This document shows, one piece after another, positions 1 to 64,000 of a stretch of 64,000 bases of DNA. A program made the translations under genes and the position numbers. The stretch covers positions 7,233,001-7,297,000 of the forward strand of contig NZ_CP050063.1 in the NCBI RefSeq assembly GCF_011604685.1. Direction: 5' to 3'. This stretch comes from Spirosoma aureum (GTDB lineage: Bacteria; Bacteroidota; Bacteroidia; Cytophagales; Spirosomataceae). How positions within the stretch are numbered: the first letter of the stretch is position 1; each line of letters begins with the position of its first letter. A model generated the notes under the pieces. That model ran no database searches. It had not been told where the DNA came from and worked only from the letters and a program-made list of their open reading frames with translations.

Positions 1-50
1 TCCATAAAAGTAAGGGTTTAGGAAAAATGAAGTGATCAGATCGATGTACC

Positions 51-797
51 TCAGGATACACCCAGTCCACCGTCGATGGTGAGTTCCTGACCGATAATGT
101 AACTGGGCGCATCGCAGAGCATGTAGGTTACCAGATTAGCCACTTCATCAGCGCCACCTTTGCGTTTCAGCGGAGACCACACCAGGCGATTGGCCACGTA
201 TTCGTTGCTGATGTCGCGGGTCATATCGGTATCGATAAGTCCCGGCGAAATGCAGTTCACCGTAATGCCGAACCGCCCTACTTCTTTGGCTAACGACCGG
301 GAAAATGTTACCACTGCTGCTTTCGAGGCCGAGTAAGCCGACTGGCCTGCGTTGCCTTTCTGACCCGACAATGAGGTGATGTTGATAATCCGACCCGCTT
401 TGCGGGCAATCATCATGGGTAGCAGAACCCGGCAGGTATTTGTCACGCTGCCCACGTTCGTCCGAATCACATCCCACCAGTGTTCGTCGGTAGCAAACAG
501 GAAGGGTTTTCCATCACCAACGATACCCGCATTGTTGACAATAGCGTCCAGATAGCTAACGTCCTGTCGTATACGTTTTGCTAAAGCCAGCACATCGGGC
601 AAGCTGCTCATGTCGCAGCGGTAGGCATAGGCCCCACCCGTTCCGATCTGATTAATCTCAGTGATAAGTTCGCCAGCTTTCACGTCATTGCTGAGGTAGG
701 TGAAGAGAACGGTGCAACCACGCTCAGCGAGCGCCAGGCATATAGAGCGGCCAATCCCGCGCGAGCCGCCGGTGACCAGAACAATAGATTTTTTCAT
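51..797 (-). CDS. SDR-family NAD(P)-dependent oxidoreductase, FabG-like
   Basis: A 248-residue classical short-chain dehydrogenase/reductase. The Rossmann cofactor motif TGGSRGIG is at residues 9-16, NNAG at 88-91, the catalytic serine at about 142 and the YSASK catalytic Tyr155/Lys159 pair follows. PG at 185-186 and the C-terminal IDGG segment complete the family pattern, and length is normal. Closest in style to 3-oxoacyl-ACP reductases, which reduce a beta-keto group with NADPH in the cytoplasm, but the substrate cannot be read from sequence. It may belong to a fatty-acid or aryl-polyene-type cluster lying to the left of the window. The start codon at 797 is directly before the cofactor fold, as expected. 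Confidence 0.9.
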   Translation of the reverse strand: MKKSIVLVTGGSRGIGRSICLALAERGCTVLFTYLSNDVKAGELITEINQIGTGGAYAYRCDMSSLPDVLALAKRIRQDVSYLDAIVNNAGIVGDGKPFLFATDEHWWDVIRTNVGSVTNTCRVLLPMMIARKAGRIINITSLSGQKGNAGQSAYSASKAAVVTFSRSLAKEVGRFGITVNCISPGLIDTDMTRDISNEYVANRLVWSPLKRKGGADEVANLVTYMLCDAPSYIIGQELTIDGGLGVS

Positions 798-889
798 GAA
801 ACAGAAAGGAAAAAGGATTTGGGAAAGATTAGTATTTTTATCGGTTTACAGCCCGTTTCGGGCAAGCGTAACAAGTAGTCGAAGGGGTA

Positions 890-1570
890 TTACTTAGCTG
901 CAAGCTGAAGAAGTTTCCGGCAGTTAGCGGCCTGACGTTCGGCTGGTTTGCGTCCCCAGTTCACGTCGATCGTATTGGCACGGTCCTTCTGTTTTTCGGC
1001 CAGTTCAACCGCTTTTTCAAAAAATGCAAGTGCTTCTTTCTTGCTACCGCCAAATTTCTCAGGTGTGTTATAGGACTGCTGACCCATTAAATAATATGCG
1101 CGGGGGTTTTCGGCATCCAGTTGAACGGCTTTTTCAAGATTGGCCTGTGCCTTCATGATTCCCTGCATGCCCCGCTGCATCATGTTTACTTTGATTCCGG
1201 CCAATACGATCATGGCTTTGACACAATACACTTCCGAATTGTTGGGTGAAATACGGTCGGCCTCATCGAGCAATTGTGTAGCCTGTTGACAGAGCGGATC
1301 TATTTTTTCAATGCTTGGCTCACTGAAGGCCGCTGTAACCGTGCAGAGTGCACTGTAGTAATAAGGCAACCACTTGTCTTTTTCGGCGTTGGCAACGCGG
1401 GAGAAAGCATTGGCCGTTTGTAGGTTGCCATCTACGCTTTGGGTTGTATCCATCCGGGTTATCAGCCCAGTCATGGCGGTTTTGTACTGATCGGTCGTTT
1501 GAGCCATGGCCATTGAGCCGGTAAGTAGCGTAGCGGCCATTAGCGAGCCGATGTGTTGTTTGGTTTTCAT
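890..1570 (-). CDS. Exported TPR-like protein
   Basis: A 226-residue protein that starts at the ATG at 1570, because residues 1-23 then form a signal peptide ending in an AMA-Q site. An in-frame extension further upstream has no signal character and would overlap the gap before the XRE gene. The mature part is alpha-helical, with two to three tetratricopeptide-like helical pairs, the clearest being the segment with ENPRAYYLMGQ. TPR proteins are scaffolds, and no enzyme motif is visible. Related exported proteins are common in Cytophagales and have no defined function. It lies 52 bases downstream of the XRE gene on the same strand and might be co-transcribed with it. Confidence 0.75.
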   Translation of the reverse strand: MKTKQHIGSLMAATLLTGSMAMAQTTDQYKTAMTGLITRMDTTQSVDGNLQTANAFSRVANAEKDKWLPYYYSALCTVTAAFSEPSIEKIDPLCQQATQLLDEADRISPNNSEVYCVKAMIVLAGIKVNMMQRGMQGIMKAQANLEKAVQLDAENPRAYYLMGQQSYNTPEKFGGSKKEALAFFEKAVELAEKQKDRANTIDVNWGRKPAERQAANCRKLLQLAAK

Positions 1571-1622
1571 TGGAAATTGATCGGTTATAAGTGAATAATT
1601 GACAAGAGTCGTTACTGACAGA

Positions 1623-1874
1623 TTAAGAGCTGGCGTTGGTGGTTTTCTGAACCGCCATAATGAGCAGGTCTGACAGACTAAGTGCAATCAGATCGAGCAT
1701 TGAAATCTGATATAGGCTGGCTAATTGTTCCAGCACTGTTAGCGACAATTCAGTTTTACCATTTTCTTTTTTACTGTAGGCTGCCTGGCTTATGCCCATC
1801 TGATAGGCAACGTACTCTTGTGGGTAGCCGTAGATTTCACGGAGTTTGCGGAGTTTGATGGCAATGGCGCTCAT
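1623..1874 (-). CDS. XRE-family helix-turn-helix regulator
   Basis: An 83-residue DNA-binding protein. The start is set at the ATG at 1874 (MSAIAIKLRKLRE), since this puts the first helix of the Cro/CI-type HTH immediately at the N-terminus; a longer upstream reading frame has no recognisable content. Recognition-helix region MGISQAAYSKKENGK matches the XRE pattern, followed by LSLTVLEQLASLY. There is no effector or multimerisation domain beyond the HTH apart from a short hydrophobic C-terminal helix. It probably regulates its own transcription and possibly the adjacent TPR gene; the target is unknown. Confidence 0.8.
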   Translation of the reverse strand: MSAIAIKLRKLREIYGYPQEYVAYQMGISQAAYSKKENGKTELSLTVLEQLASLYQISMLDLIALSLSDLLIMAVQKTTNASS

Positions 1875-2176
1875 GGTGTATGATTTGGTTTGTTTTTTCG
1901 TTTGAACAATACAAATGTGGGGCATCAGAGGGGGGCATTTCAACTTATTTCGACCGATGCCCACTATCTATCGACCAATGAAAAAGCCAGCTTGTCGAAT
2001 GTAATCCGGCAGTTGGGCGTCAAAACGAAATTTTTGCCGTTCCTACAGGTTTGGCATCCCGTTTCAGGCCATTTGCCGAGCAGTTGACTGAGATAGTTTT
2101 CGAAAAGAAGAGCTAACATGGCCCTGTTCTTAAGACTTTTGGGTGATTACAAGGCAAAAAATGTAGCCATGAGCCG
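1875..2176. other. Intergenic stretch upstream of XRE gene
   Basis: About 300 bases without a convincing gene. It must contain the leftward promoter for the XRE gene, but no clean TTTG-N20-TAnnTTTG match was found. The right part may be decayed sequence belonging to the serine-hydrolase remnant that follows. Confidence 0.4.
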
Positions 2177-2401
2177 GTGTTGCCCTTTTCCCCTGAATAT
2201 ATCCTACAAAATCAGTCAGAACTGAAGCAGCAACTGACCATTGAGCATTTACTGACCAATCAAAGTGGCTTGGATTGTGACATTACTAATGAGCAGGCAG
2301 CTGGCAATGAGGAGAAGATGGATTACTCGCCTGACTGGGTCAAATTCACGCTGGATTTACCAATTCAGGTAACCGGCTCATTCAGTTTGTCGATCAGGTG
2401 A
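2177..2401 (+). pseudogene. Remnant of a beta-lactamase-family serine hydrolase
   Basis: A 74-codon open segment starting at a GTG resembles an internal part of class C beta-lactamase-like serine hydrolases (COG1680 type). It contains the motif IEHLLTNQSGLDCD, which follows the catalytic SxxK in intact family members, then GNEE and the block DWVKFTLDLP. The SxxK and YxN catalytic motifs are both absent, and no other part of the roughly 350-450 residue family is found around it. What is seen is the similarity of the motif blocks. That this is a degraded gene is an inference. It could instead be a spurious frame, but the matching motif order makes that less likely. Confidence 0.55.
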
Positions 2402-2532
2402 TCTTTCTGTAGTAAGCCGGGGTAAATTATAACCGTATCGCATAGTTTATAACCACCCATTATTGTAGCGGGAAGCGGATCATTCTAGGTTTGTCTAGTC
2501 ATTCAACCTAAAGCCTTAAAGCCCGCAAAGCC

Positions 2533-3219
2533 ATGTCTCTTGCCTTATTTATCAAGCTATTCATCATTGTACACGCTACAGCGGGTACAGTCGCCCTGCT
2601 AGCCGGTCCTGTGGCTATGCTTACGAAAAAGGGTGGACCATTACACCGTCGGGCAGGCCGCTATTACACGTACAGTATGGCGGGTGTTTTTGTAACGGCG
2701 GTTGTTGTCGCTTACCTGAAAGATTTGACCTTTCTGTTTATGGTTGCCTTTTTTAGTTTTTATCTGGTCCTTTCTGGCTATCGCGCCCTTCGCTGGAAAC
2801 GTTTATCCATAGATGGCCGGGTAGTTCGATTGGATTGGGCTATCCAGATCGGAGCGGGCATTACGGCGGTTGTGCTGTTAAGCTGGGGTATCTGGCAGGT
2901 AATCAATGGTTATTATTTTGGCGCTGTTGGCATTGTGTTCGGTGGTATTGCCCTGATTCGCGTGAAGCAGACAATTGATCGTTTTCGAACCCCGCCCGAC
3001 GATAAAGCATACTGGCTTTATTCGCACATTATTGGCATGTCGGCAGGCTATATCGCTACTCTGACGGCGTTTCTGGTCGTCAATGTACATTTTTTACCGC
3101 CCATAGCCGTCTGGCTAACCCCTACTCTGGTTGGAGCCCCGCTGATTGTTCGGGTAGTTCGCCAACTCCGGACAAGAAATGAACAGAAAGTGAAACCAGT
3201 GGTTATGCAATCAATATAG
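2533..3219 (+). CDS. Integral membrane protein, DUF2306-like
   Basis: A 228-residue protein with about seven hydrophobic segments. The N-terminal helix carries the HATAGTVALLAGP block and is followed by GGPLHRRAGRYY, the conserved histidine/arginine pattern I associate with DUF2306-type membrane proteins of Bacteroidota. No biochemical function is established for that group. A charged tail (LRTRNEQKVK) ends the protein, presumably in the cytoplasm. The stop codon runs directly into a long palindromic element. The family call is moderate in confidence; the membrane location is clear. Confidence 0.7.
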   Translation: MSLALFIKLFIIVHATAGTVALLAGPVAMLTKKGGPLHRRAGRYYTYSMAGVFVTAVVVAYLKDLTFLFMVAFFSFYLVLSGYRALRWKRLSIDGRVVRLDWAIQIGAGITAVVLLSWGIWQVINGYYFGAVGIVFGGIALIRVKQTIDRFRTPPDDKAYWLYSHIIGMSAGYIATLTAFLVVNVHFLPPIAVWLTPTLVGAPLIVRVVRQLRTRNEQKVKPVVMQSI

Positions 3220-3295
3220 GCCATTCACGTCGAGCCGTGCCACGGTTTGAGGATGAGATATGGTCAACCGTGGCACGGCTCGACGTGAATGACCT
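3218..3295. repeat. Palindromic element copy 1 (GTGCCACGG family)
   Basis: Inverted repeat with 30-base arms (3218-3247 and 3266-3295, one mismatch) around an 18-base loop. The inner arm carries the core GTGCCACGGTT / AACCGTGGCAC shared with the copies at 6914, 17509, 18537 and 39241. It starts within the stop codon of the preceding gene. It may act as a transcription terminator or mRNA 3'-end stabiliser. Its core and loop are nearly the same as in copy 2. Confidence 0.85.
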
Positions 3296-3406
3296 ACAAT
3301 AATCAGTTAGTTCGGCATTATCAGCTTTAGTGTCCGACCAGCGATTTTCTGGCCATAAAACGGTCAGGGACAGCATAAAACCATTGACATAACCGACGCA
3401 GCAGTA

Positions 3407-4042
3407 TTGGAAAAGTTGCCCCTGGATTTTTATCAATCCCACGATACACTTAGGCTCGCCCAGCTTCTGCTTGGTTGCGAGCTTGTGCATGAGAACCCCG
3501 AAGGCATAACCGCAGGGGTTATCGTTGAAACAGAAGCTTACCTTACCGACGACCCGGCCTGCCATGCTTATCGACGGCAAACAACACGCAATGCGGCCAT
3601 GTTTGGTCCGGCCGGAACGTTGTATGTCTATCAGATCTACAATCACTACAATTGCATAAACGTCGTTACCGGGCCAGTGGGAGTTGGCGAAGCGGTGCTT
3701 ATTCGAGCATTAGAACCTACCGAAGGCATTGAACTGATGGGACTTCGGCGCAATGACGCGTTTAAAACGGGTTTTGAACGATACCGAAATAATACCATAG
3801 ACTCCTCAAGTGCTAACGGTCAGCGTAATCTTTGCAACGGCCCCGGAAAGCTGACAATCGCGATGGGTATTGATCGGCAGAAGCATAACTCCTACTCGCT
3901 AACAACGGGCGAACTGTTTATTCGCGGACCGGTATTTCATGATTTCGATATGGTAACAACAACCCGCATTGGCCTCACTCGCGGGGCCGATTTGCCGTAT
4001 CGGTTTTATGTAAGCGGGAATCGGTATATCAGTAAAAAGTGA
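3407..4042 (+). CDS. 3-methyladenine DNA glycosylase, AAG/MPG family
   Basis: A 211-residue base-excision-repair enzyme that removes alkylated purines such as 3-methyladenine. The hallmark VIVETEAY is at residues 38-45 with the presumed catalytic Glu43, followed by Tyr45 and His53. Further blocks are MFGPAGTLYVY (65-75), HYNCINVV and AVLIRALEP (96-104), then NGPGKL in the C-terminal half. Length matches bacterial members. The first codon is TTG at 3407; the reading frame upstream is closed by a stop at 3356 and contains no ATG or GTG, so a non-ATG start is needed. The gene stands alone between the palindromic element and a convergent transporter operon. Confidence 0.9.
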   Translation: MEKLPLDFYQSHDTLRLAQLLLGCELVHENPEGITAGVIVETEAYLTDDPACHAYRRQTTRNAAMFGPAGTLYVYQIYNHYNCINVVTGPVGVGEAVLIRALEPTEGIELMGLRRNDAFKTGFERYRNNTIDSSSANGQRNLCNGPGKLTIAMGIDRQKHNSYSLTTGELFIRGPVFHDFDMVTTTRIGLTRGADLPYRFYVSGNRYISKK

Positions 4043-4193
4043 GCTTAGCCAGCTAGCCGCAACAGGCGGTTCCAGCGATTTTTTTGCCAGAAAGATGCTG
4101 GATTGGGATCTATTGACATAAAAACCAACCTGGCGTATGGATCAGGCTATAGTTTACACTAACGGCCGATCAGTTCGTCGAAGGGATACCGCT

Positions 4194-5753
4194 TTACTTT
4201 TTATCCAGAAATTTCACCAAATCCTCAATCGACCGAATACCCAGCTGCTGAGCCTGCTCGCGACGCATCATCAGGCAATAGCTATTGTTGAAACCCAGCG
4301 GTTTTAACCAATTCAGCTGATATTTCTCACGAAACTGCTGTTGAACGAACTGATAAACAGAATCCGGCTTCATGGGCAACGATTTCAGACGCGTGGCCGA
4401 TGGTTGCAGAATAACCAGCAAACCCGTACCGGTATATTCAGGATAAAAATCAATGGCACCCGTTCGTAGGGCGTCGAAGCAGATTTGTGTTCCTCCCAGA
4501 CCCGTGCGCGTCGCAACACGAAGCCGCGTATGTCCTTCAATTAGCTGCCGGTAAATCTCAGCCAAAATGTATTGTTCCGTAAACACTTTTGATCCCATGA
4601 CGATCGTCTCTGTCCGATCTGCCGATTCAGGCATTTTATCCAAACCCGTTTGTTTCAAAAACTGACGCGCTATGGCTTCTGGTGACTGTTTTTTGTAGTC
4701 GGCCTGATAATTCAGGGCGGTCATAACCGAGTCGGTCAATTTCCCGGTCAACAGATCAAGCGTTGGACCAAGATCCGGGTAGCGATTCAGCGTAGTTTGC
4801 CGCACAACTGGAGCCGCATCGTAGGGCGGGAAAGCATGATGATTATCCTCGAGCACGAGCAGATCATAGGCTTTGATCCGTCCATCCGTCGAGTAACCGC
4901 TGATGATGTCTACCTGTTTTCGATGAATTGCTTCATACATCAGGTTCTGGTCTATCAGCCGGGGGCGCACGTTCAGGCCATATGTTTTCGTCAGACCAGG
5001 ATAGCCATCGGCCCGACCATAAAACTCATGCGCAAAACCAGCAACCAGTTTATCCTGCCGACCAGGCACCAGGTAAAACGCCGACAGGAAAGGAACCAGT
5101 ATCAGAAAAATTAGTGTTCCTACCCGCAGTTTCTCCCCTGATAATCGCTGTAATCGGGCCAACCCTGAATCAAAGCCTACCGCCAGCAGCGCGGCAGGAA
5201 TGGCACCCGCCAGCATCATATTGACGTTACTGAGGGCGATACCGCTAAAAATAAATTCGCCCAGTCCACCCGCAGCAACATAAGCAGCCAGCGTAGCTAC
5301 GCCCACGTTGATCACGGTTGCCGTACGAACGCCCGCAAAAATAACGGGCAATGCTAACGGCAATTCTACCTTCCTCAGCACCTGCTTATCGGTCATTCCT
5401 ACGCCCCGCGCTGCTTCCTTTACCGATGGATTGACTTCAATAATGCCTACATAAGTATTCCGAATAATCGGCAGAAGAGCATATAGAAACAGGGCAACCA
5501 GAGCAGGGCCAACACCGATACCCAGCAATGGAATCAGAAATCCCAGCAGGGCAACGCTTGGGATGGTCTGCAACACACCGGCTATACCTAATACACTACC
5601 TGCCAGCTTCGGCCGACGGGCAATCACAATACCCAACGGCACCCCAATGAGCAAGGCAACCAGTAGCGAGACAAAGGTTAGCCCAATATGCGTCAGGGTT
5701 TGCTCCAGCAGTTTATCGGCATGGTCACGAATAAAAGCAAAGAAGTCGGTCAT
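4194..5753 (-). CDS. Fused ABC permease / substrate-binding protein, OpuB/OpuC type, permuted binding domain
   Basis: A 519-residue protein. Residues 20-205 are an OpuCB/ProW-like permease with several membrane helices and the EAARGVGM coupling loop (113-120). Residues 210-230 are a further membrane helix, and the rest is a quaternary-amine/osmoprotectant-type binding domain (OpuAC family). The two halves of that domain are in reverse order. The block normally C-terminal (DGYPGL at 249-254, STDGRIKAYDL, FPPYDAAPVVR) comes first, at 235-371. The block normally N-terminal (MGSKVFTEQYILAE at 386-399, GLGGT, DFYPEYTGTG, LGFNNSY) comes last, at 382-519. It works with the ATPase just upstream. Substrate may be glycine betaine, choline, carnitine or ergothioneine; not decided by sequence. 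Confidence 0.9.
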   Translation of the reverse strand: MTDFFAFIRDHADKLLEQTLTHIGLTFVSLLVALLIGVPLGIVIARRPKLAGSVLGIAGVLQTIPSVALLGFLIPLLGIGVGPALVALFLYALLPIIRNTYVGIIEVNPSVKEAARGVGMTDKQVLRKVELPLALPVIFAGVRTATVINVGVATLAAYVAAGGLGEFIFSGIALSNVNMMLAGAIPAALLAVGFDSGLARLQRLSGEKLRVGTLIFLILVPFLSAFYLVPGRQDKLVAGFAHEFYGRADGYPGLTKTYGLNVRPRLIDQNLMYEAIHRKQVDIISGYSTDGRIKAYDLLVLEDNHHAFPPYDAAPVVRQTTLNRYPDLGPTLDLLTGKLTDSVMTALNYQADYKKQSPEAIARQFLKQTGLDKMPESADRTETIVMGSKVFTEQYILAEIYRQLIEGHTRLRVATRTGLGGTQICFDALRTGAIDFYPEYTGTGLLVILQPSATRLKSLPMKPDSVYQFVQQQFREKYQLNWLKPLGFNNSYCLMMRREQAQQLGIRSIEDLVKFLDKK

Positions 5754-5800
5754 TAGTTGGCACCGGATTGGCGTTCCAGCCTGATAAAAGCAGGCTTCGT

Positions 5801-6514
5801 CTATATTTCCATAAAATCACGGACGAAATCAGTAGCCGGATGGTTCAGCAATTCACCGGGCGTTCCAAGTTGTACAATGCGCCCTTTATCCATGAGCGCA
5901 ATGCGATCGGCCAGTTCGAGGGCTTCACGTACGTCGTGCGTAACCAAAACGACAGTGGTTTCCTGTAACTCATTCAGCCCAAATAGCTCGCGCCGAACGT
6001 GCTTTCGTGTAAAGGGGTCCAATGCGCCAAATGGCTCATCCATCAGCACGACGGGTGGGCGGGCGGCCAGAGCCCGCGCTAAACCGACACGCTGTCGCTG
6101 TCCGCCACTTAATTCAGCCGGATACCGGGTCAACAAGGATGCGGGCAATTGAAGTTTGTCGATCAGTTCGCGTACTCGCTGCTGCGTTGCAGCCAGATTC
6201 CAGCCGAGCAGTTTAGGCACCGTAGCAATGGCCTCGGCAACGGTGTAATGCGGAAACAGGCCACCGTCCTGAATGACATAACCAATGCGTCGACGGAGTT
6301 CAGGGCCGGGTTGTTGCCGCACATCCACGCCATCGACACTGATCGAGCCCTTTGTGGGTTCGATCAGTCGGTTAATCATTTTTAGGGTAGTCGTTTTCCC
6401 GCAACCACTTGTACCCAGTAAAATCAGATTTTCGCCCCGTCCAATGGATAGTGATACATCATTAACCGCCGGATGTGATCCAAACTGTTTCGTCAGATTT
6501 TTTATATCGATCAT
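5801..6514 (-). CDS. ABC transporter ATP-binding protein, OpuBA/OpuCA type
   Basis: A 237-residue ATPase powering the fused permease/binding protein encoded 47 bases downstream. Walker A GTSGCGKTT is at 34-42, the Q-loop Gln at 82, signature LSGGQ at 135-139, Walker B VVLMDE at 155-160 and the switch His at 193. The segment RRIGYVIQDGGLFPHYTV is typical of the quaternary-amine uptake subfamily. It lacks the C-terminal CBS domains found in many OpuCA proteins, so ionic-strength gating by CBS is unlikely. Its start codon overlaps the stop of the DUF427 gene by four bases (ATGA), indicating translational coupling. Confidence 0.93.
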   Translation of the reverse strand: MIDIKNLTKQFGSHPAVNDVSLSIGRGENLILLGTSGCGKTTTLKMINRLIEPTKGSISVDGVDVRQQPGPELRRRIGYVIQDGGLFPHYTVAEAIATVPKLLGWNLAATQQRVRELIDKLQLPASLLTRYPAELSGGQRQRVGLARALAARPPVVLMDEPFGALDPFTRKHVRRELFGLNELQETTVVLVTHDVREALELADRIALMDKGRIVQLGTPGELLNHPATDFVRDFMEI

Positions 6515-6792
6515 TCAACCACCCGAACGCCTTTCCAGAATGCCACCCGGTCTTTAATCTGGCTGGCGGCCGGTTTCGGATCGGGGTAATACCAAACCGC
6601 ATCCGTATTGTTTTTACCGTCTACAGTCAGCGAATAATAGGACGCCAGCCCTTTCCAGGGACAGGTGGTGTGCGTTGAACTATCCAGCAAAAAGTCAGTA
6701 TTGACCGAACCTTTCGGGAAGTAATGATTATTTTCAACAACGACCGTATCGTCGCTTTCAGCAATGATTTTATCGTTCCAGATTGCTTTCAT
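6511..6792 (-). CDS. DUF427 domain protein
   Basis: A 93-residue soluble protein of the DUF427 family. Visible family features are an N-terminal MKAIWNDKIIAESDDT strand pair, the block HYFPKGSV, TTCPWKGLASYYSL with its conserved Cys-Pro-Trp-Lys-Gly, and DAVWYYPDPKPAA. The fold is known to be a compact beta-barrel, but no reaction is established. It is the first gene of the transporter operon and its stop overlaps the ATPase start by four bases. The context suggests a role linked to the transported small molecule, which is inference only. Confidence 0.88.
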   Translation of the reverse strand: MKAIWNDKIIAESDDTVVVENNHYFPKGSVNTDFLLDSSTHTTCPWKGLASYYSLTVDGKNNTDAVWYYPDPKPAASQIKDRVAFWKGVRVVE

Positions 6793-6913
6793 TCGTGGTG
6801 AAGTTATAGCGTTGAATCCTTCAGGGTTATTACCAAAACCGTGTCATGCATTTCGGCAACAACCCTGTTCCTGGGCATTTACTGCCCGTACTTTTCTATA
6901 AACTAGATAATTC

Positions 6914-6990
6914 AGGCCTTTCGCTTCGAGCCGTGCCACGGTTTGAGGATGAGATATGGCAACCGTGGCACGGCTCGAAGCGAAAGGCCT
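6914..6990. repeat. Palindromic element copy 2 (GTGCCACGG family)
   Basis: Perfect 30-base inverted repeat (6914-6943 and 6961-6990) with a 17-base loop. The loop and core are nearly identical to copy 1, but the outer arms differ (CTTTCGCTT instead of CATTCACGT) and still pair exactly. It lies 28 bases beyond the stop codon of the CocE-type hydrolase gene. Confidence 0.88.
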
Positions 6991-7017
6991 ATAACCGTAA
7001 CACCCAACGATTTGTGT

Positions 7018-8970
7018 TTATTTCAATACCTGTACCTCAATGATCGAGTTGTCATAGACCCGGTGTGTGGCCTTCTGAAAATCGTCGGCGTTCGCTTTAA
7101 AGATGTTTTCTACATATTTCTGGGGATTACGATCGATGAGCGGAAACCAGGTACTTTGCACCTGGATCATCATCCGATGGCCTTTTTTGAAGGTATGGAG
7201 CACATCCTGCAAACGGAATGTCACATCAGTAACTTCGCCCGACTTGAATGGTTCAGGTTTCTCGAACGAGTTACGAAACCGGCCACGCATGGCTTCTGAA
7301 CGTACCATCTGCTGGTAGTTGCCAAGCGTAATATTTTTGTTCGGCATATACGGATGGTTCGGTTCATTGGGCGGATAAACATCTATCAGTTTCACTACCC
7401 AGTCGGCATCGGTGCCGGTCGTGCTGACCTTCAGTTTGGCAGTTATTTCACCACCAAGGGTCAGGTCTTCGGTTAAAACATCCGTCTGAAAGGTCAGTAC
7501 GTCGGGCCGTCGACTGGCAAACCGCTGATCTTCCGACATGTAGTTGAAGGGTGTGAAACCCTGCGTCGTTGTGATGTCTTCGGTATACGGAACGGGCTTT
7601 ATGGGATCACTGATAAATTCCGCGAACCGGAGCGTCGAACCGTTGCCCGCATCTGTAGAACCCATAACCCGATTCGTGGCCAGCTGACCGCCCGACATCA
7701 GGTAATATTGTTTCGTTTGGGCATCGGCAGCAGGCCATTTGTCGAACGTTTTCCACTCATTGCGGCCCGTATTGAACAAGTACGCTTCAGGCAAACCGGT
7801 TTTACCATCGCCTGTCCCCTTCAGAAAATGATTGAAGAATTTGGCTTCGATATTCCGCTGATAGAACGTTGCGATGCTATCGCCAAAATAGATATTGCTG
7901 TGCAGTGTATGACCTGTTTCCCGCGACCATCGACCATGCCCAAATGGTCCCATTACCAGCGTATTGTAGGTGCCGGGATTGTTTTTCTCAACCGTCTTGT
8001 AGATGTTCAGTGGCCCGTACAAATCTTCGGCATCGAACCAGCCGCCTACGGTCATCAGGGCGTGTTTTACGTTTTTGAGGTGTGGAATAATGCTGCGTTT
8101 CTGCCAGAACTCGTCGTAGTTTGGGTGCTCAACGGTCTCCTGCCAGTAGAAATTATCCTTGTAATATTTATCCACATTTTTCAACGGGCCAAGATCGTAT
8201 TGCCATTGAAAACCATCGTTGCTGCCTGTTTGAATAAACGCATTGTTATACCAGGCTTCTGTTGTTGGTTGTGGGTGCTGAATACCAAACACCGGATAGG
8301 TGAACAGATACGCCTGAATAAACGCACCATTGTGGTGAAAATCGTCGAAGAAAAAGTCCGATACGGGGGCCTGGGGCGACGAAGCTTTCAGGGCAGGGTG
8401 AGCCGCAACAGCCCCGGCAATGGTATAGAAACCAGGGTAACTAATGCCCCATTGCCCAACGCGTCCGTTGTTATTAGCCACGTTTTTAAGCAACCAGTCT
8501 ATCGTATCATAGGTGTCTGAGCTTTCGTCAACCGCCAGCGCCGACTGACGGGCGGGCGCTTTTCCTTTCTTCTTTGCATTGGCCTCAACCGCTGGTTGCT
8601 GGTCGGTTACAGTCGGCGTCATGTTGGTCCAGGTCCCCTCCGAAGCCCAGCGTCCACGCACATCCTGGTACACAAAAATGTATTTGTCACGCATCAGGGT
8701 TCCCGATGGCCCTACCTGATTCGGGTAAGTGTCGGGTCCATAGGGCGCTACACTGTAGCACGTCCGCTGCATCATAAATGGGTATTTATTCGTTGGCGAA
8801 GCATCCTTAGGAACATAGACCGTTGTATGCAGCTTTGTTCCGTCGCGCATGGGAATTTTGTACTCAACTTTCTGGTAATTGTCGCGAACGTGATTAGCGG
8901 CAGGGGTTGTTTGCGCCCTGACCAATGAAGACAAGGCAGGGATAAGCAGGCAGTATAGCCACTTCTTCAT
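7018..8970 (-). CDS. Secreted CocE/NonD-family hydrolase (X-Pro dipeptidyl-peptidase, S15 like)
   Basis: A 650-residue exported serine hydrolase. A signal peptide spans residues 1-19 (cleavage near VRA-Q). The alpha/beta-hydrolase domain contains the oxyanion-region motif QDVRGRWASEG (102-112) and the nucleophile elbow GISYPG with Ser177. The aspartate and histidine of the triad lie later, around GGWFDAEDLYG and GPFGHGRWS. A C-terminal jelly-roll domain typical of PepX/CocE enzymes follows, ending near the DRNPQKY block. Such enzymes act on acyl, ester or X-Pro peptide bonds; the substrate is unknown. A lysine/alanine-rich insertion at 128-145 lies between strands. The gene appears monocistronic. 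Confidence 0.9.
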   Translation of the reverse strand: MKKWLYCLLIPALSSLVRAQTTPAANHVRDNYQKVEYKIPMRDGTKLHTTVYVPKDASPTNKYPFMMQRTCYSVAPYGPDTYPNQVGPSGTLMRDKYIFVYQDVRGRWASEGTWTNMTPTVTDQQPAVEANAKKKGKAPARQSALAVDESSDTYDTIDWLLKNVANNNGRVGQWGISYPGFYTIAGAVAAHPALKASSPQAPVSDFFFDDFHHNGAFIQAYLFTYPVFGIQHPQPTTEAWYNNAFIQTGSNDGFQWQYDLGPLKNVDKYYKDNFYWQETVEHPNYDEFWQKRSIIPHLKNVKHALMTVGGWFDAEDLYGPLNIYKTVEKNNPGTYNTLVMGPFGHGRWSRETGHTLHSNIYFGDSIATFYQRNIEAKFFNHFLKGTGDGKTGLPEAYLFNTGRNEWKTFDKWPAADAQTKQYYLMSGGQLATNRVMGSTDAGNGSTLRFAEFISDPIKPVPYTEDITTTQGFTPFNYMSEDQRFASRRPDVLTFQTDVLTEDLTLGGEITAKLKVSTTGTDADWVVKLIDVYPPNEPNHPYMPNKNITLGNYQQMVRSEAMRGRFRNSFEKPEPFKSGEVTDVTFRLQDVLHTFKKGHRMMIQVQSTWFPLIDRNPQKYVENIFKANADDFQKATHRVYDNSIIEVQVLK

Positions 8971-9112
8971 GGAGCTGATGGAGTTAAAAAAACGAAACTA
9001 CTGTAAAGATAATGGTCTGATCGGTATTGTTTTCCACCCAAAACGACCGTTGCAGATGGGCGTTTGGTCATAGCGAGCGTCCAACAGGCCTATCATCTTA
9101 TCATAGAAAAAG

Positions 9113-9259
9113 CTACGTTCTGACTCTACGTTTAATTTTATGAACCCGGTTTCCTATTCCAAGCAGATAGTAGAGCCAGCCTGACAAAACCACCCCAATG
9201 ACAACGACAACGACCCAGATTTTACCATCCGCCCTAAGAATTTCCGTCAACTGATTCAT
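9113..9259 (-). CDS. ccmD: CcmD-like small membrane protein
   Basis: A 48-codon gene immediately downstream of ccmC (30-base gap) on the same strand. The peptide begins MNQLTEILRADGKIWVV, has one membrane helix (about residues 14-34) and a basic tail (HKIKRRVRT). This architecture of one helix followed by a positively charged cytoplasmic tail is that of CcmD, which helps release haem-loaded CcmE from CcmC. Position next to ccmC supports the call. The protein is too short for confident homology by eye, so some doubt remains. Confidence 0.75.
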   Translation of the reverse strand: MNQLTEILRADGKIWVVVVVIGVVLSGWLYYLLGIGNRVHKIKRRVRT

Positions 9260-9289
9260 TTTCAATTTTTTAAAAGTATGGTTTTGATC

Positions 9290-9985
9290 TTAGGCGTGCG
9301 TACTGGCTGATTTCGTTGATTCTTCCTGCTCGTCTAAATCGATTTCTAACCGACGCAATCTGACCCGAAGCTGGGTAATCCAAAATCCCAATAAGGTAAA
9401 TCCCACAAAGGCGGGTCTGATTATCATTTTTATCGAATTGTCCGAATCGTATTGATTAAATCCAGGATTACCGCCGTTACCGGGGTGTAGTGAATCGGTA
9501 AATCGGGGCAGAATGAGAATAAGAGGAATAAAAATGGCAAAGGCAAAGATGTTATAAACCGACGAAATTCGGGCTCGACGCATTTCGTCATCAAATGATC
9601 GGCGTAAGACAAAATAGGCCAGATACATCAACATACCAACAGCGACTCCATTGGTTTTTGGGTCATTTGGCCACAGATCGCCCCAGGCAAAATAAGCCCA
9701 TACCGACCCGGTAATACAGCCTAAGATGCCAAAAAGAAGTGCGGTATTAGCCAGCTCTACCGCGATTAAATCATCATCAGGTTTACCTTTTCTTAGATAG
9801 CGAATCGAAAAGATGGCGGATGAAAGTAGCATGGCCATCATCGCAATCCAAAGGGGCGGATGAAAGAATGTATTGCGGATGGCCTCGTGTAGAATAGGCA
9901 ATTTAGGGACAGGATTGATCAGGCCCGCAACAAAGACATACGCCAAAATAAATACGGTTAAGGCTTTCCACCACTGTTTAAGCAT
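9290..9985 (-). CDS. ccmC: Cytochrome c biogenesis protein CcmC/CcsA family
   Basis: A 231-residue membrane protein with about six membrane helices. The start is taken at the ATG at 9985 (MLKQWWKALTVF), because the preceding in-frame residues are not membrane-like and have no family match. The tryptophan-rich haem-handling loop reads GSVWAYFAWGDLWPNDPKTNG (split here by position, about residues 92-112), matching the WxWD-type signature of the family in Bacteroidota. His residues in the periplasmic loops (for example FFHPP) are candidate haem ligands. CcmC presents haem for delivery to apocytochrome c. Only ccmC and ccmD are here; other assembly genes must be elsewhere. Confidence 0.85.
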   Translation of the reverse strand: MLKQWWKALTVFILAYVFVAGLINPVPKLPILHEAIRNTFFHPPLWIAMMAMLLSSAIFSIRYLRKGKPDDDLIAVELANTALLFGILGCITGSVWAYFAWGDLWPNDPKTNGVAVGMLMYLAYFVLRRSFDDEMRRARISSVYNIFAFAIFIPLILILPRFTDSLHPGNGGNPGFNQYDSDNSIKMIIRPAFVGFTLLGFWITQLRVRLRRLEIDLDEQEESTKSASTHA

Positions 9986-10343
9986 GCGTCGACAGGTTCT
10001 GGTAAATAAGGGTTGAAGATAGATAGCGAGTTGTGTAAAGGGTTGTTGCCAGCTCCGATGTAGAAACTGTTGATTAGCGATTATCGCGGATTCGGGTTCT
10101 GCGCAAAAAAAGCCAGCATCCAATCCCAACGAAAAAGTCTTTTTCGACTAATGTCTACCGTTGGCCCCATTGATGGCTGAATTTCAACCCATATCGATCA
10201 GGAAGCTTATGAAAAGAGCATTCGAGCAGTCACACCTGGAAGTTTATTCAACGAAGGTAGTACATGAGTTTCACCATTACCCGCAAAGCCTGATCAAAGT
10301 GAGTAGTCATCACAACAACTGTACGGCTTGAATCTCACATACT
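9986..10343. other. Intergenic region between ccmC and the susCD terminator
   Basis: About 360 bases. It should contain the leftward promoter for ccmC. No RNA gene or further coding frame with family character was seen. An in-frame extension of ccmC runs into it to about 10129 but does not look like protein. Confidence 0.4.
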
Positions 10344-10387
10344 TTAAACTAAAAATGGACTGCCATAGCAGTCCATTTTTAGTTTAA
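10344..10387 (-). terminator. Strong hairpin terminator of susCD pair 1
   Basis: Perfect 20-base inverted repeat (10344-10363 and 10368-10387) around a four-base loop CATA. It is flanked by A-rich and T-rich arms that can serve as the terminal U-tract. It sits 16 bases beyond the SusD stop codon. Confidence 0.88.
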
Positions 10388-10402
10388 GCCTTCGTCAGGA
10401 AA

Positions 10403-12085
10403 TTAAAAATTAGGGTTTTTGGTGGCTACACTACCTGTCGATGGGTTTAATACCGATTCATCGGCAGGTACATCCCAGTAATCCAGAAAGTTATAGTTGA
10501 TCGTAACGTTCTTGTTGACGACACCAGCTGTAGTCACAACCGTATTTCCATAACTTCCTCCACCATTGGCGATATCATAGATCCATCCCCATCGCCGACT
10601 ATCGTAGAATGACAGTCCCCGGCCGATAAGGGCTACCCGTCTTTCTTTTGTCAGTTCGGTAAGTGCACCTGCTAACGTCAGTTTAGTACCGGCAACCGCC
10701 GGAACGCCAGCCCCCATGTAATTCCGTACGGCATCGATCGAAGCCAGACCCGCTTCGATATTACCCAGGCGGATGTTCGCTTCAGCCAGCATTAACGCGT
10801 TTTCTTCGTAGCTACCAGCAATAAAGAGTTCATATTCGCCAACCGATTTACTGCCGTACATGTACACTCCGGGCATACCGTTACCACCATCCGTTATGCT
10901 ATACCGAGTGGTAAATGTATAGTTGTTTTTATAGGTGGTAGCCGTGTTAAAATTATTGGCCAGTCGTTTGTCTCCAGCCCCAAAGTTCTGAATAAACCGT
11001 TCACTGATTTTAAACGTTGTGGCCGTATTTACACCCGTCGTTAAGGACGTAACCGTTCCACCCGAAGCCGAAAAGAAATAATTGGAAGCCGTACTTCTTC
11101 CTGTAAAAACGTAATCGCCTTTCTGAATACCGTTTGTCACCAGTGTTAATACACTGTTCCAGTCGGCGGCCGTCATTGCCGTTGTAGAAGACTTGGCGAT
11201 TGTAGCGTTTGGGTTCCCGTTGACAAAGGGGGCCAGTTTATTCAGCAGAATATTCCGGGCCAGCATGGTATTGATATTCCGTTTCCACATCTCTACGGTA
11301 AGAACCCCGCCATTGCCCACCTGCGTAAAAGCAGGAATCAGCTGACCCAAAACAGCCTGATAATCAGTCTGACTGGTAATGCTGCCCAACGTAGTAGCGG
11401 CCATCGTAAGGTAATTATTCGACTGTTTGATCAACTCATCATGCAGCACATATTTGTTGTTCGTAGCACTGGCATCATCAATAATAAGACCCGAATAATA
11501 CATCGATCCAATCGACGCGTAGGCATATCCCTTCCACCAGTAACACCAGGCTTTAACCGTATTAGCCTTTGTCGCTGCATCGCCCGTGAACTTTACACCG
11601 TCGACCAGACTCAACACGTTATTGCAGGCATTATTCATCGCATACATGTTTAGCCACTGGTAGTAAATAGCATTATTGCCCGCACCCGTTGATGCACGGT
11701 TATTGTACGACCGGATAATGCCTATCGACGGGGACTTGTTTGTTAGTTTTGTCCCATCATCCAGAATTATGTAATCAGGCACACCAATTGTTGTAATCTG
11801 ATTGTTAGACGCATCAGCACCCAGCACATCGGCCATTAATTCGTTATACCCCCAGGGTAGTGAAAAGTGACTGTTTCCCAGCCAGTTATCCCCATTCAGA
11901 AAGCCATTGATATACACCCCGCCCTGAGCCAGCGAGATAAGACCCGTTTCGGTGTTCACATTGGCGGTTACGGTCGGCGAGTTAGGATTGCCAACATCCA
12001 ATTGTTCTTTGCAGGAAACCGTTCCAAGCAAAATTGCCGTGAAACAAATCGTATAAAGAAAGCTATGTTTTTTAATAAGTTTCAT
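10403..12085 (-). CDS. SusD/RagB-family outer-membrane lipoprotein 1
   Basis: A 560-residue surface lipoprotein that forms the lid of the TonB-dependent transporter encoded just upstream. A lipoprotein signal peptide ends at Cys25 (GTVSC). The N-terminal part after the Cys has the family hallmark LDVGNPNSPT. The helical TPR-like core and a C-terminal domain ending in YWDVPADESVLNPS are typical of SusD proteins, as is the block ALTELTKERRVALIGRGLSFYDSRRWG. It starts 19 bases after the SusC stop, so both are one operon. Substrate is unknown; no glycoside hydrolase or peptidase gene is directly attached. Confidence 0.93.
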   Translation of the reverse strand: MKLIKKHSFLYTICFTAILLGTVSCKEQLDVGNPNSPTVTANVNTETGLISLAQGGVYINGFLNGDNWLGNSHFSLPWGYNELMADVLGADASNNQITTIGVPDYIILDDGTKLTNKSPSIGIIRSYNNRASTGAGNNAIYYQWLNMYAMNNACNNVLSLVDGVKFTGDAATKANTVKAWCYWWKGYAYASIGSMYYSGLIIDDASATNNKYVLHDELIKQSNNYLTMAATTLGSITSQTDYQAVLGQLIPAFTQVGNGGVLTVEMWKRNINTMLARNILLNKLAPFVNGNPNATIAKSSTTAMTAADWNSVLTLVTNGIQKGDYVFTGRSTASNYFFSASGGTVTSLTTGVNTATTFKISERFIQNFGAGDKRLANNFNTATTYKNNYTFTTRYSITDGGNGMPGVYMYGSKSVGEYELFIAGSYEENALMLAEANIRLGNIEAGLASIDAVRNYMGAGVPAVAGTKLTLAGALTELTKERRVALIGRGLSFYDSRRWGWIYDIANGGGSYGNTVVTTAGVVNKNVTINYNFLDYWDVPADESVLNPSTGSVATKNPNF

Positions 12086-12104
12086 CTTGAAGAGAAGTTA
12101 AAAA

Positions 12105-15100
12105 TTAGAAACCTATATTCAGTCCAACCTGATACGACTTTGTATTAGGCAACGTACTGTGGTCAATACCTCTGTCAAACGATGAGTTAGACGACCCTGA
12201 ACTGATTTCAGGATCGAGCCCGGTATAGTTGGTGACCGTCAGGATATTTCGGCCAGTCAAGACCAGCTGGCACCTGTTGAGATAGGGTAATTTGACAACT
12301 TTTGCCAGGTCAAAGGCCAGTGAAACATTCCGAAGCCGTAAAAAGGAAGCATCCTCAACGAAATAGTCTTTAGTGGCATTGTTTCCGGCTCCCGACAAAC
12401 TGCCCCAAAGTGCATAGTAAGCACTGGCGTAATAAGCCGAATAAGCACCGGTTTGCCCATCAATGGTTACCGGTTTAGCAAAATCGCCACTGATACCATC
12501 CCGATACATCCATTCTTTCGTCTGGTTGTATAAGTGGCTGCCATATACCCAGTCGAACTGGAAAGACAACGTCAGAAAATCCCTGAATCCCAGGCTATTA
12601 ATGAACGACATGTTAAACTTTGGATTGGGGTTGGCCAAAGGATATTTTTCATCCGTAAACTGGATCGCTTTCGTTGTTTTATCGACAACACGTCCATCAA
12701 CCATCGCATACTTCGATGCATCGCCTTCTGCTATGTACCGGGCACCATCCATCCGCGTAAATGCCGTGCTGGTCAAGGCTTTATAGCCATAGATTTGACC
12801 TATCTGTTGCCCAGGTGTCAAGACCAGTGAGGCATCACCTGCACCCGATGTCAGGATAATATCAGCTCCCCCCGAAATTTTATCGATCCTGGATATCTGG
12901 TGACCAAAGTTGGTGGTGAAATCCCATTTCAGATTTTTGGAACTGTAGACCGGCAGGTTCAGGGAGAATTGAACCCCGTTAGACGACATATCTATGGCGT
13001 TGGTCTTTTGGCCCGTTGAGCCAAGCGAAGGCGGAACGCTAACGGTATAAATCACGTTGGCGCTCTTCCGTCTCCAGTAGGTAAACGAACCATTGATTGA
13101 GTTAAACCACGAGCTATTCTGATTGGCGCTAATCGTAAAATCGGTACCCGCTTCAAATTCTTTCGATACTTCTACCTTTAAGTTCGCATTATTGCTGGTG
13201 GTAGGTATCGTGTATACTAACGACGAGCCCAGATTTTGCTGGCTCAATACTGGATAACGATCGAAGGCTCCGGGTTGGATACCGGCTTCGCCATAGGCGG
13301 CCCTTAACTTAAAATACGAGATTGTATTGGCCACACCGCTGTTTTTCATGAACGAGAACGGTAAAATGTGCCCATCGAAGTGCGGAAAGGTAAACGGTGT
13401 AGAACCAGCCCCGAATGCCGAAGACCAGTCGGTTCGAAAACCGGCTGTCACTCCACCGTAATCGCCAAAATCGATTTTCTGATTAACCAGATACCCATAG
13501 GTTACAAAGGGTTCTACGTAATCACCGTTATGATTGGCGGCCGTATTGTAGGAAGCAACCCCCTGCGATGATGTAGACGATATGTTGAAAGGCGGTGCCA
13601 GCCCTAACCCTAAACCATAGGTATCGTATTCATTGTATTTCTTCTTTCGATAGTCGAAGGATATCTGCGTGCTGGTTTGAATTGGCAATTTGATATGAAA
13701 GTCATTTTCAAAATCAGTCCGGATATAGGCCGTTCCCAAAAAATTCTGGAATGTCGTGTTATACTGCCAGTTATCGATCTCGCCTTTATCGTCGGGGGCG
13801 AAATTACTGATCCAGGTGGGGTAATACGTGGCGTTTATATTTTGTGACTGATTGGCGTAAGTCCACCTGGCGTTTTCGGTCCGGTAATTGATTCCATATT
13901 TGGCATCCAGCTCCAAAAATTTATTGACGTTATAGTTGACGTCAAAATTTTGGATAACGTCAATTTTGTTGTCCAGACCCGTCGTATATTCCTGGGTATA
14001 GTATGGGTTACCGGCATTGACACTCAGGAAATCAGCTGTCTGATAAAGCGGAGAAGTACCATCGGCTAATTTATACCTCAGATCAAAGAATGGGGATGTA
14101 TTTAAAAAGCTATAAACCGAGCCAACATTTCCCAACGAATTGCCTTTGCCATAATCATAGCCGCCAGCGGCTCCCAATCCTGGATGAAGCGTATTTTTGG
14201 TATAGACTAACTGAGTCGTAGATCGTATCGTAAACCCTTTGAACAGCTCCGTACCCAGATTAGCCGAGAGATTGCTTCGGTCGATATAACCGTTTTTCAT
14301 GATGGAAGAAACGGTATGATTATTGGCAAACGCCAGGGAGAAATCGCTTTTTTCCGATGCGCCCGAAATATTCAGGTTGTTGTTGGTCGTTCCTCCCGTC
14401 TGAAATACCTGCTTGAAGTGGTCGTAATATTGCAGGTTAGCTCCGTAGGGTTTATCAGCAACGTTTCGGGTATCCAGAATGGCATATCGAGTTGCCCCAC
14501 CATATCTGTAGGATATACCCTCAATCGAGCCAACCTCATTATAGGCCAATGGTTTCCCTGAAGGATCGATCAGATTATTGTTTGCATCTGTCAGATAAGG
14601 ATGCAACTCTGCCTTGTGGACATTGCCACTGTTAATGAATTGGTTAGCCGAATAGCTGCTGGAAAAATTGACCGCAACCCGGCCTTTCTTGCCTTTTTTG
14701 GTAAAAACCTGAATAACCCCATTGGCACCCTGCGCTCCATAAATAGAAGCCGAAGCGGCACCCTGAACCACTTCGACCCGATCGACATTACTCAAATCGA
14801 GCGAGTTAATATCAGTTGCCGCCACCTGAACACCATCCACCATGATCAGCGGTTTAGTGCCCCCCTGAACGGAATTGATTCCTCGAAGCAATATATTAAC
14901 CGGGTCGCCGGGGTTACCACTGACCGAGGAAATTTGTGCACCCGGTATTTTACCAATCAATGCCTGATCGATAGACGCTGTGGGAGTTTGAGGCAGATTC
15001 TTCGCCGTCACACTTTCAACGGCAATGCCTAGCTTGGCCTTGCTCGTTGCAACCCCGCTACCCGTTACAACGACTTCGGTAAGAATTCGCGAATCAGACA

Positions 15101-15392
15101 CGAGACTCACGTTCAATTCAGACTGGTTCCCAATTGGAATTTCCTGGGTGGTAACACCGACGAAGCTAAATACTAATACACTCCCTTTGGCTGATGGTAC
15201 TGAGATGTCAAAAATTCCACCTGCGTCGGTACTGGTACCTTTAGTTGTTCCTTTCAAGACAACCGAAACCCCTGGGAGGGGCGAACCATCTTCAGCCGAT
15301 GTTACCTTACCGACTACTCTTCGCTCCTGAGCCCATGCCATGGTCCAGAGTGAACACACCAATAGCATGCTCACATATAGAGATTTGCTCAT
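12105..15392 (-). CDS. SusC/RagA-family TonB-dependent outer-membrane transporter 1
   Basis: A 1095-residue transporter. Signal peptide 1-21 (WAQ site), then a carboxypeptidase-regulatory-like domain at about 25-100 (VVGKVTSAEDGSPLPGVSV). The TonB-interaction/plug region starts near TEVVVTGSGV (105-114), with the plug continuing to about 240 and including VEVVQGAASASIYGAQGANG. A 22-strand barrel ends in the aromatic YQVGLNIGF, as needed for outer-membrane insertion. It imports a ligand captured by its SusD partner, using TonB energy. No anti-sigma/sigma pair sits beside it, so regulation by trans-envelope signalling is not indicated here. Confidence 0.95.
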   Translation of the reverse strand: MSKSLYVSMLLVCSLWTMAWAQERRVVGKVTSAEDGSPLPGVSVVLKGTTKGTSTDAGGIFDISVPSAKGSVLVFSFVGVTTQEIPIGNQSELNVSLVSDSRILTEVVVTGSGVATSKAKLGIAVESVTAKNLPQTPTASIDQALIGKIPGAQISSVSGNPGDPVNILLRGINSVQGGTKPLIMVDGVQVAATDINSLDLSNVDRVEVVQGAASASIYGAQGANGVIQVFTKKGKKGRVAVNFSSSYSANQFINSGNVHKAELHPYLTDANNNLIDPSGKPLAYNEVGSIEGISYRYGGATRYAILDTRNVADKPYGANLQYYDHFKQVFQTGGTTNNNLNISGASEKSDFSLAFANNHTVSSIMKNGYIDRSNLSANLGTELFKGFTIRSTTQLVYTKNTLHPGLGAAGGYDYGKGNSLGNVGSVYSFLNTSPFFDLRYKLADGTSPLYQTADFLSVNAGNPYYTQEYTTGLDNKIDVIQNFDVNYNVNKFLELDAKYGINYRTENARWTYANQSQNINATYYPTWISNFAPDDKGEIDNWQYNTTFQNFLGTAYIRTDFENDFHIKLPIQTSTQISFDYRKKKYNEYDTYGLGLGLAPPFNISSTSSQGVASYNTAANHNGDYVEPFVTYGYLVNQKIDFGDYGGVTAGFRTDWSSAFGAGSTPFTFPHFDGHILPFSFMKNSGVANTISYFKLRAAYGEAGIQPGAFDRYPVLSQQNLGSSLVYTIPTTSNNANLKVEVSKEFEAGTDFTISANQNSSWFNSINGSFTYWRRKSANVIYTVSVPPSLGSTGQKTNAIDMSSNGVQFSLNLPVYSSKNLKWDFTTNFGHQISRIDKISGGADIILTSGAGDASLVLTPGQQIGQIYGYKALTSTAFTRMDGARYIAEGDASKYAMVDGRVVDKTTKAIQFTDEKYPLANPNPKFNMSFINSLGFRDFLTLSFQFDWVYGSHLYNQTKEWMYRDGISGDFAKPVTIDGQTGAYSAYYASAYYALWGSLSGAGNNATKDYFVEDASFLRLRNVSLAFDLAKVVKLPYLNRCQLVLTGRNILTVTNYTGLDPEISSGSSNSSFDRGIDHSTLPNTKSYQVGLNIGF

Positions 15393-15430
15393 AACTGATT
15401 TTAGTTTGGTTAAGAAAGTATTCCTGTGAG

Positions 15431-15462
15431 CAAATCTATATAAGTCAAAAAATCAATACAAA
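15431..15462 (-). promoter_or_regulatory. Promoter of susCD pair 1
   Basis: On the minus strand the -7 element TAGATTTG (15431-15438) and the -33 element TTTG (15459-15462) are separated by 20 bases, an exact fit to the Bacteroidota sigma-ABfr consensus TTTG-N19/20-TAnnTTTG. The implied 5' leader is about 30 bases before the SusC start at 15392. Confidence 0.75.
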
Positions 15463-16089
15463 CTTTTTGTACAATTTTAATATTATGATCTTTAATTCTA
15501 TTTTAATGTATTAAATCAAAATATTATTTTGTTTTCAGGCATTTCAGTTTTTCTATATTTCTTACTACAATTACTTAGTTTTGCTTAACAATACATTATA
15601 CTTATAAGTATTTTTACCTAAAACACTTATCTATCCATAAATAATACAACTAGTAAGCTTATGCTTATTAAGTAGCTTTTTGCGTCAATGGCCCACGATG
15701 AAAGTCCGAAATTTTAATTTGGGTCGGGGGCATTACGAACCGATAAGGCAAAGAAAACCCGTCTAAGTCTTGGCTTAGCGGCAAATGAATCGTACATGTT
15801 GGCGGTTTTCAGGATAAGCCAGGTAATAGGTTAAAGGTCGGGCTTAGTCCATTCTGTGATTATAGTATTGTCATGGACGAATAGGCGTTGAGATGACCGT
15901 ATAGGAAAGATGGTTGCCACTATCCACAAAATAGCACAACTAGTAGTGATAGAACACGACCAAATGATGATGGAAGTCCCTGTCCCACTTGACCTAACGT
16001 TCGCATATCTGTAGTCGCGAAGCACAATTGGCCAAAGGAAGGGCAACAAATTAGTTAACTATAAAAATCGTGAGCTAAAGTGAAGATGA
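15463..16089. other. AT-rich gene-poor region
   Basis: About 630 bases. The left part, to about 15660, is strongly AT-rich; the right part has mixed composition. A 72-codon leftward frame at 15831-16049 has no family character or plausible start context. Nothing else was recognised. Confidence 0.4.
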
Positions 16090-16302
16090 TTAATAATGAG
16101 TCGATGAGATTTCTCCATGAGAGCCAATGGTAAACTCATCATCAAATTTGACGCTGACAACAGCTGCATCCCTTACGCCGGGGTGCTCCTTTAGAAATCG
16201 TTGACGAGCATTATCCTCGCTAATATTCAAATAAGCGGTCTTCCATGGCTTCGGGGTGATCGACCCGTATCCGGTAACAATTACTAAAATGTTGGCTGCC
16301 AT
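16090..16302 (-). CDS. Hypothetical small protein
   Basis: A possible 70-residue protein, start taken at the ATG at 16302 (MAANILVIVTGYG). The central block WKTAYLNISEDNARQRFLKEHPG looks like a genuine folded segment: a strand, then an amphipathic helix. The acidic strand VKFDDEF follows. I do not recognise a named family. No neighbour is close enough to suggest an operon. The gene lies in a poorly coding region, so it may be a genuine small gene or a leftover of a larger one. Confidence 0.4.
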   Translation of the reverse strand: MAANILVIVTGYGSITPKPWKTAYLNISEDNARQRFLKEHPGVRDAAVVSVKFDDEFTIGSHGEISSTHY

Positions 16303-16499
16303 GAGTGAAAATTTGGTTGAATGTATGCATTTTGAACTTGTAACCGTGAATTGTCTGAAAGCAATTCGGTTCAACTAAAATCAGATCAGGCGTTATTTGC
16401 CTGGTAATTACCGGGGTCATTCCTAAAACCAGTTACTTCATAAACAAAGCAGCTTCACAAAACTACCCCAACTTATTACTAAAAGCGTAGCTTTATTGC

Positions 16500-16703
16500 A
16501 TGCAAGACGATGACCTGGAATTAATGAACTATTTTGAGAATCGGCACTTACCAAAGCCTCCCTTTAGACTGAGTGCCAGTGAAATTATCAACGACCTACC
16601 CGGCTTTATAGCCGTTCAGTTTAGTCATCTGCGCAGCGGAATGAGTGCTGGTTCTGCCAGAGATAAATTAATAAGATTGAAAGAGCGGCTAGAGGACCAG
16701 TAA
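16500..16703 (+). CDS. Small protein, possibly DUF6965-like
   Basis: A 67-residue acidic protein beginning MQDDDLELMNYFENRHLP. It has the pattern of a short helical protein found in Bacteroidota: an N-terminal ELxxYFxxRxLP block, then FRLSASEIINDLPGF and a C-terminal helix ending DKLIRLKERLEDQ. I associate this pattern with DUF6965 from memory, with limited certainty. Function is unknown. It is free-standing, with about 200 bases of upstream sequence that could hold a promoter. Confidence 0.6.
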   Translation: MQDDDLELMNYFENRHLPKPPFRLSASEIINDLPGFIAVQFSHLRSGMSAGSARDKLIRLKERLEDQ

Positions 16704-17176
16704 CATAACCAAATCACCTATTGACTCACTTGTTCTAGCTTACAAGCAAAACAACCAGTCTCCACTGGCGGGGCTGGCTGTCGATGACCTCTCCTAATTA
16801 AGGTTATTATAAAAAGAACGAACGCCGAAAGTTTATATTCGTAACGGCTAAAATAATCTACATTTTAGGCTTACCCATTTATTAACAAACCATCAGAATG
16901 TCCCCTAAGCTCCGGTGCATGTTTATCGTATCCCTAACTCAGCGGTCAGGTTAGGATTACCTCTCTTTATTAGTTATATTTGAGAGAACCGGCTCTACAA
17001 TAGCCTACCCTTGCCTGCCTTTCGAGCCTGAAATGCCAACCGGCGCCATTACCTGTCGGATTAGTGCAGCTATATGCTGCCTAATGAGCAGTATTGCCAT
17101 TACTCTTCATTTAATTGCCGAATGAATACCTCGACGGTCAACGCGTTACGACTTTATTATACGTTCACTATAGCAA
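16704..17176. other. Intergenic region, no recognised feature
   Basis: About 470 bases of mixed composition with no open frame of family character, no strong hairpin and no RNA motif seen. Confidence 0.4.
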
Positions 17177-17434
17177 TTGATAAAAATGCATAATGACCAA
17201 ATCACCGCTCTGGATTTCGAATTAAACCGTTACAATTCCCGGTTAGTGGACGATGAAAGCAATGGTAAGAATATTCTCACTGCGGATGTTGATGGAACGT
17301 TACTTAGCGAATCGAAACTGTTGGACTTACTGAACCGGTATAGTATTCCTTTTCAGGAAATAACGTTTCGGTATAGAATAAAAAAAATGGGATCAGCGTT
17401 GCAGGGCCGCTATTGGGCCTACTTTCATAAATAA
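17177..17434 (+). CDS. Hypothetical small protein
   Basis: An 85-residue (or 82 if the second Met is used) protein, beginning MIKMHNDQITALDFEL. The middle contains an acidic strand ILTADVDGTLL and a helix ESKLLDLLNRYSIP. The C-terminus is basic and aromatic (RYRIKKMGSALQGRYWAYFHK). The DVDGTL string resembles a HAD-type phosphatase motif, but the rest of that fold is absent, so the resemblance is probably chance. A strong terminator 38 bases beyond the stop supports a real transcript. No family recognised. Confidence 0.5.
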   Translation: MIKMHNDQITALDFELNRYNSRLVDDESNGKNILTADVDGTLLSESKLLDLLNRYSIPFQEITFRYRIKKMGSALQGRYWAYFHK

Positions 17435-17472
17435 CTTTCTAATTCTTAATTAGATCTACTTGTTCTTTAACA

Positions 17473-17509
17473 AAATAAGTCCCGGTTTTCACCGGGACTT
17501 ATTTCTTTT
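17473..17509. terminator. Bidirectional hairpin terminator
   Basis: Perfect 13-base stem (17473-17485 and 17492-17504) with a six-base loop, A-rich on the left and T-rich on the right. It lies between a rightward small gene and a leftward gene and can stop transcription from both. Confidence 0.82.
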
Positions 17510-17573
17510 AGGCCTTTCGCGGAGAAGTGTGCCACGGTTCAAAACCGTGGCACACTTCTCCGCGAAAGGCCTA
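17509..17573. repeat. Palindromic element copy 3 (GTGCCACGG family)
   Basis: Perfect 31-base inverted repeat (17509-17539 and 17543-17573) with only a three-base loop. It shares the outer module AGGCCTTTCGC with copy 2 and the inner core with all copies, but has a different middle module (GGAGAAGT). It lies directly beside the terminator, between two convergent genes. Confidence 0.88.
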
Positions 17574-17579
17574 TTCTTT

Positions 17580-18449
17580 TTATACCGTTAGTTTTTTCAT
17601 GTATTCAGCATCGTTTTTCATGCTGACCATCGGCGATTCCGGATACTCTTCCTGCTCGACAATGAAGTATTTGATACCGCTATCCATAGCCACGCGCAAT
17701 GTCGTCTTGAAATCAACACTCCCCTTGCCAAGGTCATTCTGGACAGGCTTGCCACCTTCCTTTTTGTAATCCTTTATGTGGCAGAGTTCATACCGTTTGC
17801 CGTATTTTTTAAGGTGATCAGTTGTGTCAACCCCAGCCACGTCGATCCAGCACAGGTCTAATTCAAACATGACGTTTTTAGGATCAGTGTTCGCTAACAG
17901 ATACTCCTGAGGGAGTTTGCCATCGAGGGGTTTAAACGAATAATCGTGGTTATGATAACCAAATTTCAGACCGGCCTTGTTTACCTGTTCGCCAACGGTA
18001 TTGAACTGGTCGGCTATTTTTTTCCAGTCGTCAAACGATTTCTGGGGGCCGATATAGGGGCAAAGCAGGTAAGATAAGCCTGCGTCGTGGGCCATTTCAA
18101 TGCTTTTTTTGAGTAGATCCGGTTTATCGGCCTGTCCCCGGTAATCAAAGTGCGTGCTGATCATTTTTACGCCCAGATCATCAAGAAACGATTTGATTTC
18201 TTTAGGCTCCATTCCCCACAAAAAACCCTTCGCTCCACCGAAGCTCTCGAACTGTTTATAGCCCATTTTCGCTAACTCGGTCATAACGCCTTTGGGGTCT
18301 TTAGGCAGTACATCGCGAACGCTGTAAAGTTGTACTCCAAAGGGATTGATGGCCTTAGCAGGCGCACTAGCGAGTAAATCAGATTGGGTAAAGGCAAAAG
18401 CTCCGGCCGTGAGCAGACCAGACTGTTTAAGAAAACTCCGTCTTTGCAT
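17580..18449 (-). CDS. Tat-exported sugar phosphate isomerase/epimerase-like TIM-barrel protein
   Basis: A 289-residue protein with a twin-arginine signal (RRSFLK at residues 3-8, then a hydrophobic stretch to about residue 30). The mature part matches the xylose-isomerase-like TIM barrel (AP endonuclease 2 family): FGVQLYSVRDVL, HFDYRGQ, GYHNHDYSF and FELDLCWIDVAG carry the conserved His, Glu and Asp metal ligands. Such exported proteins in Bacteroidota are thought to act on sugars in the periplasm, but the substrate is unknown. It is monocistronic, with palindromic elements at both sides. Confidence 0.9.
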   Translation of the reverse strand: MQRRSFLKQSGLLTAGAFAFTQSDLLASAPAKAINPFGVQLYSVRDVLPKDPKGVMTELAKMGYKQFESFGGAKGFLWGMEPKEIKSFLDDLGVKMISTHFDYRGQADKPDLLKKSIEMAHDAGLSYLLCPYIGPQKSFDDWKKIADQFNTVGEQVNKAGLKFGYHNHDYSFKPLDGKLPQEYLLANTDPKNVMFELDLCWIDVAGVDTTDHLKKYGKRYELCHIKDYKKEGGKPVQNDLGKGSVDFKTTLRVAMDSGIKYFIVEQEEYPESPMVSMKNDAEYMKKLTV

Positions 18450-18536
18450 GATAGAAAATTGTTTGCGGCTTTAGAACGCAAAGATGGGGTGGTTTTATAA
18501 AAATATATCAGGAAATATTTTTAGGACTTTCGCTCT

Positions 18537-18583
18537 CAATCGGAAGCGTGCCACTGTTTTGAACCGTGGCACGCTTCCGATTG
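18537..18583. repeat. Palindromic element copy 4 (GTGCCACGG family)
   Basis: Inverted repeat with 22-base arms (18537-18558 and 18562-18583), one mismatch (a T inside the core) and a three-base loop. The left flank keeps the outer module AGGACTTTCGC, but the right flank does not pair with it, so this copy looks partly decayed. It sits five bases beyond the stop codon of the FAN1-like gene. Confidence 0.82.
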
Positions 18584-18587
18584 GGTT

Positions 18588-20315
18588 CTACAGCTCCCAA
18601 ATGACACGCACAACTTTGCCGTGTACACCAATAGTCTGAAAAAACTCCAGCCAGTGAAGCTGTTGTGGACCCAGATGGTCAGTGGGTGATTTTACTTCCA
18701 CGAAATCATATTGTCCCTGCTCATTCCAGACCAGTAGGTCCGGAAAACCGCGCGTATGTTCACGAACGTTACGGGCCATCTCAAGCAAAATCAGTCTTAG
18801 CTGATCAACATCGAGCAAATCGATCATCCGTTTGACGAGCGTCATCAGTTCATCGGACCAATCGACCAACACGTTGGTAATGCCATATTTAGCGTTGAAC
18901 ATCCGGCCCGTATGCCGTCGCCAGTCATCTTTTGTTTCGAGCTCCCAGAGTCGTTTTTTTAGCAGATCCTCCCGCTTGAGGTAAAAGTCAGGAAGATAAA
19001 AATCGGACGGAGCCCGTTGCAGCGGATGGTGAATAGCCTGCACATTGGCATCGTAAATGATGTCCCAAAAGACAAGCCCAAATAGTCCGCGCCAGGGATA
19101 ATTTTCGGTAAAAGCCGCGTCGTAGCCCTGTTCCAGGTAATCATTCATCACCCCCGCTTCGACATGATGTCGGTAAGCAGCCGGGATATTCACACTTTCG
19201 GCATCGGACAAAAAACGAGTTGTGGCTTTACGGGTACGTTTCTTTTCGCCGACGCCCAGAATTTTGTTGCGAAAATCAGTAGCAAAGTAGCGTTCTTCTG
19301 CATTCAGTGGGCTGACGGCAATTTCGTCGCAGAGGGCCAGCGCTTCATCAATGGAGCCATTTTTGAATAATAACCGTACTCGTCGTTCCCGCGCCGGTAC
19401 GTGGTCGGAGAGTTCATAAACAGCGAGTGCCTGTTCCGGCAATTTCTGCCGTTCCAGATAACCACCCACACGAACAATGAGCTTCTGATAGCCAGGAATA
19501 GCTATTTTGGTCAGTTCGGGCCTGGTTTCATTCCAATTCAGAAACCAGTTATAAATATCTTCTGCGGGCGTTTCGGCTTGTTTAAGCTCATAAAACTCTT
19601 CGTAGGTCAGTGAGATCAGTAGCTTGTCTTCAACTTCTTTACGAGTTCGAAAACGGGCCGTTAGCTTACTTTCATCATACCGTTCAAAATTGACCATACC
19701 CAGATCGCGCACCACAAACTCGGTCATATTGCCACTCCGGTTGCCAAAAAACAGGTATTTAAACATCATACCTTCGGCCTCAAAGTTCATCTTAACGACC
19801 GTTTCGTGCGTAGTCAGGCCACCGACAATTTCGCCAAAATCGAGCTCGCGCAGGGCATACCGAACAACGCCATCTTTCTTTTCTTTGCCCAGTGGCTTAA
19901 TTTCTTCCGGCTCCAGTGGTAGAAGCTCAAGCAGCTCGGGTTTTGTAAAAACATCCAGTACAGCCTCCCCCCTATTGCTATGATGAGCCGCCAGTCGTTC
20001 GATAAATCCAGCGGTTATTAATTCACCAACAGCCGCCGGTAGGTCATTTATTTCGTTATACTGTAGCTTGTTAATACGAAAAAAGAGTCCTTTGCGGTTG
20101 CTGAATCGGACATAAAGGCACTGGGCATCGATACTTAAGGCGTCAAACCGCCGTACGAAATCCCACTCTGCCTCGTTTAATAAGCTGCCGTACAGGCGTT
20201 TGACAAAATCCAGCACGTAGCGGAAATTGTCGAGGTAATACCGGGGCGTAAGAATAACTTTCTGGCGTCCAACCATCTGTCTTATGGTGATGCACGTTTC
20301 CGTGGAAACCCGCAA
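18588..20315 (-). CDS. VRR-NUC domain nuclease, FAN1-like
   Basis: A 575-residue protein matching bacterial FAN1-type nucleases in length and layout: an N-terminal SAP/helical region, a TPR-like middle (EQALAVYELSDHVPARERR) and a C-terminal VRR-NUC domain. The PD-(D/E)XK motif is intact: GFPDLLVW with Asp526, then FVEVKSP with Glu540 and Lys542, then PQQLHWLEFF. FAN1 is a structure-selective nuclease acting in interstrand crosslink repair. The start could be the Met at 20315 or the one at 20276. The gene is divergent from a pair of membrane-protein genes, only 58 bases apart. Confidence 0.88.
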   Translation of the reverse strand: MRVSTETCITIRQMVGRQKVILTPRYYLDNFRYVLDFVKRLYGSLLNEAEWDFVRRFDALSIDAQCLYVRFSNRKGLFFRINKLQYNEINDLPAAVGELITAGFIERLAAHHSNRGEAVLDVFTKPELLELLPLEPEEIKPLGKEKKDGVVRYALRELDFGEIVGGLTTHETVVKMNFEAEGMMFKYLFFGNRSGNMTEFVVRDLGMVNFERYDESKLTARFRTRKEVEDKLLISLTYEEFYELKQAETPAEDIYNWFLNWNETRPELTKIAIPGYQKLIVRVGGYLERQKLPEQALAVYELSDHVPARERRVRLLFKNGSIDEALALCDEIAVSPLNAEERYFATDFRNKILGVGEKKRTRKATTRFLSDAESVNIPAAYRHHVEAGVMNDYLEQGYDAAFTENYPWRGLFGLVFWDIIYDANVQAIHHPLQRAPSDFYLPDFYLKREDLLKKRLWELETKDDWRRHTGRMFNAKYGITNVLVDWSDELMTLVKRMIDLLDVDQLRLILLEMARNVREHTRGFPDLLVWNEQGQYDFVEVKSPTDHLGPQQLHWLEFFQTIGVHGKVVRVIWEL

Positions 20316-20373
20316 TAATTAGTCAATACCATGGGTTTTCACCCGTATTATAAGAACAAAAAAACAGTCATTT

Positions 20374-21345
20374 ATGTCCCCAGCTGACGTTCTTAACGAG
20401 TTAGAGAAACAAGGTATTTTGCTAAACGGGCAGCAAGATAAAATCAGTGATTTTGAGCAGAAACGACCATTCTCGTTGCACTGGGAATTGCGTTCATTGC
20501 TTTATGTTGGCATTTTGTTACTGAGCTCGGGCCTTGGCCTGCTCGTCTATGACAACTTCGACCAGATAGGGCATAGTGCACTGCTCACAGCTATGGCAAT
20601 TGCCTGCGCAGCCTGCTTTCTGTTTGCCTGGCGATTCAGGCCGGAATGGACAGTGAACCAGACAAAAAATCGTTCGCCCTATGGCGATTATTCGCTTCTG
20701 CTGGCCTGTCTGTTGTTTCTGACACTCGAAGGGTATGCCCAGTATCAATACACCATTTTTGGCACCCGCTATGGATTGGTAACTCTGCTTCCGGCTTTGC
20801 TGTTTTTGCCACTGGCTTATCGTTTCGATCATCGGGGGGTGTTAAGCATGGCTCTTGCCGCGCTTGTTTCGTGGGTTGGTGTTACGGTACGTCCCCTTGA
20901 GCTGTATTTCAAAACTAACTTTTTTGATCGCGAAACGGTCTTCTCGGCGATTGCCCTGGCGCTTGTGCTCATCGGGGTGTCATTTGGTTTAGAGCGCCAG
21001 CGTATTAAACCTCATTTTGCCTATACCTATCTGACTATTGCGGGCAATTTGCTGCTGATTGCTCTGTTAGGCGGGTTATTCAATTTCGAGGAATTACGCC
21101 TTTGGTTTGCGTTGGGTCTTGCGGTAGCCTGTATCATCCTCGATCAATACGCCAGGCGCACCAAGTCGTTTGTGTTTCTGCTCATGAGTGCGGTATACGG
21201 TTACATTGGCGTCACATATTTATTTTTCCACTATATCAGCCCCCAAAACTGGTCTGATGGTTTATATTACTGGTATTTCATTCTGACAGGCATTGCGCTG
21301 GTAGCCTACCTGATGAGTCAGATTCCTAAACGAAGTAACGCATGA
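20374..21345 (+). CDS. DUF2157-family integral membrane protein
   Basis: A 323-residue protein. The short N-terminal soluble helix region (DVLNELEKQGIL) and the following eight or nine membrane helices starting with LRSLLYVGILLLSSGLGLLVYDNF match the DUF2157 family, whose function is unknown. Basic residues mark cytoplasmic loops (YARRTKS; QIPKRSNA at the end). Its stop overlaps the start of the next gene by four bases (ATGA), so the two are translationally coupled and probably form a complex. Confidence 0.82.
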   Translation: MSPADVLNELEKQGILLNGQQDKISDFEQKRPFSLHWELRSLLYVGILLLSSGLGLLVYDNFDQIGHSALLTAMAIACAACFLFAWRFRPEWTVNQTKNRSPYGDYSLLLACLLFLTLEGYAQYQYTIFGTRYGLVTLLPALLFLPLAYRFDHRGVLSMALAALVSWVGVTVRPLELYFKTNFFDRETVFSAIALALVLIGVSFGLERQRIKPHFAYTYLTIAGNLLLIALLGGLFNFEELRLWFALGLAVACIILDQYARRTKSFVFLLMSAVYGYIGVTYLFFHYISPQNWSDGLYYWYFILTGIALVAYLMSQIPKRSNA

Positions 21346-22529
21346 AAGCCTATAACGAAGCGTGGATTTATAACCGCACTATAATCGATCAGGCCGAACG
21401 CTGGTATCGCAAACGCTTATTGTCTGATAAACAGATAGCTGCTGTTCGACAGGCCTATCCCGTTGATTTCCGCCAGACAAATGCTTTTATCGAAATCGGG
21501 CTGTTCTTATTTACAACCGTTGCCATTTTGGGTAGTTATTTATTGCCTGCCAGCTTTTTCTCAATGTTGCTGAACAATCAGACTGTTTATGGTCTGTTCA
21601 ATAGCGCTTTCGGCGTCGTGGTGGGTATTGTTGGCCATCAACTCATCAATAAGCGTTCCCTCTATCGAAATGGAATCGATAATGCCTTTGTCGTTACATT
21701 AGCCGGATTTCTGGCATTTGGTTTTAACCAGTTGCTGCCAAATGGCTTATCCATCTCAACACATTGTTTGCTGACCTTACCCTTGCTGCTGACCGTGCTG
21801 TGGTACTATGGCGACACACTGATTGCATTCTTTACGCTGGCCACCTTCTACACCTTTGTCTTCGACGGCCTCTTGCAATTCAGTTGGGGAAGAGGGGCAC
21901 TGCCTTTTGTGATGATGACCGTATCTGGGCTATTGTATTTTCTGGCCCGAAACCCAAACTTACTATGGTCGAAGTCGCCCATTCGTGAGGCCTATTATGC
22001 CGATCCACAGAATCTGGTTCAATGGGTTACGCTGATTGTTTTAGCGGCAAGCGGAAATTACTTCGTGGTTCGTGAATTAAACGGTCTTCTACTGAAACCT
22101 AGTCCAGCCCATGCGCCGGAAATCGACCTGTCTTTCCTGTTCTGGACGCTAACCTTTGCCATTCCGATCACGTATTTGTGGCAGGGATTACAGAAGAAAG
22201 ATCGAATGTTGTTAATTCTGGGTGTATTGGGCCTGATTGCAGGCGTCATGACGTTTCATGACTATTTTGCGCTTGTACCGCTCAATATGGCCCTAACAAT
22301 TGGCGGACTCACCCTGATCGGGCTTGCGGTGCTTGGTATCCGTTATTTCCGGCAACCTAAACATGGGTTTACCGATGCGCCGGACGATGATTCACCGGAT
22401 GAATTTTTCGTCAATACGGAGGCATTAACGGCGATTCAGGCCACGGCCAATACGCATCACAACACAAATGATGATGTTCGATTTGGGGGAGGATCGTTTG
22501 GCGGAGCAGGAAGTGAGGGGAAGTATTGA
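21342..22529 (+). CDS. Integral membrane protein coupled to DUF2157
   Basis: A 395-residue protein with an N-terminal amphipathic region (EAWIYNRTIIDQAERWYRKR), ten or so membrane helices, and a soluble acidic C-terminal segment. That segment includes DAPDDDSPDEFFVNTEALTA and ends in a glycine-rich tail (FGGGSFGGAGSEGKY). The tail resembles those seen on other GF-rich membrane-associated proteins. No enzymatic motif is visible. Coupling with the upstream DUF2157 gene suggests a two-subunit membrane assembly. I cannot name the family. Confidence 0.8.
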   Translation: MKAYNEAWIYNRTIIDQAERWYRKRLLSDKQIAAVRQAYPVDFRQTNAFIEIGLFLFTTVAILGSYLLPASFFSMLLNNQTVYGLFNSAFGVVVGIVGHQLINKRSLYRNGIDNAFVVTLAGFLAFGFNQLLPNGLSISTHCLLTLPLLLTVLWYYGDTLIAFFTLATFYTFVFDGLLQFSWGRGALPFVMMTVSGLLYFLARNPNLLWSKSPIREAYYADPQNLVQWVTLIVLAASGNYFVVRELNGLLLKPSPAHAPEIDLSFLFWTLTFAIPITYLWQGLQKKDRMLLILGVLGLIAGVMTFHDYFALVPLNMALTIGGLTLIGLAVLGIRYFRQPKHGFTDAPDDDSPDEFFVNTEALTAIQATANTHHNTNDDVRFGGGSFGGAGSEGKY

Positions 22530-22560
22530 TATATCCTGCCCGCTTCTGCCGAAAAACCGC

Positions 22561-22568
22561 TAAGTTTG
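22561..22568 (+). promoter_or_regulatory. Candidate -7 element for pgk
   Basis: TAAGTTTG matches the Bacteroidota -7 consensus TAnnTTTG, 32 bases before the pgk ATG. No clear -33 TTTG was found at the expected spacing, so this is a partial match. Confidence 0.45.
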
Positions 22569-22599
22569 GCCCCGCAAACCAACGACCATACGCAGTCGC

Positions 22600-23787
22600 A
22601 TGAAAACCGTAGATTCTTATAACTTCGCTGGTAAGAAAGCCCTCGTTCGGGTAGACTTCAACGTTCCGCTCGATAAAGAGTTCAACATCACTGACGATAC
22701 TCGCATTAAAGCGACCATACCAACCGTCCTGAAAATTGTGAATGACGGTGGGTCCGCCATCCTGATGTCGCACCTTGGTCGGCCGAAGGGTGGCCCTGAA
22801 GAAAAATATTCACTCAAACATTTGTTGCCTGCGCTGAAAGAAGCGTTTGGTCGCGATGTAAAATTTGCGGATGATTGCATTGGTCAGTCAGCTACCGATC
22901 TGGCGGCCAGCCTTCAACCTGGCGAAATTCTTCTGCTCGAAAACCTGCGTTTTTATAAAGAGGAAGAAAAAGGTGATGTTGCATTCGCTGAAAAACTGTC
23001 GAAACTCGGCGACGTCTGGGTTAACGATGCCTTCGGAACCGCTCACCGCGCTCACGCCAGTACGGCGGTTATGGGCCAGTTTTTCGAAGATCGCATAGCC
23101 GGTTATGTGATGAAGGCAGAACTGGATAATGCCAAAAAGATTCTGGATGAAGCCGAACGGCCTTTCACGGCGATCATGGGCGGAGCCAAGATTTCTGATA
23201 AAATCCTGATTATCGAAAAACTCCTCGACAATGTCGATAATCTCATCATTGGCGGGGGTATGACTTACACCTTCACCAAAGCACAGGGTGGCCAGATCGG
23301 CAAATCACTGCTCGAAGCCGATAAGCAGGATCTGGCGCTTGAATTGCTCAAAAAAGCAGAAGAAAAGGGAGTAAAGATTTATATGCCGGTCGACAATGTT
23401 TGCGCGGATAGTTTTTCAAACGATGCGAACCGCCAAACGGTAGCTACTGGCTTTATTCCTGATGGATGGGAAGGACTGGATATTGGTCCTGAGACCGTTA
23501 AGTTATTTACGGACGTTGTTCTCAATTCGAAAACCATTCTCTGGAACGGCCCGATGGGCGTATTCGAATTTCCAAATTTCGCCATTGGCACCGATGCCAT
23601 CGCCAAAGCTGTTGTGAAAGCTACTGAAGAAAACGGTGCGTTCTCACTCATCGGGGGTGGTGATTCAGCTTCTGCGGTTAATCAGGCTGGCTACGGCGAC
23701 CGGGTGAGCTACGTATCGACTGGTGGCGGTGCGCTTCTGGAGTATATGGAAGGTAAAGTGCTGCCAGGAGTAGCCGCGCTGGAGTAG
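22600..23787 (+). CDS. pgk: Phosphoglycerate kinase
   Basis: A 395-residue glycolytic enzyme interconverting 1,3-bisphosphoglycerate plus ADP with 3-phosphoglycerate plus ATP. The substrate-binding motif RVDFNVP is at 17-23 and SHLGRPKGG at 57-65. [51 protein letters not shown] and GGGDSASAV all appear in family order. Length is standard. It is transcribed alone and followed by a terminator. Confidence 0.99.
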
Positions 23788-23848
23788 AATCAGGCCACGT
23801 AGCATAAAAACGTTTGCCAAATTCTGAAGAGATTATTGCCCTGATGAT

Positions 23849-23893
23849 AGCCTACCGATCGTTTCCAACCACACGATCGGTGGCTTTTTTTTT
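23849..23893 (+). terminator. Terminator of pgk
   Basis: Hairpin AGCC(T)ACCGATCGT / ACGATCGGTGGCT with one bulged base, followed by a run of nine T. It starts about 60 bases after the pgk stop. Confidence 0.88.
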
Positions 23894-23929
23894 GACTTAT
23901 GAGCTCGTGCCTACGGGTCATTGAGCGGT

Positions 23930-24667
23930 TTATAGGGCTAAAACAACAAACTCCACCCGTCGATTCTGTCGTTTGTTTTCTTCCGAATTGTTCGGTGCAG
24001 CCGGTCGTGTATCACCATATCCATTGGCTCGCAGGCGGCTTTCGGCAATGCCCTTTCTGGCCAGATAACTTCGAATAACTTTCGCCCGGTTCTCGGAAAG
24101 TAAGACGTTTAAGCGTCGGTCGCCAACATTGTCGGTATGCCCCGCGATTTCAATGACGAGCCTGGGGGTCGTGATAAGCGTTTTTACCAGTTTGTTCAAC
24201 TGTGGATACGATTCTGACCTCAGTACATAACTACTCTGATCAAAATAAACATTGTCGAGCCGGAAAGTCTGATTAACCTGTAAACCCCTGAATATACTAT
24301 CGGCTTTAGGATCTTCCTTTTCAAGTCGGACGGCATAGCCATAATTGGGGCAGGTATCGCACGAGATGACCATTACTTCTTCCGATTCATAATAACCAGG
24401 TGTTTGTGTTTTTGTGATTACGGTCAACGTATCGGTGCCAGTCAGGACAAATGCATAAGGCTGACCGAGCTGACTTTGCCCGTCAAATTTCCGGTTCGCC
24501 CGTTTTGCGTGTATCTTGAATCTGGCCGGAATCTCTTCCAACGTCTTGCCGTCGATAGCACTAATTGTAAACAACGTCTTTTGCTGTTTAACGGGTGTTT
24601 TTTGCTGCTGACTGTAACCAACTGTAGCGATTGCCAGATAGACGAATAGAATGAGCAGGGCGCGCAT
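23930..24667 (-). CDS. OmpA-family outer-membrane protein
   Basis: A 245-residue exported protein with signal peptide 1-19. The N-terminal half is a beta-rich domain of unknown role that holds a CDTC pair at 103-106. The C-terminal half (about 135-245) is an OmpA peptidoglycan-binding domain with HTDNVG (177-182), LSENRAKVIRSYL, the Arg-binding GYGDTRP and RQNRRVEF (233-240). It should tether the outer membrane to the cell wall. There is no N-terminal lipobox or barrel. It is probably monocistronic. Confidence 0.92.
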   Translation of the reverse strand: MRALLILFVYLAIATVGYSQQQKTPVKQQKTLFTISAIDGKTLEEIPARFKIHAKRANRKFDGQSQLGQPYAFVLTGTDTLTVITKTQTPGYYESEEVMVISCDTCPNYGYAVRLEKEDPKADSIFRGLQVNQTFRLDNVYFDQSSYVLRSESYPQLNKLVKTLITTPRLVIEIAGHTDNVGDRRLNVLLSENRAKVIRSYLARKGIAESRLRANGYGDTRPAAPNNSEENKRQNRRVEFVVLAL

Positions 24668-24783
24668 GGTCGTGTGATTTATAAACCAGATTAACCCTAC
24701 TGCAAATTAAGTGCCGATTTAAGGCACATTGGTTTCTTAAATTCGTGTGAACCTATAAATTAGGCAAATTACGCGCTTATAAT

Positions 24784-24832
24784 ATACCAATGTCCCCTGC
24801 CTCCCTTTTGGAAAGACCGGGGACATTGGTAT
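24784..24832. terminator. Intergenic hairpin downstream of the NTF2-like gene
   Basis: Perfect 14-base stem (24784-24797 and 24819-24832) with a 21-base loop, about 100 bases beyond the stop of the leftward NTF2-like gene. It has no good T-run, so it may be a 3' stabiliser rather than an intrinsic terminator. Confidence 0.5.
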
Positions 24833-24929
24833 GTCAGGCAGCTAATGGGTTGAAATACCGACGCCTGAATAGCATGAACAGACTCATCATGAGCCTTCAA
24901 GGTTGCCTTGAACTATCTGATCGTAGTTA

Positions 24930-25364
24930 CTAAATTTTTACAGCTTGCCGGGCCAGTAATTTCCAATCGCCTTTCTGTTTGACCCATACCAACAGCACGG
25001 CCAGCTTAACTTGTCCGGCCTGTCCCTGGTTATTGGTTTCGCCAGACAGTTTATGACGTACCAGAGCGGTATTCTCCGTAACCGAAATTGTCTGATCGGC
25101 CAGATCAATTGTTTTAAAATCAGATGCACCGCTGATGAGCGCTTCCATAAAGGCAGCCTTATCTTCAATTTTTCCATTCGAGTGCCCATAGCTAAGCTGG
25201 GTTGCGGCAATAGCGTCCAAACCTGCTTTATCAGGATCGATCATCAGCTTGCGAAGCTTTTCAACGGCCTGAGCCACTGCCTGATCCTGATTTTGGGCGA
25301 TGCTTTCAACGGAGATCATCGTGCACAGAGCAACGAGCAAAAACAACAATTTTTTAGCGTACAT
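24930..25364 (-). CDS. Exported NTF2-like (DUF4440/SnoaL-type) protein
   Basis: A 144-residue protein with signal peptide 1-23 (SIAQ site). The mature part follows the NTF2-like cone fold as in DUF4440: helix VEKLRKLMIDPDKAGLDAIAA, then LSYGHSNGKIEDKAAFMEAL, then strands TALVRHKLSG and VKLAVLLVWVKQKGDWKLLARQ. The Trp-Lys-Leu-Leu-Ala-Arg-Gln ending is typical of these proteins. Ligand or reaction unknown. It lies about 190 bases downstream of SusD 2 and might be part of that locus, though a hairpin separates them. Confidence 0.85.
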   Translation of the reverse strand: MYAKKLLFLLVALCTMISVESIAQNQDQAVAQAVEKLRKLMIDPDKAGLDAIAATQLSYGHSNGKIEDKAAFMEALISGASDFKTIDLADQTISVTENTALVRHKLSGETNNQGQAGQVKLAVLLVWVKQKGDWKLLARQAVKI

Positions 25365-25467
25365 CTTTCTTGCGTTTTAAATGTATGAACCCCGACGGAT
25401 TGGAAATCGGAAGGTTTCAGCGCTAAAAGTCCGTTCGCCTTTATTGTTTACTTACGTTGACCGCTAT

Positions 25468-25537
25468 TGGTTCGTCCCGGTTGGATAGTGGATACGTTAT
25501 CCTTTAACGCTCCCTCCTACCCAACCGAAACGAACCA
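25468..25537 (-). terminator. Hairpin downstream of susCD pair 2
   Basis: Seventeen-base stem (25468-25484 and 25521-25537). The two non-Watson-Crick positions form G-U pairs only when the minus strand is transcribed, which fits an RNA structure at the 3' end of the SusD 2 message 16 bases after its stop. There is no strong U-tract. Confidence 0.6.
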
Positions 25538-25552
25538 GTGGCCAAATTGACG

Positions 25553-26929
25553 CTATTTATCCCACCAGACAGGCTGATAAATATCATCGACAACCGTTGC
25601 ATTCAAATTGTAATTGCGTTCATCCTGCGATGTTGGTAACCGCACAGGAATTGCTTTTTTCTGCGAATCCTGATTCGCTTTCAGTTGCGGAAATCCCGTT
25701 CGGCGCCAGTCGTTGTAGCCTTCCGGCGATGTGAATAAGGCCACATACTTCTGGTTGATAATTTTTTGCAGGGAGATCGTACTGGCCGTTTCACTGGCTG
25801 CTTTTTGCTTAAAATCGGCCGAAATATCTGATCCTGTGATCCGCTTGACCGATGCTGTAACGGCTGTGTTATAAGCCACTGCTGCTTCGGCCGCTTTTCC
25901 TAATCGCAGTTGCGCTTCGGCTTCCATGAATTTCGCTTCGGCGTAGGTCGCGATGGGTGTAGGTGAATCTGCCGATGCGATCGCCGGTCCCGGATCAGAG
26001 GCCGCCGTGTTGTCCGATTCTTCGGGGGCCAGCCCCGAATAGCCATTGTTTTCATCTTTGGCCACCAGATAGGGTAATCGCGGATCGGCATTCGTTTTCA
26101 AATAATCGACAAAAAACTTACCCATTTTGATGTAACCCGCGCGGTTCGACAGAAAATCGTACCATTGGTTGAAGCTACCGGCAATGTCGTAAAAGACGGC
26201 ATTCATATCGGGTTGATCAGCCGATACTTTGCTCAGCGATGCCATTACCTGCGTGGCGCTACCCGTTGGATCAAGCTGGCTCAGCCGATTGGCATACCGG
26301 GCTTTGATAATGTAAGCAGCATTGATCCAGGCTTTTACATCCCCTTTGAAGATGATGTCATCCGTACCGGGCAGAAACTGGTTCGCCGTTTGAGGTTGAC
26401 TCAGGTCCGTAATGGCCCCATCCAGTAGGGTCTGAATGCCTTTAATGACATCTTCCTGCTTATCATATTTGGGCTGGAAATTTCCCTGCAAACCTGTAGC
26501 CGCTTCATTAAATGGAACATCTCCCCAGAAATCCGTTGCAACACCGAAACTCAAAGCCATCAGTACCTTCGTCATACCCGAATAATACGGATTCCCGGTA
26601 CCATATTTATCGAGCAGGGTTCTGGTATTAATGAGTGTGCCATTATAAATCGTTGCCCATTCATTGGTTATGTCTGCCTCGGTGATGACATACTGCCCAA
26701 AGGTCTGGTACTGGAACTGGTTTCCGGCTGCCTGCTGGGCCAATACGCTGCTAATGCGACCGAGCTGCCCCCCATAGGTTGCAAATGTCGACACTTCAGC
26801 GCCCGATAACAGCAACGCTGCGGATGCGGTTTCCGGCGAGTTTGGATTAACGCCGTACTCATCAAACTGGTTTGTGCAGGAGCTGGTAGCCACGATCAAC
26901 ACCAGAACCCCAAGAAATATCTTTTTCAT
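25553..26929 (-). CDS. SusD/RagB-family outer-membrane lipoprotein 2
   Basis: A 458-residue lipoprotein. The start is the ATG at 26929, because it gives a lipoprotein signal peptide with Cys18 (TSSC). A longer frame would overlap the upstream susC gene by 86 bases. Family features are the post-Cys block FDEYGVNPNSPETAS, the helical core GVATDFWGDVPFNEA, AEAKFMEAEAQLRLGKAAEA and a C-terminal YNDWRRTGFPQL region. It is shorter than SusD 1 and of the compact RagB-like type. Together with the upstream SusC it should capture and import an unknown nutrient. Confidence 0.93.
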   Translation of the reverse strand: MKKIFLGVLVLIVATSSCTNQFDEYGVNPNSPETASAALLLSGAEVSTFATYGGQLGRISSVLAQQAAGNQFQYQTFGQYVITEADITNEWATIYNGTLINTRTLLDKYGTGNPYYSGMTKVLMALSFGVATDFWGDVPFNEAATGLQGNFQPKYDKQEDVIKGIQTLLDGAITDLSQPQTANQFLPGTDDIIFKGDVKAWINAAYIIKARYANRLSQLDPTGSATQVMASLSKVSADQPDMNAVFYDIAGSFNQWYDFLSNRAGYIKMGKFFVDYLKTNADPRLPYLVAKDENNGYSGLAPEESDNTAASDPGPAIASADSPTPIATYAEAKFMEAEAQLRLGKAAEAAVAYNTAVTASVKRITGSDISADFKQKAASETASTISLQKIINQKYVALFTSPEGYNDWRRTGFPQLKANQDSQKKAIPVRLPTSQDERNYNLNATVVDDIYQPVWWDK

Positions 26930-26951
26930 GTTTTGTCTGTCTTTAGGGTGA

Positions 26952-29900
26952 TTAGAAGCCGAAGTTGATGCCGAAGATGTAGGAACGTGTGCCAGGGTTA
27001 TTGAAATAATCGAACCCTTGCAGGTTTGATCCTGCACCGGTCAGGCTCGTTTCCGGATCGACGCCTTTGTAGTTGGTGTTGAGGTATAGATTTCGGCCCG
27101 TCAAGGATATGTCTACGTAATCGACGTATTTTTTCGGCTTGATCCGATAGCTCAGCCCAACTTCGCGTAGACGGAACCAGTTGACGTTTTCCACGAACTG
27201 CTCGGCAGCCCCACCGTTATCACCCAGATACCGACCGAAATAGTCAAGTGCCGAAATGGCTTTTGTATTCGCCGTTCCGTCGGCCATTACGCCCGGAATG
27301 ACATATGTATGTTCGCGGTCGGCAGATTCCTGCGTCCGACCGATCCGTTGCAGACGGGCATAGGTTCCATTCCAGATCGACCCACCCCGGCGAACGTCAA
27401 GCAATGCCGTTAATGTAATACCCTTGAACGTGAACGTATTACGAAGGTTGCCAAGCCATTGCGGATATGGGTTGCCGATGTTTTGCTGGGCTCCCTGCAA
27501 GGTTGGCAAACCATTTGTTCCGATGATCAGCTGCCCCTGGTCGTTGCGTTCCCACTTCGTTCCGTACAGCACGCCCAGTGGTTGGCCAACAATGGCATAG
27601 CCACCGATACCGTTAAAGGCCGACTCCAGACTTAGCTCGGTTACGCCTTCCGTTAGCCTGAGTACTTTACTACGGTTCATGGACCAGTTCAGGTTTACAT
27701 CCCAGGTAAAAGATGGTGTTTTGATGGCATTGATGCCTAACATAACCTCAACTCCCCGGTTACGCAATTGGCCTGAGTTGGTGTAACTGGCGGTGAAACC
27801 CGATGCCGGAGCCGTTGGACGTTGCAGCAGAATATCGACCGTTGTCTGACTATAAACCGTTACGTCCAGATCAATTTTGTTCTGGAGAAATTTGACGTTC
27901 AAACCGGCTTCAAGTCCCTTAACGCGTTCTGGCCGAAGGTTAGGCGTACCGACAATCTGGTTGTAATAAGCAAACCCGTTCACTCCTCCATACGGAAAAA
28001 TCAGCCCATTGGTGAAGCCATCCGTAAAAGACGGTTTCCCGAAGTAAGTTCGGGTCCGATAGGGAACCGGAGGAATACCGGATTCGGCATAAGCCAATCG
28101 TAGTTTACCGAACGATACGGGCGTATTTTTCAGCACCGACTCCGTAAATACCCACGATAGCGAAGCCGAGGGATAGAAGAAATTATTTTTCTGCGTCCTG
28201 TCAAATGTTGATGACCATTCGTTTCGGCCCGTTAGGGAGAGGTACAACTGATTGGCGTAGTCGAAATCGGCCTGGCCAAAAACAGCCGTTGTCAATCGGC
28301 GGGTGCCCGTATTGGATGCGTACAACTCAGCCGCGTTTCCCAGGTTGTAGAAGTCGGGAATCGAGAGGTTACGACCGCGGGAGAAGTTATCGGTAAAATT
28401 AAATGACGTGATGTTATGGCCAACTGTATAATTAACCCCAAATTTTTCACTGAATCGGTGTTCGCCCCGGAGCAGTAAATCGGCATACACATCGCGGCTG
28501 GTGATATTATCGTAGTTTACCTGGCCATACGTTTGCTGATTGTCATCACCATTGGAGCTGATCGAATAGACCTGCCGCCGGGCATCCGAATAGGCATCGA
28601 CCCCGATTTTATAGGTCAGATCCAGATGCGATGAGCGATGGTAATTCAGGTAAACGTTGCCCAGAACCCGGTTAATATCGTCCGTAAATGGATTGTTGTA
28701 AACGCTATAGAACGGATTGTCATAAAACGCATAATAGTTGCGGTTATAGCCATTGCCGTACTGATAATTCCGCAGGTCATAAGAGGCAGGTGCCCGCATC
28801 AGGCTTAGCATTACCCCGGCAACATTGCTACCATTCTGCGCTTTGATGCCACCCGATTTAATGTAGCTAACGGTGCCGCCAATCTTCAGATTATCAGTCA
28901 TGTTGGCGTCCGCCGTTAACCGGATCGTGTTCCGTTTGTAGTCCGTATTCGGCACAATACCGTTCTGAATCAGGTTACCGAATGAAATGCGGAAATTAGC
29001 CCTGTCGTTGCCACCGGCCAGCGCAACGTTTGTTGTGTGCGACACGGCCGTCTTGAAGAAATTCCCCGGATTGTCATAGGCCTGCAAGGTAGGGTCGCCC
29101 GAAATTTTCGGCCCCCAGCTATTAGGCGTACCGGCGGCCACGTCGTCGTCGGTACCCAGGCGCTGGTCGGGACCGGCGTCGGCTGTTTGGTACACTCCGC
29201 CCGATCCCTGAGCATAATCCGATTGCAGTTTGGGTAGTTTATTAACCTGAGAAAGCTCCAGACGATAGCTGACCGTTACACCGATACCGCGTTGATTGCG
29301 TCCTTTTTTGGTTGTGTAAATAATGGCCCCGTTTCCGGCTCTTGCCCCGTAAAGTGCTGAAGCTGCTGGCCCTTTCAGGATCGTAACAGAGGCAATATCG
29401 TCCGGATTGAGATCCAGCGCCCGGTTCGAGTTATTGACGCCCTGCAAATTGGCGTTAAATGGATAATCCGGTGGCGACGAAGTGACCGTTTCGTTATTGA
29501 TTGGAACTCCGTCGACAACAATCAACGGCTGTTGTTCACCCGTAAACGTTGAGGGGCCCCGCAGTACAATCTTACTGGATGCACCCGGAGTACCGGCCGA
29601 ACTGGTAACCAGAACGCCAGCGGTTTTAGCCGCAAGCCCCTGAATTACATTGGCTTCGCCCGATCGGGTAAGGGCATCGCCCTGTAGATTGGAAACCGAG
29701 TAGCCTAATGTTCGTTTTTCGCGTTGCGCGCCAAGGGCTGTTACGACTACTTCCTGTAGTTGTTTGGTATCGGCTTTCAGGGATACATTGATCGTTGATT
29801 GTGAACCGACCGCTATTTCCTGCGATTCGACGCCGATGAAACTGAAAATAAGCGTCGCATCGTCAGATACGTTGATACGGTAGTTTCCATCGGCATCCGA

Positions 29901-30056
29901 GTTCGTCCCCCGAGTCGTTCCTTTTATCTGGATGTTGGCACCGGGCAGAGCCTTCCCATCTTCCGCTGTGGTGATTTTCCCCGTCACGCTTCGTTCCTGT
30001 GCATATGCAAAGCCTGTCGAGCCAAGCAGCACGAGTAATAAGAAAAGTTTTTTCAT
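26952..30056 (-). CDS. SusC/RagA-family TonB-dependent outer-membrane transporter 2
   Basis: A 1034-residue transporter. Signal peptide 1-19 (YAQ site), a carboxypeptidase-regulatory-like domain 22-95 (VTGKITTAEDGKALPGANI) and the plug start near QEVVVTALGAQREKRTLGYS (101-120). The plug motif VTILKGPAASALYGARAGNG is followed by a barrel ending in YIFGINFGF. The -EKRTLGYS- block places it with the SusC type that commonly pairs with compact SusD proteins. The gap to SusD 2 is 22 bases. No adjacent sigma/anti-sigma or hybrid regulator. Confidence 0.95.
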   Translation of the reverse strand: MKKLFLLLVLLGSTGFAYAQERSVTGKITTAEDGKALPGANIQIKGTTRGTNSDADGNYRINVSDDATLIFSFIGVESQEIAVGSQSTINVSLKADTKQLQEVVVTALGAQREKRTLGYSVSNLQGDALTRSGEANVIQGLAAKTAGVLVTSSAGTPGASSKIVLRGPSTFTGEQQPLIVVDGVPINNETVTSSPPDYPFNANLQGVNNSNRALDLNPDDIASVTILKGPAASALYGARAGNGAIIYTTKKGRNQRGIGVTVSYRLELSQVNKLPKLQSDYAQGSGGVYQTADAGPDQRLGTDDDVAAGTPNSWGPKISGDPTLQAYDNPGNFFKTAVSHTTNVALAGGNDRANFRISFGNLIQNGIVPNTDYKRNTIRLTADANMTDNLKIGGTVSYIKSGGIKAQNGSNVAGVMLSLMRAPASYDLRNYQYGNGYNRNYYAFYDNPFYSVYNNPFTDDINRVLGNVYLNYHRSSHLDLTYKIGVDAYSDARRQVYSISSNGDDNQQTYGQVNYDNITSRDVYADLLLRGEHRFSEKFGVNYTVGHNITSFNFTDNFSRGRNLSIPDFYNLGNAAELYASNTGTRRLTTAVFGQADFDYANQLYLSLTGRNEWSSTFDRTQKNNFFYPSASLSWVFTESVLKNTPVSFGKLRLAYAESGIPPVPYRTRTYFGKPSFTDGFTNGLIFPYGGVNGFAYYNQIVGTPNLRPERVKGLEAGLNVKFLQNKIDLDVTVYSQTTVDILLQRPTAPASGFTASYTNSGQLRNRGVEVMLGINAIKTPSFTWDVNLNWSMNRSKVLRLTEGVTELSLESAFNGIGGYAIVGQPLGVLYGTKWERNDQGQLIIGTNGLPTLQGAQQNIGNPYPQWLGNLRNTFTFKGITLTALLDVRRGGSIWNGTYARLQRIGRTQESADREHTYVIPGVMADGTANTKAISALDYFGRYLGDNGGAAEQFVENVNWFRLREVGLSYRIKPKKYVDYVDISLTGRNLYLNTNYKGVDPETSLTGAGSNLQGFDYFNNPGTRSYIFGINFGF

Positions 30057-30185
30057 GGGTAAGTTGTTGTTTTAGAATAATAGTTACAATACTATATGTG
30101 GATAGAGACCACTGGATAGCAGCGGAAAGTGTATGAACGGTAGAATTAAAGCTTGTTAAACCCGTTAACGGGCTGGTAGAGGAGG

Positions 30186-30587
30186 CTACAATGGCGTTAG
30201 AGTACGGACCGCCGGAATCGTTTTTGGGGTAGAAATCGTTAAGTCCCGAACAATAATTTCGAGACCATTGGACACTTTTAGCTGGTAATCACCATCGGCT
30301 AATTCGGTCAGATCGATATTGAGCCGCATCGTTGTATCCGTTTGGTTCATAAGTCGCTCAAACAGTAAATTACCTTTGAGGTCATTGAGCTGCACACTGA
30401 CCTGCCCGCCCAACTGTTTGTCTACATTAACGCGCAACTTTGTTTGATCCATCGACACATAGGCGCCCACTTTGTAATGCGCCAATTCTGTCGGACGAGT
30501 GCGTTGCTTTGCCTGTGGAATTGGTGAAGCAAATGCTGAAAAACTAACGACCAAAGCAACTAATAAGGAAATAGTAAATGTCCTCAT
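30186..30587 (-). CDS. Small exported protein, unknown function
   Basis: A 133-residue protein with signal peptide 1-20 (AFA-S). The mature part is beta-rich: KLRVNVDKQLGGQVSVQLNDLKGNLLFERLM, then MRLNIDLTELADGDYQLKVSNGLEIIVRDL (each described here by its strands). This resembles the beta-sandwich of T9SS sorting-type domains (strand pattern NxxGxLxxxxxx / DLxxLxxGxYxLxV). However, it is a stand-alone domain rather than a C-terminal tag and it continues past the usual end. It lies about 130 bases upstream of SusC 2 on the same strand. Confidence 0.7.
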   Translation of the reverse strand: MRTFTISLLVALVVSFSAFASPIPQAKQRTRPTELAHYKVGAYVSMDQTKLRVNVDKQLGGQVSVQLNDLKGNLLFERLMNQTDTTMRLNIDLTELADGDYQLKVSNGLEIIVRDLTISTPKTIPAVRTLTPL

Positions 30588-30849
30588 GGCAGTAGTGTTG
30601 ACGTTTGTAGATGATTTTTCAGTCGAGTTACCCCGCCCGATGGCCTAAAGACTAACGTGTACTACCGATTGTTGTGTTATTTAGCTAAAAGGTTGTACCG
30701 ATCCATGATTGGTAAAAAAACGGTATGAATGGCGCAATAACCATCCGAACTCTTACTGTAGGCAATGGAAAATAAACAGCAGGCGGTAACCTGCCAGTGT
30801 ATGGCTTCGGAGCGTACTGAATCTATTGAACTACTATGCCGTCCGGCTA

Positions 30850-31794
30850 CTATTTTTCATACGAAAATCCCTTTTGCTTCTCGCTGATTTGAGCGGTCTG
30901 GGCCAGCAGTGCCGTATGGTCAAAAGACTGGGTTACCGTTTTGTGGATGTTCTTGCAGATTGTGTCGAGTGGCAGATCATTATCATCGGTACCGAACGGA
31001 TTTTCAATTTCTTCGGCAATGATTTCAAGGCTGGCCAGTACATAAAAGACAAATACGACCAGTGGAACAACCAGGTAGTGCAGGTTTGACACATAACCCA
31101 GTGGTAAGGTGAGGCAATACGTAAAAATAAACTTCTTGATAAATGAACTGTAGGAAAACGGAATCGGGGTGTTTTTGATCCGTTCGCAGGCTCCGCACGT
31201 ATCCATCAGAGACTGTATTTCCGGATTGAGGATGATCAGGTGTTCAGGTAGCAAAACACCTTGTCGTTGTAGCTCATGAAGCTTTCCAAAAATTGATAGC
31301 GCGAGTTGCTGAGGTACGTGTTCGCTCAAATGCAGATTACTGATACTGAATGACCTGGTTTCGGTAAATTCTTTCTCGATGGCGTGTTGACGCAGGTGAT
31401 TTTTTAACGCAAAAGCAAAGTTTGGAATCATTGCCCGGAAAAACTCACGCGCTTCGACCTGGTCCGTATCGAGTAGCTGGTCCATCTTGAGCGCCATATT
31501 TCGGCTGTTATTTACAAGCCCTCCCCATAATTTCCGCCCCTCCCACCAGCGGTCGTAGGCCGTATTGGTGCGAAAGACAAGCAGCATCGATATCACAAAG
31601 CTCAGCAACGTGTGCATGAGCGAGAGGTTCTTAAGGTGAGGGTTTTCGCTTAAATCGAATAGTTCAAGAATATGGACAATAATGAACGAGTAAACACCTA
31701 CCCCGATCAAAACGGGCAGGAGTTTACGCACAGTGTCGGCCCGGTTGAAGGTGATAATGAACCGGAACCAATCCTTGGGGTTATAGTTGACCAT
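30850..31794 (-). CDS. Bestrophin-family (RFP-TM) channel-like protein
   Basis: A 314-residue membrane protein, start at the ATG at 31794 (MVNYNPKDWFRFI); nine more in-frame residues upstream look non-native. The family pattern is clear: an N-terminal WF.FI segment, the helix LSFVISMLLVFRTNTAYDRWWEGRKLWGGLVNNSRN (seen as adjoining blocks), PLGYVSNLHYLVVPLV and a C-terminal EIENPFGTDDNDLPLD. Bacterial bestrophins form pentameric ion channels in the inner membrane. Which ion it passes cannot be read. Its start lies 147 bases from the divergent T9SS plug gene. Confidence 0.92.
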   Translation of the reverse strand: MVNYNPKDWFRFIITFNRADTVRKLLPVLIGVGVYSFIIVHILELFDLSENPHLKNLSLMHTLLSFVISMLLVFRTNTAYDRWWEGRKLWGGLVNNSRNMALKMDQLLDTDQVEAREFFRAMIPNFAFALKNHLRQHAIEKEFTETRSFSISNLHLSEHVPQQLALSIFGKLHELQRQGVLLPEHLIILNPEIQSLMDTCGACERIKNTPIPFSYSSFIKKFIFTYCLTLPLGYVSNLHYLVVPLVVFVFYVLASLEIIAEEIENPFGTDDNDLPLDTICKNIHKTVTQSFDHTALLAQTAQISEKQKGFSYEK

Positions 31795-31941
31795 ACAGTG
31801 GTTTGGTTGAGTAAACCTCAATCTTACGAGGTTTTGACAAAAATATCAACGTTTAAATTCGCCTAAGGTTGACATCTTTACATAATCATTCCGGCATGGT
31901 ATCGTTCATATTCCTAGTTCGTCCCATTAAAAACTCATTAA

Positions 31942-33240
31942 ATGACTGTTTTTCAACGAGTCCTTTCGATTCTGTTTGTCTGGATGTCGACTACGGCTCT
32001 CCACGCACAACAACTCCAGGCAATCGACCGGATTTATGACCCTAAAGTTCAGACCGTATTACTGTTTCCGCAGGTTAGTGCAAACCCAAACGATCCGTCG
32101 CTGGCCTTAAATCCTCCCGTTATTTCGCTTGACGAACAGATAGCCCTGCAACTGGAATTTGACGATCTGACGGCTGATTACCGGTCATTTCGTGCCCGCC
32201 TTGTTCACTGTAATGCCGACTGGCAAAAGTCAGTCCTGAATGACATCGAGTTTACCTACGAATATAACGACAATCCAATCACCGATTACCAGGTATCGCT
32301 GAATACTAAAATTCCGTATTATCACTATCGCTTCACCCTCCCCCGAGTGAAACTGCCCGGCAATTATCTGCTGGTGATCTATGATGAACGGAATCGAAAT
32401 AATACGATTCTGACGCGTCGATTCTGCACCTATCAAAACCGGGTAGCCATAGCGGCCAGTGTTCGATTTTCAACGGACCCATCCCGGCAGTTTTCTGATC
32501 AGCAGATCGATCTGGCCATTAATTACAAAGGCTATCAGGTTATTTCTCCGCAGGACGATTTTAAAGTAGTCATTCGCCAGAATTACCGCGATGATCGGGT
32601 TATTCGGGGCCTTCGCCCGACCAATGTGCAGGCTTTTGACCAGGTTATCGAGTATCGTCTGATCGATTTAAGTAATACAATGCCAGGAGGCAATGAATTT
32701 CGATTTTTCGATACGCGAACCGTATTATCTCGTGCCAATTATATCGAACGAATCGACCGGAATGCTGACCACAATGTTGCGTATGTCCAAGTCGATCAGC
32801 CACGAAGCCGGGGCCCTTACATCCAGAGTGATGATTTCAATGGCTTTTTCGTGATCGATCACCGCGAAACGGGTAATGGACAAACAGGTGCCGACTACAT
32901 TGAGACGGTCTTTACATTACGCATACCCGAAGCGCCGGGCGTGAATGTATACGTCAATGGCGCGTTCAATTTCTGGGAGTTAAATGACCGAAATCGTATG
33001 TCGTTTGATTCGGTTCTGGGCGCTTATCGGGCTTCGATTCTGCTTAAGCAGGGCGTATATAACTACGATTACATTGTGCAGACAACGACCGGACAGCCCA
33101 AGGTCGATGAGAATTACATTGAAGGGAGCTTTTCGTCGACCGAAAATGACTACGAAGTATTTGTCTACCACCGTCCGCCCGCATCTCGTGCCGATCAACT
33201 GGTTTCGTATCAGAAAGTAGGCGTAAACAAGCGAAAGTAA
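31942..33240 (+). CDS. Type IX secretion system plug protein (former DUF5103)
   Basis: A 432-residue exported protein with signal peptide 1-22. Early blocks YDPKVQTVLLFP and SLDEQIALQLEFDDL, then the core FRARLVHCNADWQKS, EYNDNPITDYQVS and LPGNYLLVIYDERN, are the signature of the DUF5103 family. That family was later recognised as the plug that closes the SprA translocon of the type IX secretion system. An immunoglobulin-like domain with VYVNGAFNFWELNDRNRM lies towards the C-terminus. Its presence implies a T9SS in this organism; other T9SS genes are not in the window. Confidence 0.9.
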   Translation: MTVFQRVLSILFVWMSTTALHAQQLQAIDRIYDPKVQTVLLFPQVSANPNDPSLALNPPVISLDEQIALQLEFDDLTADYRSFRARLVHCNADWQKSVLNDIEFTYEYNDNPITDYQVSLNTKIPYYHYRFTLPRVKLPGNYLLVIYDERNRNNTILTRRFCTYQNRVAIAASVRFSTDPSRQFSDQQIDLAINYKGYQVISPQDDFKVVIRQNYRDDRVIRGLRPTNVQAFDQVIEYRLIDLSNTMPGGNEFRFFDTRTVLSRANYIERIDRNADHNVAYVQVDQPRSRGPYIQSDDFNGFFVIDHRETGNGQTGADYIETVFTLRIPEAPGVNVYVNGAFNFWELNDRNRMSFDSVLGAYRASILLKQGVYNYDYIVQTTTGQPKVDENYIEGSFSSTENDYEVFVYHRPPASRADQLVSYQKVGVNKRK

Positions 33241-33244
33241 AAGC

Positions 33245-33272
33245 AGGGCGGACGGCTGTGGCTATCCGCCCT
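33245..33272. terminator. Hairpin between convergent T9SS plug and ychF genes
   Basis: Eight-base stem AGGGCGGA / TCCGCCCT with a 12-base loop, directly after the plug-protein stop. No strong T-run follows, so the assignment as a terminator is tentative. Confidence 0.5.
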
Positions 33273-33282
33273 ATCTGTCCAG

Positions 33283-34383
33283 TTAAGCGCTATGGAGGAA
33301 TTCCATAATATCGCCGTCCTGAACGATGTACTCTTTGCCTTCAACGGCTAACTTGCCCGCTTCGCGAACACCCGATTCGGTCTTGAACTGCTTGAAGTCG
33401 GGGAGTTTCATCACCTGCGCCCGTATAAATTTCCTCTCGAAGTCGGAGTGGATCACACCAGCGGCCTGTGGTGCCTTCCAGCCTTTATGGATCGTCCAGG
33501 CACGAACCTCCTTAACGCCCGCTGTGAAGTACGTAATCAGACCAAGCAGGTGATAAGAGGCTTTGATGAGTTTACTCAAACCCGATTCCGTCAAGCCATA
33601 TTCGCCCAGGAACAGTTCGCGTTCTTCGGGATCTTCCATTTCGGCGATCTGCGATTCGATTCCTGCGCTGATCACAATGACCTCAGCCCCTTCGTCTTTA
33701 ACCGCTTCCCGTAGCGCGTCAGAATACGCATTACCGTTGGGCAGCGACCCTTCATCTACATTGGCAACATAAATCACCGGTTTCACCGTCAGCAGAGAGA
33801 TGTCGCTAATGGCTGTTTCGCGCTCTTCGGGCGAAACCTGCACCGTCCGGGCACTTTTGCCCGATTCGAGGGCCGTTTTATACAGTTTCAGAATCTCCAG
33901 TTCGGCTTTTGCTTTGGCATCGCCTACCCTAGCCGCTTTATCGATCCGCTGGATTTTCTTATCGACCGATTCCAGATCCTTCAACTGAAGTTCAGCATCA
34001 ATAATTTCCTTGTCCGATATGGGGTTAACCTTACCTTCCACGTGCACGATGTTGTCGTCTTCAAAACACCGGATAACATGAACGATGGCATCAACCTCCC
34101 GAATGTTTGCCAGGAACTTATTGCCTAATCCGGCACCCTGACTGGCTCCTTTAACCAATCCGGCAATGTCGACAAACTCAATGATGGTTGGTACCACCTT
34201 TTGGGGCTTCACCAGTTCTTCGAGCGTATCCAAACGCTCATCGGGTACGGTTACAACCCCAACGTTTGGTTCTATTGTACAGAATGGGTAATTGGCGGCT
34301 TCGGCCTTCCCACTCGAAATCGCGTTAAAAAGCGTTGATTTACCCACATTTGGCAAACCCACGATACCACATTGAAGTCCCAT
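33283..34383 (-). CDS. ychF: Redox-regulated ATPase YchF (Obg family)
   Basis: A 366-residue ribosome-associated P-loop NTPase. The start is the ATG at 34383 (MGLQCGIVGLPNVGKST); a TTG two codons upstream is unneeded. G1 motif GLPNVGKST is at 9-17, G3 DIAGLVKGAS follows, and the NVDE motif replaces the GTP-specific NKxD, explaining the family's ATP preference. The TGS domain closes the protein with the block AWTIHKGWKAPQAAGVIHSDFE and the end GKEYIVQDGDIMEFLHSA. Length is standard. Role: stress-linked translation factor. Confidence 0.98.
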   Translation of the reverse strand: MGLQCGIVGLPNVGKSTLFNAISSGKAEAANYPFCTIEPNVGVVTVPDERLDTLEELVKPQKVVPTIIEFVDIAGLVKGASQGAGLGNKFLANIREVDAIVHVIRCFEDDNIVHVEGKVNPISDKEIIDAELQLKDLESVDKKIQRIDKAARVGDAKAKAELEILKLYKTALESGKSARTVQVSPEERETAISDISLLTVKPVIYVANVDEGSLPNGNAYSDALREAVKDEGAEVIVISAGIESQIAEMEDPEERELFLGEYGLTESGLSKLIKASYHLLGLITYFTAGVKEVRAWTIHKGWKAPQAAGVIHSDFERKFIRAQVMKLPDFKQFKTESGVREAGKLAVEGKEYIVQDGDIMEFLHSA

Positions 34384-34394
34384 AGTCAATTAAA

Positions 34395-34470
34395 AATGAG
34401 TGAATGAATGAATAAGTGACTATCCTATCGTATAGGCTTCACTCATTCGCTCATTCACAATTCACTCATT
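34395..34470. repeat. GAGTGAATGA-type inverted repeat, upstream of ychF
   Basis: Left copy of repeated GAGTGAATGAATGAA units at 34395-34415 faces TTCACTCATT-type units at 34435-34470, an imperfect inverted repeat. It lies between the ychF start and the end of the PUR gene, and is of the same type as the inverted repeats at 41256 and 55146. Confidence 0.55.
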
Positions 34471-34489
34471 GTTTTTGCAAAATTACAAC

Positions 34490-34519
34490 AAAAAAAGCCT
34501 TCGGCGCGGAGCCAAGGCT
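34490..34519 (-). terminator. Terminator of the PUR-family gene
   Basis: On the minus strand a stem AGCCTTGGC / GCCGAAGGCT (one bulge) is followed by seven T. It is the only good intrinsic terminator downstream of the gene ending at 34607. Confidence 0.7.
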
Positions 34520-34606
34520 GATGAATCAGGTAATGAGCCTGGTACTGGTCAAAAGTAAGCGTGTATAGTTAATTCATAAACGAAAGTTTGTCGATAAAAA
34601 ATTCAT

Positions 34607-34927
34607 TTATTCCCACTTCAATTCGCTGGCGAAGTCGTCCTGTTCATCGCGTTGTGCAAACTGCGAAAAATCGACATCGGGCATGAGTTCGCTTTTAACG
34701 TGTTCCACTGTTTCCTGAAGGGCTTCGATAAATTTATCGAAGTCTTCTTTATAAAGAAAGATCTTATGTTTTTCATACACAAATCCATCGCCCTGCGGGT
34801 GTCGTCGGCTCTCGGTAATGGTCAAATAATAATCGTTGGCACGAGTCGATTTGACGTCGAAAAAATACGTCCGTTTACCCGCCCGAACCCGCTTGGAATA
34901 GATCTTTTCCCGTTCTCTTTCGTCCAC
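34607..34927 (-). CDS. DUF3276/PUR-family nucleic-acid-binding protein
   Basis: A 106-residue protein of the bacterial PUR-alpha-like family. The PUR repeat reads IYSKRVRAGKRTYFFDVKST, then DYYLTITESRR and KHKIFLYKEDFDKFIEAL, with the basic and aromatic residues used for single-stranded nucleic-acid binding. The acidic C-terminal tail (DVDFSQFAQRDEQDDFASELKWE) is typical. It is highly conserved across Bacteroidota. The exact cellular role is not settled. Confidence 0.93.
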   Translation of the reverse strand: MDEREREKIYSKRVRAGKRTYFFDVKSTRANDYYLTITESRRHPQGDGFVYEKHKIFLYKEDFDKFIEALQETVEHVKSELMPDVDFSQFAQRDEQDDFASELKWE

Positions 34928-35075
34928 AATCAGTGAGGTTTAGTACATCGTAAAGGCTAAAGATACGGGCAATCAAGGCAGAACAAAAATAATGGCCGTA
35001 AATATATTTCGGGGTCATTTTGCCCCGAAAAGCGGTAAGGTTGTAGAGTCCATTCTACAGTTTTTTGACTAAATG

Positions 35076-35107
35076 CTTGGTAGTTAGGTTCATTTGAGCT
35101 ATCTTTG
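35076..35107 (+). promoter_or_regulatory. Promoter of the rlpA-like gene
   Basis: -33 element CTTG (35076-35079), 20-base spacer, -7 element TATCTTTG (35100-35107). The implied transcription start near 35114 lies downstream of an in-frame potential start at 35094. That favours the ATG at 35199 as the true start. Confidence 0.68.
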
Positions 35108-35198
35108 TTTTATAGGAATTGCACTTTTTGGGGACGGAGGAGATCGGAATTTACAACTGATTGACCTTCGTTTATTTTTTCACGTAACCAAAAGCTGT

Positions 35199-35639
35199 AT
35201 GAGTTATATCATGTCCCTTATGTTGTTTTTTAGCAATATAAAATCGGCTGAGGCTCTTCCGAGCCTCATACAGAAAGGCAAAGCGTCTTTTTATTCCAAG
35301 AAGTTCAATGGTCGTAAGACCGCTTATGGTGAGCGCGTTAGCGCGTTAGCCCTCGAAGGTGCCCACCGTTCACTACCATTAAACACGTTAGTCGAGGTCA
35401 CTAACCTCGACAACCACCGTTCGGTAATTGTACGAATCAATGATCGGGGCCCATTTTCAAAAAGCCGTGTGATCGATCTCACGCACGCAGCTGCCCAGGC
35501 ACTGGGCATGGTTTCTAAAGGTGTTGCCAATGTATCGCTTCGTGTCGTTGGCAAAGGACAAGCTTTAGCTGCCTTAGTGCCTTCATCACCCTTCAACACA
35601 CCAGATGCTTTCCAGCCGTTGCTGGAGCCTGTGTTGTGA
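35199..35639 (+). CDS. rlpA: RlpA-family septal ring / double-psi beta-barrel protein
   Basis: A 146-residue exported protein beginning MSYIMSLMLFFSNIKSAEA, a short signal peptide. The start is supported by the promoter at 35076-35107. The double-psi beta-barrel of RlpA is complete: GKASFYSKKFNGRKTAYGE (27-45), AHRSLPLNTLVEVTNL (55-70), VIVRINDRGPF (77-87) and RVIDLTHAAAQALG (90-103). In RlpA this domain cleaves naked glycan strands; no SPOR domain follows, so septal targeting is not shown. An alternative start is the Met at 35211. Confidence 0.85.
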   Translation: MSYIMSLMLFFSNIKSAEALPSLIQKGKASFYSKKFNGRKTAYGERVSALALEGAHRSLPLNTLVEVTNLDNHRSVIVRINDRGPFSKSRVIDLTHAAAQALGMVSKGVANVSLRVVGKGQALAALVPSSPFNTPDAFQPLLEPVL

Positions 35640-35674
35640 TCCGGTGCGGACCTGAGGTCCGCATTCTGCTGCCG

Positions 35675-35729
35675 AACCGTTCAACGCTCATCCGTGCAAT
35701 TCCTGACGCGGGCGTTGAACGGTTTTTTT
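35675..35729 (+). terminator. Terminator of the rlpA-like gene
   Basis: Perfect 13-base stem AACCGTTCAACGC / GCGTTGAACGGTT (35675-35687 and 35712-35724), followed by T. A separate short palindrome GCGGACCTGAGGTCCGC lies just before it at 35646-35662. Confidence 0.85.
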
Positions 35730-35806
35730 GTTATCCGGCATATCATTTGTAGCTTGTAGACACGCTGGCAGTTTATTGCTTCGTTAGCTAATCAACGACA
35801 ACAATT

Positions 35807-36718
35807 ATGAAACAAACGCTTAATCTGGGGCAGGTCCGCTCGTTTGGCAACGTCGAGTTTCTGGCTCGTCAGCTAGTCGAAGGATTTATTACCGGTCTAC
35901 ATAAATCGCCTTTCCATGGGTTCTCGGTCGAATTTGCCGAACATCGGCTTTATAATACCGGCGAAACAACTCGCCACATCGACTGGAAGGTCTACGGAAA
36001 AACCGAAAAACTTTTCGTTAAACGCTACGAGGAAGAAACGAATCTGCGCTGCCACCTTCTGATCGATACATCGTCGTCGATGTACTACCCAGAGTCGAAT
36101 TATGGTAAGATGACATTCAGTGTCATGGCCGCTGCCTGCCTGGCGTATATGCTTCAGCGACAGAAGGATGCGGTTAGCCTGACTACCTTTGCCGATACGA
36201 TTGACTTGCAGACGCCGGTAAAATCGACACCTTCGCACGTTCATAAGCTGTTTACGCAACTGGATCAATTGATGTTACAGCCTAAGCCCCTTCGCAAAAC
36301 ATCGGCGGCTGACGTCATCCATCAGGTTGCCGAAAAAATTAACAAACGGTCGCTGGTGGTCATCTTTAGTGATATGTTTGAAAATGCCGATAAGGCCGAT
36401 ACGTTGTTTGCTGCTTTACAGCACCTTCGGCATAACCTCCATGAGGTTCTTTTATTCCACGTTACGGACAAAAAAACAGAAGAAGAGTTTGCCTTCGAGG
36501 AACGTCCCTATGAATTTATTGACCTCGAAACAGGCGAGAAAGTAAAGCTTCAGCCGAATCAGGTTCGCGAAACCTATCAGCAGGCCGTAAAATCGTATTT
36601 TCAGGATTTGAAAATGCGTTGTGGGCAGTATAAAATCGATTTTATCGAGGCCGATATTGCCGAAGGATTTGATCAGATCCTGACGTCTTATCTGGTGAAG
36701 CGAACGAAAATGAAATAA
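35807..36718 (+). CDS. DUF58 / von Willebrand A-like protein
   Basis: A 303-residue cytoplasmic protein. The DUF58 signature HRLYNTGETTRHIDWKVYGKTEKLFVKRYEEETN (seen as adjoining blocks at about 46-79) leads into a vWA-type MIDAS motif DTSSSM (87-92). Typical members sit beside a MoxR AAA+ ATPase and an adjacent large membrane protein; here neither is present on either side. Function may involve metal-dependent protein interaction in chaperone-like complexes. It is followed by a perfect long inverted repeat that separates it from a convergent gene. Confidence 0.92.
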   Translation: MKQTLNLGQVRSFGNVEFLARQLVEGFITGLHKSPFHGFSVEFAEHRLYNTGETTRHIDWKVYGKTEKLFVKRYEEETNLRCHLLIDTSSSMYYPESNYGKMTFSVMAAACLAYMLQRQKDAVSLTTFADTIDLQTPVKSTPSHVHKLFTQLDQLMLQPKPLRKTSAADVIHQVAEKINKRSLVVIFSDMFENADKADTLFAALQHLRHNLHEVLLFHVTDKKTEEEFAFEERPYEFIDLETGEKVKLQPNQVRETYQQAVKSYFQDLKMRCGQYKIDFIEADIAEGFDQILTSYLVKRTKMK

Positions 36719-36729
36719 CCCGGCGGGAA

Positions 36730-36816
36730 GATTGAGTGATTAATTGATAGAATGATTGAATAACGTAAATCCAGGCTATTCAATCATTCTATCAATTAAT
36801 CACTCAATCATTTTTT
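36730..36816. terminator. 33-base perfect inverted repeat, bidirectional terminator
   Basis: Arms at 36730-36762 and 36777-36809 are perfectly complementary with a 14-base loop, followed by T. The unit is built of GATTGAGTGATTAATTGATAG-like sequence. The right arm contains the stop codon (36808-36810) of the leftward thioredoxin-like gene. It also separates the convergent DUF58 gene. Confidence 0.85.
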
Positions 36817-38304
36817 TACGCTTGCCTTTGCGTTGGCTGGAGCAACAGCAGGCTTTGGCGCACCTTGGGCAGCATGCTGGCGTTTGTGGAAAAGCACGAA
36901 GTCTTCAATTTGCTCAACAGGGAGTTTGCGGGCAATGATCTTCTTATTTTTATCGAGCACATACACTGTCGGCGTTGTCCAGACATCATATTGATGCCGA
37001 TAGTCCGTGCGTGACGCAAAATCATAGCCGTTGATGGCATTCCCCAGTTTGAATTCGCGGATAAATTTCTTCCATTCTTCCGGGCTTTGATCAATGGCGA
37101 TGGCGACAACTTCTACGCCCTTGCCTTTATAGGTATCAACGAATTTCTGGAGTTTCGGCGCGCTCTCACGGCAATGGCCACAATGCGGATCATAAAAGAA
37201 AACGACGGTGTAATCAGACTTGATGTTCTGGAAGGCGACCGGCCGACGTAGTGTATCGCTGACCACCGGTGCCGGAAGAATCTTACCAACTAACAACGGT
37301 TTCAGCGTCTTGACGCGATCGCCAATGTTCTTGATCGTTGACGAATCGGATACGGGCATGATCCCCGTAGCGTAGTACTTCTCGAACATGTGGACAAATA
37401 GACCATCCGTGCCCATTACTTTGGGTTGTTCATACTGACTGGTTATATACCAGACAGTGTATGATAGTACTTCCTTACTCTTGCCTGCTCTTGCCTTTCC
37501 TACCATCAGGTCAGCTTCTTTGATGAGCGAATCGGGCGTTTGTACAGTCAGTTCCTTAAGGTAGCGGTCAATTTTCTTCTGTAGAATGGGCGTACGCACA
37601 AAACGCTCATCGGCAAAATCGTAATCATCCCAGAAGTGGCTTTTGAAATAATTAAAAACCCATACCGAGTCGGGCCGACCGTTAGCCAGTTTGGGAGCTG
37701 GTGGTACGTCGGGTTCGGCCGATGCTTTTATCAGTTTAACGGCAAACGTGTTGTTATTTTCTTTAAAGAACTGCTCGCGGTACATCTGCGCCTTTTTCTG
37801 CAAATCGCTCATTTTCTGGTTTACCATGGCGGCCGAAGTGGCATCATTCCGGAGTTTCTTCTCTACTTCCAGCGCTTTTGCTTCATCATAAAAACTTCCG
37901 AGCCCCTGCTGATAAGTGTAGAACAGTTCGTTCTCTTTGGAGCCGGTAACTTTCATATTTTTGATGACATTGGCCGTATCAGTCGCGAACGAGAATTCCT
38001 GATCGTTTGTCATCAACAATTCGATGTAGCGATTTTTGGGTGTTACGGCGATGTATAGCCCTTCCGGAAGGTGCTTCTTGCCTTCAAAAACCATATTGCC
38101 GTTGACATCGACGCGGGCAGTATCTTTCGGAATATACTGACCAGCACCGAAGTAGTGAGCCAGTACGCAGGTTGTATCCTTTATTCCCTGAACATGGGCT
38201 GTGATTTTGAAACCCTCAGATTGAGCCGGAGGGTTAGTAGATTGCGCCTGTAGACAGGTTGTGAGAAACAAGCCAAACAGAGCGGTAAGTAGGAGATTTT
38301 TCAT
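36808..38304 (-). CDS. TlpA-like thioredoxin domain protein with DUF4369/DUF5106-type N-terminus
   Basis: A 498-residue exported protein. A signal peptide (1-20) is followed by a beta domain (to about 130), a long helical middle region (DUF5106-like, 140-340) and a thioredoxin fold with Cys-Gly-His-Cys at 375-378. TTPTVYVLDKNKKIIARKL follows, with the cis-proline motif WTTPTVY. The CGHC pair is that of a reducing or disulfide-exchange thiol enzyme facing the periplasm. A low-complexity Ala/Pro/Lys tail (APKPAVAPANAKASVKK) ends the protein. Start is supported by a candidate -7 element CAAATTTA on the plus strand at 38340-38347. Confidence 0.92.
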   Translation of the reverse strand: MKNLLLTALFGLFLTTCLQAQSTNPPAQSEGFKITAHVQGIKDTTCVLAHYFGAGQYIPKDTARVDVNGNMVFEGKKHLPEGLYIAVTPKNRYIELLMTNDQEFSFATDTANVIKNMKVTGSKENELFYTYQQGLGSFYDEAKALEVEKKLRNDATSAAMVNQKMSDLQKKAQMYREQFFKENNNTFAVKLIKASAEPDVPPAPKLANGRPDSVWVFNYFKSHFWDDYDFADERFVRTPILQKKIDRYLKELTVQTPDSLIKEADLMVGKARAGKSKEVLSYTVWYITSQYEQPKVMGTDGLFVHMFEKYYATGIMPVSDSSTIKNIGDRVKTLKPLLVGKILPAPVVSDTLRRPVAFQNIKSDYTVVFFYDPHCGHCRESAPKLQKFVDTYKGKGVEVVAIAIDQSPEEWKKFIREFKLGNAINGYDFASRTDYRHQYDVWTTPTVYVLDKNKKIIARKLPVEQIEDFVLFHKRQHAAQGAPKPAVAPANAKASVKK

Positions 38305-38405
38305 ACAAGCGGATGTGTATCTTCGCGGCTGAATAGAGACAAATTTACATGATTTAGTTCAGGAATTTATCCTCTACAAAACGCCTGCCACGCTAACAAT
38401 AGTCT

Positions 38406-39185
38406 ATGTTTTATTTCTTTTCTAAAACACTTTATTACCTGCTGACGCCAGCGGGCTGGCTCCTGGCTGCCTTAGTGCTGGCATTGGTTACGAAAAAGCC
38501 GGTCGTTCGCCGTCGAATGATTGTTGTTACGCTTGTTGTATTTTATTGTTTCGGTAATGCTTTCCTGATCAATGAACTGGAATTGTGCTGGGAATATTCG
38601 CCAGCAACTGTGCCTTTGGATTCAACCCAAAAAGTAGCTGTTGTGCTGACAGGGGGTATAATCAACGTTTCAAAAGAAACCCCTGATCATCGATTTCTAT
38701 TGAGTCATGAGGCCGATCGGCTTGGGCAGGCATTGTATTTGTATAAGAAAGGGGCTGTTCAGAAAATTCTGATCAGCGGTGGTTCGGGCGATTTACCGTT
38801 TCAGGTGAAAAGCGTTAGTAATGAAGGTCAGCTGTCGGCTCAATTTCTTGTGTTGGCGGGCGTTCGCTCAGCAGATATCGTACTAGAAAACAAATCGAGA
38901 AACACGCACGAGAACGCTCTGTTTTCGGCGAAAATTTTACGCGAACGATTTCCGAAAAGCCAATATGTATTGATAACATCCGCTTTTCATATGCGCCGGG
39001 CAGTCGGTTGTTTTCGGAAAGAAGGCATTCCAGTGCTGCCTTTTCCGGGCGCTTTTATGAGCGGTCGACGTTCATTTATGCCTAGCGAATGGCTATTCCC
39101 CAATGAAGATGCCTTCTCTGATTCTTACTTTTTAGTGAAAGAACTAGTGGGGTATTCTATGTATTGGGTAGTCGGCTATATCTAA
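38406..39185 (+). CDS. ElyC/SanA/YdcF family membrane protein (DUF218)
   Basis: A 259-residue protein with two N-terminal membrane helices (about 6-28 and 37-52), then a DUF218 domain. The characteristic blocks VAVVLTGGII, HRFLLSHEADRLGQALYLYKKG, ILISGGSGDLPF, LENKSRNTHENALFSAKIL and VLITSAFHMRRAVGCFRKEG are in family order. E. coli ElyC is linked to cell-envelope and peptidoglycan integrity. It ends shortly before palindromic element copy 5. Confidence 0.92.
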   Translation: MFYFFSKTLYYLLTPAGWLLAALVLALVTKKPVVRRRMIVVTLVVFYCFGNAFLINELELCWEYSPATVPLDSTQKVAVVLTGGIINVSKETPDHRFLLSHEADRLGQALYLYKKGAVQKILISGGSGDLPFQVKSVSNEGQLSAQFLVLAGVRSADIVLENKSRNTHENALFSAKILRERFPKSQYVLITSAFHMRRAVGCFRKEGIPVLPFPGAFMSGRRSFMPSEWLFPNEDAFSDSYFLVKELVGYSMYWVVGYI

Positions 39186-39240
39186 TGGGATAATGCATAA
39201 CTCAGTTATTCCCGCATCATGCATCATTACTTGCAGAGCA

Positions 39241-39304
39241 TTCGTTAAGAAGCGTGCCACGGTTACTATGAGCCCAAAATAACCGTGGCACACTTCTCAA
39301 CGAA
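39241..39304. repeat. Palindromic element copy 5 (GTGCCACGG family)
   Basis: Inverted repeat with 24-base arms (39241-39264 and 39281-39304), two mismatches and a 16-base loop. The core is identical to the other copies; the middle module AAGAAGCGT/ACACTTCTC resembles copy 3. It lies between the convergent ElyC-like and pfkA genes, 13 bases from the pfkA stop. Confidence 0.85.
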
Positions 39305-39317
39305 AGTCCTGACTTAT

Positions 39318-40292
39318 TTAAACACTCAGTATCTTCACCATGCGAAGCAAGTCTTCGTTGATGGGCTTTGGCAAACGGATCGTGTCGCGGAAGGGCGTGT
39401 AAACCAGTTCGTTATTCACAATACCGGCCATAACGTTCTTTTCGCCGTTCATTAAACCCTCCAGGGCACCAAGACCCAGACGACTAGCCAGAATGCGGTC
39501 ATAGGCGGTTGGAACACCCCCGCGCTGGATGTGCCCCAACGTCGTTACGCGCATATCAATGTCCGATTGTACCTGCGCACGAATCTTCTCGGAAATTTCG
39601 GTAGCGTTTCCTTCCTCTTCACCTTCAGCAATAACGATGATGGATGATGATTTCTGGCGGCTCCAGCCCGATTTGAGCGTTTCAACAACTTCCGAAATAG
39701 GCGTCAGTACTTCTGGGACCATCACTAGCTCGGCACCACCCGCAATACCCGACTGAATAGCAATGTAACCCGAATCTCGGCCCATTACTTCAATAAAAAA
39801 GATGCGGTCGTGCGAGTCGGCCGTATCGCGAATTTTATCAATAGCTTCCAGCGCTGTATTCACAGCCGTATCGAAACCGATCGTATAGTCTGTTCCGTAA
39901 AGGTCATTGTCGATGGTGCCGGGGGCGCCAACTGTTGGAATACCGTATTCGTCGTAGAAAATGGTGGCTCCGGTAAATGTACCATTCCCACCAATCGCGA
40001 CTAATCCTTCGATACCAAACTTTTGCAGTTGCTCGTGGGCCTTGGTGCGGCCTTCGGGCGTCATAAATTCTTTACTACGGGCCGATTTCAGGATGGTACC
40101 TCCTCGTTGAACAATGTTGCTCACCGAGTGGGAGGACATCTGAAAAATATCACCATTTATCATCCCGCTGTACCCCCGGCGGATACCAAATACTTCGAGA
40201 CCGTGATAGACCGCTCCCCGGACAACGGCCCGGATACAGGCGTTCATACCCGGCGCATCACCACCCGAGGTAAAAACAGCAATTCGTTTCAT
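39318..40292 (-). CDS. pfkA: 6-phosphofructokinase
   Basis: A 324-residue ATP-dependent phosphofructokinase, the committing step of glycolysis. The P-loop-like GGDAPGMNA is at 10-18 and GGNGTFTGA at 101-109. The catalytic PGTIDNDLYGTDYTIGFDTA is at 124-143, MGRDSGYIA appears in the middle, and the allosteric/subunit region ends with NEDLLRMVKILSV. The position normally Asp in GGDGS is Asn103 here. Length is the same as the bacterial enzyme. Monocistronic, candidate promoter just upstream. Confidence 0.97.
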   Translation of the reverse strand: MKRIAVFTSGGDAPGMNACIRAVVRGAVYHGLEVFGIRRGYSGMINGDIFQMSSHSVSNIVQRGGTILKSARSKEFMTPEGRTKAHEQLQKFGIEGLVAIGGNGTFTGATIFYDEYGIPTVGAPGTIDNDLYGTDYTIGFDTAVNTALEAIDKIRDTADSHDRIFFIEVMGRDSGYIAIQSGIAGGAELVMVPEVLTPISEVVETLKSGWSRQKSSSIIVIAEGEEEGNATEISEKIRAQVQSDIDMRVTTLGHIQRGGVPTAYDRILASRLGLGALEGLMNGEKNVMAGIVNNELVYTPFRDTIRLPKPINEDLLRMVKILSV

Positions 40293-40355
40293 TGATCAAG
40301 TCTATTTTTTACAGGAAAAGGACAAGAACTTAGGGTTTTCTTGTAATAAACCCCG

Positions 40356-40363
40356 CAAATTTA
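40356..40363 (-). promoter_or_regulatory. Candidate -7 element of pfkA
   Basis: On the minus strand TAAATTTG matches TAnnTTTG, 64 bases upstream of the pfkA start. The -33 element is weak, so this is tentative. Confidence 0.42.
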
Positions 40364-40485
40364 TCCGCATTTCACAATCTAAAGGCATGCTTCTGACAAT
40401 TTCCCCTTTCATTCCTGTAATTTTCATAAAAACCATAGAATAGAGGGCAAATGAGCCGAAGCCTTTAAAAACCCTGAAACCCTTA

Positions 40486-41250
40486 TCAGGTCTGCCTGGC
40501 TCTATAAACCAGAGAGCGCCATACGATACGGCCGTGATTTAAAAGAGTTGGAAATAACCCGAAATGCGACACGAGCACCGAAAAGCGATCAAGAAGTGAT
40601 TGCCGATGTTGTTGCACCGATAAGCCACCTACCAAATACTTACATAACACAAAAGGCAGGAATTCTATTTTTTGGGCCGCTTTCAAACAGTTTATTTCCC
40701 AGTCCAGGTCGGCGCTAAGGTTATTGGCCGGGTAATCTGGCGCAATGGATCGCCGGGCTACAAAGGCCTGATGGCAGACCTTCATACCCATGCTCATATC
40801 CTGCCAGGTTAATTTTTTCGGTAATGCATGCGGTGTAACTTCACTCCTGAGGCCAACCGCTGCCCCCGAATGCTGTCCACCATTGTCACGGACGAAGAGC
40901 GCGTCGCTGTAATACACATCTGCCTGACTGATTCTAATCCGTGCCAATAGGTTAGCTAGTGTTTGTGCATCATATAATTCATCGCCAGCATTCATGAACC
41001 ATACATACTCGCCGGTAGCACGGTGTAAACCCTTGTTCATGGCGTCGTAAAGCCCTTTGTCGGGTTCTGATACCCATTGGGTAATAGAACGCTCATAACG
41101 CTTAATAATGGGCAGAGTTCCATCTTTTGAGGCTCCATCAACCACAATGTATTCATAATCGGTTGCCTCTTGCGTCACAATACTCTGGATTGTGCGTTCC
41201 AGAAACCGCTCGGCATTGTAAGTGATGGTAATGATGGAAACGGTTGGCAT
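40486..41250 (-). CDS. Glycosyltransferase family 2
   Basis: A 254-residue GT-A enzyme, last gene of the surface-glycan operon. N-terminal IITITYNAERFLERTIQSIVTQ, the nucleotide-binding VVDGASKDGT, then SEPDKGLYDAMNKGLHRATGEYVWFMNAGDEL with the DxD-like NAGDE motif (around residues 85-91). Such enzymes transfer a sugar from a nucleotide donor to a lipid-linked glycan at the cytoplasmic face of the membrane. Donor and acceptor are unknown. It is separated from the GT4 gene by an inverted repeat. Confidence 0.92.
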   Translation of the reverse strand: MPTVSIITITYNAERFLERTIQSIVTQEATDYEYIVVDGASKDGTLPIIKRYERSITQWVSEPDKGLYDAMNKGLHRATGEYVWFMNAGDELYDAQTLANLLARIRISQADVYYSDALFVRDNGGQHSGAAVGLRSEVTPHALPKKLTWQDMSMGMKVCHQAFVARRSIAPDYPANNLSADLDWEINCLKAAQKIEFLPFVLCKYLVGGLSVQQHRQSLLDRFSVLVSHFGLFPTLLNHGRIVWRSLVYRARQT

Positions 41251-41255
41251 TTTTT

Positions 41256-41343
41256 AATGAGTGAAAGAGTGAGTGAAAGAGTGAAAGAGTGAATGAGATT
41301 TGTCGTTTTTACACTCATTCGCTCTTTCACTCATTCACTCATT
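41256..41343. repeat. GAGTGAAAGA/GAATGAG-type inverted repeat
   Basis: A run of AATGAGTGAAAGAGTGA-like units (41256-41297) faces a complementary run of CACTCATTC-like units (41312-41343), an imperfect long hairpin. The right part contains the last codons and stop of the GT4 gene. It may attenuate transcription within the operon. Confidence 0.65.
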
Positions 41344-42623
41344 AATTGGCTATATAACTCTATATGCTGTCTGGCGACTACGTCCTCTGAAAAGCGTAAT
41401 TCTGCCGACTGACGGGCAGCCTGACGTAACATTTCCGGGTGCTGATGAGTCAGAACAAAAGCCATACCATCGGCCAGCTGTTGTGCTGACCCGACATCTG
41501 CCAGATAGCCGTTCTGCTGGTGGTCGATCATTTCGGGAATGCCCCCAGTCCGAAAGCCAACAACTGGCGTTCCGCAGGACAAAGCCTCAATAACGGTATT
41601 AGGTAGGTTGTCTTCCAGCGAGGGTACAACCATCGCATCGGCTGCATTATAGGCCGCTACAATAGCGTCTTCAGTCGTCAGAATGCCGAGGTGTCGTACC
41701 GTAAACGGCAATTCATTGAACAGATAGGAACGGCCCTTCCCAAAGATCAGCACTTCGAGTTCCAGGTCGGGTTGCTGCTGATGAAGCAGGGTTAGCGCTT
41801 CCGCGAAATACCGGAATCCCTTGCGTGAATCTGTTACGTTTGCACTGCCGAATAAGAGCCGGGGTATGTCTGTATCTGGAATTTCAATCCGGGCATTGGC
41901 TACCGAACGATCAATAGGCTGAAAGATCTCCTGATCGATTGCGTAGGGAATGATCGTGAACGGGAATGATCGTAGCAGCTTACTGCGGATACCTTCATCT
42001 GATAACCACCGGCTTGGGGGCGTAAAATGGATGTTAGCATCAGCGAAAGCCGCGTTTTTCTTCTCGAAGATTTTGTACGACAGATCGTGCTCGCCCGGTT
42101 TTTTAAGATAAGGACATTGCCGACAGTGCGTCAGATAGTGATCACAGCCACGCGAATAATGGCACCCACCCGTAAACGCCCACTGATCATGAAGCGTCCA
42201 GACTATGGGTTTACCCAGATCGATCAGCGCACGCAGGCCATCGAGGGACAGAAAGCCAAAGTTGATCCAGTGCAGATGCACAATATCCGCTTGCTGAATA
42301 GCCTGATGGAAGTCCAGAGTAGCCCCAAATGCGGCTGGTGAGAACTGAAACCGAACCGAGTGGTCGCGTTCGTAGGGAAGAAAATACAAACGTTCGGCCA
42401 CAAATCGACCGAACGCAGTTTGTTCAGCCAGGAAATTATTGGCCAGATACATAACGCCCGGCGCCGGGCGGTGTTTTTCCTGACGGTTCGAAGTGCCGAC
42501 CAGTAGCGTGCTTTCGACTGATCCGCCGAACTGCCCAGCTTTCAACAAAGCCTGATGCAACCGGTTGGCAGCTACGGCTGCTCCGCCAAAAAGATGGTAG
42601 GTGCTCAGGTGCGTAACTCTCAC
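41331..42623 (-). CDS. Glycosyltransferase family 4
   Basis: A 430-residue GT-B retaining glycosyltransferase. N-terminal HLSTYHLFGGAAVAANRLHQAL, the Cys-rich segment GGCHYSRGCDHYLTHCRQCPYL that is common in this GT4 subgroup, and the C-terminal EX7E-type motif PSLEDNLPNTVIEAL with GTPVVGFRTGGIPEMI. Its start overlaps the FkbM methyltransferase stop by four bases. Likely adds a sugar during build-up of the pseudaminic-acid-containing glycan. Confidence 0.92.
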   Translation of the reverse strand: MRVTHLSTYHLFGGAAVAANRLHQALLKAGQFGGSVESTLLVGTSNRQEKHRPAPGVMYLANNFLAEQTAFGRFVAERLYFLPYERDHSVRFQFSPAAFGATLDFHQAIQQADIVHLHWINFGFLSLDGLRALIDLGKPIVWTLHDQWAFTGGCHYSRGCDHYLTHCRQCPYLKKPGEHDLSYKIFEKKNAAFADANIHFTPPSRWLSDEGIRSKLLRSFPFTIIPYAIDQEIFQPIDRSVANARIEIPDTDIPRLLFGSANVTDSRKGFRYFAEALTLLHQQQPDLELEVLIFGKGRSYLFNELPFTVRHLGILTTEDAIVAAYNAADAMVVPSLEDNLPNTVIEALSCGTPVVGFRTGGIPEMIDHQQNGYLADVGSAQQLADGMAFVLTHQHPEMLRQAARQSAELRFSEDVVARQHIELYSQLMSE

Positions 42624-43426
42624 GGGCGATAAGCGAAAATATTTAGTTGCAGATCCATCACATCATTGCCGCGGTAACGGTGATTGATGAACGGTCGAAT
42701 GCGCGATTGGTTGCTGTCTATATAATAACGGAATCCATTTTCTTCCAGAATCTGCACAACCGCCCCGAGGGTTTGTGGATGCCCGATGTAGGCATGATAT
42801 TCGATGAACAGATTACGAACATGGGCCAATGCATCATGGCAATCCATCAGAACATCGGTCTCGGCTCCTTCAATATCAATTTTCAGCATATCGACACGGA
42901 GTTCCCGCAGCAGGTAGTCCCGAAGACGAACCGACGGCACCCGTCGACGATTGGTTTCTGAGAATAGTGAGGCCGAATCGGCTTCGCCACTCCCGAAATC
43001 GATCCCTTCATCATTGACCCAAACCGCCTTATTAACAACCTCAATGCCTTCGATCCGATTGGACGTTAAGTTCTGGCTGAGTACAGCACCAATGTCGGGA
43101 TCGGCTTCAAAAGCAATAATCCTGGCTTTGGGGTAATTCTGCCGGAAATAAGCCAGGCTTGAGCCAATATTAGCCCCGCAATCCAGAATGACTGGTTCAG
43201 CCGAATCTGTCTGAAAACGGTACGATTCGTCGGCAAAAATCTCTTTGAACTGCCACACAAATGAAAGTGCATCCGGCACCTGAAAACGGTAATGCAGAAA
43301 CGGAATCATACCGCTCTGGTGACGCGGTCGACCGGCATACCGAAAAAATAGCCACAACAGATGGCGTCCGTTAGGCGTCTGGATCGCTCGGTACAGGTTC
43401 GTGAAGAGATAGCGAAAAAGCCACAT
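42620..43426 (-). CDS. FkbM-family methyltransferase
   Basis: A 268-residue class I SAM-dependent methyltransferase. FkbM signature: VILDCGANIGSSLAYFRQNYP (about 80-100), IIAFEADPDIGAVLSQNL, and the C-terminal VDMLKIDIEGAETDVLMD with the conserved D-IEGAE. Members methylate sugar hydroxyls, often as caps on surface glycans. It overlaps the GT4 gene and follows the second methyltransferase by six bases. Confidence 0.92.
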   Translation of the reverse strand: MWLFRYLFTNLYRAIQTPNGRHLLWLFFRYAGRPRHQSGMIPFLHYRFQVPDALSFVWQFKEIFADESYRFQTDSAEPVILDCGANIGSSLAYFRQNYPKARIIAFEADPDIGAVLSQNLTSNRIEGIEVVNKAVWVNDEGIDFGSGEADSASLFSETNRRRVPSVRLRDYLLRELRVDMLKIDIEGAETDVLMDCHDALAHVRNLFIEYHAYIGHPQTLGAVVQILEENGFRYYIDSNQSRIRPFINHRYRGNDVMDLQLNIFAYRP

Positions 43427-43432
43427 AAATAC

Positions 43433-44278
43433 CTAGGAATACGAAAAACCAATGCCAGCTCCGGGATACCAGTGTTCTTTTGGAACCTCCTGATAATAAA
43501 CGAACTTACGCCCTACCTCAAGCGACAACCGCGACAGTACGCCCGTTTCGTGGGCATTGTCGCTTAAAAGAATTCCGGTCGGGCTCAGCTTTGGCAATAC
43601 AACCCGGTATTCATCGTGTTCGTACTGCGACGAATGGTCGCTGTCGTTGATGAACAGATCAATTGGGTCGCTGAAGGCTTTCAGGCTTGTGAGTGAGTCC
43701 CCATAAAGCACCTGTCCAACTTCCCGATACTGTCCATCGAGCAGATAACCTGCTTTGGGCGCAATGTCAGTGCCATAGTAACGACCCGGTTTGCCTTCGG
43801 CGCGATTACGAAGTAGTGCCGAGCAAAGCAAAACCGCTCCTAATCCTTTGTCGACTCCCGTTTCGATCACGACACCGGGCTTGCGAATCCGTACGAGTGC
43901 ATACCAACCCAGCCGCCGGCCAAATTCGACGCGCAGGTCGGCCACCCGACGATAGGACGAGGTTTTGGTTTTTTCCAGAATATACTGACGGAGCACATCA
44001 TCGGTCTGGGCTTCCCGAATATAGGTTAACACGGTTTCTGGTTTAACATTGGCCACCACGGCCACCGTATGAGCCAGATACAGAATGTTATCCTCCGTTA
44101 ATTCGTAGGTGAAGTTGGTATCCTCTCGTGAGGTTACGCCCCAGCGCAAAATTTGTCCGTACCGGTAATTATAACTTCGGCTGGCCTGTCTGATTCGGGG
44201 CAAAAAGTTAACGACGGGCGATTTACGAACTTTATACAGAAGATCGAGTCCGAATAGTTGGATAAGGAGTTTCCGCAT
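43433..44278 (-). CDS. Class I SAM-dependent methyltransferase
   Basis: A 281-residue protein. The core shows a Rossmann-like methyltransferase fold: VVIETGVDKGLGAVLLCSALLR (motif I, GVDKGLG), YYGTDIAPKAGYLLDG, IDLFINDSDHSSQYEHDEYRVVLPKL and ILLSDNAHET. It resembles Methyltransf_24-type proteins that act on small molecules or sugars. An N-terminal helical region of about 90 residues precedes it. Context in the operon points to glycan modification; target unknown. Confidence 0.82.
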   Translation of the reverse strand: MRKLLIQLFGLDLLYKVRKSPVVNFLPRIRQASRSYNYRYGQILRWGVTSREDTNFTYELTEDNILYLAHTVAVVANVKPETVLTYIREAQTDDVLRQYILEKTKTSSYRRVADLRVEFGRRLGWYALVRIRKPGVVIETGVDKGLGAVLLCSALLRNRAEGKPGRYYGTDIAPKAGYLLDGQYREVGQVLYGDSLTSLKAFSDPIDLFINDSDHSSQYEHDEYRVVLPKLSPTGILLSDNAHETGVLSRLSLEVGRKFVYYQEVPKEHWYPGAGIGFSYS

Positions 44279-44302
44279 GGTATAACGGGAGGGTATGCTT
44301 TG

Positions 44303-45802
44303 TTAAGCGTTTAATTTTTTGATGCGCTGCCAGACGGAATTCATCAATTCGCTGGCATCGGGTGATAGATTGAACACATAAACGCCTGCCAGAAACAGCG
44401 CGGTTATGGCCGACGAACGTACTGCAACATCGATGCCTAATAGCAACCATGAGCCCGTAGTATGTGGCACCAGCTCAACCAGAAACCAGACCAGGGCAGC
44501 TAGTGCAATAACGGCTGGGTTACGCCAGGTAAATGGCTGAAGGCCAAATTTGATGCCCACCAGCACTGTCCGGGCAAAATTATACAAGAATGTGGCCAGC
44601 ACCGCACCAACGGCCGCTCCATTCATACCGTATTGTGGAATTAGCAGTTTATTGGCCAGTATAGTAACGAAAATCAGCAATACGAAAAAGATAGAATCGT
44701 AGGCATAATACCGTGATGTGCCCAAAATTACACCATTAACGCCGGTCGCCATATCGATCAGTTTGCTCAGACCCAGCCATAAGATCACGTAATAACCGGC
44801 TTCGTAACCGGCCGGTAGTACGGCAAAAACAGTGGGCAAGTTGACCGCAACACCAACAAAGACAAGACAGCCCGCAATGAGTTGATTAAGGCAGCTTTTG
44901 CGGTAGATGGTCATAATATTGTCCATATCGTTGGCCTTCCACGATTCGGCAATAAGTGTGCCCGATACTTTGTAGAGTGCCGTGGCGGGTAAGGCGATCA
45001 CACTGGCAAAGTAGGAAGCCGTACTGTATACACCCGTATCGTCGAGCCCTTTACTGGTACTGAGCATGGCTTTATCGATGGTCCAGATGATCTGGGTTGA
45101 TAATGCCGTGGTTAAAGTAAGGGCTGAATAGCGAATCAGATTGTTTCGCAGCTCGGGGCCAACAGCGATGAAACGGCGGTTGAGGAAGAGCGACTCATCC
45201 TGGGCTACGCTGTAAATCATCAATATCATAGGTACCAGAAAGGCCAGTAGCCAAACGCCCAGAAACTGGGGAAACGTAACCCAGCCGAACCAGTAGAGAA
45301 TGCCTGCCAGCAAAATAAGCACGCGCTGTACTAGTTGCTGGAGCAGGGTGCCTGTAACGGGGTCATACAGGAGTCGGGCGTAGTTGTCGAATACGGCAAA
45401 AAAAACCGTAAACAGCATCAGTGGAATGAGCAGATAATAATAGTCGACAAACAGCGCTGACTGAGCCTGATATTGCTCAATTACCCACGGACGGGCCAGC
45501 CATAAAACCAGTGCGCAGAGGCAGCAGCCAAGAATGGTTGTCAGGGTCGCGATGAATAGATAGCCGTTATGCTGCCGATCGATATTGCGGAAATACGGAA
45601 AATATCGCCCACCAGCACTATTTAATCCCAGATTCGATGCCTGAGCCAGAACGAGCGACACCGAGACAAGCAAAGACAGTAAGCCTACCTGTTCTTTACT
45701 GAAGAGATACGGAAAAAATAGACCCTGTGTCAGAAAGCCGACCCCTACCCCAGCATAGGAGTAAATCGAACTCTGAATGGTCTGTCGTTTAATTATACCC
45801 AC
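44303..45802 (-). CDS. Oligosaccharide flippase, Wzx-type
   Basis: A 499-residue protein with 12-14 membrane helices and the N-terminal IKRQTIQSSIYSYAGVGVGFLTQGLFFPYLFS of MATE-like polysaccharide exporters. It should flip lipid-linked oligosaccharide from the inner to the outer leaflet. It sits between pseI and the methyltransferases, in line with export of the glycan made by this operon. No ligand specificity can be deduced. Confidence 0.9.
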   Translation of the reverse strand: MGIIKRQTIQSSIYSYAGVGVGFLTQGLFFPYLFSKEQVGLLSLLVSVSLVLAQASNLGLNSAGGRYFPYFRNIDRQHNGYLFIATLTTILGCCLCALVLWLARPWVIEQYQAQSALFVDYYYLLIPLMLFTVFFAVFDNYARLLYDPVTGTLLQQLVQRVLILLAGILYWFGWVTFPQFLGVWLLAFLVPMILMIYSVAQDESLFLNRRFIAVGPELRNNLIRYSALTLTTALSTQIIWTIDKAMLSTSKGLDDTGVYSTASYFASVIALPATALYKVSGTLIAESWKANDMDNIMTIYRKSCLNQLIAGCLVFVGVAVNLPTVFAVLPAGYEAGYYVILWLGLSKLIDMATGVNGVILGTSRYYAYDSIFFVLLIFVTILANKLLIPQYGMNGAAVGAVLATFLYNFARTVLVGIKFGLQPFTWRNPAVIALAALVWFLVELVPHTTGSWLLLGIDVAVRSSAITALFLAGVYVFNLSPDASELMNSVWQRIKKLNA

Positions 45803-45848
45803 GTAGTGAATGTTGAAAGCATAAAAGTATGAATGAGTGGCCCGTGCA

Positions 45849-46940
45849 TTAGTCTACGTGCTCTTGTTCTTTCACACTTTCACTCATTAAACTCCACTGG
45901 AGAGCCGTTCCGGCAGCAATGTCGGTCGTGGCAGTTCTGCCCAGAACATCGTTGTAGTAGCGCGTGTGTAAACCGTTTGCGGGACGGATACTGCGCACGT
46001 TTTCGGGCGTAAACGAGTCACCCGCTTTTACATCCTTCACGACATAGAGTGAGCGCTTGAATTGCAGGCTTTTCTCCTCTTTAGGGGTTAGGGTATAGCT
46101 GACCTGGCCCATTGCCAGAAATGCCCGCTCCGTTTCGATGACTAAATTTTTCAGTTCGTCGGGTTCAAGCGAAAATGCAGAATCGACACCACCATCGGCG
46201 CGCCGTAGCGTAACGTGTTTTTCAAGCACAACCGCTCCTAGAGCCACCGCTGCTACCGCTGCGCCAATGCCCATGGTGTGATCCGAAAGACCAACCGGAA
46301 CATCAAACAATTGGCGCATGTGCGGAATCGTGACGAGGTTTGTCGTTTCGGGCGTAGCCGGGTAAGTGCTCGTGCACTTGAGCAGGATCAGGTCTTTACA
46401 ACCATTTGCGCGTAATACCTTTACCGACTCATCGAGGTCTGCCACCGAAGCAACCCCCGTACTCATGATAACCGGCTTTCCGGTCTGGGCAATCTTTTTC
46501 AGCAGGATATGGTCCGTATTCTCAAACGACGCGATCTTATATAAGGGAACATCGAGCGATTCTAAAAAGTCAACGGCGGTTGTATCGAATGGTGAGCTAA
46601 AGGCAATCATGCCCCTTTTTTGGGCATGTTCGAAAATCGGTTTGTGCCATTCCCAGGGCGTATAGGCCTCGGCGTAGAGTTTATACAAATTTTTATCGGC
46701 CCAAAGCGACTTGGTATCCCGAATGTAAAACTCTTCGGAAGCGCCGTTGAACGTGATCGTGTCCGGAGTGTAGGTTTGTAGCTTGAGCGCATGAGCGCCA
46801 GAGTCGGCCACAGCGTCAACGATTTCGAGCGCCCGATCGAGCGATTGATTATGATTCCCCGACATCTCAGCAATAACAAACGGCCGATGCATTGGGCTAA
46901 TGGTATATTGGGCAACCTGAATCGGTTGATTTGCTGTCAT
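45849..46940 (-). CDS. pseI: Pseudaminic acid synthase
   Basis: A 363-residue NeuB/PseI-family enzyme that condenses phosphoenolpyruvate with 2,4-diacetamido-2,4,6-trideoxy-L-altrose. IAEMSGNHNQSLDRAL (23-38) distinguishes PseI from NeuB, with KLQTYTPDT at 53-61, STGVAS, KCTSTYP and GLSDHTMG. A C-terminal SAF antifreeze-like domain (about 290-350, SLYVVKDVKAGDSFT..NVRSIRP) is present. It follows pseH in the operon, 73 bases away. Its last codons fall in a GAGTGAAAG sequence of the second repeat type. Confidence 0.96.
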   Translation of the reverse strand: MTANQPIQVAQYTISPMHRPFVIAEMSGNHNQSLDRALEIVDAVADSGAHALKLQTYTPDTITFNGASEEFYIRDTKSLWADKNLYKLYAEAYTPWEWHKPIFEHAQKRGMIAFSSPFDTTAVDFLESLDVPLYKIASFENTDHILLKKIAQTGKPVIMSTGVASVADLDESVKVLRANGCKDLILLKCTSTYPATPETTNLVTIPHMRQLFDVPVGLSDHTMGIGAAVAAVALGAVVLEKHVTLRRADGGVDSAFSLEPDELKNLVIETERAFLAMGQVSYTLTPKEEKSLQFKRSLYVVKDVKAGDSFTPENVRSIRPANGLHTRYYNDVLGRTATTDIAAGTALQWSLMSESVKEQEHVD

Positions 46941-47013
46941 AATTGTTGAAACCGTATGAATCGTTTAATAGCTCCCGAAGTCCGTTTTTAGGTAATTGAA
47001 TAGCGGTTCGGGC

Positions 47014-47490
47014 TTATACGGTCTTACTATAAACGAAACTTGGAACGCCAAATTTACCGCTTTCATGCGAGAATTTGAATCCTGCTTTGGTAAACGAACG
47101 AATGGAGCCCTGATTATCAGGTCGGATATAGGCGTGAATGGTTATGGCTCCCCACTGCTTTTTACAGCTTTGACACCCCTGACTGATGATCTGGCTGGCA
47201 AATCCCTGACCTCTGAATCGGACATCGACCGATACCCCAACAATAATCTCGTCGGGCATATCGGCGATGGGAATTCGCTCGAATCGCACCTGGCCAACGG
47301 CCTGACTCTTTTCATTCTCAAAAACCAGGAGCAATGCGTCAGGGCTGACCAGTTTGCGTGAAAACCAGGTCGTATGCGTCTCCAGCGTAATGGGCGTAGT
47401 ATTGAACGACTGACGACGAGTTTCGGGATCATTGGCCCAGTCGAAATAAAGCCGGGCATCGGCAGGTTTAGCTTTTCGGCAGGTAAGCAT
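47014..47490 (-). CDS. pseH: PseH-like GNAT N-acetyltransferase
   Basis: A 158-residue GNAT. N-terminal LTCRKAKPADARLYFDWANDPETR, TTWFSRKLVSPD and the acetyl-CoA-binding GVSVDVRFRGQGFASQIIS (about 86-104, RxxGxA). It should N-acetylate UDP-4-amino-4,6-dideoxy-N-acetyl-AltNAc, the fourth step of pseudaminic acid synthesis. Assignment rests on its position between pseG and pseI as well as on fold. Confidence 0.88.
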   Translation of the reverse strand: MLTCRKAKPADARLYFDWANDPETRRQSFNTTPITLETHTTWFSRKLVSPDALLLVFENEKSQAVGQVRFERIPIADMPDEIIVGVSVDVRFRGQGFASQIISQGCQSCKKQWGAITIHAYIRPDNQGSIRSFTKAGFKFSHESGKFGVPSFVYSKTV

Positions 47491-47519
47491 AGGCGTAATG
47501 CTGAAAACGGTTTGCCCTG

Positions 47520-48551
47520 TTAACGCGTCAACTGATGAAACAAATCGCGAAACCGTTCGGGCGAGCGACCATCGAAAAAGCGACGCTGATTGGCCAGCGA
47601 CTCGGTTACGGTGTCGGGCGAGAACTGAAACGATTGTATGGATAGCTTCAACAGTTGATCCAGACCAAGAACGGGTGTTAACCGGGTCAGCAAGGTAGGA
47701 AAGTTGACCGACAAGGCCAGTTTCTCTTCCGAAAGAAATTGCGCCAGCCGCGCCTGATTGTCGGCAGTAACGACGGCAATCAAGGCCCGATTTACGGCAC
47801 AGACTTCATAGGAAATCGTACTACAGGCTGTAATGGCCAGACTGCATTGATACAGCTCCCGAGTCATCTGACCAGCGCTGAGGTTTTGTCGAATTGTTAG
47901 CTCAGGCAATTGAGTACGGAAAGCCTCAATCGATGATCGGTCGGGATGAAATGGCCCTAAAACGATATGGACAGGTAGCGATGCATCTACCTGTCGAATG
48001 GCTTCCAGTACAGTTAGCGATATATTCTGAGGATCGGCACCACCTAAACTAACGAAGATGGGTCCGGCGAGGGGAGCTTCGCCAAAGCCTTCTGGCCGAA
48101 GAAATTCAGGCCGAAGAAGGGCGTAGTGTGGTCCCAGGAAAAACCGGGTATATGATTCAGTCTCATAATCATTGGGCACAATGCCACCGGCATGATTAAT
48201 GATAACATCGGCTACCTGATGCCCTATCGCCAGATCGTCAATGTAAACGAGCCGTTTCGCCCGCGAGCGCACTGTTTGCTGAAATGCTTCGTCGAACGAA
48301 TAACCGTCCAGCACGACAATATCCTGCGATTCAATGACTTTCAGAAATGACTCAAGAGACGACGATTCGGGTAAGCTGATAACTTCGGCATCTGCTTTCC
48401 CGATCAATGAACGAACATCCGGGGTTGGCTCGACAATGGCGAATCGTATCAGAAATTCGCCTTTTAGCATCTCGATCAGGGCCAGACAACGCATCACGTG
48501 TCCCAGCCCAATTTGTGCGTTGCCGTCGGCGCGAAATAGCAGTCGTTTCAT
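47520..48551 (-). CDS. pseG: UDP-2,4-diacetamido-2,4,6-trideoxy-altropyranose hydrolase
   Basis: A 343-residue GT-B-fold nucleotide-sugar hydrolase. Start at 48551 gives MKRLLFRADGNAQIGLGHVMRC, where the RADG...GLGHVMRC block is the PseG N-terminal signature. VSLGGADPQNISLTVLEAI is near the middle, and ITACSTISYEVCAVNRALIAV near the C-terminus. It removes UDP, giving the free altrose derivative used by PseI. It begins 31 bases after pseF and ends 30 bases before pseH. Confidence 0.94.
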   Translation of the reverse strand: MKRLLFRADGNAQIGLGHVMRCLALIEMLKGEFLIRFAIVEPTPDVRSLIGKADAEVISLPESSSLESFLKVIESQDIVVLDGYSFDEAFQQTVRSRAKRLVYIDDLAIGHQVADVIINHAGGIVPNDYETESYTRFFLGPHYALLRPEFLRPEGFGEAPLAGPIFVSLGGADPQNISLTVLEAIRQVDASLPVHIVLGPFHPDRSSIEAFRTQLPELTIRQNLSAGQMTRELYQCSLAITACSTISYEVCAVNRALIAVVTADNQARLAQFLSEEKLALSVNFPTLLTRLTPVLGLDQLLKLSIQSFQFSPDTVTESLANQRRFFDGRSPERFRDLFHQLTR

Positions 48552-48581
48552 CAGGTGTTTGCTAAGCAATGACTGGATACA

Positions 48582-49277
48582 TTATACATCCTGCATCAGC
48601 CGTAGTTTAAATTTGAACTCGGCAACCTGCCAGTCTTCTTCCGTGTCGATATCATGAGCCTCCATCTCCGGGACGATAATACCGCCCGAATGGTCAGTGA
48701 TCAGACGTAGAGTCTGCTCAAACGTTTTTGTGTTGAAAAGGTAAAACTGACCTGCATCGTGGTAGGCCGGTTCCAGGTCCTGCGACCGGGTAAGGGCATG
48801 TTCTGGTTGAAACCATTGTACTTTTTCATCGTTTAGCAACACCGCCCGCTGAATTGGAAAACCAAATCGCTGAATCGGATACACGGTATCGAACTGCTTA
48901 TCAGTAAGGATTGAAAACGCCCGCTGAAGCAGAGTTGGTGTTATAAATGGTGCAGTAGGATAAAGACAGCACGCATAGTCATAAGCTGATCCCTTCTGTG
49001 CATATTGATTCAGCACCTCACGCAACACATCGGCAGTGGTTGCGAAGTCATTTGCCGTTTCCGCCTGACGCATAAACGGTACAGATGCGCCATAGGTCCG
49101 GGCAATTCTGGCAATTTCTTCATCATCCGTAGACACCATTACCTCGCTGAACAGACCAGATTGCAGAGCAGCATCGATTACATAAGCAAGGATAGGTTTG
49201 CCCAGAAAAGGCCGGATGTTTTTGCGGGGGATGCGTTTACTGCCGCCCCGCGCCGGAATGATGGCTATATTGCTCAT
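48582..49277 (-). CDS. pseF: Pseudaminic acid cytidylyltransferase
   Basis: A 231-residue CMP-sugar synthetase. N-terminal IAIIPARGGSKRIPRKNIRPFLGKP carries the CTP-binding ARGGSKRIPRKN block, then MVSTDDEEIARIARTYGASVPFMR and LYPTAPFITP. It activates pseudaminic acid to CMP-pseudaminic acid for transfer. The start overlaps the pseC stop by four bases, implying coupling. Confidence 0.95.
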   Translation of the reverse strand: MSNIAIIPARGGSKRIPRKNIRPFLGKPILAYVIDAALQSGLFSEVMVSTDDEEIARIARTYGASVPFMRQAETANDFATTADVLREVLNQYAQKGSAYDYACCLYPTAPFITPTLLQRAFSILTDKQFDTVYPIQRFGFPIQRAVLLNDEKVQWFQPEHALTRSQDLEPAYHDAGQFYLFNTKTFEQTLRLITDHSGGIIVPEMEAHDIDTEEDWQVAEFKFKLRLMQDV

Positions 49278-50449
49278 GCGCCTACAAATTCCTTCACCGA
49301 TGCAATAACGTAATCCTGCTCATCAGTTGTTAATGTCGGGAACATGGGGAGACTTAAGCAACGGGCGTAGTATCGTTCTGCATTCGGAAAATCGCCCGGT
49401 TTCCAGCCAAATTGCCGGTAGTAGGGCATCAGATGCACCGGTATGTAATGTACCTGGGCTATAATATTTTTCGTTCGCAGAAAATCGTATAACCCTTTTC
49501 GATCATCGGCCTGAATCACGTATAAGTGATACGCATGGCTTACGCTAATGGGTGGAATAATAATTGAAACATTGGTGTTAGAAAACGCTTCGTCGTATCG
49601 TTTCGCTATTTCCTGCCGACGAGCAAACATGGCATCAACACGCTGTAGTTGGCTGGTTCCCAAAGCCGCCTGCATATCGGTAAGGCGGTAATTGTAGCCT
49701 AACTCCTGCAACTCCATATACCAGCCACCACGCTCGGGTTCGCCGACGTATGGTTCTGTCCATTCAGCTGGCTTGTTGGTAATGCCATGCGTACGGAGCC
49801 GGAGCAGGTGCTTATACAAGGCTTCGTCATTGGTTGTTATCATGCCTCCTTCGCCAGCCGCAATGTGCTTGACTGGATGGAAACTAAAAATGGCCAGATC
49901 GGCCAGCGAACCGTCGCCACAACGATGGATGACTCCATGCTGATCCATAAACGACCCGCCTGGTGCGTGGCAGGCATCTTCCAGAAGCCATAAACCATAA
50001 TCATCAGCCAGGTCACGAAAAGCAGCCATATCGACCGGATAACCCGCAAAATCGACCGGGATGATTCCAGAAAAGTATCCTTTAGGATGCTGTTCGAGCA
50101 CAGCCCGCACCGCATTTATATCGAGCAGAGCCGTTTTTGGATCAATATCTGCAAAATAGATCTCGCCACCACAGTAACGCACACAATTGGCCGATGCCGA
50201 AAAAGTAATGGGTGTAGTAATCACCCGCGTTTCCGTAGTGACGCCAAGCGCCATGCAGCAGAGGTGCAGTGCGGCTGTGCCATTGGCGATTGCAACGGCA
50301 TACTGACTGCCGATATAGCTGGCAAAAGCCGTTTCGAAGGCGCCGATATGGGGCCCCTGCGTCAGAAAAGGGCCGCGCAGTACGTCGGCAACGGCAGCGA
50401 TATCCTCGTCTGCAATATGCTGTCGACCGTATGGAATGGGGTGATTCAT
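49274..50449 (-). CDS. pseC: UDP-4-amino-4,6-dideoxy-N-acetyl-beta-L-altrosamine transaminase
   Basis: A 391-residue DegT/DnrJ/EryC1-family PLP enzyme. Start at 50449 (MNHPIPYGRQHIADEDIAAV); a longer frame has no family content. VAIANGTAALHL, LLEDACHAPGG and IFSFHPVKHIAAGEGG (the PLP lysine is the K in HPVKH) are present, followed by MYFARRQEIAKRYDEAF-type helix and a C-terminal HAYHLYVIQ. It adds the 4-amino group from glutamate. Sits between pseB (77 bases upstream) and pseF. Confidence 0.95.
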   Translation of the reverse strand: MNHPIPYGRQHIADEDIAAVADVLRGPFLTQGPHIGAFETAFASYIGSQYAVAIANGTAALHLCCMALGVTTETRVITTPITFSASANCVRYCGGEIYFADIDPKTALLDINAVRAVLEQHPKGYFSGIIPVDFAGYPVDMAAFRDLADDYGLWLLEDACHAPGGSFMDQHGVIHRCGDGSLADLAIFSFHPVKHIAAGEGGMITTNDEALYKHLLRLRTHGITNKPAEWTEPYVGEPERGGWYMELQELGYNYRLTDMQAALGTSQLQRVDAMFARRQEIAKRYDEAFSNTNVSIIIPPISVSHAYHLYVIQADDRKGLYDFLRTKNIIAQVHYIPVHLMPYYRQFGWKPGDFPNAERYYARCLSLPMFPTLTTDEQDYVIASVKEFVGA

Positions 50450-50525
50450 TCTGGATAAATGGATAATAAAGCATGGATTATGAGCCTTACCTGGCAAAAC
50501 CTCATTCCACCTCCTTCACTGTTCA

Positions 50526-51572
<1,047 letters not shown>

Positions 51573-51588
51573 TTAGTCCTAAAATGCT

Positions 51589-52551
51589 CTATTTGCTCGC
51601 TACAGGCCATTTGATTTGTGTTCGTTCAAAGGCATCGATATAGCTTTTCGCACTGGCGTTCAAAATCGTGACGCCCTTGTGATCGGCATAGTTACGGATA
51701 ACTTCGTAACCTCTGAAAACTTTATGTAAGGATAAGAACTGCGAAGCCATCGAAAACGTGCGTTGGCGGTACTTATCTGAATAGACAGGCTGGTGGGTTA
51801 CATCTTTGGGCTTGTCATAAAAGTGAATCTGTTTGATCAGTAACTGATTCTGATCATTTAGCCGGATCTGTTCATGCCAGGATGTGTCGGCTCCAAAAAG
51901 ATAAATGGTCTCAAACCGGCGATTGATCATCAGGGTGAGTGCTGCAATAATAACGGTCTGTGCCTGAGGCATTCCCAGTCCTTTTGAATAGAGCCAGTAG
52001 GTCAGCCACCGAAAACCACTGACAACGGTATAATTGAAATAGACGACCTTAATCTGGGGGTTCCCGCGCTCAATTTGCCCAAGCAGATAAGATCCCTTTG
52101 CAAAATGCGGCACGTATAGCGACATTGGCCAGTTTACATGTTCCAGAAAGATCGATAAGGTTCGGCGGATATCGTCGCGGTCGGTGGTTTGTTCGGTAAA
52201 AACAAAATAATTAGGGTCCGAAATGACGTAATCCTGCGGGCGAAGGCGGAGAAAGATATCGGCGTGGGCAAAATTATTGACGCAAACTACTTCTGTTTGT
52301 TGGATGAAGTCGAAATGGTCAGCCAGCGACTCATTCAACGAAGGGCCATTTCCCAATACGGAGCAGACAGGCAACTGCCGGATAGGTAATCGAGCCATAT
52401 GGCGGCCACGAATGACAACTTTTACCAATGACAGAAGCGATTTGACGAATTCGCTCAGGAATTGATTTACAGAATTAAAACCAGCTTCAAGCATGCGGTC
52501 GGCACCAGACGGGAGCCACTTTTTTCGACAAAATAACGAAAAAAATGCCAC
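51589..52551 (-). CDS. DUF115/Maf-like protein, candidate glycan transferase
   Basis: A 320-residue soluble protein (the start could also be the Met at 52494). CSVLGNGPSLN at about 63-73 is a Rossmann-like nucleotide-binding loop as in MptE-like DUF115 proteins. VCVNNFAHADIFLRLRPQDYVISDPNYF follows, and IYLFGADTSWHEQIRL later. Motility-associated-factor (Maf) proteins of other bacteria carry this domain and transfer pseudaminic or legionaminic acid. Immediate proximity to pseB supports a transferase role here, which remains an inference. The N-terminal basic region (CRKKWLPSG) is unusual. Confidence 0.72.
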   Translation of the reverse strand: MAFFSLFCRKKWLPSGADRMLEAGFNSVNQFLSEFVKSLLSLVKVVIRGRHMARLPIRQLPVCSVLGNGPSLNESLADHFDFIQQTEVVCVNNFAHADIFLRLRPQDYVISDPNYFVFTEQTTDRDDIRRTLSIFLEHVNWPMSLYVPHFAKGSYLLGQIERGNPQIKVVYFNYTVVSGFRWLTYWLYSKGLGMPQAQTVIIAALTLMINRRFETIYLFGADTSWHEQIRLNDQNQLLIKQIHFYDKPKDVTHQPVYSDKYRQRTFSMASQFLSLHKVFRGYEVIRNYADHKGVTILNASAKSYIDAFERTQIKWPVASK

Positions 52552-52640
52552 ATCAGATGGCTATATACATGGAATACAGGATTAACCAGCTCATGATTGA
52601 TGCCTACCTGTTAATACTTGGTTTTTATGGAGAAAAGGGG

Positions 52641-53588
52641 TTATAGTGTTTTCTCAAAGATAAGCTTTGGTGAAGACTGGGCACCGAGATTTTGCTTGAA
52701 CCGTATAAGGCTGGGTTTTGGCCGACGATCGGCATCCAGTGAGACACCCAGATCGAGCAACTGAATGTCCTGTTGTTGGCAATATGTAAATAGCCCATCG
52801 ATAAGCATAACCATTGGGCTAAACGATTGATAATCGGGGTCTGATGCGGGCATGAAATTGTAAAGAATATCCTGCCGTACTCGTACTGCTACGGTTAGGG
52901 CGGCTAGTTTAGCACCGTCTTTTACGGTGAACACATCGAATTGATTGGAGAAATCGGTCAACAAACATGTTAATCGTTCAGGACTTAAGCTTGGCCTATA
53001 CCCTTTTTGAAGCCATATATGCTGTAAAAAAGTTACCACTTTGTCAATATTGGGCGTTGCCCAATGAGCGAATTGGAAGCCAGCCTCTCTACATTTTCGT
53101 AATCGTCGGCGTTCAGATCCATCAATGTTCTCTTCAAAGGAATTTTCGGAAATAGACAAAAAGAAATTCTGATCTTTTTTGAGCACTCTGAACCCCTGCT
53201 TGACTAATGTATCTGTAAGGCGTTCTGCTTGTTTAGGTGCGTAACAATGCGGATAATTGACCAGACGCAGCGTAGAAGCCCCCGCGAAACGAGCTGTCTC
53301 CTGAAGCGATTGGAGCAACTCGTCTAATACAGTATCTGGCAGATTTTCTGCGAATTCGACGGACCCAAATGGAGCAGCTTTAGGACTAATTGCCCCCTCT
53401 GTACCAACAAAAAAGGCGCATCGGGCTTCAGACCGGCCAGTACGTTGATTAAGAGCCGTGAGTAGATGAAACATTCCCTTCTGCTGTCTCAAGTGTTCGC
53501 TTTCATTAAAGAAAAAGCCAGGCTGGCAAAACTCGGAAATGTCGGCAGTTGGTGGGTTTTGCTGGCTAATAATAATATAGTCTGTCAT
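52641..53588 (-). CDS. FemAB-like/GNAT acetyltransferase
   Basis: A 315-residue protein of the GNAT_6/FemAB-like type (BioF2-like). Family blocks are NESEHLRQQKGMFHLLTAL near the N-terminus, FEENIDGSERRRLRKCREAGFQFA in the middle, then ALTVAVRVRQDILYNFMPASDPDYQSFSPMVMLIDGLF and DLGVSLDADRRPKPSLIRFKQNLGA at the end. Such enzymes acylate amino groups of sugars or peptides. It is the first gene of the glycan operon. Target unknown, perhaps a sugar amine. Confidence 0.8.
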   Translation of the reverse strand: MTDYIIISQQNPPTADISEFCQPGFFFNESEHLRQQKGMFHLLTALNQRTGRSEARCAFFVGTEGAISPKAAPFGSVEFAENLPDTVLDELLQSLQETARFAGASTLRLVNYPHCYAPKQAERLTDTLVKQGFRVLKKDQNFFLSISENSFEENIDGSERRRLRKCREAGFQFAHWATPNIDKVVTFLQHIWLQKGYRPSLSPERLTCLLTDFSNQFDVFTVKDGAKLAALTVAVRVRQDILYNFMPASDPDYQSFSPMVMLIDGLFTYCQQQDIQLLDLGVSLDADRRPKPSLIRFKQNLGAQSSPKLIFEKTL

Positions 53589-54158
53589 AGGCTCCTTTAG
53601 CCCAATTGAACTTTAGTAGATTAAATAACCTTTAATGAATACAAAACTAATTGAGCTGATTCGAATTTCTATGGCAACAATTAAATTTAATTGAAACGGG
53701 AGTGACAAGTAAAGGTTGGTTATAAAGTGATATCAGGTTGTAGTAGTACCATATTACACTGTTTTAATGTCAAGAATAATAAAAAAACAGATTGTACATT
53801 TTTCCAAAACCTCAAATTTTTGTAGTCTTTATAGTAGTTTTTATATGATAATAATTGAAATACTGTAATATATATTGATTTTTGCTATACTATTTAGATC
53901 ATAAATAGTCAAAATAAAATAATCGGCAACAGGAATGATCTTTAAAACAGGGTGACTTAGTAACCGGAACAAAGTCGAAATCAGTATACATTTGTTTTGG
54001 GCTGAGTCGATGCGCAATTCATTGGTGGTTATACAAAAAAGATTGTCACTCTGGTGAACATCCTCAATGTATACCTGTCAACCAAAATATGTACCGATTA
54101 CTATTCGTACAATAAATAGTATTCGGCCCACCGATTGTAAGAGAGAATATGTCAAATT
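53589..54158. other. AT-rich intergenic region upstream of the glycan operon
   Basis: About 570 bases, very AT-rich (especially 53740-53930). It should hold the leftward promoter of the glycan operon. No coding frame, RNA gene or clear -33/-7 pair was identified. AT-richness is typical of a region with a transcription factor or nucleoid protein binding site, which I cannot confirm. Confidence 0.45.
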
Positions 54159-54193
54159 AAAAATCCCGGCGATCTTATTTCGCCGGGATTTTT
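54159..54193. terminator. Bidirectional terminator after the Ppx/GppA gene
   Basis: Perfect 13-base stem AAAAATCCCGGCG / CGCCGGGATTTTT with a nine-base loop, 27 bases beyond the leftward Ppx/GppA stop. A-run and T-run on both sides. Confidence 0.85.
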
Positions 54194-54219
54194 TGTTAAT
54201 GCGTCTACGGGCAATTTGT

Positions 54220-55110
54220 TTAGAGAACGTGTTTTTTCTTCCCTAGCTGGGCGTATACTAATTGAATGATACCATCTTTCAAACCCAGATCTGGAACAAT
54301 AATCTTATCGGCTCCAGCCCATCTCATAACGGAAATATAAATCCCGGCGGCTGGTACGATCACATCAGCACGGTCGGCATTCAGACGGAGTTTGTTGATA
54401 CGGTCTTCCTGGTCAAAACCAGCGATGTAATCACGAATCCGTTCAATTTCTGAAAGGGTTGTTTCTAATTCAGAGGTTTTAGACGCCAGGTTGAATAATT
54501 TACTGATGTTACCTCCGGTGCCGACAGCAATAATTTCTTTAGTCGAATCGATATTATCCTCAACCCAGTCTTCAATTTTTCGCCAGGCCCCTTTGGTTTC
54601 TTTGCCTTCCAGTAGCCGCACCGAGCCGATTTTGAACGATTTGGAATTGATTTTCTGGCGATTCTCATAGAGATTCAGTTCGGTGCTGCCACCGCCCACA
54701 TCAATATGAAGAAACTGCCGTTCATCAAGCGCCTGAACTACTACATTATTAATAAGTTCTGCTTCTTTGCTCCCATCAATAATGTTAATCTTAATGCCTG
54801 TTGAGGCTTCGATCCGTTTAGCGACCTCGTGCCCATTGGAGGCTTCGCGCATGGCCGATGTAGCGCAGGCCATATAATCTTCCACTTCATGCAGTTCCAT
54901 CAGCAGTTTGTAAACCTGCATGAGTTTGGCCGTTCGGGCTTCACTTTCAGGAGTAAGCTCGCCAAAATTGAATACATCGTGCCCCAGCCGAAGCGGGAAC
55001 CGTACGTATTCGACACGCTTGAAGCTAACAACGTTGTCGTTATGTAACACCGTTGAGATCTGCAGACGAGCTGCATTGGAACCGATATCGATGGCTGCTA
55101 GTTTCATCAA
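54220..55110 (-). CDS. Ppx/GppA-family phosphatase
   Basis: A 296-residue protein comprising the N-terminal two-lobed ASKHA domain of exopolyphosphatase/guanosine pentaphosphatase. AAIDIGSNAARLQI (5-18) is the phosphate-1 motif, ATSAMREASNG follows, and HIDVGGGSTELNL the second phosphate loop. It is short: the C-terminal HD-type half of E. coli Ppx is missing, as is common in Bacteroidota. Start at 55110 or the Met two bases later. It hydrolyses polyphosphate or pppGpp. Confidence 0.92.
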   Translation of the reverse strand: MMKLAAIDIGSNAARLQISTVLHNDNVVSFKRVEYVRFPLRLGHDVFNFGELTPESEARTAKLMQVYKLLMELHEVEDYMACATSAMREASNGHEVAKRIEASTGIKINIIDGSKEAELINNVVVQALDERQFLHIDVGGGSTELNLYENRQKINSKSFKIGSVRLLEGKETKGAWRKIEDWVEDNIDSTKEIIAVGTGGNISKLFNLASKTSELETTLSEIERIRDYIAGFDQEDRINKLRLNADRADVIVPAAGIYISVMRWAGADKIIVPDLGLKDGIIQLVYAQLGKKKHVL

Positions 55111-55145
55111 CTATAGTTAGGTAGTGACCAATTCGCCGGAGTGGG

Positions 55146-55210
55146 GAATGAGCGAACCAGTGAACGGGATTAGTCACAAACTAGTCGCCTATTCATTAAT
55201 TCGCTCATTC
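55146..55210. repeat. GAATGAGCGAA inverted repeat between ppx and metH
   Basis: Eleven-base arms GAATGAGCGAA (55146-55156) and TTCGCTCATTC (55200-55210), of the same sequence type as the longer inverted repeats at 34395 and 41256. It lies upstream of the metH promoter. Confidence 0.6.
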
Positions 55211-55236
55211 AAAAATTCGCCCAAAAGTAAGCTATT

Positions 55237-55267
55237 TTTGGGACTATGGGTAGAATATGTATCTTTG
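55237..55267 (+). promoter_or_regulatory. Promoter of the SAM riboswitch-metH transcript
   Basis: -33 element TTTG (55237-55240), 19-base spacer, -7 element TATCTTTG (55260-55267), an exact match to the Bacteroidota consensus. The expected transcription start is about 7 bases later, directly before the riboswitch. Confidence 0.78.
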
Positions 55268-55273
55268 CATAAG

Positions 55274-55390
55274 TGCTTATCAAGAAAGACGGAGGGATTG
55301 GACCCAACGATGTCTTGGCAACCAGCCGCTTACTATACAAGTAGGAAAAGGTGCCGCATTCCACCCCAATTTTTTGGGGACAGATAAGTT
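55274..55390 (+). promoter_or_regulatory. SAM-I (S-box) riboswitch
   Basis: Conserved S-box elements are in order: CTTATCAAGA (P1 5' side and first core strand), GGAGGGATTGG, then GGCAACC and, on the 3' side, AAGGTGCC followed by ATTCC. The closing GATAAG (55383-55388) pairs with CTTATC (55276-55281) to form P1. Located between a good promoter and metH, where it should turn expression off when S-adenosylmethionine is high. Confidence 0.9.
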
Positions 55391-55485
55391 AGCGTTTCTG
55401 CTTCCTTCCCCTGTTTTGATAAGCCCCGGTTTTTACGCTATACTATTTTAAGGCCGCTATTGGCGTGCTTTTAACTCTATAAATT

Positions 55486-58400
55486 TTGTATCAATTGGAA
55501 CTGATTACAGACCTTCTGAAACAAAGAATTCTCGTTCTCGATGGTGCCATGGGAACGATGATCCAGCGGTATAACCTGACTGAAGCCGATTATCGGGGTG
55601 AGCGCTTTAAAGACTATCCGCACGATGTAAAGGGAAATAATGATTTGCTGTCGATCACGCAGCCGCAGATCATTCAGGAAATCCATAAACAATATCTGGA
55701 GGCAGGTGCCGATATTATCGAAACCAATACGTTCAGTGGTACATCCATTGCCATGGCGGATTACCACATGGAAAAGCTGGCCTATGAACTGAACTATGAG
55801 TCAGCACGCATTGCAAAGGAAGTAACTGAGGAATTAACAAAGCAAAATCCGGATAAACCGCGCTTTGTTGCGGGAGCAATGGGGCCTACAAACCGGACTG
55901 CTTCTCTTTCGCCCGACGTAAATAATCCGGCGTATCGGGCTGTTACGTTCGATGAACTGGTGAATGCCTACTATGAGCAGGTAAGTGGTTTAGTAGAGGG
56001 GGGCGCCGACCTGCTGTTGGTCGAAACGATCTTTGATACACTGAATGCCAAGGCGGCTATGTTCGCCATTGACAAGTATTTCAATTTAAACCCGCAGCAG
56101 CCTGTTCGCCCAATCATGATATCCGGCACCATTACTGATGCCAGTGGTCGGACATTATCGGGTCAGACAACCGAAGCTTTTTTATATTCAGTTTCACATT
56201 TGCCCCTGCTCAGTGTAGGGCTCAACTGTGCATTGGGGGCCGAATTGATGCGGCCTTATATTCAGACGCTCTCGAAAGAGGCACCGTTCTTTACCTCGGC
56301 CTATCCGAACGCGGGCCTGCCCAACGAATTTGGTGAATACGACGAAACGCCGGACATGATGGCGTTGCAAATCGAAGATTTCATTAAAAGTAGTTTTGTC
56401 AATATTGTTGGCGGTTGCTGCGGCTCTACACCTGATCACATTCGGGCCATTGCCAACGTAGCGGCCAAATATCCGCCACGACAACTCCCAGAGCCTGAAC
56501 CCTATCAGAAATTGAGCGGCCTGGAGCCGCTCAAAATTACGGAGCAAACGAATTTCCTGAACGTTGGTGAACGAACCAACGTGACCGGTTCTAAGAAATT
56601 TGCCCGGCTTATTAAAGAAGGTAATTACGACGAAGCACTGAGCATTGCGCGTGGTCAGGTTGAAGGCGGAGCGCAGGTGATCGACATTAACATGGATGAA
56701 GGCATGTTGGATTCGGCAGAAGCTATGAAGACTTTCCTGAACCTGATTGCTGCCGAGCCTGATATTGCCCGTGTACCCATCATGGTCGACTCATCGAAAT
56801 GGGAGGTCATTGAGGCAGGGCTGAAATGCGTCCAGGGAAAAGCCATCGTAAACTCTATTTCGCTCAAAGAAGGCGAAGAAGCGTTCATTGAACGGGCCCA
56901 ATTGGTTAAACGCTACGGTGCAGCTGCGGTTGTGATGGCATTCGACGAAACCGGTCAGGCGGATTCGTACGAGCGTCGTATTGAAATCTGCGAACGAGCT
57001 TATCGAATTCTGGTCGATAAAGTTCATTTCGCCCCGCAGGACATTATTTTCGATCCCAATATTCTGACTGTTGCAACGGGAATTGAGGAGCACAATAACT
57101 ACGCCGTTGACTTTATCAATGCTACGCGCTGGATTAAGCAAAACCTGCCGCTGGCTAAAGTCAGCGGGGGTGTATCGAATATTTCGTTCAGTTTTCGAGG
57201 TAACGATGTTGTACGCGAAGCCATGCACTCGGCCTTTCTGTACCATGCAATTCGGGCAGGGATGGACATGGGTATTGTCAATGCCGGGCAATTAGAGGTT
57301 TATGACAATATTCCAAAAGATTTGCTGGAACGTTGCGAAGACGTGCTGTTAAACCGTCGGGACGATGCCACGGAACGGTTAGTCGATTTCGCCGAAACCG
57401 TAAAAGCAAAGGGCAAAGCGATCATACAGGACGAAAGCTGGCGGCTCGAACCTGTCAATGAGCGGCTCAAACATGCGCTTGTAAAAGGAATCACGGACTA
57501 TATCGATCAGGATGTAGAGGAAGCACGTCAGCTAGTTGAGCGTCCATTGCACGTCATTGAAGGCCCATTGATGGATGGGATGAACGTTGTGGGCGATCTG
57601 TTTGGCGCTGGAAAAATGTTTCTTCCACAGGTTGTAAAATCGGCACGGGTCATGAAAAAGGCCGTGGCTTATCTGACGCCCTTTATCGAAGCCGAAAAAT
57701 CGGGAGAAGGCTCATCATCGGCCGGAAAAATCCTGCTGGCAACCGTCAAGGGCGATGTTCACGACATTGGCAAAAACATTGTTGGTGTCGTATTAGGCTG
57801 TAATAACTACGAGATCATTGACCTTGGCGTGATGGTCCCAACGCAGAAAATTCTGGATGCCGCCCGCGAACATAACGTTGATATTATCGGGCTGAGCGGA
57901 TTGATTACGCCCTCTTTAGACGAGATGGTTGGAGTGGCTAAGGAAATGGAACGCCAGGGATTCACCCTGCCCTTACTGATTGGTGGAGCCACAACGTCAC
58001 GTATTCATACGGCGGTTAAAGTTGATCCGCATTATTCGGGTCCGGTCATTCACGTACTCGATGCCAGCCGGAGCGTTCCGGTTGCCGGTCGGCTTGTTAG
58101 TGAAACCGATGCTACTCGCGAGCTGATTTTTACTCAAATTAAAGCGGAATATGCCAAACTCCGCGATGACCATGCCAAGCGTCAGAAGGAGAAAAATTTG
58201 TTGGGAATCGAAAAAGCGCGCGCTAATCGTACCGTAATTGATTGGCAGAACTTCGAGCCGACCAAACCAACTTTCCTGGGCAATCGCTATTTCGATGATT
58301 ATTCGATTGCAGAACTAGCCAATTACATCGATTGGACGCCTTTTTTCCAGACCTGGCAATTACACGGTAAATATCCGGCCATTTTCGACGATGCTGTCGT

Positions 58401-59280
58401 TGGGAAAGAAGCCCGTCAGCTGTTCGACGATGCAAATCAGCTCTTGCAGGAAATCATCGACAATAAGCTGCTGAAAGCCAAAGCTGTGGTTGGGTTCTAT
58501 CCGGCTAACTCGGCCGATGACGACGTCTTGCTGCACGATTTTGAAGAGAACGTACGCGATGTTCCCTGCGAACGTCATGGTTCACATCGGCACATCGAGT
58601 ATAAAATCAGCAAAGCTCAGTCGCAGACGGCAGTGAGTCCGGCAGGGGAATTAATATATGATACTAAAACGGTGCTTCATTTCCTGCGCCAGCAGAACCA
58701 GAAAGCGCCAGGATTGCCAAATTTCTGCCTGTCTGACTTCATCGCTCCCTTAGAAAGCGGTCGGGAAGATTATATCGGCGGGTTTGCCGTTACGGCTGGA
58801 ATCGGTATCGAAGCATTGATCGACAAGTTTGAGCGCGACCATGACGACTATAACAGCATCATGGTGAAGGCGATTGCTGATCGGTTGGCTGAAGCATTTG
58901 CGGAACGGATGCACGAACGCGTACGAACAGAATTCTGGCCGTATGCCGCTGGTGAAAAATTGAGTAATGAGCAATTGGTTAAGGAAGCATATCAGGGTAT
59001 TCGCCCTGCTCCGGGCTACCCAGCCTGTCCTGACCATACTGAAAAAGGTAAGCTGTTCGATCTGCTGGACGCCAACAAAATCGATATTGAACTAACCGAA
59101 AGCTATGCTATGTACCCAGCGTCTTCGGTGAGTGGTTTTTATTTCTCACACCCCGAATCAAGGTATTTTGCGGTCGGCAAAATTAATAAAGACCAGATTC
59201 TGGATTATGCGCAACGGAAGAATATGCCCGTAGAAGAGATTGAACGTTGGCTGGCTCCGGTGTTGAGCTATGATGCGTAG
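55486..59280 (+). CDS. metH: Cobalamin-dependent methionine synthase
   Basis: A 1264-residue enzyme with all four modules. The homocysteine-binding barrel has [22 protein letters not shown] (Cys248) and GGCCG (Cys311/312) as zinc ligands. The methyltetrahydrofolate barrel (about 360-620) has [18 protein letters not shown]. The cobalamin domain has [12 protein letters not shown] with His759 as the lower axial ligand, then the SAM-binding reactivation domain to the C-terminus ([26 protein letters not shown]). The start is TTG at 55486 (a second TTG at 55495), since the frame upstream is closed by TAA at 55480 and no ATG precedes the conserved region. Riboswitch-controlled. Confidence 0.98.
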
Positions 59281-59305
59281 AAAATCAACTAGTCTATAAA
59301 AAATA

Positions 59306-59351
59306 AAAAAGCAGATGCCCCGAAGAAAAATCTTTGGGGCATCTGCTTTTT
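59306..59351. terminator. Bidirectional terminator between metH and fasciclin gene
   Basis: Twenty-one-base stem (59306-59326 and 59331-59351) with one G-U pair, A-rich on one side and T-rich on the other, between convergent genes. Confidence 0.88.
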
Positions 59352-59367
59352 AACCAGAATCGAATTA

Positions 59368-59919
59368 TTAAGGCATCAATACTGTATCGATAACGTGAAT
59401 TACGCCGTTTGACTGATTCACATCTGGAATCGTAACCGTTGCTACGCCACCTTTAGCGTCTGTCAACTCAATTTTCTTGCCTTTTTGCATGGCTGTGAGT
59501 GTACCACCGGCAACCGTAGTTAGGGTTGCCTTTCCACCACCATCTGCAATAGCTTTCATCAAATCGGCAGCACTCATTTTGCCCGCCACTACATGGTACG
59601 TCAGAATGCTGGTTAACATGGCTTTGCTTTCTGGCTTGACCAATGTCTCAACGGTACCTTTTGGAAGTTTGTCGAAGGCTTTATTCGTTGGTGCAAACAC
59701 CGTGAATGGGCCAGGACCAGACAGTGTTTCAACAAGGCCAGCTGCTTTAACAGCCGCTACCAGTGTCGTATGATCCTTTGAGTTCACTGCATTTTCGATG
59801 ATATTTTTCGAAGGATACATGGGAGCTCCACCAACCATAACGGAATTTTCCTGAGCAAAAGAAAGATGGCCGATCGTTAAAAAGGTAATTAGAGAAACAA
59901 ATAATTTGAACGTTTTCAT
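59368..59919 (-). CDS. Fasciclin (FAS1) domain exported protein
   Basis: A 183-residue protein with signal peptide 1-22 (SFAQ) and one FAS1 domain. Family blocks H1 ([41 protein letters not shown], seen in parts) and H2 ([13 protein letters not shown]) are present, with the YH motif (LTYHVV) between. FAS1 proteins mediate adhesion. Monocistronic; a leftward-facing hairpin lies 190 bases upstream. Confidence 0.95.
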   Translation of the reverse strand: [183 protein letters not shown]

Positions 59920-60434
59920 GTCGTAAGTTCAGTTGAAAAAAAATGATTACTGTAAATGAACTGTGTGATCGATCGACGTGAAGACTTACGCAGGTAGGCA
60001 GGGCTTTGGATTTAAACCGGCAAAAGATTTTTACGTAAGCGTCAATAAAGGTGGGTTATCTGGTGAGTAATGGGACGTTAATGGGGCTTGAATGACATAA
60101 AAAAAACCGCCGGGTTTGTGTCCCGGCGGAAGGATCCTTTTAAAGGGTGCATGTGGATGGATATGCGGATAAATCAGCCATACAAAATTGGCTCACTAAC
60201 AACTACTTATTCAGGGGGAATTCACCCAAAGCTATACGGGGAATATACGGTTTTAGAGGAAGGTATTTTCCCGTATTTTAGAGTAAAATCCCGTATTTTA
60301 AAATTTAGATAATTGATTATTAAATAGTTACACATTAAACAAATAAGGTGTTTATCGGTAGTGATGTTTCTATTTACCTCAATATGAATTACCTTAGCCC
60401 TGATAGAAATTTCCCACTATTTATTCATACCATT
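59920..60434. other. Intergenic region with leftward-facing hairpin
   Basis: About 510 bases. It holds the fasciclin promoter region on the left and a compact hairpin CCGCCGGG-TTTGTGT-CCCGGCGG at 60107-60129 preceded by a run of A (60098-60106), that is, a T-run for leftward transcription. No leftward gene ends just to its right. A 74-codon rightward frame at 60088 that runs through the hairpin is unlikely to be real. Confidence 0.5.
60107..60129 (-). terminator. Orphan leftward terminator
   Basis: Perfect 8-base GC-rich stem CCGCCGGG / CCCGGCGG with a 7-base loop and, on the minus strand, followed by a run of eight U. It appears to end a leftward transcript that has no annotated gene. Confidence 0.7.
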
Positions 60435-60650
60435 ATGCTAGAATTCGTATTCAAACGGACAGAACTAAACGACTTGATCCAGTCGTCGGGAGCCCCTGCT
60501 GACGGCAATGTTGTTATTCGGCTGGCGTTTTCACCGGGTGATAATAAAGTATTCCCGGCGCGTGTGACCGCCTTTTGCGAGGATGCTGGTGGAAAAGCTC
60601 TGGGTGACGATGAGATTAGCGGTTGCCCAAGGCCTCCTGGCTGCGAGTAA
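60435..60650 (+). CDS. Hypothetical small protein with Cys-Pro tail
   Basis: A 71-residue protein starting at the ATG at 60435 (MLEFVFKRTELNDLIQ); a longer frame from 60348 has no supporting feature. The body is beta-rich (NVVIRLAFSPGDNKVFPARVTAFCEDAGG) and the C-terminus is GDDEISGCPRPPGCE, with two Cys separated by a proline-rich hexapeptide. I do not recognise a family. It is 38 bases upstream of the multi-TM gene of the kinase unit and could be co-transcribed with it. Confidence 0.5.
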   Translation: MLEFVFKRTELNDLIQSSGAPADGNVVIRLAFSPGDNKVFPARVTAFCEDAGGKALGDDEISGCPRPPGCE

Positions 60651-60688
60651 TTACAAAAAAGAAATGTTGATACCTGATTTCGCTTATA

Positions 60689-61351
60689 ATGTGGCCAGTT
60701 ATTAGAAGAGCCATTGATTACTTCGACACGGTCCCTCCTTTGCTGTTACTGATCCTGGCTATAACCGTGATGGTTCGGCCAAAGAGGGACTATGTTTTTT
60801 ATTACATCTGTTGTCAGTTCATATTCAATGGCTATGCCAATCTCCTGAATGAACTTTTAAGAGATAACCTGTTTGTCTACTCACTCAATTTTACATGGTC
60901 TTATTTTATCCTTTCACTCTATTTTATTGAAGTTTATAATTCCCCTGTTTTAACCAGACTTATACTGTTTATTGTTGTATTATTCCAGGTTGATTCGCTG
61001 TTCAACATTGAGCAGGTTACTTCTGAGATGACATTCAATAGCATCTCTTTTGGGATTATTAGCCTGTTAATCACCTTTTATTGCTTACTCTACTATACCA
61101 AACAGTTATCTACACAGCCTAAAGAAAACATCTTACATGTTCGTAATTTTTGGTACGTAAACGGTATCTTTACTTACTACGCCAGTAATTTTTTTATCTT
61201 TCTGACATTCAATACGTTAGTGAACAGACATTATACCAATATCGGTATAATATGGAAAATTCATAACGTTGTTTTTCTGGTGATGTGCATTTATTTTTTC
61301 ATTGGATTACAATGCAAGCCTTCGCTGGAGAAATCGGAATCGTCATTATAG
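60689..61351 (+). CDS. Multi-pass membrane protein, probable signalling partner
   Basis: A 220-residue protein with six or seven hydrophobic helices (for example PPLLLLILAITVMV, FILSLYFIEV, LLITFYCLLYY and IWKIHNVVFLVMCIYFFIGL). It has no catalytic motif and is rich in Tyr/Phe. Its last 40 bases overlap the start of the histidine kinase gene, so the two are tightly coupled. It may supply a membrane-sensor module missing from the kinase; that is inference. No family recognised. Confidence 0.72.
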   Translation: MWPVIRRAIDYFDTVPPLLLLILAITVMVRPKRDYVFYYICCQFIFNGYANLLNELLRDNLFVYSLNFTWSYFILSLYFIEVYNSPVLTRLILFIVVLFQVDSLFNIEQVTSEMTFNSISFGIISLLITFYCLLYYTKQLSTQPKENILHVRNFWYVNGIFTYYASNFFIFLTFNTLVNRHYTNIGIIWKIHNVVFLVMCIYFFIGLQCKPSLEKSESSL

Positions 61352-62109
61352 CAACTCTTTTTTTGCTCTTAATAACGGTCGCTCCTATTTTATTCGTGCT
61401 TATGCATCAACGTCAATATCATCGCTACTTATCTGATAAAGAGGAGATTAAAAACTTAAACCAGCGCGAACTTCTTCAGTCTCAATTAGAAATCCAGAAT
61501 CAGACTTTTCAACAGATTGGCGAAGAACTTCATGATAACATAGGCCAACTGCTTACGGTAGCGCTCATGCGGCTAAATACACTCGAAGACGAGGTTATCG
61601 ACCCAGATGCTCAGCAGTCTGTACAGCAGACCCGTGAGATCATCAGAACGATCATCACTGATGTGCGGGCGCTGGCTAAAACACTTGATCACGATACGGT
61701 TCGACGATTTGGGCTATTGGCTAGTCTGACCCTTGAACTCGAACGGATTCAACGGACTGGGCGTATCCAGATACAGTTTCAGACGAGTGGTGAGACGTAT
61801 TCGCTTGGTGAACAGACCGAGACAGTGTTATTACGCATGACTCAGGAATCGTTGAACAATGCGCTCAAACATGCTCAGGCTCAGAGCATAACAGTTTCAG
61901 TCGACTATCAGCCGACCCTATTTATACTCTCAATTTCCGATGATGGTCGTGGATTTGAATTAGAGGATGTAGCTAAACGTGCCCTTGATAAAGCTGGTGT
62001 AGGATTGACCAATCTTTATCGACGGGCCGGGCTGTTAGGAGGAACCTGTAGTATCGTTAGCCACCCCGGTGCTGGTACACGCGTCGAAATTAAGCTACCG
62101 CGTACGTAA
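61312..62109 (+). CDS. Sensor histidine kinase, HisKA_3 / HATPase type
   Basis: A 265-residue kinase, start at 61312 (MQAFAGEIGIVIIATLFLLL), with one N-terminal membrane helix. His74 lies in the phospho-acceptor motif EELHDNIGQ, followed by dimerisation helix RLNTLEDEV. The ATPase domain shows ESLNNALKHAQA (N box), DDGRGF and GVGLTNLYRRAGLLGG. The family (NarX/DegS-like) phosphorylates a NarL-type regulator, encoded just downstream. Sensing may be supplied by the preceding membrane protein. Confidence 0.93.
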   Translation: MQAFAGEIGIVIIATLFLLLITVAPILFVLMHQRQYHRYLSDKEEIKNLNQRELLQSQLEIQNQTFQQIGEELHDNIGQLLTVALMRLNTLEDEVIDPDAQQSVQQTREIIRTIITDVRALAKTLDHDTVRRFGLLASLTLELERIQRTGRIQIQFQTSGETYSLGEQTETVLLRMTQESLNNALKHAQAQSITVSVDYQPTLFILSISDDGRGFELEDVAKRALDKAGVGLTNLYRRAGLLGGTCSIVSHPGAGTRVEIKLPRT

Positions 62110-62222
62110 ACCGTTTAAAATATAAACGGTTGTTTTTCTAAAAATACTTACATCCGGGTATTGTCTACGATGGTGTAACTACCTACTTTTCAGGGATCAA
62201 ACCACATCCAGCCATCGTACCC

Positions 62223-62870
62223 ATGCCAACTTCCATTGCTATTGCCGATGATCATCGTCTATTGGCCGAGGCCCTTTCCGACTTAATCCAGAAATATGAT
62301 AATTACGAAGTCCTCTATGTAGCCGCTAACGGTCGTGACCTGTTAAACCGACTGCACCAAGGACCTGTACCAGACATTGCACTGGTTGATTTGAATATGC
62401 CCGAAATGGATGGTTTTGAAACGGCCGTACAACTTCGTCAGCATTACCCGGCAATACGTGTGCTGGCTCTTTCAATGACTGATCGTGAAGAACATATCGT
62501 TCGCATGATTCGGAACGGCGCGCGTGGTTATCTCCTCAAAGGATGCCGACCTGCTGAGCTTCGCCAGGCTCTGGATGAGGTTATGGCTAAAGGGTTTTAT
62601 TATTCTGATTTCCTGACTTCACAACTTATTCGTAGTTTAAATACACCCGAATCGGGAAGCTCATCTTCCTATTTCAACCTTAATGGTCGTGAATATGATT
62701 TCCTGAAATTGGCGTGTAGTGAGCTCACATACAACGAAATAGCCGATCGTATGTGTGTGAGCCCACGAACTGTAGATGGCTACCGCGAGGCTGTTTTCCA
62801 AAAAATGGGGGTTCGAACCCGGGTCGGTATGGTTATAGAGGCCGTACGTAACGGGTTAATCGAGTTATAG
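62223..62870 (+). CDS. NarL/FixJ-family response regulator
   Basis: A 215-residue regulator. The REC domain has the acidic IADD pair at 7-10, phospho-acceptor Asp56 in VDLNMPEMDG and Lys105 or so in YLLKGC. The C-terminal LuxR-type HTH is about 150-210: NGREYDFLKLACSELTYNEIADRMCVSPRTVDGYREAVFQKMG. It should be phosphorylated by the adjacent kinase. Target genes are not identifiable here. Confidence 0.95.
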   Translation: MPTSIAIADDHRLLAEALSDLIQKYDNYEVLYVAANGRDLLNRLHQGPVPDIALVDLNMPEMDGFETAVQLRQHYPAIRVLALSMTDREEHIVRMIRNGARGYLLKGCRPAELRQALDEVMAKGFYYSDFLTSQLIRSLNTPESGSSSSYFNLNGREYDFLKLACSELTYNEIADRMCVSPRTVDGYREAVFQKMGVRTRVGMVIEAVRNGLIEL

Positions 62871-62928
62871 GCCGACCCAGATCGAGTTTATGTGTTTCTG
62901 GCACTGAATGCCTGCCTGAATTTGTGGA

Positions 62929-63549
62929 TCAGCGAATAGACACTTGTAGCAATTGGCGACCTAATTCATGAATTGAGGCCTCCAGCCGTTCTGCCTGCTC
63001 GACGGAAGGAAATCTCGAACCTGTCATGAATCGATTAATCGACTCCATATCAATGCCAGCATGGCCAGCAATGTGATTGGCTTTCAGCTGTTTAAATAGA
63101 TCCCAAACGGCGGTTGTGTCATACACGGGCTCGAATATAATCGACTCAAATGTCGAGCGATAGCATACGTTTTCATCGGTTGCACAGTCGATAAGAACCG
63201 TCCGCAAGGTATTTATTACATTTTCTACACTATTACCGCGAGTTGCCGCTAATAGACAGGGGGTTTCTATACGACCCCAGATGGATTTTCCTTGCTTTTC
63301 CAGAATAACATTAAACGCCTTGGTGTGACGAAGAACCGTCGTCCAATGGCTGGTGCCTCCTGACTTATGGGCTGCCCGTACGGTAGCATTAAGCGTACCG
63401 GTTGGCACTTGCTCTAAACCAGTAGCAGGAATAATAAAGCAGGTAGCATGGTTTCTGGTCGAGTGTCCCAACAGGCTATGGGTTTGATGCTTTTGGATAA
63501 CTTCCCAACCTTTTTCCTGGAGTAACCTATTAAGTGCTGAAATCTTCAT
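62929..63549 (-). CDS. HicA-HicB fusion, single-chain toxin-antitoxin candidate
   Basis: A 206-residue protein. Residues 1-62 match HicA-type mRNA interferases: KISALNRLLQEKGWEVIQKHQTHSLLGH with the catalytic His24, then VPTGTLNATVRAA, the GTL motif that closes the double-stranded RNA-binding-like fold. Residues 79-120 match the partial RNase-H fold of HicB (FNVILEKQGKSIWGRIE, TRGNSVENVINTL). Residues 150-206 are a HTH of the Bacteroidota HicB type (HIAGHAGIDMESINRF, SIHELGRQLLQV). There is no Met between the two parts from residue 1 to 167, so HicB is not separately started. Such fusion is unusual; function as a toxin has to be tested. Confidence 0.72.
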   Translation of the reverse strand: MKISALNRLLQEKGWEVIQKHQTHSLLGHSTRNHATCFIIPATGLEQVPTGTLNATVRAAHKSGGTSHWTTVLRHTKAFNVILEKQGKSIWGRIETPCLLAATRGNSVENVINTLRTVLIDCATDENVCYRSTFESIIFEPVYDTTAVWDLFKQLKANHIAGHAGIDMESINRFMTGSRFPSVEQAERLEASIHELGRQLLQVSIR

Positions 63550-64000
63550 AGGGAAAGAAGCTTGTATATAACGAGATAGACATGTAAATATAATACTGGG
63601 AAGGAGACTAAACGGGCCGTTTAATTAATTTTTTAGTATGTTTTTCTCTCTTTCATAAACAAAATAGTATCCACAAGTTATAATATTGTTTTTTTTGGTA
63701 TTTATTTAAAATAATAAAGAATCTATTTAATATATAAGTTGACATAATAAAATTTATGTAACCATATTTCAATATCATAAAAAAATAAATTGTTGATATC
63801 ATATAACAGATACATGACTTTTTGCCTATTTGTACGAAACGTTAGCTCAAAAGCCAATTGATAAGTGTCTAACCTTACTGCAAATCAATGCTTAAGACTA
63901 AGAGTGTATCGGGACTTAGTAGTTAGTAAGTGATGAAATGATACGCTAATTCCTACTACTAACTCGGTTCTGGAGGGCCAGCTTAAGGCATTGTAGCACA
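63550..64000. other. AT-rich region beyond the HicA-HicB gene
   Basis: About 450 bases. 63600-63800 is strongly AT-rich with T- and A-runs; the remainder is mixed. It should contain the promoter of the leftward fusion gene, perhaps with an operator for its HTH. No coding frame was recognised and the sequence ends without a gene. Confidence 0.4.

Follow-up and report, generated by a model that had tools for sequence, protein, structure and literature searches.

The window (the whole 64,000-nucleotide stretch of Spirosoma aureum DNA that was analysed) carries near its right end a single gene in which a HicA-like toxin domain, a HicB-like antitoxin domain and a C-terminal helix-turn-helix (HTH) region follow one another in one reading frame. 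The gene, its parts and the conserved blocks upstream of it are as follows:

62929..63549, minus strand: fused hicA-hicB-HTH gene, a single open reading frame with an ATG start, 206 amino acids
63367..63549, minus strand: HicA-like domain, residues 1-61, helix-strand-strand-strand-helix, with His24 present and the GSH motif lost
63319..63366, minus strand: linker, residues 62-77, the least conserved of all parts and without a start codon
63118..63318, minus strand: HicB-like partial RNase H fold, residues 78-144
62932..63117, minus strand: C-terminal HTH region, residues 145-206, the most conserved part across copies, its fold poorly modelled
63570..63592, minus strand: conserved upstream block TATATTTACATGTCTATCTCGTT, a core common to the six nearest copies
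63609..63635, minus strand: second upstream block, conserved among relatives

A preliminary description of this gene had proposed that HicA and HicB are joined in one polypeptide, with no methionine between residues 1 and 167, and both points were borne out, methionine being found at positions 1, 168 and 175 only. Production of a separate HicB from an internal start was rejected: residues 50-90 of the window gene contain no ATG, GTG or TTG codon, and no start codon is conserved in these residues across the 21 genomic copies. A frameshift or an assembly artefact is ruled out by the 20 further open copies in Spirosoma. In a profile comparison HicA was matched by the N-terminus (E 2e-16) and HicB by the C-terminus (E 2e-37), and the Pfam family HicA_toxin was matched by 17 of the 24 aligned relatives (best E 2e-6, listing threshold 10). 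Searches with the window protein alone returned only HTH_31 in Pfam (E 0.034, below the cut-off), missing HicA, nothing relevant in NCBIfam and chance matches only in the PDB. When Pfam was applied to the alignment of the group lacking the catalytic His, HicA was matched by 9 of its 32 members, 10 of which are in fact of the His-bearing group, so that the His-less ones are left unsettled. The predicted structure has an N-terminal HicA fold and, in the middle, the partial RNase H fold of HicB; this evidence is supporting and not decisive, because Foldseek gave no match at E <= 0.001. The C-terminal HTH that had been described holds in so far as the sequence aligns to the end of HTH-bearing HicB proteins, but its recognition by Pfam is weak (the match just mentioned) and its model has a pLDDT of 52-67.

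Among the 36 Spirosoma genomes considered, 27 give a match and 21 carry one uninterrupted full-length fused gene, with no internal stop in any of them; 15 are without such a gene. In these 21 genomes the gene is single-copy and syntenic. Matches were also obtained in 69 of 222 genomes of the family (14 candidates scored per genome) and in 49 of 390 genomes sampled from the order (8 per genome), but uninterrupted full-length matches are listed for Spirosoma only, the candidates scored outside this genus being HicB-only or having stops between the two parts. The named records of the fused family in the protein collection are all from Spirosoma, with the single exception of P0046, and from the surveys and these records together the fusion looks Spirosoma-specific. 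P0046 bears the label of a Pedobacter MAG and represents either a transfer or a mis-binned contig. Another architecture was seen in genome G004 (L033:1258-1905), which encodes a protein of 215 amino acids with two tandem HicB-like domains and one C-terminal HTH region, without a HicA part.

Copies of the fused gene occur in two genomic settings, fifteen in the first and six in the second. We generated an unrooted tree of 53 fused proteins and nine joined two-gene rows, in which the first-setting copies, the second-setting copies and the two-gene rows each stand behind one supported branch (99/93, 100/99 and 100/99, respectively), the program warning that the branches separating the second group from the two-gene rows are long. 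One fusion event would be the simplest reading of these sequences. All counts over 53 proteins leave out exact duplicates and ten short proteins (P0024 and P0043-P0051, below 195 amino acids, probably or possibly late start calls).

RNase activity of HicA requires His23 in E. coli, His24 in Sinorhizobium meliloti and His36 in pneumococcus, according to the part of PMC11594946 consulted (two of these names are expanded here from abbreviations). The GSH motif is present in all 14 of the two-gene HicA proteins examined and in 0 of 53 fused proteins, and the catalytic His is kept in 27 of the 53 (10 of the 21 genomic copies) and absent from 26, where it is replaced by Tyr (2), by Met, Ile or Leu (3) or by Cys, Gly, Asn, Ser or Val (21). 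The catalytic His24 noted in the preliminary description is present in the window protein but is not a constant feature, since Tyr takes its place in the close relatives P0002/L009 (74% identity) and P0003/L008 (75%). At least four changes of the His state are needed on the tree, of which three are a safe floor because two depend on how the Tyr-bearing copies are split, for which support is weak; the His has thus been lost repeatedly. The HicA part may well be inactive also in the members that keep His24, including the window protein. The net charge of HicA (median +5 in canonical and +2 in fused proteins) was considered and set aside as proof of lost RNA binding, since the two ranges overlap.

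Despite this erosion, the HicA fold is kept under purifying selection. For four close pairs with dS < 1, and on small counts, dN/dS was 0.08, 0.16, 0.21 and 0.11 in the HicA domain, 0.07-0.13 in HicB and 0-0.10 in the HTH region, and W15, P41, G51 and T52 are invariant in 21 of 21 copies. In the second, His-less setting, the HicA domain is even more conserved than HicB (64% against 50%), and is therefore kept there for something other than the catalytic His. The linker, for which cleavage at about residues 62-78 had been suggested, has a mean identity over the 21 copies of 18%, compared with 34-48% for the domains, a difference that neither shows nor excludes a site, and the suggestion has no support of its own.

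Both settings adjoin genes for exopolysaccharide (EPS) synthesis. In the first, Pfam assigns the neighbours to a CpsB/CapC-type protein, a sugar-nucleotide epimerase, a UDP-glucose dehydrogenase, glycosyltransferases or a Wzi-like protein; in the genome of the window the epimerase and CpsB/CapC genes lie just past its right end, the latter at window-equivalent 65383-66147. In the second, the fused gene and a gene for a polysaccharide export protein are divergently oriented, and the export gene is followed by one for a Wzz/GNVR-type kinase-like protein and one for a sugar transferase. A single cluster is delimited by the two marker genes, and in 10 of the 21 genomes neither of them is more than 32 kb away from the fused gene. 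Using ten EPS protein queries, picked after the contexts had been viewed, matches (E 1e-8) were obtained in all 21 fused contexts, in none of the 8 contexts of non-fused hicA/hicB and in 1 of the 20 arbitrary stretches, the non-fused contexts being shorter (8-12 kb against 9.8-19.5 kb) and corresponding to the 8 of 11 non-fused loci in the genus that were taken with wide flanks as the control. As syntenic copies represent one inherited placement each, the 21 positive contexts stand for about two independent placements. The fused gene is dispensable, because in G005 and G031 the two ends of the cluster are present, 14-17 kb apart, and the gene was not found in either. On the other side of the window gene, at 61285-62870, are histidine kinase and NarL-type response regulator genes, convergent to it; a response regulator gene is the downstream neighbour of the fused gene in 6 of the 15 first-setting contexts.

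The Bacteroidota -7 box is TAnnTTTG, and from such a box the TATATTTACATGTCTATCTCGTT block is probably the promoter of the fused gene itself; its first 18 bases, with up to 4 mismatches, occur in one place only in each of the six contexts scanned. In the window the second block contains a near-perfect inverted repeat, TAAACGGCCCGTTTA (63609-63624), which is not conserved even in a relative with 98% identity, only the half TAAACGG being conserved in relatives. An operator shared with the EPS region was sought and rejected, the blocks upstream of the fused gene having no convincing second copy there (one extra match with 3 mismatches, in L046). A different block, TTGTTATCA...AAATATAT...TAGTAACAAG, lies 130-230 bp upstream of the export gene in L058-L063, with some arm changes. 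Conserved in most of the six His-less-setting genomes and placed over the probable export-gene promoter, TTGTTATCA...TAGTAACAAG reads as the export gene's own promoter and its flank, and is therefore no more than a candidate site.

The explanation we lean towards, if by a small measure, is that of a domesticated HicAB module that serves as a transcription factor linked to the EPS cluster, with the HicA domain in a structural or sensory role. In this scenario, the two genes of a hicA-hicB module such as Spirosomataceae still carry would have merged into a single one in the lineage of Spirosoma, and this would since have been inherited vertically at one border of the EPS cluster. The protein would most likely be an HTH transcription factor controlling itself, the neighbouring EPS genes or both. 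DNA would be bound by its HicB part together with the HTH, and the HicA part, its RNase activity having become unnecessary, would stay folded and rest against HicB as a partner or sensor domain. DNA binding, the promoters bound and the signal sensed are what we infer in this scheme. Of the preliminary interpretation, the fusion thus stands and, between its two proposals, repurposing as a regulator is better supported than linker cleavage. Against a regulator weigh the 15 Spirosoma genomes without the uninterrupted fused gene, although c1-type genes are found in 34 and export genes in all 36, the lack of a convincing second copy of its upstream blocks in the EPS region, the weakly recognised and poorly modelled HTH and the retention of His24 in half of the fused proteins. 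The complete chain (a single fusion, loss of the RNase motif and a genus-wide, vertically inherited EPS-cluster transcription factor whose toxin domain is a selected non-catalytic sensor or structural arm) is put forward more tentatively. If it is true, covalent fusion tamed the toxin and made loss of the catalytic residue possible in several lineages. How toxin-antitoxin modules turn into ordinary regulators is an open question, and Spirosoma offers a graded series (two-gene hicAB, fused with the catalytic His, fused without it) in which it can be tested in what order the events took place and what becomes of a toxin domain once tamed, together with a concrete candidate regulator for its exopolysaccharide.

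A live fused toxin-antitoxin, in which HicB autoinhibits an active HicA RNase until a trigger (a phage protein, stress or cleavage of the linker) sets it free, in the manner of CapRel, seems unlikely by comparison, though autoinhibition of an active toxin is possible in His-bearing members such as the window protein. The intact and selected HicA fold and the His24 of these members would suit it, and such a function has been proposed for Class 11 in the part of Gerdes 2024 (mBio, PMC10865869) consulted. However, the HicA domain is kept whether or not the His is present and with GSH absent throughout, the gene is single-copy and syntenic, unlike mobile toxin-antitoxin genes, PADLOC gave no match for the three fused proteins submitted to it, and no defence genes were noticed beside the fused gene in an unsystematic inspection of its flanks. 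Slightly less probable again is a protein that would only repress its own promoter, without an EPS target, the EPS neighbourhood being passive linkage. HicB-HTH proteins classically repress their own operon, which favours this possibility, as do the conserved promoter-proximal blocks directly upstream of the fused gene that do not recur in the EPS region; but a bare autoregulator without output is unlikely to stay selected across the genus, and EPS genes are next to the fused gene in both of its different placements. A degenerating, functionless relic of a toxin-antitoxin module, as the loss of His and GSH and the absence of the gene from 15 genomes might suggest, is very improbable and largely refuted by purifying selection, dN/dS being well below 1 in all domains of those close pairs for which dS could be measured and all 21 frames being intact.

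Among known systems, canonical type II HicAB differs by its two separate genes and by its GSH motif with the catalytic His, the fused protein being encoded by one gene and lacking GSH. CapRel, the toxin fold of which is unrelated to that of HicA, differs from the Spirosoma fusion in that the toxin's catalytic motif is eroded in the latter, where a trigger is only hypothetical. Covalent joining of toxin and antitoxin is common to both (PMC10865869, in part), and a CapRel-like defence is not excluded by the PADLOC result. Class 3 two-gene hicAB with an HTH-type HicB, as given in the same part of that source, has the same domains in the same order as the fused protein but in two genes with a stop between, and with GSH in every HicA examined; close two-gene relatives in Spirosomataceae are L020, L026 and L068-L076. 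The nearest likeness is to Class 11, monocistronic HicA-HicB with a C-terminal HTH or RHH, for which a CapRel-like defence has been suggested in the portion of Gerdes 2024 consulted. The Spirosoma protein shares with it the single gene, the N-terminal HicA and the middle partial RNase H fold, would also share the C-terminal DNA-binding domain (weakly recognised here), and differs in lacking GSH, in the frequent loss of the His and in its syntenic position beside EPS genes. In the text of PMC10865869 that was searched there is no mention of Spirosoma, of a catalytic His or residue or of exopolysaccharide, and no paper linking a HicAB fusion to exopolysaccharide was found in the open-access literature searched. 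By its predicted architecture, the protein would thus belong to a class already described, and what would be new is an evolutionary variant, a domesticated module tied to EPS genes, with a putative function as a regulator.
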